Source of the DNA: Carnobacterium viridans
GTDB taxonomy: Bacteria > Bacillota > Bacilli > Lactobacillales > Carnobacteriaceae
DNA: 64,000 bases
Reading direction: 5' to 3'
NCBI RefSeq assembly: GCF_900102725.1
Contig: NZ_FNJW01000008.1
Span: forward strand, 1,488,001-1,552,000
The notes beneath the pieces were generated by a model. It was not told where the DNA came from. It saw only the letters and a list, made by a program, of their open reading frames with translations, and did no database searches. Of the stretch, positions 1 through 64,000 are shown piece after piece. The number at the start of each line of letters is the position of its first letter. Position 1 is the stretch's first letter. The translations under genes were made by a program, and so were the position numbers.

Positions 1-54
1 GGCGCTCCCATAGCTCTTCACAAGCAAACCCGTCCATTCCAGAAGACATTTTAT
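1..54 (+). repeat. Right end of MITE-like intergenic repeat (copy 1)
   Basis: The first 54 bases match the right-hand end of the repeat seen complete at 20982-21163: the blocks CAAGCAAACCCGT and CATTCCAGAAGA are shared, and the end is A/T-rich. The copy is cut by the window edge, so its left half is not visible. It lies just downstream of the acetyltransferase stop codon. Confidence 0.7.
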
Positions 55-74
55 TTTATATAAAATTAAAAAAA

Positions 75-563
75 TTAATCTAAAAAGTACGCCATAAATA
101 AATCATCAATAAACTGACCTTCAATTAAGAATTCATCTCTTAAACGACCTTCTACTTCAAAATCGTTTTTTTGATACAAGTGAATCGCAGCCGGGTTCGT
201 AGACAATACTCGTAAACTTAATTTATGAATCCCTTGTTCAGCCGCTAAGGCCTTGATAGCCGTTAGTAAAGCTGATCCTACCCCTTTACCTTCTGCATCG
301 GGATGAACGCCTACATCAATGCTCCACGTCTTCTGGTGAGGAGCTAAGCTACTAGGAGTATGAAACCCTAAGAAGCCTGCAATTTGTTGGTTTTCTTCTG
401 CTATGGCTACCAACTGTGAACCCTCGGTATATTGCTTTTCATACTCTTCTACTGTTTCATAAGTTGAAACATGAGGTGTGTTGCCTAAATGCCAGATTTG
501 ATTTTCAATGGCCATCAATTGAGGATAATCGCTTCGTTTACTTGGCCGTATGATCCAATTCAT
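75..563 (-). CDS. GNAT family N-acetyltransferase
   Basis: 162 aa, the normal size for a single-domain GNAT. The acetyl-CoA pyrophosphate-binding motif A lies at about residues 84-100 (E91, G92, G94, G96 of the Q/RxxGxG/A type), followed by the N123...LY130 motif B region. Such enzymes transfer an acetyl group from acetyl-CoA to an amine; the substrate cannot be read from sequence. The start codon overlaps the 3' end of truA by 26 bp, so the two are probably translated from one message. In related genomes rplM-rpsI often follow truA; here this gene does instead. Confidence 0.85.
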   Translation of the reverse strand: MNWIIRPSKRSDYPQLMAIENQIWHLGNTPHVSTYETVEEYEKQYTEGSQLVAIAEENQQIAGFLGFHTPSSLAPHQKTWSIDVGVHPDAEGKGVGSALLTAIKALAAEQGIHKLSLRVLSTNPAAIHLYQKNDFEVEGRLRDEFLIEGQFIDDLFMAYFLD

Positions 564-1377
564 GCTGCACCTGCTCTCCTACTTCACCGATTTCCTGATA
601 ATCTGTGCCTTTTTTTGCGATTGACGATTCATAGTAAACTTCCATCAAATACAATCCTTGAGGTTTAGCCGTTGGACCAGCTTCGTTGCGGTCTTTAACT
701 TCTAACAGACGTTGAATCTCATCTGCTGGGCGCAATCCATTTGCGATTTGCAATAATGTACCTACAAAAATACGAACCATATTGTATAAAAAGCCGTTCC
801 CTCTAAAAGTAAAGAGCAATTCGTTGTTGAAGTCGTCTTTCACAACACTAGCTTCATATACGGTACGCACTTTATCTTCTCTACCACTGTTGCTGGCACA
901 GAAACTTGAAAAATCGTGCTCACCTTCCAGGTCTTTCAATGCATTTCTCAACTTGTCCATATCGAGCGGATACGGATGGTGTAAGGTGTATAACCGTTTA
1001 AACGGATCCGGTATCGCATTGAGATCGACACGGTACTGGTATTTCTTTCCAGAAGTATTGTACCGTGCATGAAAATCATCTTCAACAATTGAGACTTCTT
1101 TTACAAAAATCTCATCTGTCGTTAAACTGTTCAATGCGCGTTGCATATTTTTAGCGGGGATTATAAAAGGGTAATCAAAATGAATGACTTGTCCCTTAGC
1201 GTGTACCCCAGAATCGGTTCTTCCAGATCCATGAATGATCACTTCTATTCCCTTGGTCATGATTTTTAATGCTTTTTGAATCTCGCCTTGCACAGTTCGA
1301 TCATGCGGTTGGATCTGGAACCCAGCAAAGTGTGTCCCATCGTATTGCACGATCAATTTATAACGTATCCATTTCAT
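538..1377 (-). CDS. truA: tRNA pseudouridine(38-40) synthase TruA
   Basis: 279 aa. The pseudouridine synthase signature at residues 50-60 contains the catalytic Asp55 within GRTDSGVH. The enzyme isomerises uridines 38-40 in the anticodon stem of many tRNAs. It is longer than the usual 245-260 aa because of a charged C-terminal tail of about 25 residues after the conserved LYLMEVYY strand. It follows ecfT in the same direction, the classical ecfA1-ecfA2-ecfT-truA order of Firmicutes, but a hairpin at 1424-1458 separates them. Its 3' end overlaps the acetyltransferase gene. Confidence 0.96.
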   Translation of the reverse strand: MKWIRYKLIVQYDGTHFAGFQIQPHDRTVQGEIQKALKIMTKGIEVIIHGSGRTDSGVHAKGQVIHFDYPFIIPAKNMQRALNSLTTDEIFVKEVSIVEDDFHARYNTSGKKYQYRVDLNAIPDPFKRLYTLHHPYPLDMDKLRNALKDLEGEHDFSSFCASNSGREDKVRTVYEASVVKDDFNNELLFTFRGNGFLYNMVRIFVGTLLQIANGLRPADEIQRLLEVKDRNEAGPTAKPQGLYLMEVYYESSIAKKGTDYQEIGEVGEQVQHELDHTAK

Positions 1378-1423
1378 TTGTGTGACTCCTTTACACTAAC
1401 TTGTTCTAAGGTCATTAAAAGTT

Positions 1424-1458
1424 AAAGAACCTTTCACAACCTAGCAGAAAGGTTCTTT
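1424..1458 (-). terminator. Hairpin between ecfT and truA
   Basis: A perfect 12-bp stem (AAAGAACCTTTC and its complement) encloses an 11-base loop. On the minus strand the stem is followed by only a weak T run, so it may attenuate rather than stop ecfT-to-truA readthrough. On the plus strand it is followed by TTTTCC. Confidence 0.6.
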
Positions 1459-1468
1459 TCCTCTTACA

Positions 1469-2266
1469 TCAATTTCTCAATACAACTAACCCAACGGTCA
1501 ATACAGCATAACCCAGCATCGCTACGGTATCGCGTGACACCCATTCGAGCTGACGGTACTTTGTACGCCCTTCGCCGCCTTTATATCCCCTAGCTTCCAT
1601 AGCCGTAGCTAATTCTTCCGCACGGTTAAATGAGCTGACGAATAAGGGAATCAAAATGGGAACAATAGCTTTCATTTGTTGGAAAATATTGCCTTCTCCA
1701 AAATCAACTCCACGAGCGCGTTGTGCGTTCATAATTTTTTCGGTTTCATCCATCAATGTTGGCACAAAACGCAAAGCAATCGACAACATCAAGGCAATTT
1801 CATAAACTGGTACTTTAACTACTTTCAATGGACGCAATAAATATTCAATTGCATCGGTCAACGATAATGGCATAGTAGTCAATGTCAGCAATGTCGACAT
1901 AAAAATGATTAAGACAAAGCGGCAAAAGATGAAGACCCCATTCAATAACCCTTCTTGCGAAATAATAATTGGACCCCAGTCAAAATACACCGTGCTTCCG
2001 CCGGTAAACAGTACTTGCAAGATTACGGTAAAGAGTATTAGCCAGATCAGAGGCTTGACTCCATTAATAAAGAAACTCAGTTTAATCGTTGATAAGCGAA
2101 TCGCTGTCAGCGCAAACGCCAATAATAGCAAATACGTCATCCAATTGTTGGCTAAGAAAATAATCCCGATAAAAATAACTGTTCCAAGCAATTTAGCCCG
2201 TGGATCTAATTTATGAATCCATGAATCTCCAGGAATGTACCGACCAAAAATCAATTTATCCATCAT
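1469..2266 (-). CDS. ecfT: ECF transporter transmembrane component EcfT
   Basis: 265 aa integral membrane protein with hydrophobic segments spread over residues 25-130 and near 200-212 and 245-262. The two Ala-Arg-Gly coupling motifs that contact the ATPases are present at 184-186 and 225-227. EcfT couples ATP hydrolysis by EcfA1/EcfA2 to exchangeable vitamin-binding S-components (riboflavin, folate, biotin and others). The ATG overlaps the ecfA2 stop as ATGA, implying translational coupling. No S-component gene is adjacent, as expected for a shared group II ECF module. Confidence 0.96.
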   Translation of the reverse strand: MMDKLIFGRYIPGDSWIHKLDPRAKLLGTVIFIGIIFLANNWMTYLLLLAFALTAIRLSTIKLSFFINGVKPLIWLILFTVILQVLFTGGSTVYFDWGPIIISQEGLLNGVFIFCRFVLIIFMSTLLTLTTMPLSLTDAIEYLLRPLKVVKVPVYEIALMLSIALRFVPTLMDETEKIMNAQRARGVDFGEGNIFQQMKAIVPILIPLFVSSFNRAEELATAMEARGYKGGEGRTKYRQLEWVSRDTVAMLGYAVLTVGLVVLRN

Positions 2267-3153
2267 TTGGTATCACCTGCTTCTGATTCATTGGGTTGCA
2301 GCTTCAAAGAGGCCGCGATCACATCTGCTAAGTGATTGGTCGTTAATGGTAAGACATTAAAGATAAGACCCGTTTTCTCGCTCAATAGGCTGCCAAACGA
2401 AACGGCAGCAGGAACACCTAACTGCTTGGATTCAAGCCACTCTGCGTCTTTAAATACGTCTTGCGGAGCACCTTCTTTGATGACTGTCCCTTTTTCAAGA
2501 ACGACCATATGATCGGCGTAATTTGCTACGTCATCCATTTGATGAGTCACTAAAATAATGGTTAACCCTTGCGTGCGGTATAACTGATAAAACATTTCCA
2601 TCATTTCTTTGCGTCCTTGTGGATCAAGACCCGCAGTCGGTTCATCTAACACTAAGACTTCAGGTTCCATCGCTAAAACGCCGGCAATGGCCACACGTCG
2701 CATTTGACCACCAGACAGGTCAAACGGTGAGCGTTCCAAGTAAGATTCGTCTAAGCCCACTATAGGCAGCATACGTTTCGCTAACTCAAGACCCTCTTCT
2801 TCTGTAGCTCCAAAATTTTTCGGTCCAAAAGCAATATCTTTAGCAACCGTTTCTTCAAACAGCTGTGACTCTGGAAATTGGAAGACGATGCCGACTTTTT
2901 TGCGGATGCTTTTCAAGTTCTTGTTGTTGGATTGTGACGTAATGACACGGTCACCAATCGTCACTGTTCCTTCACTCGGTTTCATCAAGGCATTCAAGTG
3001 TTGCAATACCGTAGATTTTCCACTACCGGTATGCCCTACTAAAGCGGTAAAACTGCCTTCTTTAATGTGCAAGTCAATATCAAAAAGTGCCCGATTTTGG
3101 AAAGGTGTCCCTTTTTGGTAGGTATAGCCTACTTTTTCGAAAGTAATGTCCAT
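2263..3153 (-). CDS. ecfA2: ECF transporter ATP-binding protein EcfA2
   Basis: 296 aa ABC ATPase. Walker A (G40 to T48, GHTGSGKST), Q-loop near 92, signature LSGGQ at 146-150 and Walker B ending LVLDEP at 167-172 are intact. The C-terminal extension of about 70 residues is typical of the EcfA dimer interface. It pairs with EcfA1 to drive EcfT. The start overlaps the 3' end of ecfA1 by 25 bp and the stop overlaps ecfT by 4 bp, so the three are one tightly coupled unit. Confidence 0.96.
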   Translation of the reverse strand: MDITFEKVGYTYQKGTPFQNRALFDIDLHIKEGSFTALVGHTGSGKSTVLQHLNALMKPSEGTVTIGDRVITSQSNNKNLKSIRKKVGIVFQFPESQLFEETVAKDIAFGPKNFGATEEEGLELAKRMLPIVGLDESYLERSPFDLSGGQMRRVAIAGVLAMEPEVLVLDEPTAGLDPQGRKEMMEMFYQLYRTQGLTIILVTHQMDDVANYADHMVVLEKGTVIKEGAPQDVFKDAEWLESKQLGVPAAVSFGSLLSEKTGLIFNVLPLTTNHLADVIAASLKLQPNESEAGDTK

Positions 3154-3968
3154 AACCAGTCCACCATCCCTTCTTCGGTTAAATACTCTGTTGGAACATC
3201 GATTCCGCGATCACGTAAGTCGCTTTTCAGCTTCTCAGCAAATGGCAGATCAAGACCCATTTCAATCAATTGATCACCATAAGAAAAAATCTCTTCCGGT
3301 GTTCCTTCTTGTACCAATTCGCCATTTTTCATCACTAGAACACGATTGGCATTTGCTGCTTCATCGATATCATGAGTAATCGAAATAACCGTTAGATTAG
3401 CTTTTTCTTTGATCTCTTTGACCGTTGCCAAAACTTCTTGTCTTCCTTGAGGGTCTAACATACTTGTTGCTTCGTCCAAAATAATAATCTGCGGACGTAA
3501 TGCAACCACTCCAGCAATCGCTACCCTTTGTTTTTGTCCACCCGATAAACGAGCCGGTTCTTTTTCCATAAAATCTTGCATCTTCACTCGTGTAATGGCG
3601 CTTTTTACGCGTTCAATCATTTCATCTCTGGGAACTCCTTGATTCTCTAACCCAAATGCGACGTCATCTTGAACCGTTGAGCCTACAAATTGATTATCGG
3701 GATTTTGAAAAACCATTCCGACCATCTCGCGAATTTTCCAAATGTTTTCTTCACTTAAAATAAGCCCGCCAACGGTTACTTCACCTTGACTAGGAGCAAT
3801 CAACCCATTGATCGTTTTTGCAAGCGTAGACTTACCAGACCCATTATGACCAATAATAGCGATCCATTCGCCTTCTTCAATGGACAGAGAAACATTATTT
3901 AACGCTGGTCGATCATCGGTTTCATGGTATTGATAAGAAATATCTTTTAACGTTATGATTTTATTCAC
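3129..3968 (-). CDS. ecfA1: ECF transporter ATP-binding protein EcfA1
   Basis: 279 aa ABC ATPase with Walker A at 40-48, Q-loop QNPDNQ near 88-93, LSGGQ at 141-145 and Walker B D165-E166. It is first in the ecfA1-ecfA2-ecfT order characteristic of the shared ECF energising module located next to the rplQ end of the spc/alpha cluster in Firmicutes. The upstream 771-bp gap contains an extended -10 candidate near 4123-4128, which may be its promoter. Confidence 0.96.
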   Translation of the reverse strand: MNKIITLKDISYQYHETDDRPALNNVSLSIEEGEWIAIIGHNGSGKSTLAKTINGLIAPSQGEVTVGGLILSEENIWKIREMVGMVFQNPDNQFVGSTVQDDVAFGLENQGVPRDEMIERVKSAITRVKMQDFMEKEPARLSGGQKQRVAIAGVVALRPQIIILDEATSMLDPQGRQEVLATVKEIKEKANLTVISITHDIDEAANANRVLVMKNGELVQEGTPEEIFSYGDQLIEMGLDLPFAEKLKSDLRDRGIDVPTEYLTEEGMVDWLWTLLSKK

Positions 3969-4329
3969 TGAACATTCCTCACGTTCTATATACTAAAAAA
4001 GAATCGTTTCTTTTCCAGCTTTCTAAGTACAAATTTAGTTAAGACTAACAAAAAATAAGCTACGTTGCAATACACTCAACGTATGCAGCTGTTCATCAGA
4101 CTTAAATCACTTGCTGCTTTATAGTATAACATTACACAATCTTTTTGGGGGTGTCTTGACACTATTTCGCAAAACTTTTAACTCTTTTTTCATTTTTTTG
4201 AAACAAAAACAACCTATTCTTAAATTGATTTTTTTTCATGGAAGAGTGAGTACATGTTACTGCTTGGCTTGTTCGACAAACTTATCATTACGACGCAACC
4301 AAGAAGACCGCTTATCTTATCAGCTTAGT

Positions 4330-4430
4330 TACAATTTCTGGAGGAATAGAGGCTGCTTGCCGCTACCCTTCAGACGGTCTCATGGCTCTCGATAAGCAAA
4401 CCCGTCCATTCCAGGAGAAATTTCTTTTAC
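4330..4430 (+). repeat. MITE-like intergenic repeat (copy 2, internally deleted)
   Basis: Both ends of the element are present: the left end (ACAATTTCTGGAGGAATAGA, then CTGCTTG) and the right end (CGGTCTCATGGCTCT, AAGCAAACCCGTCCATTCC, AGAAATT). The middle is about 80 bp shorter than in the complete copy at 20982-21163. The two ends are imperfect inverted repeats of each other. Confidence 0.75.
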
Positions 4431-4470
4431 ACGGTCAAATACTAGTTATTCCACTTATCTTTTTGTATTA

Positions 4471-4516
4471 AAAAAGGAAACAAATATATGGACACCCCCA
4501 CCTATTTGCTTCCTTT
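4471..4516 (-). terminator. Probable alpha-operon (rplQ) terminator
   Basis: A long stem (AAAGGAAGCAAATA paired with TATTTGTTTCCTTT) is followed by a T run on the minus strand. It lies about 225 bp after the rplQ stop. No stronger terminator is seen closer. Confidence 0.65.
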
Positions 4517-4739
4517 CTTAAGACAAAAAAAATCACTTTCTTTTGATGAATTTACCTCTCCTGAATGAGCAAACTCAAATCAGGAGAAGTTTCGAGCTAG
4601 ACTTGGAAACCAATAAAATTGATCCCATCATCATAACACTCTTTGCATACATCTAAAAAGTGAAACACATTGAATTTCAAACAATTTTTGTAAGTACTAA
4701 ATACACGCGGCAACTCGTCATTTTAGCACCTCATTAAAA

Positions 4740-5120
4740 TTAAACTAATTCAATAATAACCATTGGTGCAGCATCGCCGCGACGTGGTTGAGTTTTCATG
4801 ATACGTGTGTATCCACCTTGACGCTCAGCGTAACGTGGAGCAACATCGCTAAATAATTTTTGTAAAACTGATTGAACAACGATATCTTCGCCTTCTTCTT
4901 TAACAGAAGCGACTTCGTTACGTACGAATTCTGCAGCTTGACGACGTGCGTGTAAATCGCCTTTTTTACCTAAAGTAATCATTTTTTCAGTCGTTTTACG
5001 GACTTCTTTAGCGCGAGCTTCAGTTGTTACGATACGTTCGTTGATGATCAAATCAGAAGTTAAGTCGCGTAGCATTGCTTTACGTTGTGAACTTGTACGT
5101 CCTAATTTACGGTAACCCAT
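4740..5120 (-). CDS. rplQ: 50S ribosomal protein L17
   Basis: 126 aa, the usual bacterial length. It begins [20 protein letters not shown], the conserved N-terminal rRNA-binding segment of L17, and ends with the family-typical PMVIIELV. It is the last gene of the infA-rpmJ-rpsM-rpsK-rpoA-rplQ unit. A GGGAGGAAA ribosome binding site precedes the ATG. L17 sits near the exit of the peptide tunnel in the 50S subunit. Confidence 0.98.
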
Positions 5121-5146
5121 TGTACATTTCCTCCCTTGTTACAGTA

Positions 5147-6091
5147 CTAGTCGTCTTGGCGTAAGTTTAAGTCTAATTCAGCTAACTTAAATTTCACTTC
5201 TTCAAGTGATTTACGTCCTAGATTACGTACTTTAATCATTTCAGCTTCAGTTTTATCAGTTAACTCTTGAACAGAATTGATTCCAGCGCGTTTCAAACAG
5301 TTGTATGAACGTACAGATAAATCAAGTTCTTCAATCGTCATTTCAAGCATTTTTTCTTTATGAGTTTCTTCTTTTTCTACCATGATTTCAGCTTTACGAG
5401 CTTCATCTGTTAGATTTACGAAGACATTCAAATGTTCTGTAAGAATTTTAGCTGCTAAACTAACAGCCTCTTCTGGACTAATTGAACCATCTGCCCAAAC
5501 ATCAAGTGTTAACTTGTCAGAAATATTTTTCTGACCCACTCGAGTATTTTCGACTTGATAATTCACACGACTAACCGGGGTGTAAATTGAATCGATTGGT
5601 AATACACCAATTGGCATATCATCTTGTTTGTTGTGTTCAGCTCGTACATATCCTCGGCCTGATTTTGCTGTCATGCGTACGTGGAAACGTGCGCCTTCTG
5701 CAACTGTACAAATGTACAAGTCAGGATTTAGAATTTCAACATCGCTATCATAAATGATATCAGCTGCTGTTACTACTGCTGGACCCTTCACATCAATTTC
5801 AATCGTTTTGTCTTCACCAGAATATAACTTGAGAGCAAGTTTTTTAATATTTAAAATGATTGATGTTACATCTTCAACAACACCATCGACAGTTGAAAAT
5901 TCATGTAATACACCATCAATTTGAATAGTAGTTACTGCTGCTCCTGGAAGCGAAGACAACAAAATACGACGTAGAGAATTTCCTAGCGTTGTACCATAAC
6001 CGCGTTCAAGTGGTTCTACAACGAATTTACCAAACTTGGCATCATCGCTGATCTCAATCGTTTCAATTCTTGGTTTCTCAATTTCGATCAT
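5147..6091 (-). CDS. rpoA: DNA-directed RNA polymerase subunit alpha
   Basis: 314 aa. The N-terminal domain (about 1-230) with the conserved [21 protein letters not shown] assembly segment is followed by a linker and a C-terminal domain (about 245-314), which carries the helix-hairpin-helix region [17 protein letters not shown] and [12 protein letters not shown]. The dimer nucleates polymerase assembly, and the C-terminal domain contacts UP elements and activators. It lies between rpsK and rplQ in the canonical alpha operon. Confidence 0.99.
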
Positions 6092-6164
6092 TCTATCTAT
6101 ACCCCTTTCAAAACGTTAAATTCATGTTACTGAGTGCTACCCGACATAGTGAAGCGGCTCTCAA

Positions 6165-6551
6165 TTAAACACGACGGCGTTTTGGAGGGCGGCATCCATT
6201 ATGTGGAATCGGAGTTACGTCACGAATTGCTGTAACTTCTAATCCTGTAGCTTGTAAAGAACGGATAGCTGCTTCACGACCAGAACCTGGTCCTTTAACT
6301 GCAACTTCTACAGTTTTCATTCCGTTTTCCATACTTACTTTAGCAGCTGCTTCTGCTGCCATTTGTGCTGCAAATGGAGTAGATTTTTTTGATCCGCGGA
6401 ATCCTAAAGCTCCTGCTGAAGACCATGAAATCGCATTTCCATGTACATCTGTAATCATTACGATTGTGTTGTTAAAAGTAGAACGAATATGTGCAACTCC
6501 GCTTTCTACATTCTTTTTAACACGACGTTTACGTGTAACTTTTTTTGCCAT
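6165..6551 (-). CDS. rpsK: 30S ribosomal protein S11
   Basis: 128 aa, normal length. It contains the conserved [14 protein letters not shown] segment and the C-terminal [20 protein letters not shown], where Asn-Gly is the site that forms isoaspartate in other bacteria. S11 forms part of the 30S platform at the E site. It follows rpsM by 23 bp with a strong AGGAGGTAACC ribosome binding site. Confidence 0.98.
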
Positions 6552-6574
6552 GAGGTTACCTCCTTACTAATGTT

Positions 6575-6940
6575 TTATTTTTTTCTGCCTGCAATTGATT
6601 TAGCTGGGCCTTTACGAGTACGCGCGTTGTTTTTCGTGTTTTGTCCACGAACGGGTAAACCACGGCGATGACGTATACCTCGGTATGATCCGATTTCAAT
6701 CAATCGTTTGATGTCTTGGCTTACTTCACGACGAAGGTCACCTTCAACTTTTAATGTATCAATTGTCGCACGAATAGCGTCTAATTGATCATTTGACAAG
6801 TCACGTACACGAATTTCTTCTGATACGCCAGCATCTTTTAAGACTTTTTGAGCTGTTGTTTTACCGATTCCATATACATAAGTTAGAGAAATTACTACAC
6901 GTTTGTCACGCGGAATATCTACACCTGCAATACGAGCCAT
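6575..6940 (-). CDS. rpsM: 30S ribosomal protein S13
   Basis: 121 aa from the ATG at 6940 ([13 protein letters not shown]). An in-frame TTG two codons upstream is possible, but it leaves only 5 bases to the AGGAGGTG ribosome binding site, whereas the ATG has a normal spacing of about 10-11. The helix-two-turn-helix region and the basic C-terminal tail ([15 protein letters not shown]) are conserved. S13 forms bridge B1a/b with the 50S subunit. Confidence 0.98.
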
Positions 6941-6971
6941 TAACAATTACACCTCCTGTTTTTTTAAATGA

Positions 6972-7085
6972 TTATCCTTGACGTTGTTTGTGTTTAGGGT
7001 TTTCGCAAATCACCATAACACGTCCTTTACGACGGATAACTTTGCATTTGTCACAAATTTTCTTTACTGATGGTCTTACTTTCAT
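6972..7085 (-). CDS. rpmJ: 50S ribosomal protein L36
   Basis: 37 aa, starting [20 protein letters not shown] and ending KHKQRQG. The zinc ligands of the C+ form are present: CDKC, then C near residue 27 and H near residue 32. An AGGAGGTAT ribosome binding site precedes the ATG. It sits between infA and rpsM, its universal place. L36 is the smallest 50S protein and stabilises 23S rRNA near the GTPase centre. Confidence 0.97.
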
Positions 7086-7119
7086 GAACTATACCTCCTA
7101 TTTTATTGACGGAGTACAA

Positions 7120-7338
7120 TTATTTAAAGCGATAAGTTATGCGACCACGTGATAAATCGTAAGGTGACAACTCAACTGTGACTTTGTCTCCTGGTAGGAT
7201 TCTAATGTAGTGCATTCGGATTTTACCTGAAACGTGAGCCAATACAACATGGCCATTTTCAAGTTCGACTTTAAACATTGCATTCGGCAAAGTTTCAACG
7301 ACTGTTCCTTCAATTTCAATGACATCGTCTTTCGCCAC
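7120..7338 (-). CDS. infA: Translation initiation factor IF-1
   Basis: 72 aa, exactly the family length. It is a single S1-type OB fold ([20 protein letters not shown] ... RGRITYRFK). IF-1 binds the 30S A site with IF-2 and IF-3. It is first gene of the alpha unit here. The 261-bp gap between adk and infA carries its own promoter (7473-7501). The map gene that lies between adk and infA in Bacillus is absent. Confidence 0.98.
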
Positions 7339-7472
7339 GCCTAGTACCTCCTTAAAATTGTTTCGCGTTAATACGCGATAAACAGTGAGCGCACTTAGCC
7401 CTCACCTTCTATTTTTTTAATCTTCTTATTACTAATACAGTATACCAGCATTGAAAACACAACACCTCGAAT

Positions 7473-7501
7473 ATTGTACCACAAATTAAATATAGTGACA
7501 A
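7473..7501 (-). promoter_or_regulatory. Sigma-A-type promoter of infA-rpmJ-rpsM-rpsK-rpoA-rplQ
   Basis: TTGTCA-N17-TACAAT on the minus strand (-35 at 7496-7501, -10 at 7473-7478). It predicts a leader of about 130 nt before infA. A second possible extended -10 (TGG-TATACT) lies a little downstream near 7438-7446. The leader also contains a hairpin around 7385-7405 (GTGAGGGC...GCTCAC). Confidence 0.65.
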
Positions 7502-7599
7502 GTAGCCTCGCTCGATAACTGATCAAGCAATTTTAACCATGAGCTAGCTGGCTGTGACTTCTATCAAGAAAATCCTGAAGTCATTGTTGCTCTGTTCAT

Positions 7600-8265
<666 letters not shown>

Positions 8266-8311
8266 TTAAATGTAAGAATGAGTGCCGAGGATAATCCCCA
8301 ACACTTTCTTC

Positions 8312-9607
8312 TTATTGTATAAAGCCTTGGTAATTTTTCTTAGACATTTGTCCTTCAAGTTGTCTCATCAGTTCTAAAGCTACACCAACTACGATAAGTA
8401 GGCTGGTTCCGCCAAGAGAAACAGATTGAGGCAAGTTCCAAACGTTCGACGCAAGTATTGGTAGTATTGCGATAACTCCTAGATAAACTGCTCCGACTGT
8501 ACTCAAACGTGTTAACGTTGATGAGATGAAGTCTTGAGTAGGTTTTCCAGGTCGCACACTAGGAATATATCCGCCTTGTTTTTGTAAGTTCTCAGCAACT
8601 TTTTCTGGATTCACTTGAATGAATGCATAGAAGTAAGTAAAGACTACGATTAAAACAGTATATAATACTGCTCCAAGCGGTTCTTGCAAATTAAAAATCT
8701 TATTTAAAATGATGTACCATTGTGCGTCAGCATTCGTTGCACCAAAGAATCCTAAGATTGTTTGTGGTGTCATAATAAATGAACTTGCGAAGATTACTGG
8801 AATTACACCAGCTGAATTTACTTTCAACGGTAAGTGAGTGTCCTGACCTGAGCCCGCTGAGCGTTTTGAGTATTGAACAGGAATTTTTCTTTTTGCATTT
8901 TCGACATAAACGACAGTTACAACAATTGCTACAAAAGCAATAGCAATCAAAACAGCAAAGAGAATAGCTTGCGCCATATCATCTCCAGCATTTCGAATTT
9001 GCGAATTGTAAAAGTCTCCTAAATCAGAAGGTACGCGAGCAATGATACCTGAGAAGATAATCATTGAAATCCCGTTACCAAATCCTTTAACTGTAATTTG
9101 TTCACCAAGCCACATAACCAACATTGTTCCAGCAGTTAACAGAATAGCAATCATAAGATAAGTAGTTGTACTAGGATTAATAACCAAACCTTGGTCCACT
9201 AGAGCATTAAAGCCATACGAGATACCGATTGCTTGAACAAAAGCCAAACCAATCGTTAAGTATCTTGTAACTTGATTTAATTTTCTACGGCCTACTTCAC
9301 CTTGTTTTGCCCATTCAGCAAACTTAGGAATAATGTCCATTTGCAACAGTTGAACAACAATTGAAGAAGTAATATAGGGTGAAACACCGAGTGCAAAAAT
9401 AGAATAACTGTCTAATGCTCCTCCACCAAATGTATTTAACAAACTAAACAAAGAACTATTTGAGGATAGATCTTGTAAAGCGGCCGCATTAACACCAGGA
9501 ACCGTTATATGAGTTCCTAGCCTAAATATGATTAAAATACCTAAAGTGAAGAGGATTCTACTACGAATTTCCTTTGTTTTAAAGGACTCTATAAGCAGTT
9601 TGATCAT
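8312..9607 (-). CDS. secY: Protein translocase subunit SecY
   Basis: 431 aa with ten hydrophobic segments, the standard SecY topology. Conserved features include the plug region after TM1, the TM5 segment around GNGISMIIF, and the cytoplasmic C5 region IPSVRPGKPTQDFI used by SecA. The start overlaps the rplO stop as TAATG, so translation is coupled. Its partner SecE is encoded at 42913-43092 in this window. Confidence 0.98.
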   Translation of the reverse strand: MIKLLIESFKTKEIRSRILFTLGILIIFRLGTHITVPGVNAAALQDLSSNSSLFSLLNTFGGGALDSYSIFALGVSPYITSSIVVQLLQMDIIPKFAEWAKQGEVGRRKLNQVTRYLTIGLAFVQAIGISYGFNALVDQGLVINPSTTTYLMIAILLTAGTMLVMWLGEQITVKGFGNGISMIIFSGIIARVPSDLGDFYNSQIRNAGDDMAQAILFAVLIAIAFVAIVVTVVYVENAKRKIPVQYSKRSAGSGQDTHLPLKVNSAGVIPVIFASSFIMTPQTILGFFGATNADAQWYIILNKIFNLQEPLGAVLYTVLIVVFTYFYAFIQVNPEKVAENLQKQGGYIPSVRPGKPTQDFISSTLTRLSTVGAVYLGVIAILPILASNVWNLPQSVSLGGTSLLIVVGVALELMRQLEGQMSKKNYQGFIQ

Positions 9608-10047
9608 TAGATCACCTCAATTGAACCACCAGCAGCTTCAATAGCTTCTTTAGCTGCTTGGGAGAATTTGCTTGCTTTAACAGTAAGTTTACGTTCAACT
9701 TGTCCGTTACCCAAAACTTTAATCCCTGATTTTTCAGATTTAATGACTTTTGTTTCAATTAACAACGCTGGTGTTACTACTGTACCATCTTCGAAACGGT
9801 TTAATGTATCAAGATTTACGATAGCATACTCTTTGCGGTTAATGTTTGTAAATCCACGTTTTGGTACACGACGGAATAATGGTGTTTGACCACCTTCAAA
9901 TCCTAAACGTACGCCACCACCTGAACGTGAGTTTTGTCCTTTTTGGCCTCGACCTGATGTTTTACCATTGCCTGATGAAGTCCCACGTCCAACGCGGTTA
10001 CGCACTTTACGAGATCCTTCAGCGGGTTGTAATTCATGAAGTTTCAT
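9607..10047 (-). CDS. rplO: 50S ribosomal protein L15
   Basis: 146 aa. The basic, Gly-rich N-terminal extension ([20 protein letters not shown]) that threads into 23S rRNA is followed by the globular domain from about residue 60. It overlaps secY by one base. L15 is a late assembly 50S protein. Its position between rpmD and secY is canonical. Confidence 0.98.
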
Positions 10048-10092
10048 ATAGATTAGGCACCTCCTTCAATAAAAGTCTACTTACAAATGTTT

Positions 10093-10272
10093 TTATACTT
10101 CTTTAACGTCCACTAAATGTGAGATTGTTTTAACCATACCAACGATAGCTTCGTTAGCAGGTTTAACTACAGTACTATTGATTTTTCTTAAACCAAGAGC
10201 TTGAACTGTATCTTTTTGGTTTTGAGGACGTCCGATAACGCTACGTTTTAAAGTAATTTCTAAATTAGCCAT
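10093..10272 (-). CDS. rpmD: 50S ribosomal protein L30
   Basis: 59 aa: begins [20 protein letters not shown], ends SHLVDVKEV. This is the short bacterial L30 with the ferredoxin-like fold (ITLKRS strand, the Q-K-x-T-V-x-AL helix, GM strand). It lies 15 bp after rpsE, with an AAGGAGGACATTAAGAA ribosome binding site region before the ATG. It is present in the usual rpsE-rpmD-rplO order. Confidence 0.96.
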
Positions 10273-10287
10273 TTCTTAATGTCCTCC

Positions 10288-10788
10288 TTATCCTATAATT
10301 TCTTCTACAGTTTTCCCACGAAGTTTTGCAACTTCTTCAACGCGTTTTAATTGTAATAAGCCCTCAACAGTAGCACGGATCATATTGATCGGTGTGCTTG
10401 AACCTAATGATTTACTTGTTACGTCTGCAACTCCAGCTAATTCCAATACGGCACGTACTGGACCACCAGCAGAAACCCCAGAACCGGCAACAGCAGGTTT
10501 AATTAAAATGTTACCGCCGCTATAACGACCAATAACTGCGTGAGGAATCGTAGTATCTACCATAGGTACTTCAATAAGATTCTTTTTAGCATCTTCAATT
10601 GCTTTGCGGATAGCTTCTGGTACTTCTTGTGCTTTACCAGTACCGAAACCTACGTGTCCGTTTTTATCTCCGACAACAACGATAGCAGCAAAACGTAGAC
10701 GACGTCCACCTTTAACAACTTTAGTTACGCGGTTGATTGAAACGACACGATCTTCTAACTCCAAATGTGTTGGATCGATGTAAACCAT
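10288..10788 (-). CDS. rpsE: 30S ribosomal protein S5
   Basis: 166 aa. N-terminal double-stranded RNA-binding domain ([26 protein letters not shown], about residues 25-55) and C-terminal S5 domain with the [19 protein letters not shown] segment. S5 helps translational accuracy and mRNA unwinding. It follows rplR by about 20 bp with an AGGAGGAATACCACAC ribosome binding site. Confidence 0.98.
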
Positions 10789-10808
10789 GTGTGGTATTCC
10801 TCCTTTTT

Positions 10809-11165
10809 TTAAAATTCTAGTCCATTTTCGCGAGCAGCTTCAGCTAAAGCTTGCACACGGCCATGGTAAAGGTATCCACCACGGTCAAAGACTACTTGTT
10901 TGATACCTTTTTCAGTAGCAGCTTTAGCGATGGCTGAACCAACAGCTGAACCTTGAGCTACTTTTGTTTCTGCTGAAATTTCTTTGTCTAATGAAGATGC
11001 ACTTGCTAGCGTTACACCCGCTACGTCATCAATTAATTGAGCGTAGATGTTTTTATTAGAACGGAACACGTTTAAGCGTGGGCACTCTGCAGTACCAGAA
11101 ATTTTAGAACGTACACGACCATGTCTTTTCAGACGTAGTTTGTTTTTGTCTGGTTTTGTAATCAC
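10809..11165 (-). CDS. rplR: 50S ribosomal protein L18
   Basis: 118 aa when started at the GTG at 11165 ([19 protein letters not shown]), which matches the family length and stands 8 bases after AGAGG. An upstream in-frame GTG at 11174 is too close to the ribosome binding site. L18 binds 5S rRNA together with L5. The C-terminal [24 protein letters not shown] is conserved. Confidence 0.97.
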
Positions 11166-11213
11166 AATTGTCACCTCTTTAATTTTATGGTTGAAAATTA
11201 GGCAGCCAGGCTA

Positions 11214-11750
11214 TTATTTACCTGTTTTACCTTCTTTACGACGTACGATTTCGTCAGAATAGCGAATTCCTTTACCTTTATAAGGCTCTGGTGGGCGTAC
11301 GCCACGGATGTTAGCAGCTAAAGCGCCAACTTTTTCTTTGTTTGTTCCTTTAACAACTACTTTAGTGTTAGCAGGAACTTCAATGTTAATGCCTTCTTCT
11401 GCAGTAAATTCTACAGGATGAGAGTAACCAACGTTCAATACAAGTTTGTTACCTTGTAATTGTGCACGGTACCCTACACCAATTAATTCTAATGTCTTTT
11501 CAAAACCAACAGTTACACCAACAATCATGTTGTTTAAATTAGCACGCATTGTACCATGTAGAGCACGATTTGCTTTCAAGTCGTTTGGACGAGAAAAGTT
11601 AATTTCGTTACCTTCTACATTCATTGTGATAACTGGGCTGAAAGAACGACTCAATTCACCTTTTGGTCCCTTAACAGTAACGATGTTCTCATTACGAGTA
11701 ACCGTTACGCCTTCAGGGATAGTGATTGTTTTATTACCTATACGGCTCAC
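11214..11750 (-). CDS. rplF: 50S ribosomal protein L6
   Basis: 178 aa with the two tandem L6 folds (about 1-80 and 83-170). The C-terminal [16 protein letters not shown]-type motif (here [18 protein letters not shown]) contacts 23S rRNA near the sarcin-ricin loop. It follows rpsH by 31 bp in the spc operon order rplE-rpsN-rpsH-rplF-rplR. Confidence 0.98.
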
Positions 11751-11781
11751 AGCAATACACCTCCTTGATTAGTCTTTCTTA

Positions 11782-12180
11782 TTACCAAATGTAAGCGACA
11801 ATTTCGCCACCAATATTTTTTGCTCTTGCTTCTTTATCTGTGATGACACCTTCAGAAGTTGATACGATCGCAATACCAAGTCCGTTAAGAACTTTAGGTA
11901 CTTCGCCAGCTTTAGCGTATACACGCAAACCTGGTTTAGAGATACGTTTCAATCCTGTGATAACACGTTCGTTGTCTTTTCCGTATTTTAAGAAAACGCG
12001 GATAACGCCTTGTTTGTCATCTTCCATGTATTCAACATCTTTAATGAAACCTTCACGTTTCAAAATGTTAGCAATATCTTTTTTAATTTTTGATGCAGGT
12101 GCTTCTAGTTGTTCGTGACGTGCTTGGTTAGCATTACGTACACGAGTTAGAAAATCTGCAATCGGATCTGTCATGACCAT
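11782..12180 (-). CDS. rpsH: 30S ribosomal protein S8
   Basis: 132 aa. The first ATG at 12180 stands 9 bases after AGGAGG and is preferred; the second in-frame ATG two codons later gives [18 protein letters not shown]. The C-terminal [13 protein letters not shown] motif binds helix 21 of 16S rRNA. In other bacteria S8 is the autogenous repressor of the spc operon. Confidence 0.98.
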
Positions 12181-12211
12181 TGAATTTAGCCTCCTTTATG
12201 CGAGTATCGTA

Positions 12212-12397
12212 TTACCAGCTTGCTTTTTTCATGCCAGGAATTTGTCCTTTATAGGCAAGTTCACGGACGCAAATACGGCAAAGTTTAAATTTGCGGTAAA
12301 CTGAGTGTGGACGTCCACAGCGTTCACAACGAGTATATGCTTGAGTTGAGAATTTAGCAGGGCGTTTGTTTTTAGCAATTTGTGATTTTTTAGCCAC
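12212..12397 (-). CDS. rpsN: 30S ribosomal protein S14 type Z
   Basis: 61 aa, the short zinc-containing form. Two CxxC pairs (CERC at 24-27 and CRIC at 40-43) bind zinc. The C-terminal [16 protein letters not shown] is invariant in this form. It lies between rplE and rpsH as usual. A zinc-free, longer paralogue may exist elsewhere but is not in this window. Confidence 0.98.
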
Positions 12398-12415
12398 GTA
12401 GTTCGCCTCCTATTC

Positions 12416-12955
12416 TTATTTTTGGAATGGCATTCCAAGTTGTGTTAACAATTCACGAGATTCTTCGTCTGTATTAGCAGTCGTTACAATAACAATATCC
12501 ATTCCGCGGACTTTGTCTACTTTATCGTAGTCAACTTCTGGGAAGATTAATTGTTCTTTAACGCCTAACGTGTAGTTTCCACGTCCGTCAAAAGACTTGT
12601 TGCTGATACCGTGAAAGTCACGTACACGAGGAAGTGAAACAGAAACTAATTTGTCTAAGAAATCATACATTCTGTCTCCACGTAATGTTACTTTAGTACC
12701 AATCGGCATACCTTCACGTAAACGGAAGCCAGCGATTGATTTTTTTGCTTTAGTGATTAATGGTTTTTGACCAGAAATAACTGTTAACTCATCAACAGCT
12801 TTGTCTAAATTTTTAGCATTTGATACAGCATCACCCACACCCATGTTGATAACGATCTTATCTACTTTAGGAGTTTGCATAACTGATTTGTAACCAAATT
12901 TTTCTACCATTGAAGGTGTTACTTCTTGGATATATTTTTCTTTAAGGCGGTTCAT
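12416..12955 (-). CDS. rplE: 50S ribosomal protein L5
   Basis: 179 aa from the ATG at 12955 ([12 protein letters not shown]). An in-frame ATG at 12964 abuts the AGGAGGT ribosome binding site and is not usable, while 12955 has a spacing of 9. The conserved [19 protein letters not shown] and [18 protein letters not shown] segments are present. L5 binds 5S rRNA and forms bridge B1b. Confidence 0.98.
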
Positions 12956-12981
12956 GAAGTTCATACCTCCTTCCTTATCTA

Positions 12982-13293
12982 TTATTTATCTAAAACTTCA
13001 CCGGTTTTTTTAGAAATACGTACTTTTTTGCCGTCTTCAACTTTAAAGCCAACACGAGTTGGTTCGCCAGTTGCAGCGTCTATAAGCATAACATTTGAAA
13101 CGTGGATAGGGGCTTCCATTTCAATGATTCCACCTTGTGGATTCGCTGAGTTGGGTTTTTGATGTTTTTTCATAACATTAACGCCTTCTACGATTACACG
13201 ATCCTTTTTAGGAAAAGCTTTTAATACAACAGCTTCAGTTCCTTTGTCTTTACCAGTAATAACTTTTACTTTATCGCCTGTTTTAATGTACAT
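12982..13293 (-). CDS. rplX: 50S ribosomal protein L24
   Basis: 103 aa from the ATG at 13293 ([18 protein letters not shown]). An upstream GTG at 13302 lies only 2 bases after AGGAGGT and is rejected. The KOW motif occupies about residues 5-32. L24 initiates 50S assembly by binding the 5' domain of 23S rRNA. Confidence 0.97.
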
Positions 13294-13328
13294 GTCTTTC
13301 ACGCACCTCCTTTGTGGATGGTTGATTA

Positions 13329-13730
<402 letters not shown>

Positions 13731-13747
13731 TTATTTGTTGAAAAACC

Positions 13748-14014
13748 TTAAATCGTAACAGATTCTACAACAACTTCTACTAAACGGAAATGTTTTGTAG
13801 ATGACAACGGACGAGTTTCCATAATTTTTACGATATCGCCAATTTTGGCAACATTGTTTTCATCATGTGCTTTATATTTTTTTGAGTATTTAATACGTTT
13901 ACCGTAACGGCTGTGTTTCTTTTGAGTTTCTATTACGACAACAATCGTTTTATCCATTTTGTCTGAAACAACTCGGCCTTGGTAGACTTTACGTTGATTA
14001 CGTTCTTCACTCAT
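13748..14014 (-). CDS. rpsQ: 30S ribosomal protein S17
   Basis: 88 aa from the ATG at 14014 ([20 protein letters not shown]), placed 9 bases after AGGAGGT. The S17 OB fold and the [24 protein letters not shown]-terminal half are clear. S17 binds 16S rRNA helix 11 early in 30S assembly. Confidence 0.98.
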
Positions 14015-14041
14015 TGTTTGGTGACCTCCTTTGACAATCAA

Positions 14042-14236
14042 CTATTTTTGTAATTCAGCTTGACGTAACGCAGTTTTAATACGTGCAATCGATTTGCGAA
14101 CTTCACTTAAACGAGCAGTATTTTCTAGTTGGCCAGTAGCTAACTGGAATCTTAGATTGAATAACTCTTCTTTAAATGCTTTTTCTTTCTCAACCATTTC
14201 AGCAGTGGTTAACTCTTTAAGTTCATTAGCTTTCAT
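14042..14236 (-). CDS. rpmC: 50S ribosomal protein L29
   Basis: 64 aa from the ATG at 14236 ([14 protein letters not shown]), overlapping the rplP stop by 11 bp. Longer in-frame GTG starts reach 14251, but they extend beyond family length. The two-helix hairpin with [18 protein letters not shown] is typical. L29 lines the tunnel exit and is part of the docking site for trigger factor and SRP. Confidence 0.97.
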
Positions 14237-14660
14237 TCGATTCACCACCAATTTCTTTACGTTTTACAATCTTAGTTTTAACAGGTAGTTTATGAGAAGC
14301 CAAACGAAGTGCTTCACGAGCTACTTCTTCTGATACTCCATCAACTTCAAACATGATTTTTCCACGTTTAACTGGTGCAACCCAACCTTCAGGTGCTCCT
14401 TTACCAGAACCCATACGAACTCCAATTGCTTTAGACGTATATGATTTATGAGGGAAGATTTTAATCCATACTTTCCCACCACGTTTCATGTAACGTGTCA
14501 TTGCAATACGAGATGCTTCAATCTGACGGTTTGTGATCCATTTTGACTCTACGGCTTGTAAACCCCATTCACCAAAAGTTACTTCTTTCCCACCTTTAGC
14601 TTCACCGCGCATTTTACCTCTAAACTCACGACGGAATTTTACACGTTTAGGTACTAACAT
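14226..14660 (-). CDS. rplP: 50S ribosomal protein L16
   Basis: 144 aa. It begins [19 protein letters not shown]. The FGEWGLQA segment and the [29 protein letters not shown] region are conserved. L16 is needed for A-site tRNA positioning. It lies 2 bp after rpsC, consistent with coupling. Confidence 0.98.
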
Positions 14661-14662
14661 GA

Positions 14663-15319
14663 TTATTTCCCTCCTTTCTCAGTGTTCTTTTTTGCAGGAA
14701 GAACTTCTCCACGGTAAATCCAAACTTTTATGCCTAGTTTACCATAAGTTGTAGCTGCTTCTTCCCATGCGTAGTCGATGTCGGCACGCAATGTATGAAG
14801 AGGAACAGTTCCTTCTGAATGTGTTTCGCTACGAGCGATATCTGCACCATTTAAACGGCCAGAAACCATTGTTTTAATACCTTTAGCTCCAGCACGCATT
14901 GTGCGTTGGATAGCTTGTTTTTGAGCACGACGGAAAGCAACACGGCTTTCTAATTGACGAGCAATTCCTTCGCCGACTAATTTAGCATCTAGATCAGGGC
15001 GTTTGATTTCCACGATGTTGATGTGAACTCTTTTGCCTGTTAAATCATTTAATTTTTTACGTAATGCGTCAACTTCAGACCCACCTTTACCAATAACCAT
15101 TCCTGGTTTAGCAGTGTGAACTGAAACGTTAACACGGTTAGCAGCACGTTCAATTTCTACTTTAGAAACAGAAGCTTCGCTTAATTTTTTTGCGATATAT
15201 TCGCGGATAGCGATATCTTCGTGTAAATAGTTTGCGAAATCTTTTTCTGCATACCATTTAGAATCCCAATCGCGGATGATACCTACACGTAAGCCTGTTG
15301 GATTAATTTTTTGACCCAC
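14663..15319 (-). CDS. rpsC: 30S ribosomal protein S3
   Basis: 218 aa. N-terminal type II KH domain with [18 protein letters not shown] (GKGG at about 77-80) and C-terminal S3 domain ending [13 protein letters not shown]3 forms the mRNA entry channel with S4 and S5. It starts 3 bp after the rplV stop. Confidence 0.98.
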
Positions 15320-15322
15320 AGA

Positions 15323-15679
15323 TTATCCCTCCTTCTTTTCAGATACCACTATTGTAATGTGGCTTGTGCGTTTCAAGATTGGTGCAGCTGATCCTTTTGC
15401 ACGTGGACGGAAACGTTTCATCGTTGGTCCTTCGTTAACATAAGCTTCGCTTACTACCAAATTTTCTACGTCTAAATCGTAGTTATGTTCTGCATTAGCA
15501 ATTGCTGACATTAAAACTTTTTCGATTGCTGGTGAAGCACCACGTGGAGTGAATTTCAAAATTGAAATTGCTTCTCCAATGCTTTTCCCTCTAATAAGAT
15601 CGACAACTAAACGAACTTTACGAGCTGCAATACGAACAGTTTTAGCAGTTGCTTTAGCTTCTGTAATTTGTTCTGCCAT
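15323..15679 (-). CDS. rplV: 50S ribosomal protein L22
   Basis: 118 aa. The long beta-hairpin that reaches into the peptide tunnel includes [25 protein letters not shown] near the C terminus; insertions here give macrolide resistance in other bacteria, and none is evident. It lies between rpsS and rpsC. Confidence 0.98.
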
Positions 15680-15702
15680 ATCGAGTTATCCTCCTCTCAA
15701 AA

Positions 15703-15981
15703 TTAACGTTTAGTTTTTTTATCATCCGCAGTGTGTCCGCGGTATGTTCTTGTTGGTGCAAATTCACCTAATTTGTGTCCGACCATGTCTTCTTGAATGT
15801 AAACTGGTACATGCTTGCGTCCATCATAGACTGCGATTGTGTAACCAATGAAACTCGGGAAAATTGTTGAACGACGTGACCAAGTTTTAACGACAGATTT
15901 CTTTTCGCCTTCAGCCATTGCATTCATTTTTTTCATTAAGTGTTCATCGACAAAAGGTCCTTTTTTAAGACTACGACCCAT
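15703..15981 (-). CDS. rpsS: 30S ribosomal protein S19
   Basis: 92 aa from the ATG at 15981 ([15 protein letters not shown]), which follows GGAGGTTCACCC. The longer GTG/ATG reading toward 15999 begins inside the ribosome binding site. The C-terminal [22 protein letters not shown] is conserved. S19 sits in the 30S head with S13. Confidence 0.98.
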
Positions 15982-16035
15982 GGGTGAACCTCCTTCCATT
16001 CCTTAGGAAAGTTGGTAAAACCAACTAACCTAGGT

Positions 16036-16869
16036 TTATTTTGTTTTACGACGACGCGTAATAAATTTATTAGATTGAGCTTTCTTGTTACGTGTTTTCA
16101 ATCCAAGAGCAGGTTTACCCCATGGAGTCATTGGACCAGCATGTCCGATTGGAGCTTTACCTTCACCACCACCGTGTGGGTGATCGTTCGGGTTCATTAC
16201 AGATCCACGAACAGTTGGGCGTTTGCCTAACCAACGAGAACGTCCGGCTTTACCAATGTTAATCAATTCATGTTGTTCGTTACCAACAGAACCGATTGTT
16301 GCACGACAAGTTCCTAAGATTAGACGAACTTCACCTGAGTTTAAGCGGATTAATACGTATTTGCCTTCTTTACCTAACACTTGCGCGCTAGTTCCAGCTG
16401 AACGAACTAATTGTCCACCTTTACCTGGTTTCATTTCAATATTGTGGATTACAGTACCAGCAGGAATATTTTCTAATAAAAGAGCATTTCCTGTTTTGAT
16501 ATCTACTGTTTCTCCTGAAACGATTTGTTGTCCTACTTGGATTCCTTTAGGTGCGATGATGTATGTTTTAATACCATCAACGTATTGTACTAAAGCAATG
16601 TTAGCTGAGCGATTTGGATCGTACTCAATTGTTTTGATGATACCCACGATACCGTCTTTATTACGTTTAAAGTCGATAACACGGTAGTTACGTTTGTGTC
16701 CGCCACCACGGTGACGTACCATGATCTTACCAGCATTATTACGTCCGGCTTTTCTTTTGTTTGGTTCCAACAATGTCTTTTCAGGCGTTGTTGAAGTGAT
16801 TTCTGCGAAATCAGAACCAGTCATATTACGACGGCCGTTTGTGGTAGGTTTGTATTTTCTAATACCCAC
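16036..16869 (-). CDS. rplB: 50S ribosomal protein L2
   Basis: 277 aa. N-terminal OB fold and SH3-like C-terminal domain. The conserved [28 protein letters not shown] stretch (about 222-250) contains the histidine implicated in peptidyl transfer centre integrity. It is among the most conserved r-proteins and is essential for subunit association. Confidence 0.99.
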
Positions 16870-16906
16870 GTGTTTTACCTCCCGATGTTTATTTTCAAAG
16901 CTTTAA

Positions 16907-17191
16907 TTAAGCTTCAAACAATTCGATTTCTTTTGATTCAGTTGTTAAAGTTACGATTGCTTTACGACGTTTTTTAGTGTATCCAGTATGTTTACCCATA
17001 CGTTTTAATTTTCCACGTACGTTCATAATGTTAACATTAGAAACTTTTACGTCAAAAATTTCTTCAATCGCTTGTTTTACTTGAGTTTTATTTGCGCGAA
17101 CATCCACTTCGAAAGTGTATTTTTTGTTATCTTGAGCAGCCATTGCTGCTTCAGTGATAATTGGGCGCAAGATTACGTCACGTACATCCAT
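16907..17191 (-). CDS. rplW: 50S ribosomal protein L23
   Basis: 94 aa, single L23 domain without the long loop of E. coli. [17 protein letters not shown] start; the [25 protein letters not shown] segment binds 23S rRNA. It overlaps the rplD stop by one base (TAATG), implying coupling. L23 is the main docking site for trigger factor and SRP. Confidence 0.98.
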
Positions 17192-17814
17192 TATTGAAGA
17201 ACCTCCTCTAGCTTAGTTAGAGCAGTTTGTGTCAAAATCAGTTTTTCATGCGCTACAACATCTAACACAGTAACATTATCAAAAGCTACAACTTTAACTC
17301 CTGGAAGGTTACGAGCAGATAATGTTGCGAAATCATTGTCGTTTTCTACTACGATAAACGCTTTAGAATCAACATTTAGATTTTTTAACACTTGTGCAAA
17401 TTCTTTAGTTTTCGGTGCATCAAAGTTCAATGCGTCAACAACGATTAAATCTCCGCTTACTACTTTTGTAGAAAGAACAGATTTGATTGCTAAACGACGA
17501 ACTTTTTTAGGAAGTTTGTAGCTGTATGAACGTGGAGTTGGTCCGAAGACGATTCCACCACCGCGCCATTGTGGAGATCTGATTGACCCTTGACGAGCAC
17601 GACCAGTTCCTTTTTGAGCCCACGGTTTACGTCCACCACCGCGTACTGCGCTGCGATTTTTAACTGCGTGATTTCCTTGTCTTAATGAAGCACGTTGCAT
17701 GATGATTGCATCAAAAACAACGTTTTCGTTTGGTTCGATACCGAAAATAGCGTCGTTTAAAGTAACTTCACCATTTTGTGTACCATCTTGTTTGTATAAG
17801 GCTACGTTTGGCAT
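17191..17814 (-). CDS. rplD: 50S ribosomal protein L4
   Basis: 207 aa. The extended loop that lines the peptide tunnel ([20 protein letters not shown], about residues 60-79) is intact; changes here give macrolide resistance elsewhere. In E. coli L4 represses its own operon through the S10 leader. A leader of about 165 nt lies upstream of rpsJ here, but L4 control in this organism is not shown by the sequence. Confidence 0.98.
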
Positions 17815-17839
17815 TCCTTTGTTCCTCCTCTCTTAATTT

Positions 17840-18472
17840 TTATTTAGCTTTTTGAAAAGCTGATTTAATTTGGATTAAGGATTTTTTAGACCCAGGTACA
17901 TTTCCTTTAATAAGAATTACATTTTTTTCGACGTCAACGCGAACAACTTCAAGGTTTTTGATAGTTACGCGGTTTCCGCCCATACGACCTGGTAGTAATT
18001 TGCGCTTGAATACGCGGTTAGGATCTACAGGACCCATTGACCCTGGACGACGGTGGTGACGGGATCCGTGAGACATTGGTCCACGACTTTGTCCGTGGCG
18101 TTTAATAACACCTTGGAATCCTTTACCTTTGGTAGTCCCCGTTACATTAACGATGTCTCCAGCTTTGAAAGCATCAACTTTCACTTCTTGTCCTACTTCG
18201 TAGTCTCCAAGCTCAACATCGTCAAATTCACGAATGAAGCGCTTAGGAGTAGCATTTGCTTTTGCTACATGACCCATTGCAGGTTTATTAGACAATACTT
18301 CACGTTTATCTTGGTAACCTAATTGAACTGCTTCGTAACCATCCGTTTCGATTGTTTTAACTTGTAAAACAACGTTTGGAGTTGCTTCGATTACAGTTAC
18401 TGGAATTAATTCACCAGACTCAGTAAAGACTTGTGTCATTCCTACTTTTTTTCCTAAGATTCCTTTGGTCAT
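17840..18472 (-). CDS. rplC: 50S ribosomal protein L3
   Basis: 210 aa. Begins [20 protein letters not shown]; the central [25 protein letters not shown] loop contains the glutamine methylated by PrmB in some bacteria and reaches the peptidyl transferase centre. It follows rpsJ by 28 bp, second gene of the S10 operon. Confidence 0.98.
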
Positions 18473-18500
18473 GAGTACACCTCCATTATATTTTTTTAAA

Positions 18501-18809
18501 TTAAAGCTTGATTTCGATATCTACGCCAGATGGTAGATCTAGTTTTGTTAAAGCATCAACAGTTTTAGCTGTTGGATTAACAATATCAATCACACGTTTG
18601 TGTGTACGCATTTCAAATTGTTCACGAGAATCTTTATATTTGTGAGTCGCACGGATCACAGTGTAAAGAGTTCTTTCTGTTGGCAATGGAATTGGACCAG
18701 ATACACTAGCACCAGTTCTTTTTGCTGTTTCTACAATTTTTTCCGCTGATTGATCTAAGATACGATGTTCATATGCTTTTAAGCGGATACGAATCTTTTG
18801 TTTTGCCAT
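18501..18809 (-). CDS. rpsJ: 30S ribosomal protein S10
   Basis: 102 aa, exactly the family length. [22 protein letters not shown] start and the [12 protein letters not shown] loop are invariant. S10 is also the NusE antitermination factor that links NusG to the ribosome. It is first gene of the giant S10-spc run and is driven by the strong promoter at 18981-19009. Confidence 0.99.
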
Positions 18810-19218
18810 TATTTTCCCTCCTTCGCCTATTTTTATAAATTAGACATTGCTCCACGAAAATCTCCGATACACGCGCCGTGACAAAGCGGCCGGGTGTGTC
18901 GCAACCTCTCGTTTCATAGCCATTGGGTTTCTTTCGAATACCCCTAGCACGATTCCACTTATGAAATCAGCACCTTTTTAATTATACAAAAAAACACTTT
19001 TTTAATCAAGCTTTTTTTGATGTTTGCTAAATTAATTTATTCTTATCTAAAAATAATCCTCTATTTTTGCTAATTTTCTCGTTTATCTTGTTTTACGAAA
19101 AAAATAAACTAAGCTAGGAATACATCAACGTTTCCCATCTTAGCTTATTTTGTTTTGTTTGTCTATTTATTTGTTTGATTAATTTATTTCTTCTATATAT
19201 TATCCTAATTGTTTTATT
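18810..19218. other. rpsJ leader, S10 promoter and ilvE 3' flank
   Basis: 409 bp without a gene. It contains the rpsJ 5' leader (about 165 nt), which can fold a G/C-rich hairpin at about 18867-18903 (a GACACAC arm and a GCCG/CGGC inner stem), and then the promoter at 18981-19009. The rest, to the ilvE stop, is very A/T rich (19010-19218), and I see no clear terminator there apart from T-rich stretches. Confidence 0.6.
18981..19009 (-). promoter_or_regulatory. Sigma-A-type promoter of the S10-spc operon
   Basis: TTGATT-N17-TATAAT on the minus strand (-35 at 19004-19009, -10 at 18981-18986). The -10 is a perfect consensus and the spacing is optimal. The predicted start near 18975 leaves a leader of about 165 nt. 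Confidence 0.8.
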
Positions 19219-20244
19219 TTACTCTACTTTTTGAATCCAGCCAACCGGTGCTTCTACGTCACCATACTGAATGCCGGTAAGTTCTTCATACAATTTCTTC
19301 GTCACTGGTCCAGTTTCTGTTTCACTATAAAAGACATGAAAATCATCTTTATTTTGTATTCCACCAATTGGCGAAATAACAGCAGCTGTCCCACAAGCCC
19401 CAGCTTCTTTAAAATCATCTAGTTGATCAATGAATACATCTCCTTCGATAACTTCAAGCCCCAAACGTTCTTTGGCTAGATAAAGCAATGAATATTTTGT
19501 GATGCTCGGTAAAATAGAAGGCGATACCGGTGTCACAAATTTATTGTCTTTTGTAATTCCAAAGAAATTTGCTGAACCTACTTCTTCTATCTTAGTATGG
19601 GTCGTTGGATCTAAGTAAATTGCATCACTAAAGTTGCGTTTATGAGCCTCAGATCCCGGGAGCAAGCTACCTCCATAGTTTCCTCCAACTTTCGCAGCTC
19701 CGGTTCCATTTCCAGCAGCTCTATCGTAATCAGAGACCATAAAGTTGGTTGGTTTCAGACCACCTTTAAAGTAGGCTCCAACAGGCATACAAAAGATAGA
19801 AAATAAATATTCTTCTGCCGGCTTCACTCCAATGTTATCTCCTACACCAATCATATACGGACGAAGATACAACGAACCTCCTGTACCATAAGGCGGAATA
19901 TACTGTTCATTCGCTTTTACTACTTTTTTAACAGCTTCAATAAATGCATCTGTCGGTATAGCAGGCATCATTAATCTTCTACAGCTGCGTTGCATCCGTT
20001 CTGCATTTTGATCCGGTCGGAACAAATTGATTGAACCGTCTTTTGTTCGGTAGGCTTTCATTCCTTCGAAAACTGTTTGTCCATAGTGTAAAGCCGTCGA
20101 ACCTTCACTGATATGAACTTTATTGTCTTCTGACAACGTTCCATTATCCCATTCTCCATCTTTCCAGAACGAAATGTATCTATAATCGGTTTTTATGTAA
20201 CTAAAACCTAAATTATTCCAGTCGATATCTACTATTTTTGTCAT
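19219..20244 (-). CDS. ilvE: Branched-chain amino acid aminotransferase
   Basis: 341 aa from the ATG at 20244, 6-7 bases after AAGGAGT. The PLP-binding Lys185 lies in GAAKVGGNYGGSL, followed by the conserved IEEVGSANFFG segment, typical of the BCAT class IV fold of the eukaryote-like/Bacillus YwaA type. It interconverts Leu/Ile/Val and their 2-oxo acids with 2-oxoglutarate. It is inserted between rpsJ and tuf, which is not part of the core ribosomal order. Confidence 0.95.
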   Translation of the reverse strand: MTKIVDIDWNNLGFSYIKTDYRYISFWKDGEWDNGTLSEDNKVHISEGSTALHYGQTVFEGMKAYRTKDGSINLFRPDQNAERMQRSCRRLMMPAIPTDAFIEAVKKVVKANEQYIPPYGTGGSLYLRPYMIGVGDNIGVKPAEEYLFSIFCMPVGAYFKGGLKPTNFMVSDYDRAAGNGTGAAKVGGNYGGSLLPGSEAHKRNFSDAIYLDPTTHTKIEEVGSANFFGITKDNKFVTPVSPSILPSITKYSLLYLAKERLGLEVIEGDVFIDQLDDFKEAGACGTAAVISPIGGIQNKDDFHVFYSETETGPVTKKLYEELTGIQYGDVEAPVGWIQKVE

Positions 20245-20347
20245 CCTATCACTCCTTATCACTAATGTTCTTTAGTGTAACACATCAATGATAAAATTAT
20301 GAGAGTTTTCTTACTATTATATTTTTTTTCATATGTAAGTTCTTTTT

Positions 20348-20845
20348 TCAATTTTTTAAATCATTCACGATAATTTGTACAACTTCTTCTTGTGTCAACT
20401 CTTTTGGAATCATTCTTTCATGTGGAATTCCTAAGTAATCTTTTTCATTCCACCAACTACGCATTTCTTTTTCGCCAAATTCATTTACCTTTGTTCTTTT
20501 CTTATGTCTGTCAAGAGTCTCATCGAAAGGTAGGTCAAAGTAGTAAGTATAAACATTCGGTTTAAATGTATGTATTAAATCGAGCAACATATTTTTATAC
20601 CTTTCGTTAACCATAATTCCCTCTACAATGACAATAGGGCATTTTCCTAATCCATATTCAGCAATTTGCTTGATTAATTCAATGGACAGATTGCCTTCTC
20701 GATCATTAACCTTAAGCATATCTCGTCTAACGACATCTTGAGAAACAACCAAAGTAGCTTCTCCCAATAGTTCTTGCAGCTTTAAAGCCGTTGTTGTTTT
20801 ACCACTTCCAGAATTCCCACGCAAAATAATTAATTTTGAATCCAT
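20348..20845 (-). CDS. P-loop kinase-like protein (AAA_33 / zeta-toxin-like fold)
   Basis: 165 aa. A clear Walker A GNSGSGKTT at 10-18 opens a small nucleoside/aminoglycoside-kinase-type fold; a DVVRRD segment near 37-42 and an R-rich lid region (RHKKRTKVNEFGEKEMRSWW, about 113-132) follow. The substrate is not determinable. It resembles stand-alone kinases annotated in Lactobacillales as 'AAA family ATPase' or uridine kinase-like. It sits alone between ilvE and tuf, its own unit, and its codon use looks more A/T rich than the ribosomal genes. Confidence 0.75.
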   Translation of the reverse strand: MDSKLIILRGNSGSGKTTTALKLQELLGEATLVVSQDVVRRDMLKVNDREGNLSIELIKQIAEYGLGKCPIVIVEGIMVNERYKNMLLDLIHTFKPNVYTYYFDLPFDETLDRHKKRTKVNEFGEKEMRSWWNEKDYLGIPHERMIPKELTQEEVVQIIVNDLKN

Positions 20846-20981
20846 TTTTACAACTCCTAGCGAATAGATAGTCTGCTGATCTTCTTATCTATTATACTCT
20901 ATACATAAGAATTTTATCTTGAAAACTAACATTAGTTGCTAAATAAAAGGTTGCATGACAAATAGTGTTGGTGCATCAAAC

Positions 20982-21163
20982 TAAAATTTCTTCTGGAATG
21001 AACGGGTTTGCTTGTATAGAGCCATGAGACCGCCTGAAGATTATAACCTTCAGGCTTTCAAGCCTCAAACAAAACGTCATCGCTGAAGCGTCAACGCTCT
21101 GTAATTCGCATTGAATCCTCTACACGGCTATAAGCAACCCCTATTCCTCCAAAAATTTTGTAT
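20982..21163 (-). repeat. MITE-like intergenic repeat (copy 3, most complete)
   Basis: About 182 bp, in the opposite orientation to copies 1 and 2. The ends are imperfect inverted repeats: AAAATTT, GG, AAT, GGG and TTGCTT are shared in order. Internal perfect stems are visible: GCCTGAAG/CTTCAGGC around 21033-21056 and AGCGT/ACGCT around 21086-21098. No ORF is contained. The structured, non-coding, multi-copy nature fits a MITE or other mobile palindromic element. Confidence 0.8.
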
Positions 21164-21207
21164 AATCAATTTAGAAATCTACCCACACTAAAAATTATAG
21201 CACCAAA

Positions 21208-21243
21208 TAAAAAAGTCCTGTCACAAGGACAGGACTTTTTTCT
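21208..21243 (-). terminator. Rho-independent terminator of tuf
   Basis: AGTCCTGTC and its perfect complement GACAGGACT flank a short loop, with poly-A/poly-T on both sides. It is bidirectional in form and lies about 60 bp after the tuf stop. Confidence 0.9.
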
Positions 21244-21302
21244 CGTATGATCACGCTCTATACCAGATAGAGTCAATTTTTATTGTTTACTTTTAGAGTT
21301 GA

Positions 21303-22493
21303 TTAAGCTTCGATTGAAGCAACAACGCCGGCTCCAACAGTACGTCCACCTTCACGAATAGTGAATTTAGTTCCTGCATCGATAGCGATAGGTGCGATCA
21401 ATTCAACGTTGATTGTAACGTTGTCTCCTGGCATAACCATTTCAGTACCTTCTGGCAACTCAACAACACCAGTTACGTCAGTAGTACGGAAGTAAAATTG
21501 TGGGCGGTAGTTAGCGAAGAATGGAGTGTGACGTCCACCTTCTTCTTTAGATAAGATATAAACTTCACCTGAGAATTTTGTATGTGGAGTAATTGAACCT
21601 GGTTTAGCTAAAACTTGTCCACGTTGGATGTCTTCACGAGCAACCCCACGTAACAATGCACCAATGTTGTCCCCTGCTTGAGCAAAGTCTAACAATTTAC
21701 GGAACATTTCAACACCAGTAACTGTTGATTTAGTAGTAGCTTCATGAATTCCGATGATTTCTACTTCTTCACCGACTTTAATTTGTCCAGTTTCTACACG
21801 TCCTGTAGCAACTGTTCCACGTCCAGTAATTGAGAATACATCCTCAACTGGCATCATGAATGGTTTGTCAGTATCACGTTCTGGAGTTGGGATGTAAGAA
21901 TCTACAGCATCCATCAATTCCATAATTTTATCTTCGAATTCTTCAACGCCTTCAAGAGCTTTAAGAGCTGAACCAGCGATAACTGGAGTGTCATCACCAG
22001 GGAAGTCGTATTCTGACAATAAGTCACGAACTTCCATTTCAACTAATTCTAATAATTCTTCATCATCAACTTGGTCAACTTTGTTTAAGAAAACAACGAT
22101 GTATGGAACACCAACTTGGCGAGACAATAGAATGTGTTCACGAGTTTGTGGCATTGGACCATCAGCAGCAGATACTACTAAGATAGCTCCATCCATTTGT
22201 GCAGCACCAGTGATCATGTTTTTAACATAGTCAGCATGGCCTGGGCAGTCTACGTGAGCGTAGTGACGAGTTTCAGTTTCGTATTCAACGTGAGAAGTGT
22301 TGATCGTGATTCCACGTTCGCGTTCTTCAGGAGCTCCATCGATAGAAGCGTAGTCCGTTGCAGTACTCTTGAAACCTCTTTTAGCTAATACAGTTGTGAT
22401 TGCAGCAGTTAATGTTGTTTTACCATGGTCAACGTGTCCAATAGTACCAATATTAACGTGCGTTTTTGAGCGATCGTATTTTTCTTTTGCCAT
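21303..22493 (-). CDS. tuf: Elongation factor Tu
   Basis: 396 aa. G1 GHVDHGKT at 19-26, then DCPGHADY and NKVD motifs; domains II and III are complete. EF-Tu delivers aminoacyl-tRNA to the ribosome as a GTP complex. A dedicated promoter (22577-22605) precedes it, so it can be made independently of fusA. Only one tuf copy is visible in the window. Confidence 0.99.
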
Positions 22494-22576
22494 TTTAGTA
22501 ATTTCCTCCTCATAGTGAGTTGTTTTTTTAGTGATAAGGATAGAATAAGATTATCCCATCCCCATCATTTGTAAAA

Positions 22577-22605
22577 ATTATAACGATTATCCATTAGAAA
22601 ATCAA
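22577..22605 (-). promoter_or_regulatory. Sigma-A-type promoter of tuf
   Basis: TTGATT-N17-TATAAT on the minus strand (-35 at 22600-22605, -10 at 22577-22582), in the 139-bp fusA-tuf gap. It is identical in both hexamers to the S10 promoter. Confidence 0.75.
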
Positions 22606-22632
22606 TACTTAACGTTGGAGAGCAAATTAAGA

Positions 22633-24720
22633 TTAGTTTGCTGATCCGCCATTTTTCTTGATAATTTCTTCAGAGATAGATTTTGGCACATCTTCATAAT
22701 GATCAAATGTCATTGAGAAAGTACCGCGACCTTGTGTTGCTGAACGTAATGCAGTTGCATAACCGAACATCTCAGCTAATGGAATCATACCTTTAACAAT
22801 AGTAGTATTTCCACGAGCTTCAGAACCTTCGATACGTCCACGACGAGCAGAGATGTGTCCCATTACGTCTCCTAAATAATCTTCAGGAATTGTAATTTCA
22901 ACGCCCATCATAGGCTCTAAGATAACTGGATTTGCTTTTTTAGCAGCATTTTTCAATGCCATTGAAGCAGCAACTTTAAAGGCAGTTTCATTTGAATCGA
23001 CATCATGGTATGAACCATCATAAAGTTTTGCTTTAATATCAACTAATGGATATCCAGCAAGAACTCCATTGTCTAATGAAGCTTCCAAACCAGCTTTAAC
23101 TGCTGGGATATATTCACGAGGAACAGTACCACCAACGATTGCATCCTCAAAGTCAAAGCCTTTTCCTTCTTCATTAGGAGAGAATTCGATCCATACGTGA
23201 CCGTATTGACCTTTACCACCTGATTGACGAACGAATTTACCTTCAGCTTGAGTAGAACCACGGAATGTTTCACGATAAGAAACTTGTGGAGCACCAACAC
23301 TAGCTTCAACATTGAATTCACGTCTCATACGGTCAACAATGATGTCCAAGTGTAACTCACCCATACCAGCAATAATTGTTTCGCCAGTTTCGTGGTCAGT
23401 TTCAGCACGGAAAGTTGGATCTTCTTCAGCAAGTTTTTGTAACGCAACACCCATTTTATCTTGGTCAGCTTTTGATTTTGGTTCAATAGCTACTTGGATA
23501 ACTGGTTCTGGGAAGTCCATTGATTCTAAGATTACTTGATCTTTTTCATCACACAAAGTATCCCCAGTAGTCGTATTTTTCAATCCGACAGCTGCTGCAA
23601 TATCTCCAGCAAATACTTCAGGAATTTCGCTACGAGAGTTCGCATGCATTTGCAAGATACGACCTACACGTTCACGTTTTCCTTTAGTTGAGTTTTGGAC
23701 ATAAGATCCTGCTTGTAACGTACCAGAATAAACACGGAAGAAAGTTAAACGACCTACGTACGGGTCAGTCATAACTTTAAATGCCAATGCTGAGAATGGT
23801 TCGCTGTCATCAGCATGACGTTCTACAGTTTCTTCAGAATCTGGTAAGATTCCTTGGATTGCAGCTACGTCAAGTGGTGACGGTAGGTAGTCAACGACTG
23901 CATCAAGCATCAATTGAACACCTTTGTTTTTAAATGCTGAACCACATAGAACTGGGTAGAAATCAACGTTAACTGTTGCAGTACGGATAGCTTTTTTCAA
24001 CTCAGCTTCAGAGATTTCTTCACCTTCAAGATATTTCTCCATTAAAGCTTCATCTGTATCTGCTACTGCTTCAACTAATTTTGTACGCCATTCTTCTGCT
24101 AATTCTACGTATTCTTCAGGAATATCTTCCTCACGGATATCTGTTCCTAAGTCATTTGTATACATTTCAGCTTTCATCTTGATCAAGTCAATGATACCTG
24201 TGAAGTTATCTTCAGCACCAATTGGCAATTGAATCGGATGAGCGTTTGCTTGTAAGCGGTCAAGAATCGTACCAACAGAATACAAGAAATCTGCACCTGT
24301 TTTGTCCATTTTGTTTACAAATACAATACGAGGTACGCCGTAAGTTGTCGCTTGACGCCAAACTGTTTCAGTTTGAGGCTCAACACCTGATTGTGCATCA
24401 AGTAAAGCAACAGCACCATCTAATACACGTAGCGAACGTTCTACTTCAACAGTGAAGTCAACGTGACCAGGAGTATCAATGATGTTTACGCGGTGATCAT
24501 GCCAAGCAGCTGTTGTTGCAGCTGATGTAATTGTAATACCACGTTCTTGTTCTTGTTCCATCCAGTCCATTTGTGAAGCACCCTCGTGGGTTTCACCAAT
24601 TTTGTGGATTTTACCAGTATAATACAGAACACGTTCAGTTGTTGTTGTTTTACCAGCATCAATATGAGCCATGATTCCAATATTACGGGTATTTTCTAGA
24701 GAAAATTCTCTTTTTGCCAT
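22633..24720 (-). CDS. fusA: Elongation factor G
   Basis: 695 aa. G1 AHIDAGKTT at 18-26, switch region, DTPGHVDF and NKMD motifs, and the five-domain arrangement through to the C-terminal KMDHYEDVP-type end. It catalyses ribosome translocation and, with RRF, recycling. It follows rpsG in str-operon order. Confidence 0.99.
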
Positions 24721-24824
24721 CTTGCAATAACACCTCTCTTAATTTAATTTGAACTAAGAAACTTCAATTCTTCCTTTAAAGGCTAAGCTGCACAAGTGCA
24801 CCAAAGCCTTCTCTAGAAAAAATC

Positions 24825-25295
24825 TTACCAACGGTAGTGAGCAAAAGCTTTATTTGCTTCAGCCATTTTATGAGTGTCTTCACGTTTTTTAACTGCTGCT
24901 CCAGTATTGTTAGCAGCATCCATGATTTCTTTAGCAAGACGTTGTTCCATAGTATCTTCTCCACGTAGACGTGAGTAGCTTACTAACCAACGAAGAGCAA
25001 GAGCCGTACGACGTTCTGGACGAACTTCGATTGGAACTTGGTAGTTAGAACCCCCAACACGGCGAGCTTTAACTTCAAGAACAGGCATGATATTTTTCAT
25101 TGCTTGTTCAAATACTTCAATAGGTTCGTTGCCAGTTTGTTCTTTAATCATGTCAAATGCATTATAAAGAATTGTAGCAGCTTTCCCACGTTTTCCGTCA
25201 ACCATGATACGGTTGATCAAACGAGTTACAAGTTTAGAATTATAAAGTGGATCAGGTAAAACATCACGTTTAGTAATAGGACCTTTACGAGGCAT
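24825..25295 (-). CDS. rpsG: 30S ribosomal protein S7
   Basis: 156 aa. Begins [20 protein letters not shown] and ends [13 protein letters not shown], both conserved. S7 nucleates assembly of the 30S head and contacts E-site tRNA. In E. coli it is the autogenous regulator of the str operon. A GGAGGAATTTGG ribosome binding site precedes the ATG. Confidence 0.98.
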
Positions 25296-25365
25296 CCAAA
25301 TTCCTCCTTTCGATAATAATTATCTTTTTAGAATAGTTTTTTATTTCATTTAAGCAATAAGCTTA

Positions 25366-25776
25366 TTATTTAGGGCGTTTAGTTCCGTATTTAGAACGGC
25401 TTTGTTTACGATCTGCAACACCGGCAGTATCTAAAGCTCCACGAACGATGTGGTAACGAACTCCTGGTAAATCTTTCACTCGTCCTCCACGTAAAAGAAC
25501 CACACTATGTTCTTGCAAGTTGTGACCTTCACCTGGGATATAAGCAGTTACTTCAATTAAGTTAGACAAACGAACACGTGCATATTTACGTAACGCTGAG
25601 TTAGGTTTTTTAGGAGTCATAGTTCCCACACGAGTACAAACACCACGTTTTTGAGGTGAGTTTACTGTTGTTTGTTTTTTTCTTTTGCTGTTGTAACCTC
25701 TGTTTAAAGCCGGAGATTCAGACTTTTCAATTTTTGATTTACGAGGTTTACGTACTAATTGATTAATAGTAGGCAT
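25366..25776 (-). CDS. rpsL: 30S ribosomal protein S12
   Basis: 136 aa. Contains [19 protein letters not shown] and the [28 protein letters not shown] region; the lysines at which streptomycin resistance arises in other species appear as wild type. S12 monitors codon-anticodon pairing. It starts the str operon. Confidence 0.98.
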
Positions 25777-26121
25777 CGGTTGTTTCCTCCTTCCCTATGT
25801 TAGTATTCTAGTCCACACATCCAGGCGGTTCTTTTTTCAGCAAAAAAATAAGTGCTGCAAAACTGCAACCAACCAGTCTGTATAGTTTAAGGCCAATGTA
25901 CCAGTCAGCACGACTGATAGACAGGAATCTGCGTACAAAAGCACCTTTTGAATCATAACATGGTCTGATTTTATTGTCAACAAGTTGAGTTGAAAATGCA
26001 AAAAATTTTTTTATCTCTTTAGCACTTTTACTAGTATACTCCTACTCTTTATTTTTTTAAAGCTTTCTTTCTTAATTAACATATATTTATTATTATAAGT
26101 CATACATTTGAGGTGAAAAAA
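25777..26121. other. rpsL leader and divergent gap to the prepilin peptidase
   Basis: 345 bp without a gene. The minus-strand half holds the rpsL promoter (25952-25980) and a leader of about 170 nt with short G/C-rich stems. The half next to the plus-strand prepilin peptidase is A/T-rich. The competence-type box TACGAATA is not seen upstream of that gene. Confidence 0.6.
25952..25980 (-). promoter_or_regulatory. Sigma-A-type promoter of the str operon
   Basis: TTGACA-N17-TATGAT on the minus strand (-35 at 25975-25980, -10 at 25952-25957). The -35 is a perfect consensus. Confidence 0.8.
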
Positions 26122-26844
26122 ATGCTGATAAGTAGCTTGTCTTTATTGATTTGGTTTACAGGGTGTTGTTTGGGCTCATTCTTTATGGTCATAGGATCGA
26201 GGGTGCCTATCCATCAATCCATTGTTTTTCCTCGTTCTCATTGTACAAATTGTCATCATACCTTATCGATTTTTGAATTGATTCCTATTTTATCTTACCT
26301 TATCCAAAAAGGAAGATGCCGTGATTGCCAACAAAAAATTTCTGTTTTTTATCCATTAGTAGAGCTTTTCATGGGATTTGTTTTCCTATTTATCTTTTTT
26401 ACTCATCTATCTTTTCCAGCAGAAGGGGTATTCATTACAGGAATTGTTGCTTTCGGTCTCATCTTTATTATTTCTGATAGTTATTACCAACTTCTACCAA
26501 ATAACTTGATGAGTCTGTTTTTTTTATGGATCTTTTTAGGTCGGTTGATTATTCACCCCTACCCGATTAGTTTTTATCTCTTTAGCGGATTAGGGTTTTT
26601 CAGTTTCTTTTACTTGGTTTATCACTTCTCTTCCACTCCTATAGGTGGTGGAGATGTGAAATTATTAGGAATCATTGCTTTATTACTGGGCTATCACTCA
26701 AGTATAGTTGCCCTTCTTTTCGCCTCTTTATCTGCTATTCTTGTGTACCTTCCCTTAATGTTCAGTAAAAAAATTTCTTATCACCATCCGATTCCATTTG
26801 CTCCCTTTATTTTTTTAGGAACTTTCATCGCTTACTGCTTGTAG
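26122..26844 (+). CDS. comC: Prepilin peptidase (A24 family), ComC-like
   Basis: 240 aa from the ATG at 26122, 7 bases after GAGGTG. It is polytopic. The N-terminal zinc-binding cytoplasmic domain has CTNC at 41-44 and CRDC at 66-69. The two catalytic aspartates of type 4 prepilin peptidases are D119 (ISDSYYQLLPN) and D178 (GGGDVKL). It cleaves and N-methylates the leaders of ComG-type pseudopilins used in DNA uptake. It is a plus-strand island in the ribosomal cluster. Its final codons and stop overlap the left end of a repeat copy (26839-26896). Confidence 0.92.
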   Translation: MLISSLSLLIWFTGCCLGSFFMVIGSRVPIHQSIVFPRSHCTNCHHTLSIFELIPILSYLIQKGRCRDCQQKISVFYPLVELFMGFVFLFIFFTHLSFPAEGVFITGIVAFGLIFIISDSYYQLLPNNLMSLFFLWIFLGRLIIHPYPISFYLFSGLGFFSFFYLVYHFSSTPIGGGDVKLLGIIALLLGYHSSIVALLFASLSAILVYLPLMFSKKISYHHPIPFAPFIFLGTFIAYCL

Positions 26845-26896
26845 CCCTATATAGAATTCATGCAAACTTGTCCATTCCAGAAGAAATTTTATTTTG
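26839..26896 (+). repeat. MITE-like intergenic repeat (copy 4, shortened)
   Basis: A left-end fragment (TGCTTGTAGCC...AATTCA) is joined directly to a right-end fragment (GTCCATTCCAGAAGAAATTTT). The TAG of the left fragment is the stop codon of the prepilin peptidase gene. Confidence 0.6.
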
Positions 26897-26926
26897 AAGC
26901 AACCCACACCATGTTTGACATAAATC

Positions 26927-26964
26927 AAAAAAAGCTGAGGAAAACGTAATGCCTCAGCTTTTTG
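26927..26964. terminator. Bidirectional terminator between comC and the dehydrogenase gene
   Basis: AAAAGCTGAGG and its complement CCTCAGCTTTT form a perfect stem with A and T runs on the two sides. It serves both convergent genes. Confidence 0.85.
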
Positions 26965-26970
26965 GTTTTC

Positions 26971-28434
26971 TTAATCTAAATACTTTGTATGAACAAATTT
27001 CACTTCTAAAAATTCTTGTATTCCATAACTTCCATTTTCACGACCAACTCCTGAGTGTTTCACTCCACCAAATGGTGCCTCAGAAGTCGAAATAGCTGTG
27101 TTATTAACACCGACTAAACCATATTCTAAAGCTTCACTGACTTTTTCAGCTCGTTTTAAATCCGATGTAAAGAAGTAAGAAGCTAAACCAAAGATGCTAT
27201 CATTCGCCATTTTGATAACTTCTTCCTCATCGTCAAAATCAATCAACGGAATCACCGGACCGAACGTTTCTTCATAGAAAATAATCATCTGGGTAGTCAC
27301 ACCATCTAAGATCGTCGGCATATAAAAGTAGCCATTAGCGTAGTCTCCCTCAGTGAGTCTTTCGCCTCCTGCAAGCACAGTAGCTCCTTTAGCTTTTGCA
27401 TCATCGACTTGAGCTTGGATTGTTTCGATCGCTTCTTCATTGATAAGCGGTCCTACCATGACATCCGTTAAACCATTACCGACTGTTACCTCTCCAACGG
27501 CCACTTCTAATTTTTCAATAAACTCTTTTTTTACGGCTTTACTCACAAAAATACGGTTCGGAGATGTACACGCTTGCCCATTATTTCTAAATTTCATAGC
27601 AACAAGCCCATCTACCGCTTGATCGATATCCGCATCATCAAAAATGATAAACGGAGCATGCCCTCCTAATTCAAACGAAATTTTCTTCATTGTTTGAGCA
27701 GATTGTTCATAGAGCATTTTCCCAACTTCAGTTGAGCCTGTGAAAGTTAGTTTCCTTACATCATCACTATCGGTTAGTGTCTTTCCAATTTCTTTTGATG
27801 GTCCGATAACGAGATTGGCTACTCCTGCTGGTAAGCCAACTTCATGGAAAATTTCAAAAATTGCAATAGGTGATAAAGGGGTACTGCTTGCAGGTTTTAA
27901 AATGACGGTACAGCCTGCTGCAATAGCCGGAGCGATTTTCCGTACAATCATATTTGACGGAAAGTTCCATGGAGTGATTGCTCCAACGACGCCAACCGGT
28001 TGTTTTTTCACTTCATATTTGTGTTGATTAGGAGCAGGGATTGTTTCTCCATAAATGCGTCGCGCTTCTTCTGCATTCCAATGTAGATTTTGAATATTTG
28101 TCAGGATTTCTCCTTTAGCTTCTTTTACTGGTTTCCCTTGTTCTAGAGTCATAATCAAGGCTAATTGATCTGCTTTTTCTTCAATCTTATCGGCAATTGC
28201 ATGGATAAGTTTTACACGATCCGCCAGTTCCATACCTGACCATTTTGGAAAAGCTTCTTTAGCTGCTTGAATCGCTTTTAATGTTTCTGTTTCTCCACCT
28301 TGAGACACTTGTATCAGTTCTTCTTTAGTAGCTGGATTGTTGACCGCTTTTTTTTCTAACGATCCTTCGACCCATTGCCCGTTGATGTAAAGTCCCGTTT
28401 GAATTTTTGGTAATTTTGCTTGTGTGTTTGCCAC
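26971..28434 (-). CDS. gabD: NAD(P)-dependent succinate-semialdehyde-type dehydrogenase
   Basis: 487 aa from a GTG at 28434, 8-9 bases after AAGGAG. ALDH superfamily: N157 (TPWNFP), K180, the FTGSTEVG nucleotide loop at 231-238, E255 (FELGGHAP) and nucleophile C289 (NNGQACTSPNRIF). The overall pattern is closest to GabD, which oxidises succinate semialdehyde to succinate; other short aldehydes are possible. No GABA transaminase is beside it. It is inserted between rpoC and rpsL, where Bacillus has a small L7Ae-type gene. Confidence 0.85.
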   Translation of the reverse strand: MANTQAKLPKIQTGLYINGQWVEGSLEKKAVNNPATKEELIQVSQGGETETLKAIQAAKEAFPKWSGMELADRVKLIHAIADKIEEKADQLALIMTLEQGKPVKEAKGEILTNIQNLHWNAEEARRIYGETIPAPNQHKYEVKKQPVGVVGAITPWNFPSNMIVRKIAPAIAAGCTVILKPASSTPLSPIAIFEIFHEVGLPAGVANLVIGPSKEIGKTLTDSDDVRKLTFTGSTEVGKMLYEQSAQTMKKISFELGGHAPFIIFDDADIDQAVDGLVAMKFRNNGQACTSPNRIFVSKAVKKEFIEKLEVAVGEVTVGNGLTDVMVGPLINEEAIETIQAQVDDAKAKGATVLAGGERLTEGDYANGYFYMPTILDGVTTQMIIFYEETFGPVIPLIDFDDEEEVIKMANDSIFGLASYFFTSDLKRAEKVSEALEYGLVGVNNTAISTSEAPFGGVKHSGVGRENGSYGIQEFLEVKFVHTKYLD

Positions 28435-28544
28435 TAAAATCACTCCTTCAAATTATGGTGTCTACTTCTTTTCATCGTTCACCTTAACATATCTTAAAAA
28501 AATTCTAAACTATTTGCTCTTCTCCCATTCCCTACAAAAGAGTA

Positions 28545-28585
28545 CAAAAAAAAGAGCTCCTCATATAAATATGAAGAGCTCTTTC
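28545..28585 (-). terminator. Terminator of rpoBC
   Basis: An AAGAGCTC-T-TCATA arm pairs with TATGA-GGAGCTCTT, with an 8-base T run on the minus strand, just after the rpoC stop. Confidence 0.88.
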
Positions 28586-28590
28586 TTATG

Positions 28591-31500
28591 TTATTTAGGT
28601 TCCACTTGATCATTGATGCTGTAAACATTTTCACTTACAACGCCAACGCCTTTAGGTTTCATTTTACGGTATTTAGCCATTCCAGTACCAGCTGGAATTA
28701 CTTTACCAATGATAACATTTTCTTTCAATCCTAATAAAGGATCACGTTTTCCACGAATCGCAGCATCCGTTAAGACACGTGTTGTTTCTTGGAATGATGC
28801 AGCAGATAAGAAACTATTTGTTTCAAGGGAAGCTTTTGTAATTCCAAGCAATACAGGACGAGCTGTTGCAGGAATCCCGCCAGATACCAATGTCTCAAAG
28901 TTTTTATCTGTGTAGTCATGAATGTCAATTAATGTACCTGGTAAAATATCTGTTTCACCCGGATCCATTACACGTACTTTACGTAACATTTGACGTACCA
29001 TTACTTCGATATGTTTGTCTCCGATTTCTACCCCTTGCATACGGTATACTTTTTGTACTTCACGTAACAAGTAGTTTTCAACTGCAAGTACATCACGTAC
29101 ACGTAACAATTCTTTAGGATCAATCGAACCTTGGTCTAATGCTTCACCACGGTGGATAATATCTCCTTCTGCAACTCTCATACGTGCCGTAAATGGAACT
29201 TGATAAGAACGAGTATCCGTTTCTCCCTTGATCGTAACTTCTTTTGTACGAGCAGCTGGATTTTCATCAATTGAGATGATTTCCCCAGTAACTTCAGTAA
29301 TCACAGCTTGACCTTTAGGGTGACGAGCTTCAAAAATTTCTTGAATACGAGGAAGCCCTTGAGTAATATCATCTCCGGCAACCCCACCTGTATGGAACGT
29401 ACGCATTGTTAATTGAGTACCGGGCTCTCCGATTGATTGAGCGGCAATTGTTCCAACTGCTTCTCCCACTTCAACCTCAGAACCTGTTGCTAAGTTACGG
29501 CCATAACAATGTTTACATACACCATGTTTGGTATTACATGTAAACACGGAACGAATCGTTACTTCTTCGATACCAACAGCAATAATTTCTCTGGCAATGT
29601 CTTCAGTAATGATTTGGTTTTCACCAATGATCACTGTTCCATCTTCAGGGTTAAAGACTGTTTTACGAGTGTAACGTCCTAGTAAACGTTCTTCAAGCGG
29701 TTCAATAACTTCATTTCCTTCTTTGATCGCATAAATCACTAGTCCACGGTCAGAACCACAGTCTGTTTCACGAATGATAACATCTTGTGCAACGTCAACT
29801 AAACGACGAGTCAAGTAACCTGAGTCAGCTGTTTTCAAGGCTGTATCGGTCATCCCTTTACGAGCTCCATGGGTAGAGATAAACATTTCTAAGACAGACA
29901 ATCCTTCACGGAAGTTAGAAGTAACCGGCAATTCCATGATCTGACCATTCGGTGCAGCCATCAATCCACGCATACCAGCAAGCTGAGTAAAGTTGGAAAT
30001 GTTACCACGGGCACCTGAGTCACTCATCATAAAGATTGGGTTAAGGTCATTCAAACTTTCCATTAACTTGATTTGAATGTGGTCTTTTGTTTTGTTCCAG
30101 ATATCAATAACACGTTCATAACGTTCTTCATCCGTAATTAAACCACGACGGAATTGTTTCGTTACTTTTTCAACTTGTAAGTGAGCATTATCCAGAATTT
30201 CTTGTTTTTCTTCTAATACTACGATATCGGCAATACCAACTGTAATACCAGCTTTTGTAGAATATTTGTATCCTAGATCTTTCATTCTGTCTAGCATTTT
30301 AGACGTTTCAGTAATCTTGAATCGTTTGAATACTTCAGCAATGATATTTCCAAGATTTTTCTTCTTGAATGGTTTAACTAATTCCTGCGCTTGAATATGT
30401 GCAAGAACGTCTATACCCGGTTCAACAAAATAGCTGTCTGGAGTTTGAACTTCCAAGTTGCTTTGTGTTGGTTCATTCATATACGGGAATTCATTTGGCA
30501 TGATATCGTTAAAGATCAATTTACCAACAGTCGTAATCATTAATTTCTCTTTTTGCCATTCAGTAAATGGTTTATTTGGAATATCAGTTGGTTTGATTGC
30601 GATTCTAGAGTGCAAATGAACGTATCCGCTTTGGTAAGCAAGCATTGCTTCATTCAAACTACTAAATTGCATACCTTCGCCTTCACGTCCTTCTTCTTCC
30701 ATAGTCAGGTAGTAGTTACCTAAGACCATATCTTGAGAAGGTGTTACAACTGGTTTACCATCTTTAGGATTCAAGATGTTTTGTGCAGCCAGCATCAACA
30801 TACGAGCTTCAGCTTGCGCTTCGTCACTTAACGGTACATGGACAGCCATTTGGTCACCATCGAAATCGGCATTATAAGCTTCACACACTAATGGGTGAAG
30901 ACGGATAGCTTTACCTTCAACAAGAACAGGTTCAAATGCTTGAATCCCTAATCTGTGTAAAGTAGGTGCCCGGTTCAATAGTACTGGATGTTCACGAATC
31001 ACTTCTTCTAAAATTGGCCAAATAGCGTCATCTTGACGATCAATTTTACGTTTAGCATTTTTAATATTGCTTGCGATGTCGCGTTCAACTAATTCTTTCA
31101 TTACAAATGGTTTGAACAATTCAATAGCCATTTGTTTTGGTAAACCACATTGGTACATTTTCAAGAACGGTCCAACAACGATAACTGAACGTCCTGAATA
31201 ATCGACACGTTTACCTAGTAAGTTCTGACGGAAACGTCCTTGTTTCCCTTTAAGCATGTGTGACAATGATTTCAATGGACGGTTACCTGGTCCAGTAACT
31301 GGACGGCCACGACGACCATTATCGATCAATGCATCTACTGCTTCTTGTAGCATACGTTTTTCATTTTGCACAATAATATTCGGTGCATTTAAATCTAATA
31401 AACGTTTCAAACGGTTGTTACGGTTGATTACACGACGGTACAAGTCATTTAAATCACTTGTAGCGAAACGTCCACCTTCTAATTGAACCATTGGACGAAT

Positions 31501-32211
31501 TTCTGGTGGAATAATAGGAACAACATCCATAACCATCCATGAAGGTTGGTTACCAGAATTACGGAATGCTTCTAAAATGTCTAAACGACGAATCGCACGT
31601 GTCCGTTTTTGACCAGTAGTTGTTTTTAAGACTTCTTTTAATTCTTCCACTTCTTGATCCAATTTAACATCATTCAAGAGTTGTTTAACCGCTTCTGCTC
31701 CCATTTCGGCATTAAATTCATTGCCGTATTGTTCGCGCTTTTCGCGGTACTCTCTTTCAGTTAATAATTGTTTCTTTTCTAATGGTGTACTTCCTGGTTC
31801 AGTTACTACATATGAAGCGAAGTAAATGATTTCTTCAAGAGCACGAGGACTCATATCTAACACAAGACCCATACGACTTGGAATACCTTTGAAGTACCAA
31901 ATATGAGAAACTGGTGCTGCTAATTCAATATGACCCATACGTTCACGACGTACTTTTGAGCGTGTAACTTCTACTCCACAACGGTCACAAACAATTCCTT
32001 TATAACGAATACGTTTGTATTTTCCACAAGCACATTCCCAGTCTTTTGAAGGACCAAAAATACGTTCACAGAACAAACCATCACGTTCAGGTTTTAAGGT
32101 ACGGTAGTTAATGGTTTCAGGTTTTTTTACTTCACCATAAGACCAACTGCGGATTTTATCTGGAGAAGCCAAACCAATTTGCATGCTTTCAAAATTATTA
32201 ACGTCTATCAA
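28591..32211 (-). CDS. rpoC: DNA-directed RNA polymerase subunit beta'
   Basis: 1206 aa. N-terminal zinc site C60, C62, C75, C78; catalytic magnesium-binding [12 protein letters not shown] near residues 447-458; bridge helix and trigger loop region with the conserved [11 protein letters not shown] segment; second zinc site with [11 protein letters not shown]. No large lineage insertion is seen. It lies 167 bp after rpoB, and the two are probably cotranscribed. Confidence 0.99.
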
Positions 32212-32378
32212 GGGGCTAACCTCCCTTTATTTTTGTTGAGCTGCCCTACCTGCTCTAATGTTTTATTTATAGATAGTGGTATCTATCTTTGGTTGTCATT
32301 TGTTGAACGTCTTTAAAATGGATGCTCGAAAGGCCAAATAAGTATCATTCACTTAATGGCCAATCGAAAACACCAGTC

Positions 32379-35300
32379 TTAGTCTTCTTTTAACCGTTCT
32401 TGTTCAGCTGCTTCAGTGCGAATTTTTTCTTGTTCTTCAGCATATTTATTTAACGCATCCGGATTCACGATGTCATCATCGTCATCCATATCGCGTAGTT
32501 CAATTGCTTCATCATTTTCGTTTAACACTTTCATGTCTAAACCTAATGATTGTAGTTCTTTTACTAATACGCGGAATGATTCTGGAACACCTGGTTTTGG
32601 AATTTTTTCGCCTTTGACGATTGCTTCGTATGTTTTCACACGACCAACAACATCATCAGATTTGTAAGTTAAGATTTCTTGTAACGTATAAGCTGCCCCA
32701 TATGCTTCAAGAGCCCAAACTTCCATCTCTCCAAAACGTTGTCCACCGAATTGAGCTTTACCACCCAATGGTTGTTGTGTAACTAATGAGTAAGGTCCTG
32801 TTGAACGAGCATGTAATTTATCATCGACCATGTGGGCCAATTTAATCATGTACATAACCCCAACTGAAATACGGTTGTCAAACGGTTCCCCAGTACGACC
32901 ATCATATAAAACAGTTTTTGCATCAGCAGCCATTCCAGCTTCTCTAACGGTATCCCATACATCTTCATCGGATGCTCCATCAAATACTGGTGTTGCAATG
33001 TGGATACCCAATTGACGAGCAGCCATACCAATGTGTAATTCTAATACTTGCCCAATATTCATACGTGATGGTACCCCTAATGGGTTCAACATGATGTCAA
33101 CTGGTGTTCCGTCAGGCATAAATGGCATATCTTCTTCCGGCATGATTAAAGAGACAACCCCTTTGTTACCATGACGTCCGGCCATTTTATCCCCTTCGTT
33201 GATTTTACGTTTTTGAACAATGTAAACACGAACTAACATGTTTACACCTGGTGATAATTCATCTCCAGCTTCACGAGTAAAGATTTTCACATCATGAACT
33301 GTTCCGCCGCCACCATGTGGCACACGAAGAGAAGTATCTCTAACTTCACGAGCTTTTTCACCAAAGATTGCATGCAATAGACGTTCTTCAGCTGATAATT
33401 CTGTTACCCCTTTAGGAGTTACTTTACCAACTAATAAATCGCCGTCTTTTACTTCAGCACCAATACGGATAATTCCCATTTCGTCTAGATCTTTCAAAGC
33501 GTCGTCTCCAACGTTTGGAAGTTCACGTGTGATTTCTTCAGGTCCAAGTTTTGTATCACGTGCTTCTGATTCAAATTCTTCAATATGAATAGAAGTGTAT
33601 ACATCATCTTTAACTAAACGTTCACTCATGATAATGGCATCCTCATAGTTGTACCCTTCCCATGTCATGAAGGCTACTAATGGGTTTTGTCCTAATGCCA
33701 TTTCGCCATTTTCCATAGAAGAACCATCTGCTAAGATTTCGCCTTTTTCTACGCGGTCGCCTTTTTCTACGATTGGGCGTTGGTTGTAACAAGTACCTGA
33801 ATTTGAACGACGGAATTTTGTTACAGCATATTTATTTAAAGCACCGTTTTCTTGACGTACACGAATTTGATCTGCATCTACGTATTCAACGATACCATCA
33901 TTTTTACAAATCAATGCAGCTCCAGAATCTCGAGCAGCTACGTGTTCCATACCCGTTCCTACTAGTGGACCTTGAGGGTGGATCAACGGAACAGCTTGAC
34001 GTTGCATGTTTGCTCCCATAAGAGCACGGTTACTATCATCATTTTCCAAGAAAGGAATACAAGCTGTCGCAACGGCTACTACTTGTTTAGGAGAAACGTC
34101 CATATAATCAACGCGACTAATAGGAACTTCTAAGTTTTCTTCCACATAACGAGCAAGTACAATATCATTTGCAAATGTGCCGTCTTCATTCAATGGAGCA
34201 TTTGCTTGGGCAACAACATAGTTATCTTCTTCATCGGCTGTTAGGTAATCAATTTGATCCGTAACAAGACCTGTTTCGCGGTTTACACGACGATAAGGAG
34301 TTTCAATGAAACCAAATTTATTTACTTTAGCATAACTTGATAGACTGTTGATCAATCCAATGTTTGGACCTTCTGGTGTTTCAATCGGACACATACGGCC
34401 ATAATGGGAATAATGCACATCACGTACTTCATATCCAGCTCGGTCCCTAGTTAAACCACCGGGTCCTAAGGCAGATAGACGACGTTTATGTGTTAACTCA
34501 CCTAATGGGTTTGTTTGGTCCATGAATTGAGACAATTGAGAAGAACCAAAGAATTCTTTGATTGATGCTACAACCGGACGAATGTTGATCAATTGTTGCG
34601 GTGTAACAGTAGCCATATCTTGGATAGACATACGTTCACGAACCACACGTTCCATACGAGATAACCCAATACGGAATTGATTTTGCAACAATTCACCTAC
34701 TGAACGAATACGACGGTTTCCTAAATGGTCAATATCGTCTACGTTACCGATACCTTCTTGTAAGTTAAAGAAATAACTCATAGAAGCTAAAATATCAGCT
34801 GGTGTTGCATTTTTAGTTTCGTCTGCAATTACTTTATTTCCAATCATATTTACAACACGTTCTGGGTCTCTTTGAGAAAAGACTTTTACAACTTGTAATT
34901 CTACAGGTTCTGGAACGACACTGTCATCTGATGGGTAATACGTAACACTGTTTAAACCATCATTTAGATATGGTGTTAATTTATCAATTTGATCACGGTC
35001 TAAAAATGTACCTGATTCAACGATGATTTCGCCTGTTTCAGGATCAACTAAAGTTTCAGCTAAAGTTTGATTGAACAAACGTGTTACTAAGTTTAATTTT
35101 TTGTTGACTTTGTAACGACCAACATTTGCTAAGTCGTAACGTTTTGGATCGAAGAAGCGCGCTGTTAACAAGCTTCTTGAGCTGTCAGCCGTTTTAGGCT
35201 CACCTGGACGTAGACGTTCATAAACATCTTTCAATGCTTCTTCTGTACGTGAATCTCCAGCATTTTTATGCAAATCTTTTTCCATTGTTAAACGAAGACT

Positions 35301-35945
35301 TTCGTTATCTCCAAAGATTTCAAGAATTTGGTCATCTGATCCAAAACCTAATGCACGAACCAATACAGTTAAAGGTATTTTACGTGTACGGTCTATACGA
35401 ACATAAGAAAGGTCTTTTGCGTCAGTTTCGAATTCAAGCCATGCTCCACGGTTTGGAATAAGTGTTGATCCGAATCCTTCTTTTCCATTTTTATCCAATT
35501 TACCATGGAAATAAACACCAGGTGAACGGACTAATTGAGATACGATTACTCGTTCTGCTCCGTTGATAACAAAAGTTCCCATTTCTGTCATTAGTGGGAA
35601 ATCACCGAAGAAGACTTCTTGTTCTTTCACTTCTCCACTCTCTTTGTTGATCAAACGTAACTTAACATAAATCGGTGCTGAATAGTTTGCGTCATGTGAA
35701 CGAGCTTCTTCAACGGAATATTTAGGTTCTTGCAATTGGTAATCTGTAAATTCTAATGATAGATTTCCAGCAAAGTCATCGATTGGAGAAATATCTTTAA
35801 ACATTTCACGTAATCCTTCATCTAAGAACCATTGGTAAGAATCAGTTTGAATTTCAATTAAATTTGGAAGCTCTAAAACCTCATGGATACGTGAAAAACT
35901 TCTACGTGTACGGTGCTTACCGTAATTTACTAAATGGCCTGCCAA
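32379..35945 (-). CDS. rpoB: DNA-directed RNA polymerase subunit beta
   Basis: 1188 aa from a TTG at 35945, 8 bases after GAGGGG. The N terminus then reads (M)[19 protein letters not shown], aligning with the Bacillus protein, which also starts with TTG. An upstream in-frame GTG at 35954 overlaps the ribosome binding site. The rifampicin-binding cluster region ([34 protein letters not shown], about 465-500) is wild-type in form. The acidic C-terminal tail is typical of Lactobacillales. Confidence 0.98.
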
Positions 35946-36230
35946 CCTGTTCACCCCTCAAACTGTTTTTAGTGTGGTCACTTCAAACAAATCAATACAT
36001 TTCATTCATGTTACATTTATTAAAAATAAGTAACAAGTTGAAAGTTTGCTTATTTTTTGACAAAAAAAAACCAAAAGATTCGTGAACTTTTAAAATAAAA
36101 ATCCATTTCTTTTGTTTTCTTCTTCAAACCTGCTCTGGACAATATTTCAGAACAAATTTTTCTTCTTTAAGACACACTATATGCATTAGATTATTTTACA
36201 TTATTTAAGTGTAAAAGTCAAGGAGATTAA
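35946..36230. other. rpoB leader region
   Basis: 285 bp without a gene. It contains the rpoB promoter (36193-36221), a leader of about 240 nt, and within it a run of T residues on the minus strand (about 36061-36071) after a weak AAAAG/CTTTT stem. A second promoter-like pair TTGTTA-N17-TAACAT lies at 36008-36036. Lactobacillales carry a structured Lacto-rpoB leader RNA at this place; I could not confirm that structure by eye. Confidence 0.5.
36193..36221 (-). promoter_or_regulatory. Sigma-A-type promoter of rpoBC
   Basis: TTGACT-N17-TAAAAT on the minus strand (-35 at 36216-36221, -10 at 36193-36198), immediately after the methyltransferase stop. Confidence 0.7.
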
Positions 36231-36845
36231 TTAATTCTCTTCTTCTTTAAAACTTTGAATAATCCAATAACCTTTATCTTTAACGACCACTTTAGCATTG
36301 CCGAATGTCTCTTCCATTTTTGCTTGCGCACTTGGTGCACCTTGTTTCTTTTGAATTACGATTGTTAACGTTCCGCCTTTTTTAAGCAGGTCAAAAGCAC
36401 CTGTTAAAATACCATGTACCACTTTTTTTCCAGCTCGAATAGGAGGATTGCTAACAATGGCCGCAAACAATTTGCCTTCTACAGATTCATAGACATCCGA
36501 AGTATGAATCAGTACATTGGATAATCGGTTATTCGATGCGTTTTGCTTAGCTAATCCCAATGCTCGTTCATTTACATCAACCATTTCTACTTTACGATTA
36601 GGATCTTCTTTCGCTAAGGCTAATCCCATCGGGCCATATCCACATCCTACATCTAAAATATCGCCATCTATTATTTCAGAGAATTCAAGCGTTTCTATCA
36701 ATAGTCGAGAACCGAAATCCACTGTTTTTTTTGAAAATACTCCTGCATCTGTGACAAATTTAAACTCATTGCCACGCAGCGTATATGTCCAAGCTGCTGT
36801 TTCACTGGCAATTTTGGGATTGTTCGAAAAATAATGATCTGTCAT
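36231..36845 (-). CDS. RsmC-like class I SAM-dependent methyltransferase
   Basis: 204 aa. The SAM-binding motif DVGCGYG is at 65-71, and the catalytic NPPI (amino-methyltransferase N-P-P-F/Y type) is at 133-136. It matches the Bacillus ybxB-type gene found between rplL and rpoB. The family methylates guanine N2 of 16S rRNA (RsmC-like) in other bacteria; the exact target here is inferred. It is separated from rplL by the terminator at 36922-36957. Confidence 0.88.
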   Translation of the reverse strand: MTDHYFSNNPKIASETAAWTYTLRGNEFKFVTDAGVFSKKTVDFGSRLLIETLEFSEIIDGDILDVGCGYGPMGLALAKEDPNRKVEMVDVNERALGLAKQNASNNRLSNVLIHTSDVYESVEGKLFAAIVSNPPIRAGKKVVHGILTGAFDLLKKGGTLTIVIQKKQGAPSAQAKMEETFGNAKVVVKDKGYWIIQSFKEEEN

Positions 36846-36921
36846 GTGCGTTCCTCCTCAATTATCTTTATTTTATTGTCTGAACAACTCATTGTCATTC
36901 CAGAAATCTTATATTAAAGAG

Positions 36922-36957
36922 AAAAAAGACACGCAGCAAAAACTGCGTGTCTTTTTT
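36922..36957 (-). terminator. Terminator of rplJL
   Basis: AAAAAAGACACGCAG pairs perfectly with CTGCGTGTCTTTTTT around a 6-base loop. The T run follows on the minus strand. Confidence 0.92.
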
Positions 36958-36977
36958 AAAGCTTAGTAGAGTTAAAA

Positions 36978-37343
36978 TTATTTAACTTCTACAGAAGCTC
37001 CAGCTGCTTCTAAAGCTTCTTTCAAAGCTTCAGCATCTTCTTTAGAAATGTTTTCTTTGATTGCTGCTGGTGCTCCATCAACTAATCCTTTAGCTTCTTT
37101 CAAGCCAAGGCCTGTAGCTTCACGTACAGCTTTGATAACTTTAATTTTTGAGTCTCCAGCAGAAGTTAATTCTACTGTAAATTCAGTTTGTTCAGCTGCT
37201 GCTGAGTCTCCAGCTCCTGCTGCTGCTACTGGAGCTGCTGCAGTTACGCCAAATTCTTCTTCGATTGCTTTTACTAAGTCGTTTAATTCTAAAATCGTTG
37301 ATTCTTTCAAGTCAGCAACGATTTGTTCAATGTTTAATGCCAT
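36978..37343 (-). CDS. rplL: 50S ribosomal protein L7/L12
   Basis: 121 aa. N-terminal dimerisation helix, an Ala-rich hinge ([17 protein letters not shown], about 34-50) and a globular C-terminal domain with the [15 protein letters not shown] factor-binding helix. It forms the L12 stalk on L10 that recruits translation GTPases. It follows rplJ by about 70 bp. Confidence 0.98.
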
Positions 37344-37414
37344 TGTTGGTTTCCTCCATTATTGGTTAGTTTTTTTTGTTCAACTTGCTTTATTTTCAAG
37401 AAAAAACAGCTTGA

Positions 37415-37915
37415 TTAAGCTACTTCTTCTTTTGATTCTGCAACTGCTTTGATAGCAAGTGCAGTATTGCGAACTGGTGCTTGAAGTACAGATAACAACA
37501 TTGACAACAAACCATCGCGGTCTGGTAATGTTGCAAGAGCATTGATCTCAGTAGCTGAAGAAACGCGTCCTTCAATTACGCCACCTTTGATTTCTAATGC
37601 CGCTGCGCCTTTAGCAAATTCAGCGATAATTTTTGCAGGTGCTACAACGTCATCATTACTGAATGCGATAGCTGTAGGTCCTTTGAAAACATCGTCCATT
37701 CCTTCTAAACCTGCTGCTTCTGCTGCACGGCTTAAAACTGAATTTTTGATAACTTTCATTTGAATTCCTGCATCACGTAATTGCTTACGTAAATTAGTCA
37801 CTTCTTCAACAGTTAATCCACGGTAGTCCATTACAACTACTGAAGCTGCTTCTTTAAATTTAGTTGATGCTAAATCAACTAGTTCTTGTTTTTTTGCGAT
37901 TGCTGCTTGACTCAT
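37415..37915 (-). CDS. rplJ: 50S ribosomal protein L10
   Basis: 166 aa. N-terminal rRNA-binding domain with the [24 protein letters not shown] segment, and a C-terminal helix that carries L12 dimers. It is the autogenous regulator of rplJL in Firmicutes, acting on the leader seen at 37984-38132. Confidence 0.98.
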
Positions 37916-37983
37916 TAATTTTTCACCTCCTGATCGATTGGCTAGAATTTTTTGTTTTCAACAACTAACTAAGCTCATTAAAA

Positions 37984-38132
37984 CGCAAAAAACTCTATGT
38001 CACCTTAGACATAGAGGGATAATTGTATGCTTTCACATATTCATCCTCGGCAGGGAATTAAGGCATCAGCCACCTACTGTCTTCGGTAATATTTCTCAAC
38101 CTAGACGATTTTAACAATTCCCATCGTCTAGG
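37984..38132 (-). promoter_or_regulatory. L10 (rplJ) leader RNA with terminal attenuator
   Basis: The minus strand contains the conserved Firmicute L10-leader core GGTGGCTGATGCCTTAATTC (about 38054-38073) followed by CTGCCGAGG. It ends in a CTCTATGTC/GACATAGAG hairpin with a T run (37985-38016). L10 or L10-L12 binding to the kink-turn region is the established control in this class. Confidence 0.88.
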
Positions 38133-38136
38133 TCAA
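38108..38136 (-). promoter_or_regulatory. Sigma-A-type promoter of rplJL inside an inverted repeat
   Basis: TTGACC-N17-TAAAAT on the minus strand (-35 at 38131-38136, -10 at 38108-38113). The spacer and flanks form a perfect 10-bp inverted repeat CCTAGACGAT...ATCGTCTAGG, so the same DNA could act as a terminator of rplKA in RNA form. Confidence 0.5.
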
Positions 38137-38155
38137 GACTTTTAATAATTATTTA

Positions 38156-38845
38156 TTAAAACGATCCTGCATCAACTTTAACACCAGGTCCAAAAGTAGT
38201 AGTTACTGTAATGTTCTTGATGTATTCGCCTTTAGCAGTTGAAGGTTTAACTCTCAACATTGTATCGTTGATTGTTCTGAAGTTTTCAACTAATTTAGCA
38301 TTGTCAAATGATACTTTACCGATTGGAGCATGAACATTTCCTGCTTTGTCAACACGGTAAGTAACTTTACCAGCTTTAATTTCATTGATTGCTTTAGTAA
38401 CATCCATTGTAACAGTACCTGTTTTAGGGTTTGGCATTAGGCCTTTAGGTCCTAAAACACGTCCAAGACGACCAACTTCAGCCATCATGTCTGGAGTTGC
38501 AACAACAACGTCGAAATCAAACCATCCGCCATTGATTTTTTGAACTAATTCAGCTTCTCCTACGTAATCTGCTCCAGCAGCTTCAGCTTCTTTAGCTTTT
38601 TCACCTTTAGCAAATACTAATACTTTTTGAGTTTTCCCTGTTCCATTTGGAAGAACAACTGCTCCACGAATTTGTTGATCAGCTTTCTTAGGGTCAACGC
38701 CAAGTCTATAAGCAACTTCTACAGTTGCATCGAATTTAGCGTAGTCAACGTCTTTAATTAATGCTACAGCTTCTTCTAAAGAATAAGCTTTTAAAACATC
38801 AACTTTTTCAGCCGCTGCTAAATATTGTTTACTTTTTTTAGCCAT
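38156..38845 (-). CDS. rplA: 50S ribosomal protein L1
   Basis: 229 aa from the ATG at 38845 ([16 protein letters not shown]), after AAGGAGGAAAAAATT. The upstream extension from 38890 lacks a ribosome binding site. The [14 protein letters not shown] signature (about 128-141) is intact. L1 forms the mobile stalk at the E site and represses rplKA in many bacteria. Confidence 0.98.
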
Positions 38846-38941
38846 AATTTTTTCCTCCTTGATTGTGGTTATAACGGTTTTACCTCCCACTTAATCCTTA
38901 TGCTATTACGCATAAGGGATACTGAGAAGCGGAATATAGAA

Positions 38942-39367
38942 TTAACCTTCTACGGTGAATCCCATGCTTCGTGCAGTACCTTCGATCATTAACATAGCAG
39001 AGTCAACGTCAGATGCGTTTAAATCAGCCATTTTTGTTTCAGCAATTTCTCTAACTTGGTCGCGAGTTACTTTTGCAACTTTTTTAGTGTTTGGTTCACC
39101 AGAACCAGATTCAACACCAGCAGCTTTTTTAAGTAAAACAGCAGCAGGTGGAGTTTTTGTAATAAATGTAAATGAACGATCTTCATATACAGAAATAACA
39201 ACGGGAGTGATTAATCCGTTTAACTCAGCAGTACGAGCATTGAATTCTTTACAGAATCCCATGATATTGATTTGTGCTTGTCCTAAAGCTGGACCTACGG
39301 GTGGAGCTGGAGTTGCTTTCCCTGCAGGAATTTGCAATTTAACTAATTTAACTACTTTTTTAGCCAC
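38942..39367 (-). CDS. rplK: 50S ribosomal protein L11
   Basis: 141 aa. The proline-rich [19 protein letters not shown] linker and N-terminal domain bind the GTPase-associated centre, and the C-terminal domain binds 23S rRNA. It is required for RelA-type stringent response activation in other bacteria. It begins the rplKA unit. Confidence 0.98.
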
Positions 39368-39459
39368 GTGACATACCTCCTTGATTGAGTCCGTGATGTG
39401 GTTAATGGGGTTAATATTTCCCCTCCCACATTTGACGCATACGTAAAACGTACCAAAAT

Positions 39460-39488
39460 ACTATACCATTCAAAAAACTGTTTTGCAA
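39460..39488 (-). promoter_or_regulatory. Sigma-A-type promoter of rplKA
   Basis: TTGCAA-N17-TATAGT on the minus strand (-35 at 39483-39488, -10 at 39460-39465), with TGG extending the -10. It abuts the stop codon of the upstream membrane protein gene. Confidence 0.7.
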
Positions 39489-40001
39489 CTACTTTTTGAA
39501 CTTATTTGTCTTTTTCACTCGAGAACGGTAAATAGCTGGTTCCTCTGCTGGTTCGTTTGAAATTGGTTCTCTTTTTTCTTCTATCGAAACTTGAGTAGTC
39601 TTCTTTGCCTTTTTTCTCTTTTTAATACGAGTATATATACTATAAAACACACCCATTACGAGGGCATAAATAGCGAAAAAGACTATAAATCCCCATAAAC
39701 CCATCGCAGCATCTGCAAACTCCATATTTCCTCTATTCGTAATGGCTTGTTGGATTTCAATAGCAAAGACCAACACGGTCATCACTGTAAACGTGAAAAC
39801 AAACGAAAGGATCGTAGCACTAAATTTCATTTTTTCAATAATCTTAATGACAAGATAAACCGCTAAAAAGAGCAGAATGCCGATAATACCCATAACCCAA
39901 AAATGCAAGGATTTATCCGTCATACTCATTCCAAACAACTGATTGAGAACATCGTGCACCTCATTTACAATAGCTGCCAGTACTAGAATAAGTTCTTTCA
40001 T
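39489..40001 (-). CDS. Membrane protein of unknown function
   Basis: 170 aa. Three hydrophobic segments are visible (about 34-56, 63-83 and 98-123), followed by a highly basic then acidic cytoplasmic tail (about 124-170, RIKKRKKAKK then EEKREPISNEPAEEP). I do not recognise a characterised family. It starts divergently from the NRDE gene and ends at the rplK promoter, so it sits between nusG and rplK, which are neighbours in Bacillus. Confidence 0.75.
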   Translation of the reverse strand: MKELILVLAAIVNEVHDVLNQLFGMSMTDKSLHFWVMGIIGILLFLAVYLVIKIIEKMKFSATILSFVFTFTVMTVLVFAIEIQQAITNRGNMEFADAAMGLWGFIVFFAIYALVMGVFYSIYTRIKKRKKAKKTTQVSIEEKREPISNEPAEEPAIYRSRVKKTNKFKK

Positions 40002-40107
40002 TACTCATCACCTGCTTATTTCATTTTTTCTTATTATAACATAGGCTGGTTGTTTTTCTTAACCCATTCTTTAGCGTATAATTGTAAATAAAGTAGGTGA
40101 ATCTATT

Positions 40108-40878
40108 ATGTGCCTAATTGCCCTTCAACTTCACGAACACCCCCTTTACAAAATGATTCTGGTTGCTAACCGGGACGAGGCCTATACACGTCCGACTGCA
40201 GCTGCCGGTTTTTGGAAGGATTATCCTCAAGTTTTAGCTGGTAGAGATTTGTTACAAATGGGAACTTGGTTAGGCATTACGAAAGAAGGACGCTTTGCAG
40301 CTTTAACGAATAGCTACGATTCTACTTTTAGCGTTCCAGAAAATCCTGTTTCAAGAGGTCAAATCGTGCGTGATTATTTAACGACTACTCAATCTGCATT
40401 AGACTTTTTAGCCTATCTACAAGATAAACGCTTAGACTACGCAGGTTTCAACTTATTACTAGGCGATATCGACCACCTTTGGCATTTCAATAATCATACG
40501 AATCAAGTAAACTCTCTCAGATCCGGGATACACGGTTTAAGCAACGCTAGTTTGAATGATCCATGGCCAAAAGTGCTAAAAGTAAAATCTCATCTCCAAC
40601 AACTTCATTTAAAAAGTACGTTCCTTGACCCAAACGAATTGTTAACAGCTTTTATGGATACCAGCTTACCCTCAGGAAAAGACGCCATACTCACTAGCAC
40701 TACTTCTTTACATCTAGAACAAGAAACTCCTCCAATTTTTATCAAGACTCCGGAATACGGAACAGTCTCCACAACTGTTTTATTAGTTGATCATAAGAAT
40801 AATGTTACGTTTATCGAACGCAGTTACACTAAAGAAGGCATTACTGGAGAAGCAAACTACTCATTTAAAATTCACTAA
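40108..40878 (+). CDS. NRDE (TANGO2-like) family protein
   Basis: 256 aa. The family-defining Asn-Arg-Asp-Glu lies at residues 21-24 (VANRDEAYTRPT), preceded by the conserved Cys2 that becomes N-terminal after Met removal. Family members are linked to haem handling and lipid homeostasis in eukaryotes; the bacterial role is unclear. It is a plus-strand gene in a minus-strand region, with a ribosome binding site AGTAGGTGAATCT upstream. It shares a bidirectional terminator with the next gene. Confidence 0.88.
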   Translation: MCLIALQLHEHPLYKMILVANRDEAYTRPTAAAGFWKDYPQVLAGRDLLQMGTWLGITKEGRFAALTNSYDSTFSVPENPVSRGQIVRDYLTTTQSALDFLAYLQDKRLDYAGFNLLLGDIDHLWHFNNHTNQVNSLRSGIHGLSNASLNDPWPKVLKVKSHLQQLHLKSTFLDPNELLTAFMDTSLPSGKDAILTSTTSLHLEQETPPIFIKTPEYGTVSTTVLLVDHKNNVTFIERSYTKEGITGEANYSFKIH

Positions 40879-40879
40879 C

Positions 40880-40921
40880 AAAAAAACTCGGTCCGCTTTA
40901 TTAACTAAACGGACCGAGTCT
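40880..40921. terminator. Bidirectional terminator between the NRDE gene and the binding lipoprotein gene
   Basis: ACTCGGTCCG pairs perfectly with CGGACCGAGT around a 14-base loop. The 7-T run is on the minus strand, so it terminates the lipoprotein gene best. Confidence 0.85.
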
Positions 40922-40931
40922 TACTGTTTCC

Positions 40932-41831
40932 CTATTCTTTTGGTTCTAATTCTTCAATAGAGTCAATATCCATATAACTAGGAACAACTAACCCATTTTT
41001 AGCACCCGTTAAGTTCTCACCTAAATCAACGATATTATCCTGGTGCTTTTCATAAAAAGATGCATGTGTCGTTGGCAACCATGGCGCAAGCGATGCATCT
41101 GCTGACCCATTTGCAATTGCTTCAAACAAAACTGCAGGATCAACATCTGTTACGGTGACTTCGTAGCCTTGTTGCTCTAATACAGCTTTTGCTACAAGAC
41201 TGGATGCTCTTTCAGTATCCCACGGCGTTGATACAAGTTCGATTTCTTCCCCGTCTACTTTTTCAGCACCTTCAACCCACATTTCTACTTTATCTTTATT
41301 CGCTTCCACCCAATTCGCCGCAGACTCTTCAAAAGAACTTTCTTGTGCTTCAAACATTACAGCTTCCATATCTTCTACTTCCCATTGAAAAGCATCAAGA
41401 ATTTTGTAGGCATTAGGCATTTCTGCTTCAAAATCTACCCTCGCAATAGTATGAATACTCTCGACATCCCCCATAGTTCCCTTTGGATCTTCTAAGTATT
41501 TTAAATCATATTCTGAAAACATCCAATGCGGTGCCCATCCGGTAAAAATAATAGGTTCTTCATTAGCGATGGCTTGATCCAACAACGTTAGCATGCCACC
41601 AGTTGAACTTTCTTCAAGTTCCCAGCCTGCTAGATTTTCATATCCCTCTAAAGTTTGATGTGCCATCCCAGTTATTCCCGCTCCAGGTTCAATACCCGTA
41701 ATAGTATAATCCACTTGTTCGCTCACCGTCTCATTGGTACTATTTTCTGTTTCGTTACCACCCGCACATCCACCTAGCGTTAACACAGTAGATAATCCTA
41801 AAATGATTCCAATCGATTTTACATTCATCAT
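40932..41831 (-). CDS. Glycine betaine/proline-type substrate-binding lipoprotein (OpuAC family), orphan
   Basis: 299 aa. Signal peptide and lipobox ending LGGC22, then two OpuAC half-domains. Residues 45-165 carry GIEPGAGITG and the FTGWAPHWMF ligand segment (W99, W103). Residues 195-290 carry TPWDTERA, the APWLPTTH segment (W251) and GLVVPSY. In Bacillus OpuAC these halves come in the reverse order, so this protein is circularly permuted relative to it. No ATPase or permease lies beside it. The likely ligand is a quaternary amine such as glycine betaine. Confidence 0.88.
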   Translation of the reverse strand: MMNVKSIGIILGLSTVLTLGGCAGGNETENSTNETVSEQVDYTITGIEPGAGITGMAHQTLEGYENLAGWELEESSTGGMLTLLDQAIANEEPIIFTGWAPHWMFSEYDLKYLEDPKGTMGDVESIHTIARVDFEAEMPNAYKILDAFQWEVEDMEAVMFEAQESSFEESAANWVEANKDKVEMWVEGAEKVDGEEIELVSTPWDTERASSLVAKAVLEQQGYEVTVTDVDPAVLFEAIANGSADASLAPWLPTTHASFYEKHQDNIVDLGENLTGAKNGLVVPSYMDIDSIEELEPKE

Positions 41832-42183
41832 ATTTCCTCCATTTATATTAAAAGCATCTCGCTTTTTTTATTCGGCCAATTTTCAGTTCTTAGCACCCTT
41901 ACTTTAGGCACAGATAAGAACATTAATTTACACGTAATTCATTAGTATAACCGACAACCTTATATACAATAAGTACTCCTATACTTTTCAGAAATCAATA
42001 AATCAATCGCTAATTTGCATACATTGTAATCTTAAGGCCTCCTCTTTTGAGAGTTGGTCATCGCTTTTTCATAGCCATTAACAACCTACCATGAATGCTT
42101 TCGAGATTCAAATCGACAAAAAAAGAGTTAAGACAGTTACTGTCTTAACTCTTGTTCCATTCTATTTTATGATGCTTATCAAC
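41832..42183. other. Intergenic region between the binding lipoprotein gene and nusG
   Basis: 352 bp without a gene. The part next to nusG holds its terminator (42118-42153). The part upstream of the lipoprotein gene is A/T-rich, with a TATACT-like -10 near 41940-41950 but no convincing -35. I see no repeat in it. Confidence 0.55.
42118..42153 (-). terminator. Terminator of nusG
   Basis: AAGAGTTAAGACAGT pairs with its complement around a 3-base loop, and a 7-8 base T run follows on the minus strand. Confidence 0.92.
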
Positions 42184-42732
42184 TTATAGCTTATCTGCTT
42201 GCTCAAAATCTAATTCAGTACTTGTTTCGCGACCAAACATTTCAACATTCACTTTAAGTTTTGCTTTTTCTAATTCAATTTCAGTAATTTTACCTGTAAG
42301 CCCACTAAATGCACCTTCAATAATCGTTACGGTTTCGCCAACTTCAAAATTGATCTCTTGATGACGAGCACTCATTCCAATACGACGTAAAATAACTTCT
42401 ATTTCAGAATTTAAAAGCGGTGCTGGTTTACTACCTGCTCCATGAGAACCTACAAACCCGGTCACACCTGGCGTATTACGAACAACGTACCAAGAATCAT
42501 CAGACATGATCATTTCAACTAAGACATATCCAGGGAATGTTTTTTTCATATTTGTTTTTTCTTTGCCGTTTTTCACTTCTTTTTCTTCTTCTTCAGGGAT
42601 AACTACTCGGAAAATATAATCCCCCATACCCATACTGTTTGCTCTAGACTCGATATTTTGCTTTACTTTGTTTTCATATCCAGAATATGTGTGTAGCACA
42701 TACCACTGTTTTGCACTTTCTATTTCTTCCAC
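42184..42732 (-). CDS. nusG: Transcription termination/antitermination factor NusG
   Basis: 182 aa from the GTG at 42732, 8 bases after AGGAG; the GTG at 42741 overlaps that site. N-terminal NGN domain (QWYVLHTYSGYENKVKQN) and C-terminal KOW domain (VGETVTIIEGAFSGLTGKITEI, about 128-150). The protein binds RNA polymerase and, through S10, the ribosome. It is last of the rpmG-secE-nusG group but is preceded by an intrinsic-terminator hairpin at 42808-42842. Confidence 0.97.
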   Translation of the reverse strand: MEEIESAKQWYVLHTYSGYENKVKQNIESRANSMGMGDYIFRVVIPEEEEKEVKNGKEKTNMKKTFPGYVLVEMIMSDDSWYVVRNTPGVTGFVGSHGAGSKPAPLLNSEIEVILRRIGMSARHQEINFEVGETVTIIEGAFSGLTGKITEIELEKAKLKVNVEMFGRETSTELDFEQADKL

Positions 42733-42807
42733 GCGTATCACTCCTATTCATTTTTGTTCTTAGTTATTTTCGATATTGGCTAGTTGGCTCATTTGTTTTT
42801 AAACATA

Positions 42808-42842
42808 CAAAAAAACCTTCATTTGCTTTTAAAGAAGGTTTT
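42808..42842 (-). terminator. Hairpin with T run between secE and nusG
   Basis: On the minus strand AAACCTTC and GAAGGTTT flank a loop and are followed by seven T residues. It would attenuate readthrough from secE into nusG. Confidence 0.75.
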
Positions 42843-42912
42843 GTGCATTTATTCATGGGTTCATTATACCATCATGCAAAGCTTCATGCCAGTGGTTTCT
42901 TTCTCAGACCTC

Positions 42913-43092
42913 TTATAAAACAAAATCTAAGAGTGCATCTATCCCAAAGTCAACAACCGCAAAGAAAAGAACAAATAATAGACAGACGACAAAAACAGTC
43001 AACGTATATTTTCTAAGTTCTTTACCAGTAGGCCATGTGACTGCTTTGATTTCTTGACGTACACCGCCAAAAAAGTTTTTTATTTTCTTCAT
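42913..43092 (-). CDS. secE: Preprotein translocase subunit SecE
   Basis: 59 aa from the ATG at 43092, after TTGGAGGGAATAAAC. It has one transmembrane segment (about 31-53), preceded by the amphipathic KAVTWPTGKELRKYT motif that clamps SecY. This is the short Gram-positive form. It completes the translocon with SecY (8312-9607). Confidence 0.97.
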   Translation of the reverse strand: MKKIKNFFGGVRQEIKAVTWPTGKELRKYTLTVFVVCLLFVLFFAVVDFGIDALLDFVL

Positions 43093-43128
43093 GTTTATTC
43101 CCTCCAAATTGGTATCGAGACTTCTTTT

Positions 43129-43281
43129 TTACTTCGTTTCACGATGTAATGTATGTTGATTGCAGTATTTACAGAATTTTTTTACTTCTAAGCGTTCTGT
43201 GCGATTTCCTTCATTTACTTTTTTAGAATAATTTCTAGATCCACAAACAGAACAAGCTAAAGATGTTTTTTTTCCACTCAT
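43129..43281 (-). CDS. rpmG: 50S ribosomal protein L33 (zinc-binding form)
   Basis: 50 aa from the ATG at 43281 ([18 protein letters not shown]), after AGGTGAAAAA. Two CxxC pairs (CSVC, CKYC) mark the C+ form. A 25-codon upstream extension has no ribosome binding site and covers the promoter. It lies just before secE, in the sigH-rpmG-secE-nusG order except that sigH is now 7 kb away. Confidence 0.97.
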
Positions 43282-43327
43282 TTTTTCACCTATTCTCTCT
43301 ATTATACGGACGAATGACATCTTACTA

Positions 43328-43356
43328 AATTTACCATCACTCAGGAAACATGTCAA
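43328..43356 (-). promoter_or_regulatory. Sigma-A-type promoter of rpmG-secE-nusG
   Basis: TTGACA-N17-TAAATT on the minus strand (-35 at 43351-43356, -10 at 43328-43333), just downstream of the dmkA stop. The -35 is perfect, so rpmG does not depend on the upstream locus. Confidence 0.65.
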
Positions 43357-43372
43357 TTCCTCTTTTTAACTT

Positions 43373-44317
43373 TTATTTGAATACTAAACTTATTGCTAAC
43401 AGCACAACTTCACTGGCACTAAATAAAATGATGTTTTTTATAGCAATAACAAATGTCTCCGACTTAACTTGCTTGTTGTTGTACAGAGCTAAGTTTTTCC
43501 TCATTGGGATAATGGTTAGTAATAAGAGCAATAAAATAGGGTGTAATAAACTCAGTAAAACAGCTAAAACAATCACTACATAACTCATGTAGACTAATGC
43601 ATTAAACAATTGAACAGCTCGCTTTTTACCAATATAAAACGGCAAGGTGTACCTGTGATTAAGGATATCTTGTTCTAAATCACAGGTATTGTTCGCCAAC
43701 ATAATATTAGCTATCAAGAATACTGTCGGCAACGACACAAAGAATAATACCAGAACAGAAACCATATTTCCTCCTAACAGAAACAGTTGGCCTTTAAATA
43801 ACAAACTCAATAAACTAAGCTCATCAACATTTACAAAGGCTGCAATAAAAAAGATGCCAAACCCCATAGTCAAACCAGAAATAGGTTCTCCTAAAGGCAT
43901 TCTTGAAATGGGAACTGGCCCAAAAGTATAAAAAATCCCAATAAAGAAGCAGAGAGCTCCTATGATCAACAATACAATATTGGTTCTATAAACTAACCCA
44001 AACCCTAGCAACATTGAACTAACTACCATTCCGACAATCAGATGAATGACGAGTTTTTCTGATAGTTTTTCTTGTCCAATAACATTCACTTCATCTCTAT
44101 AATCTTTATCTTTAGCTTTTCGGTAATCCATTAAATTATTAATAGCTGTTGTTGCCATATCAAAAATCAGCATCGCTACAAAGAACAGCAGTGTATTAAC
44201 AAAGTTAAATGTATTGAAATAATAAGCTGTAAATAATGTTCCTAATAAAATAGGAAATAAACTTGCTAACTTTGTTTGAATCTCTACTAATGTAAAAAAG
44301 GTTTTTATCGACATCAT
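43373..44317 (-). CDS. dmkA: UbiA-type prenyltransferase (DHNA polyprenyltransferase), EET DmkA
   Basis: 314 aa polytopic protein. The two aspartate motifs of the UbiA superfamily are NxxxDxxxxxDxD (N60, D64, D70, D72) and NNTCDLEQD near 205-213. It attaches the polyprenyl tail to 1,4-dihydroxy-2-naphthoate to give demethylmenaquinone. It is the last of the minus arm pplA-fmnB-dmkA of the electron-transfer locus, matching DmkA of Listeria. Upstream menaquinone genes are not in the window. The general family name is MenA. Confidence 0.88.
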   Translation of the reverse strand: MMSIKTFFTLVEIQTKLASLFPILLGTLFTAYYFNTFNFVNTLLFFVAMLIFDMATTAINNLMDYRKAKDKDYRDEVNVIGQEKLSEKLVIHLIVGMVVSSMLLGFGLVYRTNIVLLIIGALCFFIGIFYTFGPVPISRMPLGEPISGLTMGFGIFFIAAFVNVDELSLLSLLFKGQLFLLGGNMVSVLVLFFVSLPTVFLIANIMLANNTCDLEQDILNHRYTLPFYIGKKRAVQLFNALVYMSYVVIVLAVLLSLLHPILLLLLLTIIPMRKNLALYNNKQVKSETFVIAIKNIILFSASEVVLLAISLVFK

Positions 44318-44333
44318 TATCCCTCTTTGATTT

Positions 44334-45401
44334 TTATTTTAATGTAAATGCATCATTTGTTAATTTAAAGGTTTCTTTTAACCCATCTGATACATAAACC
44401 TCTTTATCTTTTGTTACAAATAGTGCATCAACATCTTCTAATGTATTCACGTATTCTAATCCTTCTTTTAACCCTTTAGAGAAAAGTGAAGTTGATAGTC
44501 CGTCACCATCGATTGATTTTTTAGTGATCACACTGACTCCTGCTAACTCATTATCAAATGGATACCCTGTTTCTGGATTCATCAAGTGATGGTAATTCAC
44601 TCCATCAACTTTAAGGAACCGTTCATAAATACCTGAAGTAACGATTGACCTATCGCTTAAAGCTAAAGATCCTATAATCGTTCCACGTGTTTCAAACGGA
44701 TCTTGAATCCCTACATTCCAAGCTGCTCCTTCACCTTTTGCACTATCTCCCATAACATACACGTTTCCACCTAAATCAATAATCGCAGTATCTACTTGGT
44801 GTTCTTTTAACACCTCTACTACTTCATCTGTGATAAAACCTTTAGCAATCGCTCCTAAATCTAATCGCATACCTTCTTCTGGCAAATAGACTGTCTGAGC
44901 TTCATCATCAAACTTTACCTTTGAGTAATCTACTAAGTTCAACGTTTCGTCAATTTCAGATTGTTCTGGTTTCCTGGCATCATCAAAACCAATATGCCAT
45001 AGCTCTGTAATGGGTCCGACTGTCAAATCAAAACTACCAGCAGTACTTTCACTATAATCATATGCCGCCTGTACTAAATAATATAAATCATCCGCTACTT
45101 GGACTGGTTCAATACCGGCTTGTTCATTAATTTTTTCAATCTCCGAGTTCTCATTTCCCTCATCAACCGTAATTAAACCTGCTAGCTCTTCAATTCGATT
45201 AAAAGCCGCATCTAACGCTTCTTGTTTATCTTGATTATAGATGGTAACTTTCACAACAGTTCCCATCAAAAATTCAGTTCGTTCAAAGGGTTCTTTAACT
45301 AACGCACGCTCTTTTGTGTCTTCATTATTTCCACAACCAACAAGCAAGAATAATACCGTTAGTAGGGAGAACATTACTTTCACTATCTTATTTTTTTTCA
45401 T
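44334..45401 (-). CDS. fmnB: FAD:protein FMN transferase lipoprotein (ApbE), EET FmnB
   Basis: 355 aa. Signal peptide with lipobox LVGC23, then the ApbE fold. The conserved HHLMNPETGYP near 275-285, DLGGNVYVMG and the C-terminal SLFSKG segment are present. The enzyme transfers FMN from FAD onto a threonine of target proteins outside the membrane. Its likely target is the adjacent PplA-like lipoprotein with SGAT. It lies 16 bp before dmkA in one transcript. Confidence 0.92.
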   Translation of the reverse strand: MKKNKIVKVMFSLLTVLFLLVGCGNNEDTKERALVKEPFERTEFLMGTVVKVTIYNQDKQEALDAAFNRIEELAGLITVDEGNENSEIEKINEQAGIEPVQVADDLYYLVQAAYDYSESTAGSFDLTVGPITELWHIGFDDARKPEQSEIDETLNLVDYSKVKFDDEAQTVYLPEEGMRLDLGAIAKGFITDEVVEVLKEHQVDTAIIDLGGNVYVMGDSAKGEGAAWNVGIQDPFETRGTIIGSLALSDRSIVTSGIYERFLKVDGVNYHHLMNPETGYPFDNELAGVSVITKKSIDGDGLSTSLFSKGLKEGLEYVNTLEDVDALFVTKDKEVYVSDGLKETFKLTNDAFTLK

Positions 45402-45451
45402 TCAGCATACTCCTTGTTAGATAATTTATGTATATGTTTTCACTAACTTTA

Positions 45452-45490
45452 TTTAAAATAAACGGGTCCTAGAAATACATCTAAGACCCT
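45452..45490 (-). terminator. Hairpin after pplA
   Basis: A GGGTC-TTAGA arm pairs with TCTA-GGACCC with one mismatch, followed on the minus strand by GTTTTATTTT. It would let pplA be made in excess over fmnB and dmkA. Confidence 0.6.
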
Positions 45491-45569
45491 CATATTATGC
45501 CATTTCTAATGGTGCTTTTCAATCTTACTCAAATAGAAACCTTATATTGAAATTAGAATATCCATAGTA

Positions 45570-46094
45570 TTAGTTGTCAATTTCAATTGTCTCCGTTTTA
45601 CCTTCTGCTGCTGCATCAACTAGCTGTTGTGCGTATTCAACAAATAATTCGTGCGAATGAGTTGCACCTGAAACAACTTCTACAGCTGATGGATCTTGCG
45701 CATCTACTAAAGCTTGGTTATAAGCTGGAATGTACTCAGCAGGACCAGTTCCCACTTTATCTTTCATAGCTTTTTGGTACTCTGCATCTTTCGTTTTCAA
45801 CTCTCCAGCATCATTCACATAATCATAAGTAGATTCTGTAATTTGTCCACCTTCAACGGTCATCCCAAAAACAACGCTCCAACCATTGTCGTCAAGATTT
45901 TTTTCTTCTAATAGATAGCTTCCATCTTGTAAAGCAACAGTCTCAGTTGAACTCATTTTTTCAGAACTCGTTGCCTCTGATTCAGCTACTGCTGAACTTT
46001 CTTTACTCGTCGCATCGTCAGAACCACACGCTGCTAGTATAAATGTTGAAGCCAAAACAACTGACGCTAATTTCAAACCGGCTTTAAATCCCAT
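45570..46094 (-). CDS. pplA: FMN-binding (flavinylated) surface lipoprotein, PplA-like with one flavin domain
   Basis: 174 aa. Lipobox LAAC23; a Ser/Glu/Ala-rich linker (24-52); one FMN-binding domain (about 54-165) with SGAT at 142-145, where T145 is the predicted ApbE flavinylation site. Listeria PplA carries two such domains; this protein has one. It is the presumed extracellular electron carrier. It is first of the minus arm, from the promoter at 46180-46208. Confidence 0.85.
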   Translation of the reverse strand: MGFKAGLKLASVVLASTFILAACGSDDATSKESSAVAESEATSSEKMSSTETVALQDGSYLLEEKNLDDNGWSVVFGMTVEGGQITESTYDYVNDAGELKTKDAEYQKAMKDKVGTGPAEYIPAYNQALVDAQDPSAVEVVSGATHSHELFVEYAQQLVDAAAEGKTETIEIDN

Positions 46095-46179
46095 GATATA
46101 TACCCACCCTATTTTTATAGTCTAGTCTTCCTAACGAAAGAATCATACGGCTATTTCATTTGGCAGACTATCTACTAAT

Positions 46180-46208
46180 AGTATAACGACTTTATTTCTA
46201 ATTGTCTA
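46180..46208 (-). promoter_or_regulatory. Sigma-A-type promoter of pplA-fmnB-dmkA
   Basis: TAGACA-N17-TATACT on the minus strand (-35 at 46203-46208, -10 at 46180-46185). It leaves a leader of about 80 nt. Confidence 0.65.
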
Positions 46209-46219
46209 TATTTTCACAT
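46202..46219. promoter_or_regulatory. Candidate Rex-type operator
   Basis: TTGTCTATATTTTCACAT agrees with the Rex consensus TTGTGAA-N4-TTCACAA at 11 of 14 fixed positions. It overlaps the pplA -35. The left half is the poorer half. Confidence 0.3.
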
Positions 46220-46638
46220 GAATTTATAATTTCCGTTCTAAAAATTATTCATTCTATTTCTCACACTAAACAAACGTCTAAATAATAGCTTTTTGAGTTA
46301 TTTTTTGTATATCTGAAAACCAATGCTTCCTACAGAACACTTATTTTTATTTTCACAAAATTATTAGCATCCATTTATTTTTCCTTCTATATCAACCTTT
46401 TAATGCTGACTTGTTTATTTGTATTACATTTTTTTCCAAAGAATAAAATTCATGATTTTTCGCTACTAATACTGAATTTGTCAATAATATGACAACTATT
46501 TTTGTTTCTTATTTTCTATTTTTCTTTGCTTTAATACGATTTAGAAAAGAAGATTGAGAATAATTTCATTAAAATTTATTTTTTTCAATAATTTTTTTAT
46601 CTTTAAAAATCTTTTTTCGAAAAAGAACCTTTAAAACA

Positions 46639-46667
46639 TAGACATATTCATTTATTTTTTGTATAAT
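46639..46667 (+). promoter_or_regulatory. Sigma-A-type promoter of ndh2
   Basis: TAGACA-N17-TATAAT on the plus strand (-35 at 46639-46644, -10 at 46662-46667), giving a leader of about 107 nt. Confidence 0.7.
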
Positions 46668-46780
46668 ATGTTTATCATATGGTTGTGAAACTTTTAACTA
46701 ACTTGATAAGCACTTATTATTATTCAATTTATCTATACTATATATATTTAAAAAAATGGTTGAAAAAAGGAGCTAGAAAA

Positions 46781-48625
46781 ATGACTCAAACAAAAGTAGT
46801 TATTATTGGCGCTGGTTTTGCAGGGGTTTCTGCTACAAAACAGCTAGCAAAAAAACTTAAGAAAAATAAAGATGTAACGATTACGCTAATCGATCGTCAC
46901 TCTTACCTTACTTATATGACCGAATTGCACGAAGTAGCTGGGGGACGTGTTGAACCTGAAGCTATTCAGTATGATTTACAACGATTATTTGCACGTAAAA
47001 AAAATGTTAACTTAGTAACCGATAACGTTACAGCAGTTGATCATGATAAAAAAGTAGTACTAACTGAAAATGGCTCTTATTCTTATGACTATTTAATTCT
47101 AGGTATGGGTGGAGAACCAAATGACTTTGGAACACCTGGAGTTAAAGAACACGGATTCACTCTTTGGTCGTTAGAAGATGCTGTTCGTCTACGTCACCAT
47201 ATTGAAGCTACCGTTGCTGCTGCAGCTATTGAACACGATGCTGCAAAACGTGCCGCTATGATGCGTTTTGTGATCTGTGGTTCTGGATTTACAGGTATCG
47301 AAATGGTCGGAGAACTTTTAGATTGGAAAGATGTTTTAGCGAAAGAGTACAAATTTGACGCTTCAGAGATCGAACTGATCGTTGTTGAAGCTGCTCCAAC
47401 TATCTTAAACACTCTTCCTCGTCAAGACGCAGATAAAGCTGAAAAATTCATGACGAAAAAAGGCATCAAAATCATGAAAGATTCTCCAATTATTAGTGTT
47501 GGAGCTGAATCTGTTTTATTGAAATCTGGTGAAGAACTTCCTACCAAAACATTAGTATGGACTGCAGGTGTTAAAGCTAACACAGATACAGCAGAATTTG
47601 GAATGGAACAAGCGCGTGCTGGACGTTTAGTTGCGAATGAGTTTATGGAAGCGAAAGATTTAGAAGATGTTTATGTTATTGGCGATCTTGTCTACTATGA
47701 GGAAGAAGAGGGAAAACCAACTCCTCAAATCGTACAAGCTGCTGAACAAACTGGACATACTGCTGCTGTTAATGTTATTGCAGCTATTGAAGGAAAAGAA
47801 AAACACAAATTTGAATCAAATTACCAAGGAACAATGGTTTCTATCGGTTCAAAATATGGTGTTGCTTACTTAATGGATAAATTCCACCTTAGCGGATTTT
47901 TCGCTATGTTGATGAAACACATCGTTAACTTAAAATATTTCTTTGACATTCGTTCTGGTTACTACATGGTGCAATACTTGTTCCATGAATTCTTCCATAT
48001 TAGAAATCAACGAAACATTTTCCGTGGTCACCTTTCTCGTTATGGGAATGTTTTATGGAGTGTTCCTTTAAGAGTCTTTTACGGTAGTATGTGGTGTTTT
48101 GAAGGGATCAAAAAAGCCTTTGGTTTATTTGGTTCTCAAAGTTGGTTTGGCGATAATGTAGCTTTACCATTCTCTTGGTTGCAAGATGTAACTAGTGGAG
48201 CTTCAGAAGTAGTAGAGGAAGTTGCAGAACCAATTTTTGGTTTAAGCTACGTCTATGGCGAAGAACCTATGATGGTTTTCTCTAAAGCTCCTGATTGGTT
48301 TAACAGCATTATGCAATTTATGATTCCTACTCCAGAAGTTGCTTTGATTTTCCAAAAATTCATGACTTTCGTAGAAATTGCTATTGGATTAGCTTTGATT
48401 GCTGGATTGTTCACTTGGTTGGCTAGTGCAGCTACGGTTGCTTTAGTTGTCAGCTTTACATTATCTGGAATGTTTTACTGGGTAAATGTTTGGTTCGTAT
48501 TTGCAGCTATTGCTTTGATGAATGGCTCTGGACGTGCATTTGGTTTAGACTACTATATTATTCCATGGATTCAAAAAGTAGCCGGTAAATGGTGGTATGG
48601 TACACCAAGATCTTTATACAAATAA
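46781..48625 (+). CDS. ndh2: Type II NADH dehydrogenase with C-terminal membrane domain, EET Ndh2
   Basis: 614 aa from the ATG at 46781, after AAAGGAGCTAGAAA. Residues 1-400 form the NDH-2 flavoprotein: FAD motif GAGFAG at 10-15, NAD motif CGSGFTG near 165-171, and YVIGDLVYYEE near 293-303. Residues about 420-614 add a long extension with several hydrophobic segments (DoxX-like, near 525-600), which ordinary NDH-2 lacks. It passes electrons from NADH to demethylmenaquinone. It opens the plus arm of the electron-transfer locus. Confidence 0.92.
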   Translation: MTQTKVVIIGAGFAGVSATKQLAKKLKKNKDVTITLIDRHSYLTYMTELHEVAGGRVEPEAIQYDLQRLFARKKNVNLVTDNVTAVDHDKKVVLTENGSYSYDYLILGMGGEPNDFGTPGVKEHGFTLWSLEDAVRLRHHIEATVAAAAIEHDAAKRAAMMRFVICGSGFTGIEMVGELLDWKDVLAKEYKFDASEIELIVVEAAPTILNTLPRQDADKAEKFMTKKGIKIMKDSPIISVGAESVLLKSGEELPTKTLVWTAGVKANTDTAEFGMEQARAGRLVANEFMEAKDLEDVYVIGDLVYYEEEEGKPTPQIVQAAEQTGHTAAVNVIAAIEGKEKHKFESNYQGTMVSIGSKYGVAYLMDKFHLSGFFAMLMKHIVNLKYFFDIRSGYYMVQYLFHEFFHIRNQRNIFRGHLSRYGNVLWSVPLRVFYGSMWCFEGIKKAFGLFGSQSWFGDNVALPFSWLQDVTSGASEVVEEVAEPIFGLSYVYGEEPMMVFSKAPDWFNSIMQFMIPTPEVALIFQKFMTFVEIAIGLALIAGLFTWLASAATVALVVSFTLSGMFYWVNVWFVFAAIALMNGSGRAFGLDYYIIPWIQKVAGKWWYGTPRSLYK

Positions 48626-48653
48626 AAAAATAAGTTTCATATAGCAGTATGGG

Positions 48654-48692
48654 TGAGTGAAGGTAGGTCTCTTCTACCTCCGCTCATTTTAT
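48654..48692 (+). terminator. Terminator after ndh2
   Basis: GAGTGAAGGTAG pairs with CTACCTCCGCTC (two imperfect positions) and is followed by ATTTTATTA. It lies between ndh2 and the eetB-like gene and probably limits readthrough. Confidence 0.65.
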
Positions 48693-48860
48693 TATGTCTT
48701 AAAAAGGTTACTGAACCCATGTGTATAACGATAAAAAATGTTAAGATAGAAAGAAGCATTCTACTATTATTCTTCTTTGTCTCTTGTTATTTTTATTCAA
48801 TTATTAAAACAAGCAATCATTTAGTTAAATTCATTTTATAGTAGATAAGGGCTGGTGTTT

Positions 48861-49430
48861 ATGACTAGAAATCAAAAACTTGTGTATATTGCATTGTTAG
48901 CTGCTCAAGCTGTTATCTTAAGCTTAGTCGAACGAAGTATTCCTTTTCCTTTTGCTTTTGCTCCAGGTGCAAAACTTGGGATTGCTAATCTAATCACTAT
49001 TGTCGCTATTTTCACTTTACCATTAAAGGATAGTTTTACAGTAGTGTGGATGAGACTTATTATGACCACTCTTTTAGGCGGTACACTTTCAACCTTTATG
49101 TATAGTTGTGCTGGAGCTTTACTTAGTTATATTGGTATGTTGCTAGTCAAACAACTTGGGCCAAAACGTGTCAGCATCATTGGGATAAGTGCTACAGGCG
49201 GCATTTTGCATAATGTTGGTCAACTAGCTGTCGCAAGTTGGATTGCTCAAACATGGACGGTTATGCTGTACTTACCGATTTTATCTTTTATGGGGATTTT
49301 ATCCGGTATCGCTATCGGCATTGCCGCTAATTACTTGATGACTCACGTACGTACCTTAAAAAACTTCCAACAACAGACGCAACAACCCGCTAAAAAAAAG
49401 CGCCGCAACACTACTTACGTAAATTCTTAA
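48861..49430 (+). CDS. eetB: Gx-transporter / heptaprenyl diphosphate synthase component I-like membrane protein, EET EetB
   Basis: 189 aa from the ATG at 48861, after AAGGGCTGGTGTTT. About five to six hydrophobic segments, with the family-typical ERSIPFPFAFAPGAKLGIANL near 26-46 and SATGGILHNVGQLAVA near 112-127. Such proteins resemble ECF S-components. In Listeria EetB is needed for extracellular electron transfer. A basic tail (KKKRRN) ends the protein. The NusG-domain partner EetA, normally beside it, is absent. Confidence 0.85.
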   Translation: MTRNQKLVYIALLAAQAVILSLVERSIPFPFAFAPGAKLGIANLITIVAIFTLPLKDSFTVVWMRLIMTTLLGGTLSTFMYSCAGALLSYIGMLLVKQLGPKRVSIIGISATGGILHNVGQLAVASWIAQTWTVMLYLPILSFMGILSGIAIGIAANYLMTHVRTLKNFQQQTQQPAKKKRRNTTYVNS

Positions 49431-49470
49431 GCACAACCACCATAACTTATGAAACGAAAGGGGAATACAC

Positions 49471-50451
49471 ATGAAGATTCATCCTATGTGGGAAGCCTAC
49501 CCTGAATTACAATCTGAATTAATACAAACTATTGAATTAATAGATTCAAGAATTCATTTGCGAAATAAATCTATTGAACATGCTCTAGTTGATATGCTGA
49601 ACACAGGCGGAAAATTAGTACGTCCTGCTTATACTTTGCTTTTTTCAACTTTTGGAGAAGAGCATGATCCTAACCGAGCACGTGCTTTCGCTGCAGCTAT
49701 TGAAGTGTTGCATATGGCAACTTTAATCCATGATGATATTATTGATGATTCACCTAAAAGACGTGGCCAACATTCGATTCAATCAAGATACGGCAAAGAT
49801 ATTGCAGTTTATGCTGGCGATTATTTATTTACTGTTTCATTTAAATTAATAGCAGATTATTCTAATTCTATGAAACAAATGCAAATCAATACTAAAGGGA
49901 TGGAAAAAATCTTGATGGGTGAAATTGATCAAATGCATTTAAGATACAACCAAAAAATAACGATTCGCAATTACTTGACTCAAATATCTGGTAAAACGGC
50001 TCAATTATTTGCTCTTTCTTGTTATTCTGGAGCTTTAGAGAGTGGACAAACTGAACGATTTGCTCGAAATTGCTATTATATTGGAAGTCATATTGGAATG
50101 GCTTTTCAAATCAAAGATGATATTTTAGACTATACTCAAACCACAGATGGGTTTGGAAAGCCTGTTTTAGAAGATGTAAGACAAGGCATTTATTCTGCTC
50201 CTCTTATTTATGCTATGCATAAAAAAAATGCTCCTTTTAAAGAATTACTTGAAAAAAAAGACCAGCTAACAAAGAAAGAAACACAAACAATCCAACAATT
50301 TGTTATTCATTCTGGTGGTTTAGATGAAGCAAAACGTTTGGCTGAAAAGTACACCGATAAAGCTTTGAAACGGATTGATCAATTACCAGACAGTTCAGAA
50401 AAAGAAATGATTCGTAACTTAACCCTGTCACTATTAGACAGAACGATTTGA
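49471..50451 (+). CDS. dmkB: Polyprenyl diphosphate synthase, EET DmkB
   Basis: 326 aa. First aspartate-rich motif DDIIDD at 88-93 and second KDDILD near 215-220, with the GGKLVRP substrate site at 46-52. It is a trans-prenyltransferase of the heptaprenyl/hexaprenyl synthase family making the tail that DmkA attaches. It is 40 bp after eetB, same strand. This pairing of one large subunit with an EetB-type neighbour is typical of the electron-transfer cluster. Confidence 0.92.
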   Translation: MKIHPMWEAYPELQSELIQTIELIDSRIHLRNKSIEHALVDMLNTGGKLVRPAYTLLFSTFGEEHDPNRARAFAAAIEVLHMATLIHDDIIDDSPKRRGQHSIQSRYGKDIAVYAGDYLFTVSFKLIADYSNSMKQMQINTKGMEKILMGEIDQMHLRYNQKITIRNYLTQISGKTAQLFALSCYSGALESGQTERFARNCYYIGSHIGMAFQIKDDILDYTQTTDGFGKPVLEDVRQGIYSAPLIYAMHKKNAPFKELLEKKDQLTKKETQTIQQFVIHSGGLDEAKRLAEKYTDKALKRIDQLPDSSEKEMIRNLTLSLLDRTI

Positions 50452-50489
50452 CTTATTGTTTAATCTTTTACTTCTCTCTAGAATAAAAC

Positions 50490-50534
50490 GTAAAAAGACA
50501 AGTTATTGGGAAAACCCGATAACTTGTCTTTTTA
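50490..50534. terminator. Bidirectional terminator between dmkB and sigH
   Basis: A 21-bp nearly perfect stem (GTAAAAAGACAAGTTAT...GGG) ends in a 4-base loop. It serves the convergent dmkB and sigH transcripts and is the strongest hairpin in the window. Confidence 0.92.
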
Positions 50535-50647
50535 CTTGAAACCTTACGAGAATGGTAGACTCTTTGTTATGGATGGATCCAACAAAAACAAGAAAGCGTT
50601 ATCATTTAACCGTATTTATAACACGTTTAATTACCGTTAAGAAATAG

Positions 50648-51247
50648 CTAAGATTCTAGTGTTCGTTTTAATTTGCGCTTGCAACGATCTAAAGCATTTT
50701 TTATTTGCAGACTATCACACTGTAACTGCTCAGCAATTTTGTCTACTTCGTTATTCTTTAAGTAAAGAGAAAACACTTTTTGTTCAAACTTTGACAATGT
50801 ATGGTGATAACCTGCTAATTTTTCTTTAACCTGTAAGATATCTAATGCGGATAGCCCTTCTTTTCCATTCGTTATGTATTGAGGACTTATTCCTTTTTCT
50901 ATCATACCATCTAAAGACTCAGCAATTTTTTCTATTTTTCGTTTCTTAGCCATATCTTTTCGAATCAAGCTAAAAATATGGTGTTTAAAATTTAGTTTGT
51001 AGAAATTTCCGAACGTGTGCCCTTTATCTTGATCATACGTTTGAATCGCTTTGTGGAAGACGATTCGCGCTTCTTGCCATAAATCCTCTAACTCATAACT
51101 TTTAAGGTAGTATTCTCTCGTCATTTTTGTTACTAAGGGATGATAACGCTTAAACAAAATTTTGAATGGATACCCATCTCCATTTTTAATCATGAGAATC
51201 AATTCTTCGTCACTCATAAGATCAATTTTTTCATCTTCATCTGCCAA
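50648..51247 (-). CDS. sigH: RNA polymerase sigma factor SigH (sigma-30 family)
   Basis: 199 aa from a TTG at 51247, after GGAGGGACAATT. Region 2 (YHPLVTKMTREYYLKSYELEDLWQEARIVFHKAIQTYD, about 35-72) and region 4 (about 140-195) are visible, with regions 1 and 3 short. It is the SigH/ComX type that controls competence in Lactobacillales. It lies after rae1 as in Bacillus, but rpmG is displaced by the electron-transfer locus. The competence-related comC is in the same window. Confidence 0.88.
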   Translation of the reverse strand: MADEDEKIDLMSDEELILMIKNGDGYPFKILFKRYHPLVTKMTREYYLKSYELEDLWQEARIVFHKAIQTYDQDKGHTFGNFYKLNFKHHIFSLIRKDMAKKRKIEKIAESLDGMIEKGISPQYITNGKEGLSALDILQVKEKLAGYHHTLSKFEQKVFSLYLKNNEVDKIAEQLQCDSLQIKNALDRCKRKLKRTLES

Positions 51248-51286
51248 AATTGTCCCTCCTTCTAGTGGCTATAGTAGTGTGATTGA

Positions 51287-51315
51287 TGAATAATATAAGT
51301 TATTTTAATTGTCTA
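51287..51315 (-). promoter_or_regulatory. Possible promoter of sigH
   Basis: TAGACA-N17-TATTCA on the minus strand (-35 at 51310-51315, -10 at 51287-51292). The -35 is the same hexamer as at pplA and ndh2. Confidence 0.35.
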
Positions 51316-51353
51316 CCATTCTCGAAAACTTTCAAAATAGCCTATCTTTTATC

Positions 51354-51878
51354 TTAATATTTTGTTAAATCATCTCTCAGTTTTTCTAATCTGTCTATTT
51401 GGTTATGCGACCAAGGCGAATTTCTTCGGTAACTCTGTAAACGATACTGTTGTGCATCTGCCTCAATGGCTTTTTTAATGCGTTTAACATCACTAAAAAG
51501 TTCATTAGCCGATTTTCTTAAAGCACCTTTTTGAAAAACAATCCATTGTTCTGCAAGATCACTTGTTGCAACGGTTACTTGTGTTAATAGAGTGCTTTCT
51601 TTGCCAACAATGCGTTCAATATAACTATCCGCAGTTTCTCCTTCTTTCGTGAAAATAACCGATAATTGATACTTCTTATACGATTGTTGAATTCCAGGAA
51701 CAAATTGGGCGTCAAATACTACATGAATATCGATACCGGTGTATTTTTGATAATTGGATAATTCGTGCAATAAAGAGTCTCGAGCATCTTCCAATTTATC
51801 TTGATTCTTTAGTTTCACTAAGTGTGGCCATGCCCCGATAATATTGTACCCATCTACAATCAACAGCTCACTTTTCAT
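51354..51878 (-). CDS. rae1: NYN-domain ribonuclease Rae1 (YacP)
   Basis: 174 aa. Begins with the PIN-like NYN signature LLIVDGYNIIGAWPHL, with acidic residues D9, D29 and a later D near 110 (ATSDLAEQ). Rae1 in Bacillus enters the ribosomal A site and cleaves mRNA. The order trmH-rae1-sigH is conserved. Confidence 0.93.
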   Translation of the reverse strand: MKSELLIVDGYNIIGAWPHLVKLKNQDKLEDARDSLLHELSNYQKYTGIDIHVVFDAQFVPGIQQSYKKYQLSVIFTKEGETADSYIERIVGKESTLLTQVTVATSDLAEQWIVFQKGALRKSANELFSDVKRIKKAIEADAQQYRLQSYRRNSPWSHNQIDRLEKLRDDLTKY

Positions 51879-51912
51879 GATATTTGACCCCCTTTCCCTT
51901 TTAGCTTTTTAG

Positions 51913-52770
51913 TTAAATTTTGTTTCGTCCACGGTACACTTCGTACATTAATAAGCTTGCTGCTACACTAGCATTTAAACTTTGAACATGTCCAGTCATT
52001 GGTATAGTGACCATGCCGTCCATTTGTTCTTTAACTAAACGAGAAATTCCTTTTCCTTCATTACCCATCACTAATCCTATTGGCAATGTAGTCTCCCATT
52101 GACGGTAATCTTGTCCTTCCATATCGGTCCCATACAGCCATAATCCACGCTCTTTTAATTCTTTGATTGCTTGGACAAGATTCGTTACTCGTGCAACCGG
52201 CACATGTTCTATTGCCCCTGTTGAAGCTTTCGCAACTGTAGCTGTTAAACCTACAGCACGTCTTTTTGGAATAATGATTCCATGAGCTCCAATAGCATCA
52301 GCTGTTCGCATAATTGAGCCTAAGTTATGTGGGTCTTCAACACCATCCAAAAGAATAAAAAAAGGATCTTCATTTTTTTGAGCAGCTACTGCAAATAAGT
52401 CATCTATCGTTGCATATTGAAAAGCAGATGCAGCCACAACTACTCCTTGGTGATTCATGCCATCTACTAGTTGATCCAATTTAGACTTAGGTACAAATGA
52501 GATTTGAACACTGCGTTTTTTAGCTAAATTTTGAATTTCTTCCATTTTCGATCCGCTTAAACCTTCTTGCAGAAAAATTTTATTGATATCACGTTCTGAT
52601 TTCAATACTTCAATAGCTGGTAATCTGCCGGCTACTAAATCACGATCAGTTTCTTGTTCTTCTACTCTATCCTCAACCGGTTTTACTTTTTGTCTAGCTG
52701 GTCTTTTGGTAAAAGCTTGTTTATTTGGTTTATTATTCCGTTTGCTAAAATCTTTATTATCTCTTGTCAT
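51913..52770 (-). CDS. rlmB: 23S rRNA (guanosine(2251)-2'-O)-methyltransferase RlmB / TrmH family
   Basis: 285 aa. A Lys/Arg-rich N-terminal tail of about 40 residues precedes a substrate-binding domain, then the SPOUT knot with VMGNEGKGISRLVKEQMDG and IPMTGHVQSLNASVAASLLMYE. The tail makes it longer than the Bacillus protein. It overlaps the mrnC 3' end by 14 bp. Confidence 0.92.
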   Translation of the reverse strand: MTRDNKDFSKRNNKPNKQAFTKRPARQKVKPVEDRVEEQETDRDLVAGRLPAIEVLKSERDINKIFLQEGLSGSKMEEIQNLAKKRSVQISFVPKSKLDQLVDGMNHQGVVVAASAFQYATIDDLFAVAAQKNEDPFFILLDGVEDPHNLGSIMRTADAIGAHGIIIPKRRAVGLTATVAKASTGAIEHVPVARVTNLVQAIKELKERGLWLYGTDMEGQDYRQWETTLPIGLVMGNEGKGISRLVKEQMDGMVTIPMTGHVQSLNASVAASLLMYEVYRGRNKI

Positions 52771-53170
52771 CTTTTGTAGCCTCCACTTTTTTAATACACC
52801 ATTGAATCAATTCTTCCATACGTTCCGTTCGTTTTGCTAAATGTAGATAGCCCATTAAGGATTCAAATCCAGTAGCGACACGATAAGTTGTGATATCTGC
52901 ATTTTTTGCGGAAGTATAGCTTTTAGAGTTTCTACCTCGTTTATACATTGTCACTTCTTCTTCTGTCAAAAAGTCTTCTTCCGCTAACATTTCATGCATC
53001 AAGAAACTTTGTGCTTTTGCCGAGACAAAATGCGTAGCCGTTTTGTGCAATTGGCTTGGCTTCGTATATCCTTGTTCGACTAGATAATCGCGAATATAGG
53101 TTTCATATATAGCATCTCCTACATAAGCCAATGCTAATCCATTTAATAATGCCCAATTTTTTTCTGTCAT
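52757..53170 (-). CDS. mrnC: Mini-ribonuclease III
   Basis: 137 aa from the ATG at 53170 (MTEKNWALLNGLALAYVGDAIYE), after AGAGGATAATAAACAC. A longer in-frame ATG at 53215 lies inside cysS and has no ribosome binding site. The YVGDAIYE catalytic helix matches the RNase III domain without a double-stranded RNA-binding domain. It matures 23S rRNA ends in Bacillus. Confidence 0.93.
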   Translation of the reverse strand: MTEKNWALLNGLALAYVGDAIYETYIRDYLVEQGYTKPSQLHKTATHFVSAKAQSFLMHEMLAEEDFLTEEEVTMYKRGRNSKSYTSAKNADITTYRVATGFESLMGYLHLAKRTERMEELIQWCIKKVEATKDDKR

Positions 53171-53177
53171 GTGTTTA

Positions 53178-54584
53178 TTATCCTCTTCTCCATCTAGTTC
53201 CTTGAGGGGTATCATCTAAAATAATGCCCTCTTCTTTTAACTGGTCTCTAATTTCATCACTGCGTTGGAAGTTTTTCGCTGCACGCGCTGCATTTCTCTC
53301 TTCAATCAAATGCTCAATTGTTTCATCCAATAATTCTGTTGCCGCAAATGTAATCCCAAAAATTTGGACTAATTCTTGAAACTGATCTAACATGGCTTCA
53401 AGAACAACTTTAGAAACAACCGAACGTTCGCTATAAATATTCATTGCTTTAGCCATTTCATAAACAACTGTAATACCATTGGCAGAATTAAAGTCATCAT
53501 CCATTTCTTTTATGAAGTTTTCTTTGAATGATGTGAGTTGATTCAATAGTTCTTGATCATCCATCTCTTCTTCTATTGCATCTTTCAAACGATACATTGC
53601 ATTATCATAAGCTGTTTTTATTTTTGATAAATTGGCTTTGGCATCTTCGATCGTTGTTTCATTGTAGCTAATGGGCCTGCGGTATTGAGTTGTTGCCATA
53701 AAGAAGCGAACGATTTGAGGGTCTACTTGTTTAATAATATCATGGACTAAAACAACATTCCCTATCGACTTACTCATCTTTTCATTATCCATAGTGACAA
53801 AACCATTGTGCATCCAGTAGTGAGCAAATGGGTGTCCGGTTTTAGCTTCACTTTGAGCGATTTCATTTTCATGATGGGGAAAGGTTAAATCTTGTCCTCC
53901 AGCATGGATATCAATTGTGTCCCCTAAATATTTTGTAGCCATAACAGAACATTCAATATGCCAACCTGGACGACCTGCTCCCCATGGTGATTCCCAACTA
54001 ATTTCCTCTGCTTTAGCTGATTTCCATAAAGCAAAGTCTAATGGATCTTCTTTTTTATTGTTTTCTTGAGCAGTTAAACGATTACTTGCTCCAACTTCCA
54101 ATTCGTCAATTGAGATGTCACTTAGTTTACCATAGTCTTTGAATTTCCTTGTACGGTAATAAACATCGCCTTCTACTTCATAAGCATACCCTTTTTTTAC
54201 CAGTACGGATATAAAATCAATAATTTCAGGCATGTTTTCCATTACACGTGGATGATGTGTGGCTTTTTCTACTCCTAACGCATGTGTATCTGCATGATAA
54301 GCTGCAATAAATTTGTCCGCTACTTCTTGAGCAGTCAAATCCAACTCTTTTGCTGTACGAATAATTTTATCGTCTACATCAGTAAAGTTTGAAATATAGG
54401 CTACATCATATCCACGATATTCAAGATAACGTCTGACCGTATCAAATGCAACGGTACTGCGCGCATTTCCAATATGAATATAATTATAAACAGTTGGTCC
54501 ACAAACATACATCTTTACTTTTCCTTCTTCTATTGGAACGAACTCTTCTTTTTCTCTTGTTAATGTATTATATATTTTTAGCAT
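53178..54584 (-). CDS. cysS: Cysteinyl-tRNA synthetase
   Basis: 468 aa. Class I signature HIGN at 37-40, C28 as zinc ligand, a further zinc ligand in [10 protein letters not shown] with the downstream HxxxE (HHENE) ligands, and KMSKS near 268-272. It charges tRNA-Cys. It lies 31 bp after cysE, both under the T-box at 55172-55425. Confidence 0.98.
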
Positions 54585-54615
54585 AGCTACTCTCCTTCTC
54601 TACTTAAAGATACAA

Positions 54616-55146
54616 TTAATGAGGGATTTTTTTTCCGTTTATTCTCACTACTTTAGCAGGAATACCTACTGCAGTTGAATTAGGCGGCACTGTTTCTAAG
54701 ACAACGGCTGCTGCACCTATCTTTGAATCATTCCCTATTGTTATAGGTCCTAAGACCTGCACATGTGCAGATAACAATACATTATTTCCAATTGTTGGAT
54801 GACGTTTTCCTTTGTCTTTTCCTGTTCCGCCCAATGTCACCCCATGAAAAATAATGACGTCATCTCCAACGCTAGCCGTTTCACCAATCACAACACCCAT
54901 ACCATGATCGATGAAGAGTCTCTTGCCTATTGTAGCTCCAGGATGAATTTCAATTCCTGTTAAAAAGCGAGAAAAATTTGCAATTATACGACTCAATAAA
55001 AATGCATTCCGCTGGTGCAAAAAATGTGCCCATCGATGAAAAATAATGGCGTAGAAACTAGGGTACGTTAACAGGATTTCAAGTGTACTTTTAACTGAAG
55101 GATCATTCTGTTTGATTGTTTGAATGTCTTCTCTTAATCTCCTCAT
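54616..55146 (-). CDS. cysE: Serine O-acetyltransferase
   Basis: 176 aa, the short Gram-positive form without the long N-terminal helical domain. Hexapeptide-repeat core with [28 protein letters not shown] and [15 protein letters not shown]. It makes O-acetylserine for cysteine synthesis. It is the first gene under the Cys T-box. Confidence 0.96.
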
Positions 55147-55171
55147 AGATTATTCCACCTTATTTTTTTTA

Positions 55172-55425
55172 CAAAAAAACAGCGTCTCTTATATGATAAA
55201 AGACGCTGTTGCGTGGTTCCACTTTTCTTTATCGCCTTATTCTTATTGATTAGACTAGGCAATCTTTGACATTGTAACGGGTGTTAACCGATAAGAGTCT
55301 ACTACTTTTTCAACCCCATAACTCAGAGACGCACTTCATCCAATAGCCACCATCTGCTTTCACTACTACAGACTCTCTTTAGATTTTTATTGGATTACTC
55401 TTTCTCATCAATGTTTTTCATTTTT
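55172..55425 (-). promoter_or_regulatory. Cysteine-specific T-box leader of cysE-cysS
   Basis: On the minus strand: a stem I region, a GAAG-TGC specifier (TGC at 55331-55333 on the complement, Cys codon), then the T-box core AAGTGGAACCACGC (about 55209-55222) that pairs with uncharged tRNA-Cys, and a terminator ACAGCGTCTT...AAGAGACGCTGT with a T run (55172-55210). Uncharged tRNA-Cys is expected to stabilise the antiterminator and turn on cysE-cysS. Confidence 0.9.
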
Positions 55426-55473
55426 ATTTAATTTGTTTTGCTTAAAAAAAGCTCTTTAATATTTGATTTCAGA

Positions 55474-56943
55474 TTATAGTTTCGCTAATGCTGCTTGTAG
55501 ATGTGCTTGAGCTTTTTCACGGCCAAGTAGTTCGATCGTTGGTCCAATTTCTGGTCCATGTGATTGTCCTGTTACAGCTACTCGAATAGGCATAAAGAGA
55601 TTTTTCCCTTTAATTCCAGTTTCTTTTTGTACTGTTTTAATTGCTTTTTTGATTTCATCTGCATCAAAAGGCGTAATCTCATCTAATTGTTTAGAGAAAG
55701 CATTTAAAACTTCTGAAACTGTTTCACCTTCTAAAACTTCTTTTGCTACACTATCGATTGCGGGTTCTTCACTGAAAAACAAACTTGATAGTTCAACAAT
55801 TTCTGCTCCATAACTCATTTGTTCATGATATAAGCTCACAACTTTTTGAACCCACTCTAATTTCTCTGGAGATGCATTTTCTTCAACATAACCAGCTTTA
55901 ATTAGATGTGGCAAAGCTAATGCGGTTACTGTTTCTAAATCAGCTTGCTTCATGTATTGATTATTGATCCATTCTAATTTTTTAGCATCAAATGCAGCTG
56001 GTGATTTGCTTAAACGTGCAGGGTCGAACATTTCAACAAATGTATGATGATTAAAGATCTCTTCTTCTCCAACAGGTGACCATCCTAATAAAGAAATAAA
56101 GTTAAACATCGCTTCTGGCAAGTAGCCTAATTCACGGTATTGTTCAATAAATTGAAGAATATTGCCATCACGTTTGCTTAATTTTTTACCTGTTTCACTA
56201 TTGATAATTAATGTCATGTGCCCAAATTGAGGAGCTTCCCATCCAAAGGCTTCATAAATCATTAATTGTTTTGGTGTATTCGCAATATGGTCATCTCCAC
56301 GTAAAACATGTGTAATTTCCATAAAGTGATCGTCTACAGCCACTGCAAAATTATATGTCGGCATACCATCACGTTTTACGATCACGAAGTCTCCGCCAAT
56401 GCTTTCTGCTTCAAAAGAAATAGGACCTTTTACGATATCTTCAAAATTGTACGTGTTTTCTTTGATCACACGGTAACGAATAACTGGCTCAATACCTGTT
56501 GCTTCTTTTTCTTTTTGTTCCTTAGCTGTTAGACTTGCACATTTCCCGCTGTAATGAGGCATTTCTCCTCTAGCTCTTTGTGCTTCACGTTCTTCTTCTA
56601 ACTCTTCTTCTGAACAGTAACATTTGTATGCACGATTGCTTAACAATAATTGTTCAACTAATGGATCATAAATTTCTCTACGTTCAGATTGGCGGTAAGG
56701 GCCAAATTCTCCTGGACTATCCGGACTTTCATCCCAATCCATTCCTAACCATTTCAAGTTTTCTAACTGGCTAGCTTCTCCACCTTCAATATTGCGTTTT
56801 AAATCAGTATCTTCAATACGGATGATAAAGTCTCCGCCATTGTGTCGTGCAAATAAATAATTGAATAATGCTGTACGAGCATTCCCAATATGTAGATGTC
56901 CTGTTGGGCTTGGCGCATAGCGTACTCGAACTTTTTTTGTCAT
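55474..56943 (-). CDS. gltX: Glutamyl-tRNA synthetase
   Basis: 489 aa. Class I HIGN at 18-21 ([14 protein letters not shown]) and KLSKRDG near 253-259. The [11 protein letters not shown] region has Cys residues of the usual zinc-like site. The absence of a GlnS in the window fits the Firmicute pattern in which GltX also charges tRNA-Gln for transamidation. It lies upstream of the T-box unit. Confidence 0.98.
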
Positions 56944-57005
56944 AATTTATATCCTCTTTTCTTTCTATTTTTTATATCCACTAAATCTAACTTTACTAAC
57001 TAGAA

Positions 57006-57503
57006 TTAAAGAAGTGATGGCTTGTTATCTTGCTTTTCTAATAAGCAAATCGCCATTGCTGCAATACCTTCATTTCGTCCAATAAACCCCATTGTTTCAG
57101 AAGTTGTTGCTTTAACGTTAACATGTTGGATACTTGTTTGACAATCATAAGCTATATTTTCTTTCATTTTCTCTAAATATGGAGCCATCTTGGGGTTTTC
57201 AGCTACAATTGTGGCATCTATGTTGCCAATCGTATAACCTTCTATTTTCAGTTCACTCCATACTCTACGGAGCAACTCCCTCGAGTCTATATCTTTAAAT
57301 TGAGAATCAGTATCGGAAAAATGGTGACCAATATCGCCTTTACCTCCAGCTCCTAAAAGAGCATCTATAATAGCATGAATAAGCACATCGGCATCAGAAT
57401 GACCTTCTAATCCATAGTCAAAAGGAAGGGTTACTCCACCAATGATTAAGTGTCTATCACTGACAAACTGATGGACATCATATCCTTGTCCTACACGAAT
57501 CAT
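57006..57503 (-). CDS. ispF: 2-C-methyl-D-erythritol 2,4-cyclodiphosphate synthase
   Basis: 165 aa. Zinc ligands D9, H11 and H43 are present (GYDVHQF, VLIHAIIDAL), as is the HSDADV segment. It cyclises CDP-ME 2-phosphate in the MEP isoprenoid pathway. It is next to ispD, 18 bp apart. Products of this pathway feed the prenyl tails made by dmkB. Confidence 0.97.
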   Translation of the reverse strand: MIRVGQGYDVHQFVSDRHLIIGGVTLPFDYGLEGHSDADVLIHAIIDALLGAGGKGDIGHHFSDTDSQFKDIDSRELLRRVWSELKIEGYTIGNIDATIVAENPKMAPYLEKMKENIAYDCQTSIQHVNVKATTSETMGFIGRNEGIAAMAICLLEKQDNKPSLL

Positions 57504-57521
57504 AACCTAACCTCCTTCTTT

Positions 57522-58238
57522 TTACTTATCTTGCTGTTCTCTATGAAGCAAAATGGCTTTTCCAGTTACCATATCTTCAGGAGTGGTAATTTTTATATTG
57601 TCATAAGATCCTTCTACTACTAAAACAGCCTTTTCCAATCGTTCAACTAATGACGCATCATCGGTTCCTAAAAAACTATCTGTTCTGGCTTTTTCATGTG
57701 CTTGCAGAACTACTGAACTGTCGAATGCTTGAGGAGTTTGGATTTGCCATAACTCACTTCTTGGCAGTGTAGTTTTAACTGTATGGTCTGAGTGAACAGC
57801 TTTAATCGTGTCTTTTGCCGGAACTCCTAAAATAGCTGCTCCCGTTTTTTGAGCTGCTTCATTTAACCGATCAATAGCTTGCTGTTCAATGAAGGGCCTT
57901 GCGCCATCATGAATCATTACAAGACCTGAGGACGTTTTATTTTTCAATTTTTGCAGCCCTTTATAGACACTATGCTGTCGCTCTGTACCACCTATAGCAA
58001 TGGTAATCGTCTTTTCACTATACATCTGTTCTTGTTGCAACAAATCCGTGATCAGCTTAACCTCATCTTCTTTTACAACTAGAATAATGTGGCTACAATT
58101 TTCATCTTTCAAAAATAGAGTTAATGGGTATTCGATCAACGGTTTATTTAGCAAAGGTAATAAAACTTTATTCTTAGAAGATCTCATGCGTCTTCCGTGA
58201 CCAGCTGCCAATAATATCAGCTCATAGTCCTTGTTCAT
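57522..58238 (-). CDS. ispD: 2-C-methyl-D-erythritol 4-phosphate cytidylyltransferase
   Basis: 238 aa. The nucleotidyl-transferase N-terminal AAGHGRRMRSSKNKVLLPL (G-rich loop, R, K) and DGARPF segments are conserved. It makes CDP-methylerythritol. The Gram-positive order yacL-ispD-ispF is retained. Confidence 0.97.
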   Translation of the reverse strand: MNKDYELILLAAGHGRRMRSSKNKVLLPLLNKPLIEYPLTLFLKDENCSHIILVVKEDEVKLITDLLQQEQMYSEKTITIAIGGTERQHSVYKGLQKLKNKTSSGLVMIHDGARPFIEQQAIDRLNEAAQKTGAAILGVPAKDTIKAVHSDHTVKTTLPRSELWQIQTPQAFDSSVVLQAHEKARTDSFLGTDDASLVERLEKAVLVVEGSYDNIKITTPEDMVTGKAILLHREQQDK

Positions 58239-58249
58239 CGCACCAGCTC

Positions 58250-59362
58250 CTAATCTTTATCTTTAATGCCTTTTTGAGAATGAACCGGTTTTGCAAATAT
58301 CATTCGTCCAGCTGCTGTTTGAAGCGCACTGGTTACGACAACCTCAATTGTTTTGTTCATAAAGTGCTGGCCTTCTTCAACAACGATCATTGTTCCGTCA
58401 TCTAAGTATGCTACACCTTGGCTCCGTTCTGTTCCAGCTTTAACAATCATGACCGTCATATTTTCACCTGGAATCACAACTGGTTTTACAGCATTAGCCA
58501 ATTCGTTGATATTTAATACAGGCACATTTTGAAATTCACTTACTTTATTTAAATTGTAATCATTCGTGACTACAACACCATCTAATAATTTTGCCAATTT
58601 AATCAGTTTACTGTCGACTTCTGTAATATCTTCAAAATCGCCATCATACATTTCGACTTGCATATCATCTTCTTTTTGCAAAGCATTTAATATGTCTAAT
58701 CCTCTACGTCCACGCACACGCTTCAAACTGTCCGATGAATCTGCAATGTATTGCAATTCTTGTAATACAAAGTTAGGGATCAAGATTGTCCCTTCAAGAA
58801 AACCTGTTTTGGCAATATCATAAATTCTTCCGTCAATAATTACACTAGTATCTAATATCTTATACTTGCGGAAGGTTTCATCTGCCAGTCGCTCTAAGAC
58901 TTTTCCATCTTCATCTTCAGTATTCCTTTTTGTTTTTACTTGGAATAGCTTACGCCATTCATCTCGTCGAGTCGTTCCAACGCGGAAGCCTAAATAAGCA
59001 AAACCAAGAACTAAGATAATAGGAACCACATCACTGACAACTGGTATCCTCATACCAATCAACACTACGCTAATCAGCCAAGAAAGAACCAAACCTATGA
59101 TTGTTCCTAAGCTCCCAAATAACAAATAAGTTACACTTTGCTGACTTAAAAAAGTTTCAATCTTTTTAAATGCTTGTTCAATGTACGTCACCGATAAAAA
59201 AGAAATAAATAAAAATATAATTGCACCAATCAGAATATTTGTGACTACATTGTTAACATATGGATTTTCAACTCCTGCCATATTCCATGCAATTGGCATT
59301 AAACTTGCCCCAATGCTTCCACCGATAAGAATAAAGATACCGGTTATGATTTTTTTTACCAA
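58250..59362 (-). CDS. yacL: PIN/TRAM-domain membrane protein YacL
   Basis: 370 aa. Four N-terminal transmembrane segments (about 4-25, 37-57, 77-100, 105-127), then a PIN domain (ILDTSVIIDGRIYDI at about 173-187 with D175 and D181) and a TRAM domain near the C terminus. RNase-type activity is expected of PIN domains but is not shown for YacL. In Bacillus it follows disA; here it follows radA directly. Confidence 0.93.
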   Translation of the reverse strand: MVKKIITGIFILIGGSIGASLMPIAWNMAGVENPYVNNVVTNILIGAIIFLFISFLSVTYIEQAFKKIETFLSQQSVTYLLFGSLGTIIGLVLSWLISVVLIGMRIPVVSDVVPIILVLGFAYLGFRVGTTRRDEWRKLFQVKTKRNTEDEDGKVLERLADETFRKYKILDTSVIIDGRIYDIAKTGFLEGTILIPNFVLQELQYIADSSDSLKRVRGRRGLDILNALQKEDDMQVEMYDGDFEDITEVDSKLIKLAKLLDGVVVTNDYNLNKVSEFQNVPVLNINELANAVKPVVIPGENMTVMIVKAGTERSQGVAYLDDGTMIVVEEGQHFMNKTIEVVVTSALQTAAGRMIFAKPVHSQKGIKDKD

Positions 59363-59447
59363 AATGATTCCTCCTTTATAAATGGTGTTCCTGTATTATA
59401 GAAAAAAACAGGAACGTGCCATTTTATTTTTTTTGCTTATTTTGTAC

Positions 59448-60818
59448 TTAAGAAAAAGCTTTCTTTATAGCTTCAGCTAACGTCATAACACCGATAACCT
59501 CTATATTTTCAGGGAAAGTCCAACCACCAATATTATTTTTGGGAATCATGATTCGTTTAAACCCTAATTTAGCAGCTTCATTGACCCGCTGTTCAATCCG
59601 GCTGACTCGTCTGATTTCTCCAGTCAACCCAATTTCGCCAATAAAACAATCGGTTTCTTTTGTTTCTTTTTCTTGATAACTGGATGCCACACTAATGGCA
59701 ATAGCTAAGTCGATTGCTGGTTCATCCAATTTAACGCCGCCTGCTGATTTTAAATAGGCATCTTGGTTTTGCAGCATCAGCCCTGCTCTCTTCTCTAGAA
59801 CAGCCATAATTAAAGACACACGATTGTAATCTAACCCACTAGCTGTCCGCCGAGCATTACCAAAAGCAGTCGGTGTGATCAACGATTGAATTTCAGCTAA
59901 AATGGGACGTGAACCTTCCATTGAAGCCACTACCGCAGAACCTGTCGCTCCAGATAAGCGTTCTTCAAGAAACATTTCCGAAGGATTCAGTACTTCTACC
60001 AATCCGCCTTCACGCATTTCGAAAATCCCAATTTCATTCGTTGAGCCAAATCGATTTTTAACCGCTCTTAAAATACGGAAAGTCTGATGTCTTTCTCCTT
60101 CAAAATACAACACCGTGTCTACCATGTGCTCCAACATCCGTGGACCAGCAATAGACCCTTCTTTTGTAACATGACCTACAATAAAGATAGCAATATTATT
60201 TGTTTTTGCAATTTTCAATAAATCAGCTGTACTTTCTCTGACTTGAGAAACGCTTCCTATTGCTCCGTTAATATCGGATTGGTTCATGGTTTGAATAGAA
60301 TCAATAATAACATAATCAGGCTTTAAGTCCTCAATTGTTTGTCTTATTGCACCCATATCCGTTTCAGGGTAAATATAAAAATCTGCTCCCTTTACACCTA
60401 AACGGTTCGCACGCATTTTAATTTGGCTCGAACTTTCCTCACCACTTACATATAATACTTTTCCGCCTGCTAAATTCAACTGTGCTGAAACTTGCAGTAA
60501 AAGTGTTGATTTTCCAATACCAGGATCTCCACCAATCAAAACCAATGAGCCTGGTACTACTCCGCCTCCTAAAACGCGATTTAGTTCTTTTAGCTTTGTT
60601 TTCACTCTAGGAACTTTAGATACTGTGATGTCTTGAATGGCTTCAGCTTTAGCGGTTTTGCCAGTCATACTGACACGACTTCTACGATCATTTTTATCCG
60701 CTACTACTTCTTCTTCCATTTGATTCCAACTACTACAGTTTGGACAACGTCCCATCCACTTTGGCGATTCATACCCACATGCTTGGCAGACAAATTTAGT
60801 AATTTTCTTTTTTGCCAC
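59448..60818 (-). CDS. radA: DNA repair protein RadA
   Basis: 456 aa from a GTG at 60818. N-terminal zinc finger CxxC...CxxC (C11, C14, C25, C28), Walker [11 protein letters not shown] near 96-105, the KNRFGSTNE motif near 253-261 and a Lon-like C-terminal domain. It is a helicase-like factor in recombination and natural transformation. A hairpin GTTCCTGT/ACAGGAAC (59386-59413) separates it from yacL. Confidence 0.97.
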
Positions 60819-61036
60819 TTGTTCAGCCTCACCTTCTGAGTTTTAAAAAACGATTTATTTTATTTTAACATAAATGCCATTAGAATAGGCATTGAAACAG
60901 ATAAAAGGCAGATTAATTCAAGCATTCTTCAACAGAAATTCATAGTCTTACTTTACCTGCTTATGTCTATTCATAAATCAATTCAATATTTTAACCATTC
61001 AGTAAATTATATCATTCTTCTCTTCAAATGATTCTA

Positions 61037-61576
61037 TTATCTGCCCGAAGAACCAAAACCACCTGAACGAACTTTTCCATTTGCTTTATCCGCATCTGCT
61101 TTTAAGAATGACATAAATATACCTTGGCCGATTCGATCTCCTTTTTTTATTACATGATCAGTTAATCCATAATGAATAAACTGAAAATAAATGTGCCCCT
61201 CATTATTTTCATTATTGTAATAATCCGCATCAATAATGCCGACTCCGTTTGGCAAAATCAATTGATGTTTAATTGGGTTACTTGAACGATTAGCCAATTG
61301 TAGATATTCATCTTCTCCCATGTAAGCTTTGATACCGGTTGGGACTAATGTTGATTTTAAATATTTTTTGTCTTCTTCTATAAATATTAAATCTGTTTTC
61401 TTTTGTTTTATTACCCGGGCAATGCTTTTCACTATCACTTTCCAAATAGAAGGCACTACTGTATCCTCTGCTGCTTCAAAATCATAGCCTGCTGCATGAT
61501 TTGTTGCTCTTATTGGTAAATGAATTTCTTTTGATTTATAAGCTGCTATTACTTCAAATCCACGTTTCTTTTCCAT
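61037..61576 (-). CDS. dut: dUTP diphosphatase
   Basis: 179 aa from the ATG at 61576 (MEKKRGFEVIAAYKSKEI). A second in-frame ATG at 61594 adds six residues. Motifs: AGYDFEAAED, LANRSSNP, LPNGVGIIDADYYNNENNEG and the C-terminal RSGGFGSSGR. An insertion of about 35 residues between motif 1 and 2 is typical of the Gram-positive form. An extended -10 (TGTTATAAT, about 61620-61628) lies upstream. Confidence 0.93.
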   Translation of the reverse strand: MEKKRGFEVIAAYKSKEIHLPIRATNHAAGYDFEAAEDTVVPSIWKVIVKSIARVIKQKKTDLIFIEEDKKYLKSTLVPTGIKAYMGEDEYLQLANRSSNPIKHQLILPNGVGIIDADYYNNENNEGHIYFQFIHYGLTDHVIKKGDRIGQGIFMSFLKADADKANGKVRSGGFGSSGR

Positions 61577-61737
61577 ACTTTTAAATTTCCTCATTTCCTA
61601 TCCTATTCGGTAACTGCTTAATTATAACAAAAAAACCGCCAACTAGCGATTCTCTCTATTCTGTTGCTTCGTGATCCCTCTATGGGCAATCTGCACAAAT
61701 AACACTTAGTTGTTTTGTGCAGATTCCCCTTTCGAAA

Positions 61738-61751
61738 AGATAACGTTTACA
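61738..61751. promoter_or_regulatory. Candidate CcpA cre site upstream of the sugar ABC ATPase gene
   Basis: AGATAACGTTTACA matches the 16-position consensus WTGNNARCGNWWWCAW with one mismatch when read with its flanking A and T. It lies about 50 bp upstream of the start. It would place the gene under carbon catabolite control. Confidence 0.5.
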
Positions 61752-61804
61752 TTATGATTACATTATAAGAAATCAGCTTTTAATAGAGAGGAAATGTGAC
61801 TAGA

Positions 61805-62911
61805 ATGGTAGAAATCGCACTTAAAAATATTAATAAAAAATACGAGAATAACGAAAATTATTCAGTAACAAACTTTGACTTAAATATAAAGGATCGTGAG
61901 TTCATTGTATTTGTTGGACCATCAGGATGTGGAAAGTCAACTACTTTACGTATGGTTGCCGGATTGGAAGATATCTCAGAAGGAGAATTATATATTGGAG
62001 ATAAACTAGTTAATGATGTTGCTCCTAAAGATCGTGATATCGCAATGGTTTTCCAAAACTATGCTTTATATCCTCATATGACAGTATATGATAATATGGC
62101 TTTTGGTTTAAAATTACGTAAATACAAGAAAGAGGAAATCAAACAACGTGTTGAAGAAGCTGCTGAAATTTTAGGATTAACAGATTTCTTGCAACGTAAA
62201 CCTGCCGCATTATCTGGTGGACAACGTCAACGTGTTGCTTTAGGACGTGCAATCGTTCGTGATGCTAAAGTATTTTTAATGGACGAGCCTCTATCAAATT
62301 TAGATGCTAAATTACGTGTAGCGATGAGAGCTGAGATTGCAAAATTACACCGTCGCTTAAACACAACTACGATTTATGTAACACATGATCAAACAGAAGC
62401 AATGACAATGGCAGATCGTATCGTTATCATGAAAGACGGATTCGTTCAACAAATCGGAACACCTAAAGAAGTTTATAATACACCAGTTAACGTTTTCGTC
62501 GCAGGATTTATCGGATCTCCAGCAATGAATTTCTTCGATGTCACTTTAACAAACAATATTATCTCTAATGGTCAAGGGTTATCTATCACACTTGACGAAA
62601 GAAATGCAAAAAATCTTGCAGCTAAAGGTTATGAAGGCAAAAAACTTGTTTTTGGTATTCGTCCTGAAGACATTCACAGTGAACAAATTGTTTTAGATGC
62701 TAATCCAAATAGTATCGTTCATGCTGAAGTTGTCGTGTCTGAATTACTTGGAGCAGAAACAATGCTTTATACTAAAGTTGATGGTACAGAATTTATTTCA
62801 AAAGTTGATGCTAGAGACTTCCATAATCCTGGAGAATTTATTGATCTATCATTTAATTTAAATAAAGCACATTTCTTTGATGCTGATACTCAAAATGTCA
62901 TTAACTACTAA
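61805..62911 (+). CDS. msmK: Sugar ABC transporter ATP-binding protein (MsmK/UgpC type)
   Basis: 368 aa from the ATG at 61805; an in-frame GTG at 61796 is the alternative. Walker A GPSGCGKST at 38-46, LSGGQ near 135-139, Walker B FLMDEP, and a C-terminal TOBE-type regulatory domain. In Firmicutes one such MsmK ATPase powers several sugar importers. No permease or binding protein is beside it. It has its own terminator at 62923-62971. Confidence 0.92.
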   Translation: MVEIALKNINKKYENNENYSVTNFDLNIKDREFIVFVGPSGCGKSTTLRMVAGLEDISEGELYIGDKLVNDVAPKDRDIAMVFQNYALYPHMTVYDNMAFGLKLRKYKKEEIKQRVEEAAEILGLTDFLQRKPAALSGGQRQRVALGRAIVRDAKVFLMDEPLSNLDAKLRVAMRAEIAKLHRRLNTTTIYVTHDQTEAMTMADRIVIMKDGFVQQIGTPKEVYNTPVNVFVAGFIGSPAMNFFDVTLTNNIISNGQGLSITLDERNAKNLAAKGYEGKKLVFGIRPEDIHSEQIVLDANPNSIVHAEVVVSELLGAETMLYTKVDGTEFISKVDARDFHNPGEFIDLSFNLNKAHFFDADTQNVINY

Positions 62912-62922
62912 TAAATAGCACC

Positions 62923-62971
62923 ACACTCCTAAAGTTAGTGTGAAAAAAACTAACTTTAGGAGTGTATTTTT
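62923..62971 (+). terminator. Terminator of msmK
   Basis: ACACTCCTAAAGTTAGT pairs perfectly (17 bp) with its complement around a 9-base loop and is followed by ATTTTTAT. Confidence 0.92.
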
Positions 62972-63035
62972 ATGGTTAAATATAATACATAATCTATTCC
63001 TTATCATTTTCCACTAAGAAAGGAGTTACAGTTAC

Positions 63036-63212
63036 ATGAAATTTTTAAGTGGCGTTATAGCTATTTGTTGTGCTTTGTGGCTTCATGTTTATCTATATGG
63101 ATTAGAACAATCCTCTTCTGTAGGCTTCAATAATGTTTTTAACTTTTATGCCTTTTGTTTGTTTTCACTAGGAATCGTTTCTATCTATTTATCGTATAAA
63201 GAGAAAGAATAG
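63036..63212 (+). CDS. Small membrane protein, unknown
   Basis: 58 aa: MKFLSGVIAICCALWLHVYL..., ending YLSYKEKE. Two hydrophobic segments (about 2-22 and 33-53) fill most of it. An AAAGGAG site stands 9 bases before the ATG, which makes it likely to be translated. I do not recognise a family. Confidence 0.65.
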   Translation: MKFLSGVIAICCALWLHVYLYGLEQSSSVGFNNVFNFYAFCLFSLGIVSIYLSYKEKE

Positions 63213-63235
63213 CTTTTTTCTCCAATTGTATTTTT

Positions 63236-63261
63236 CAAATTGTTTCACGTGACACAATTTG
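63236..63261. other. parS-like ParB-binding site in a 26-bp near-palindrome
   Basis: The core TGTTTCACGTGACACA at 63241-63256 differs at one base from the Bacillus ParB/Spo0J consensus TGTTTCACGTGAAACA. Flanking CAAAT/ATTTG extends the palindrome to 26 bp with two mismatches. It is non-coding and lies beside an rRNA operon, both usual near oriC. Confidence 0.72.
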
Positions 63262-63308
63262 TTGAGGACTATAATTTTTAGTTTGATAGATGAAGCAAAC
63301 TACTCACC

Positions 63309-63440
63309 AGTTTTTAGAGGAATAGATTTGCTTGTAGCCTTGTATAAAATTCAATGAAAATCAAAAACTGTTAACGTTTCAACAATTATGATTTCTTTGA
63401 ATACTGTAAATTTCCAGAAGGTGATTTTTTGAAGCAGCCA
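63309..63440 (+). repeat. MITE-like intergenic repeat (copy 5, degenerate)
   Basis: The left end (TTTTTAGAGGAATAGATTTGCTTGTAGCC, then ATTCAATG) is clear. The middle is diverged but still follows the complete copy (CTGTTAACGTTTCAAC resembling GCGTTGACGCTTCAGC). The right end (TTCCAGAAGG) is weak. Confidence 0.55.
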
Positions 63441-63486
63441 TATCATTTATCATACAACCGTAAAGCATTAAAAAAATTCCAACTAA

Positions 63487-63520
63487 AAAAGACACCATCC
63501 GAGGATGATGTCTTTTTTTA
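63487..63520 (-). terminator. Terminator of the rRNA operon
   Basis: GACATCATCC pairs with GGATGGTGTC (one G-T) around a 2-base loop on the minus strand, followed by a T run, just after 5S rRNA. Confidence 0.9.
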
Positions 63521-63523
63521 TGT

Positions 63524-63639
63524 GCGTGGCAACGTCCTACTCTCACAAAGGGAAACCCTTCACTACCATCGGCGCTAAGAAGCTTAACTTCTGTGTTCGG
63601 CATGGGAACAGGTGTGACCTTCTTGCCTTCATCACCACA
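63524..63639 (-). rRNA. rrf: 5S ribosomal RNA
   Basis: 116 nt. The minus strand reads TGTGGTGATGAAGGC at the 5' end, contains CCCATGCCGAACACAGAAGT, the loop C/helix III hallmark, and ends GCCACGC; the two ends pair. It is the last gene of an rRNA operon in 16S-23S-5S order. Confidence 0.97.
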
Positions 63640-63731
63640 CAATGTCAATCGAAAGTCCGTTGGACTCTCAAAACTGGATAAAGTCTAAAGTGTGTTTCGT
63701 TTGCTTACCTTTGTACACCGGGTATTGCTTT

Positions 63732-64000
<269 letters not shown>

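Follow-up and report, generated by a model that had tools for sequence, protein, structure and literature searches.

A flavin-based extracellular electron transfer locus between sigH and rpmG in Carnobacterium viridans

In Bacillus, the genes sigH, rpmG, secE and nusG are contiguous. In Carnobacterium viridans, six genes in two divergent arms separate a sigH-like gene from rpmG, which raises the questions of what these genes do, how they came to lie there and how they are controlled. The window, that is, the whole stretch of 64,000 nucleotides that was analysed, contains the following genes at this place:

43129–43281, minus strand: rpmG (L33), one flank, then secE and nusG (Pfam Ribosomal_L33, SecE, NusG)
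43373–44317, minus strand: dmkA, UbiA-family 1,4-dihydroxy-2-naphthoate prenyltransferase (Pfam PF01040 UbiA, 1.1e-22; NF009926, 371 bits, cut-off 316)
44334–45401, minus strand: fmnB, ApbE-type FAD:protein FMN transferase, a lipoprotein (LVGC; Pfam PF02424 ApbE, 3.5e-85)
45570–46094, minus strand: pplA, lipoprotein with one FMN-attachment domain (VVSGATHS; NCBIfam PplA, 2.2e-58, below cut-off)
46781–48625, plus strand: ndh2, type II NADH dehydrogenase with a membrane part at the C-terminus (Pfam Pyr_redox_2, 3.3e-44)
48855–49430, plus strand: eetB, ECF-S-like FAD exporter subunit (PF07456 Hpre_diP_synt_I, 8e-49)
49471–50451, plus strand: dmkB, long-chain prenyl diphosphate synthase (PF00348 polyprenyl_synt, 4.2e-65)
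50648–51247, minus strand: sigH-like sigma factor, the other flank (Pfam Sigma70_r2)

Gene content and missing partners

All six genes were found with the coordinates, strands and divergent layout given in the initial annotation, and the Pfam matches bear out the ApbE, NDH-2, prenyltransferase and prenyl diphosphate synthase identities proposed there. The lipobox (LAAC) and the single SGAT site are both in the PplA sequence, and the assignment of the set to extracellular electron transfer (EET) was right according to the Pfam and NCBIfam families. The set by which FLEET loci are recognised is present: Ndh2 with a membrane extension, PplA, FmnB, DmkA, DmkB and EetB. Judged from its sequence, the locus is a flavin-based EET system of the Listeria/LAB kind, a further member of a known system. 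The genes themselves are ordinary, and the interest lies in their history and control signals.

Besides Pyr_redox_2, Ndh2 has weak DoxX/DoxD membrane matches in Pfam, and its best matches within the family genomes are 67–95% identical. Its start is most likely at 46781, 3' of AAGGAG, the first ATG of the reading frame (46679) being less likely. No riboswitch or leader was found within 43373–50451 at Rfam gathering scores, and no tRNA within the 64-kb window.

In the electron path suggested by these genes, Ndh2 would oxidise NADH and reduce a demethylmenaquinone-type quinone, the tail of which would come from DmkB and be attached by DmkA. The electrons would then reach FMN attached to the lipoprotein PplA and finally acceptors outside the cell. 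EetB would deliver FAD to FmnB, which would then flavinylate PplA; the function of EetB as a FAD exporter subunit is taken from Listeria (the available part of PMC9973259).

The two divergent arms are the same as those of the FLEET locus of Listeria monocytogenes (lmo2634-lmo2641); in G105, the Listeriaceae-type genome in which they were read, they run dmkA-fmnB-pplA and ndh2-(eetA)-eetB-dmkB. However, the Listeria-type system has a two-domain PplA, eetA in place and the ECF-T gene fmnA adjoining dmkA, whereas the window has a one-domain PplA, no eetA between ndh2 and eetB and no fmnA (a second ECF-T gene) adjoining the locus. The Carnobacterium-type EET can thus be described as a pared-down variant. 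The Enterococcus and Vagococcus EET loci have the same gene set as the window; in Vagococcus, a linked eetA occurs in none of the 10 named loci and a one-domain PplA in two, the domain number being assigned across loci by protein length. For the window, PplA is considered to be the one-domain form because the NCBIfam match spans only profile positions 8–176 of 302 (197.8 bits, cut-off 325). The protein shares about 50% identity with each of the two domains of a Listeria-type PplA and gave no Pfam match at 0.001.

The genome has two NusG_II genes away from the locus; in a tree that took in 23 of the 68 linked eetA rows, they cluster with a clade of unlinked paralogues and not with EetA. The option that the lone NusG_II gene after prs is a relocated eetA was rejected, as the tree assigns it to a different clade (100/99), which includes unlinked copies of G018 (Enterococcus-type) and G024 and also two dmkA-adjacent copies, from G022 and Atopobacter. 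In Listeria, deletion of eetA is described in the available part of PMC9973259 as giving no EET phenotype, i.e. the gene is accessory. As to a second ECF-T for FAD export, the numbers of CbiQ (ECF-T) matches are three in G000, two in G010 and one each in G009, G011, G012 and G013. The same model gives 165 bits for the Listeria-type FmnA but only 22.6 for the Enterococcus-type match near its EET genes.

MenB, the sole gene of DHNA supply that was checked, is above the cut-off in none of the six genomes of the genus (best match in G000 148 bits, cut-off 342.7). The quinone precursor is therefore probably taken from outside. Lactiplantibacillus plantarum, likewise a fermentative host, performs EET using outside DHNA and does not require its own supply, according to the accessible text of PMC9888254.

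Alternatively, the locus could be decaying and kept mainly for quinone/prenyl metabolism, with EET out of use in the genus. Several relatives would fit such a scenario: in G009, of the same genus, transposase fragments replace dmkA-fmnB-pplA-ndh2, in G006 pplA and fmnB are broken, in G003 both are absent at the site, and in G005 pplA was not found there. The lack of MenB above the cut-off and the single ECF-T match in four of the six genus genomes point in the same direction. On the other hand, all six genes are open in the window genome, the promoter boxes described below are conserved, and the L. plantarum case indicates that EET can run on outside DHNA. We consequently regard disuse throughout the genus as unlikely. 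Since eetB and dmkB are still at the site in G009, this genome represents a loss and not an empty pre-insertion site, and as a natural loss within the genus it is usable as a comparison strain.

The site between sigH and rpmG in relatives

The initial annotation had considered the locus to be inserted into flanks of ancestral order. The flank order is supported by two Listeriaceae-type genomes (G105 and G091), in which cysS-mrnC-rlmB-yacP-sigH-rpmG-secE-nusG is intact and EET is absent there. As for the insertion, the synteny is indeed interrupted, but this is not particular to the present genome: ndh2 lies at most 6 kb from nusG in 15 of the 18 genomes from the family. Outside it, at least five genomes, belonging to two families (G028, G062, G069, G131 and G100), have ndh2 at most about 8 kb from nusG, the counts outside the family being lower bounds. 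EET genes thus stand beside rpmG-secE-nusG in several families. Because the site is common to other genera and families, the entry into it must be old, not recent. The view that the genes arrived only recently, in this genome or its genus, has nothing more than the interrupted synteny in its favour and can, given the same site in these relatives, be ruled out for practical purposes.

What we consider likely is that several Lactobacillales families descend from an ancestor in which an EET locus of the Listeria/LAB kind had entered, once, between sigH and rpmG; that in many of them it was later reordered, eroded or moved; and that it now forms four transcription units (see below). The chromosomal place would then be an old common state, with relics and losses under way. 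The alternative is that EET genes were inserted or transferred several times independently into a permissive spot beside rpmG. The constancy of the arrangement speaks against this: of the EET genes, dmkA is always the one closest to rpmG, both in the window and in the 16 other loci read in which it occurs at the site, and wherever sigH was found beyond the locus, the gene facing it is eetB or dmkB. Moreover, eetB alone is left as a relic between rpmG and sigH in two of the three f6 genomes read (G022 and G042).

Other observations favour independent insertions. In Isobaculum, the junction differs, EET lying between yacP and a sigH-like gene and not between sigH and rpmG, while in the f4 genomes the locus is reordered and all on one strand. 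The site label changes six times on the Ndh2 tree, five of the changes being forced by starred branches; this tree has 59 rows, with Enterococcus/Tetragenococcus thinned to 13 hand-picked loci and some genomes present twice. It splits the window's family, Isobaculum, g2, g4 and g6 standing apart from g1 and g3, and it places g4 (G014 and G015) with G069 of another family (100). As the gene order is also common to them, this looks like transfer, possibly of the whole locus. Finally, by eye, the EET genes end beside another ribosomal operon, rpsJ-rplC, in two Listeriaceae-type loci, whereas they adjoin rpmG in the window; such places may thus be permissive. Taken together, we find repeated insertion somewhat improbable and retain a single old entry as the preferred reading.

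Since its entry the locus has, as the compared sequences indicate, been reordered, scattered and eroded, and perhaps also transferred. In Lacticigenium it is split. In Enterococcus and Vagococcus it lies away from rpmG, and no sigH was found adjoining rpmG in the four f2/f8 loci read; in a short and weak NusG tree, these types fall among the site-bearing genomes, which counts against the preferred reading.

Transcription units and promoter boxes

The signals around the genes are as follows:

45464–45489, minus strand: hairpin terminator between pplA and fmnB (fold of 45455–45500, −17.7 kcal/mol, z −5.3)
46180–46208, minus strand: predicted pplA promoter, TAGACA-17-TATACT
46202–46219, minus strand: box B, ATGTGAAAATATAGACAA, overlapping the pplA −35
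46478–46495, no strand assigned: palindrome TTGTCAATAATATGACAA, largely conserved across four aligned loci of the genus
46639–46667, plus strand: predicted ndh2 promoter, TAGACA-17-TATAAT (11 of 12)
46683–46700, plus strand: box A, TTGTGAAACTTTTAACTA, directly 3' of the ndh2 −10, candidate Rex-like operator
48652–48687, plus strand: terminator-like hairpin 3' of ndh2 (fold of 48645–48700, −19.9 kcal/mol, z −4.1)
50490–50535, plus strand: very strong hairpin at the end of the dmkB arm (fold of 50445–50535, −34.4 kcal/mol, z −8.8)

The hairpins delimit pplA and ndh2 as units of one gene each, and four transcription units would result, namely pplA, fmnB-dmkA, ndh2 and eetB-dmkB. The hairpin 3' of ndh2 has a weak T-run and was missed by a simple terminator scan; in Listeria, its position is occupied by eetA. 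One regulated divergent region would then serve both electron-handling genes, pplA and ndh2. This structure fits L. plantarum, where ndh2 and pplA are the sole FLEET genes reported as induced by DHNA plus iron in the accessible part of PMC8837199.

Box A is present in 10 of 11 ndh2 upstream regions of g1–g3 (three genera) and in none of four from g5, g6 and f6. Its pattern occurred in 0 of 1000 shuffles for each of the 10 upstream regions, although the box A and B patterns were written once the sequences were known, so that the shuffles are not blind. Box B was found in 11 of the 15 divergent regions examined, g6 and f6 genomes included. The Rex operator of S. aureus is given as TTGTGAAW4TTCACAA in the available part of PMC2883068. 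Compared with the Rex operators of Firmicutes, box A retains TTGTGAA and a related second half, with two mismatches; of the 10 conserved copies, nine read TTAACTA in the second half and the remaining one TTAACTT.

Across the genome, the Rex consensus shows no enrichment (21 places, against 37 in the reversed control), and Rex is therefore unproven as the regulator; boxes A and B are candidate Rex sites. No adhE- or ldh-like genes were recognised by eye beside 14 of the 21 places. When the second half of the pattern was set to 8 bases, the box A site was its sole match in the genome (one forward and zero reverse matches; one and one in the reversed control). The boxes nevertheless provide testable leads on how a fermenter switches on EET.

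One can speculate further, with little confidence, that EET here is a redox-switched, pared-down module, in which the single-gene units pplA and ndh2 would both be controlled, through the conserved divergent operators, by a sensor of NADH, either Rex or a related protein. One housekeeping ECF-T would then serve both flavin import and FAD export in some genomes (G011–G013), one FMN domain would be enough, and the quinone precursor would come from neighbours. The position between sigH and rpmG would be ancestral to most non-Listeria Lactobacillales and lost in Enterococcaceae.

The genome encodes two proteins (218 and 222 aa) in which the N-terminal domain of Rex scores above the cut-off, and one of the 21 consensus places lies, by its coordinates, immediately upstream of the second of these rex genes.

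The locus and its site across genomes

The genome of C. viridans (G000) comprises 2.76 Mb, with the window at G000:C8:1488001-1552000. Gene calls and profile matches confirm the six EET genes as the initial annotation described them, filling 43373-50451. The PplA length that it implied has to be corrected, the PplA of the window being shorter, with one FMN domain that shares ca 50% identity with each of the two domains in a Listeria-type PplA. Among the PplA frames of the fetched loci, where some genomes occur twice, 23 of 94 are shorter than 230 aa and 71 are longer. Short forms occur in the Carnobacterium-type genera g1 and g3, Isobaculum, Granulicatella, Atopobacter, Marinilactibacillus, Lacticigenium, two Vagococcus and the genomes G014, G015, G017, G022 and G069, and long ones in G001 (genus g2), the Listeria types, G100 and the remaining Enterococcaceae read.

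In family f7, called Listeriaceae-type because two named Listeria fall with it in the Ndh2 tree, two loci have the order cysS-mrnC-rlmB-yacP-sigH-rpmG-secE-nusG and the EET genes elsewhere; their sigH-rpmG gaps are 103 and 319 bases. Within the window's family (Carnobacteriaceae type), ndh2 is less than 6 kb from nusG in 15 of the 18 genomes, the site being assigned by gene-by-gene reading of 11 loci besides the window (G001, G003-G007, G010-G012, G016, G017) and by coordinates alone in G002, G008 and G013. The distance is 47-78 kb in G014 and G015, and the search over these 18 genomes gave no ndh2 match in G009.

Across the order, ndh2 was matched at 1e-60 in 118 of 198 genomes, in some by a partial or distant sequence, and 101 of the 118 are outside the family. 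There, ndh2 and nusG are within ca 8 kb in at least five genomes, namely G028 (Granulicatella seriolae), G062, G069 and G131 (f4), and G100 (f9). In G100, sigH and rpmG flank a locus with the full Listeria-like order, eetA included, and an additional dmkA-like gene. The EET genes of G069 also occupy the sigH-rpmG interval; the second arm is reordered on the same strand, and ca 3 kb with other genes precedes rpmG. For Granulicatella, the rpmG side alone is recognised. Isobaculum is an awkward case, where the EET genes have yacP on one side and, on the other, a sigH-like gene still adjoining rpmG. In four Enterococcus/Vagococcus-type loci read (f2/f8), sigH was not found beside rpmG. Our literature search found no paper treating EET together with rpmG and sigH.

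In the Enterococcus avium/raffinosus group and G100 (loci L055, L061-L063, L065, L107, L027), dmkA is followed by another dmkA-like prenyltransferase gene. In two Listeriaceae-type loci (L109 1268-4380, L122 11454-14522), an EET arm ends with dmkA and then an ECF-T gene; as judged by eye, this arm adjoins rpsJ-rplC of the S10 operon, so that EET genes are beside a ribosomal operon in these two genomes too.

Relics, trees and history

At several sites the locus is incomplete. In G022 and G042 (f6), eetB is the sole EET gene between rpmG and sigH, and ndh2 is ca 250 kb off. Lacticigenium, the third f6 genome in the site reading, has fmnB, pplA and eetB at the site; its dmkA, ndh2 and dmkB are on a different contig. 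G009 retains eetB and dmkB at the site, with dmkA, fmnB, pplA and ndh2 missing there; ca 1.3 kb in their place carries two transposase-like fragments, of which one has an integrase core and the other no Pfam match. In G006, pplA and fmnB are broken, and rpmG is preceded by a gene that resembles a transposase by weak Pfam matches. G003 is without pplA and fmnB at the site, and gene-by-gene reading of G005 found no pplA there.

An Ndh2 tree of 59 rows, built with a quick method and uncertain in the placement of two long rows (G100, Atopobacter), separates the Listeria types (99) and unites the Enterococcus/Vagococcus types (98). The window's family is not united: Isobaculum is outside, g2 stands alone and g6 goes with f6. 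Genus g4 (G014, G015) joins G069 of f4 (100), and these three share the order eetB-ndh2-eetA-dmkB-pplA-fmnB-dmkA on one strand (L019, L021, L025). This shared order, together with the grouping across families, suggests that the whole EET locus was transferred between the two lineages. On a short NusG tree, the Enterococcus/Vagococcus types fall among the site-bearing Carnobacteriaceae (95/96), and f4, f6, g4, g6 and G100 are outside that group.

Location at rpmG would require six changes on the Ndh2 tree, five of these being forced by starred branches, and separate entries of the EET genes at the site are possible. We favour one old entry between sigH and rpmG, followed by moves and some transfer, because of the common EET orientation and the eetB relics.

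Absent genes and quinone supply

Complete FLEET loci have been reported for 11 of 38 LAB genera (PMC8837199); the main text of that survey does not mention Carnobacterium. No eetA separates ndh2 from eetB in the window. The named loci that show dmkB number 78; an eetA-like gene is close by in 57 of them, counting a divergent Atopobacter copy, and 21 have none, among them Carnobacterium, Granulicatella, Vagococcus and Tetragenococcus. NusG_II proteins elsewhere in G000 were considered as EetA and rejected, as the tree puts them in another clade. The absence of eetA need not stop EET, because a Listeria eetA deletion reportedly reduced iron like the wild type (PMC9973259). According to the same source, Listeria FAD export required EetB and FmnA. 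No fmnA was found beside dmkA in the window, and ECF-T gave a single match in four of the six genus genomes. MenB, the sole menaquinone gene tested, is above the cut-off in 4 of 24 genomes (G001, G002, G018, G023) and in none of the six of the genus; the DHNA head group would therefore probably come from outside the cell, as reported for L. plantarum (PMC9888254).

All six genus genomes searched also encode a lone NusG_II membrane protein, an EetA paralogue, after prs (L130 5451-5897).

Promoter boxes and the second flavinylation locus

Folding predicts strong hairpins 3' of pplA (z -5.3), ndh2 (z -4.1, weak T-run) and dmkB (z -8.8), and the divergent pplA-ndh2 region is 0.69 kb. As separate units, pplA and ndh2 would agree with L. 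plantarum, where these two are described as the sole induced FLEET genes (PMC8837199). Two features of the region are:

46639-46667, predicted ndh2 promoter, near-consensus, with box A next after it
46478-46495, palindrome TTGTCAATAATATGACAA, ca 145 bases upstream of that promoter

Of the 11 ndh2 upstreams of g1-g3, 10 carry box A, TTGTGAAnnnnTTAACT; one of the 11 belongs to a named Carnobacterium MAG assigned to g3 by tree. The box is missing in G003, whose upstream region is gone, and in all four upstreams of g5, g6 and f6. The pattern, picked post hoc, occurred in 0 of 1000 shuffles for each of the 10 upstreams. In 11 of the 15 divergent regions compared, the pplA -35 overlaps with box B. 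The palindrome is largely conserved in the four genus loci aligned, and this conservation is the main argument for it, since 31 of 100 window shuffles contain it at one mismatch.

Both boxes resemble the S. aureus Rex operator, given as TTGTGAAW4TTCACAA (PMC2883068). However, the second half is TTAACTA in box A instead of TTCACAA, and a genome-wide scan allowing up to two mismatches places the consensus at 21 sites versus 37 for the reversed control; both count against Rex. The genome encodes two Rex proteins, and Rex has been named as universal in two LAB families (PMC3616900). Rex control of EET genes is not reported in the literature consulted on EET, Rex and ndh2.

A second flavinylation locus lies ca 130 kb from the EET locus (L125, G000:C8:1394000-1408000, at 4039-8228). 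It encodes an old-yellow-enzyme with a C-terminal FMN_bind domain, a protein that combines two FMN_bind domains with a PAS domain, and, divergently, an ApbE. This system may be cytosolic, because no signal peptide was seen by eye in any of its proteins. A Rex-like box between its divergent genes is present in five of the six loci checked, L004 being the exception, and these are all five genus loci (L003, L005-L008).
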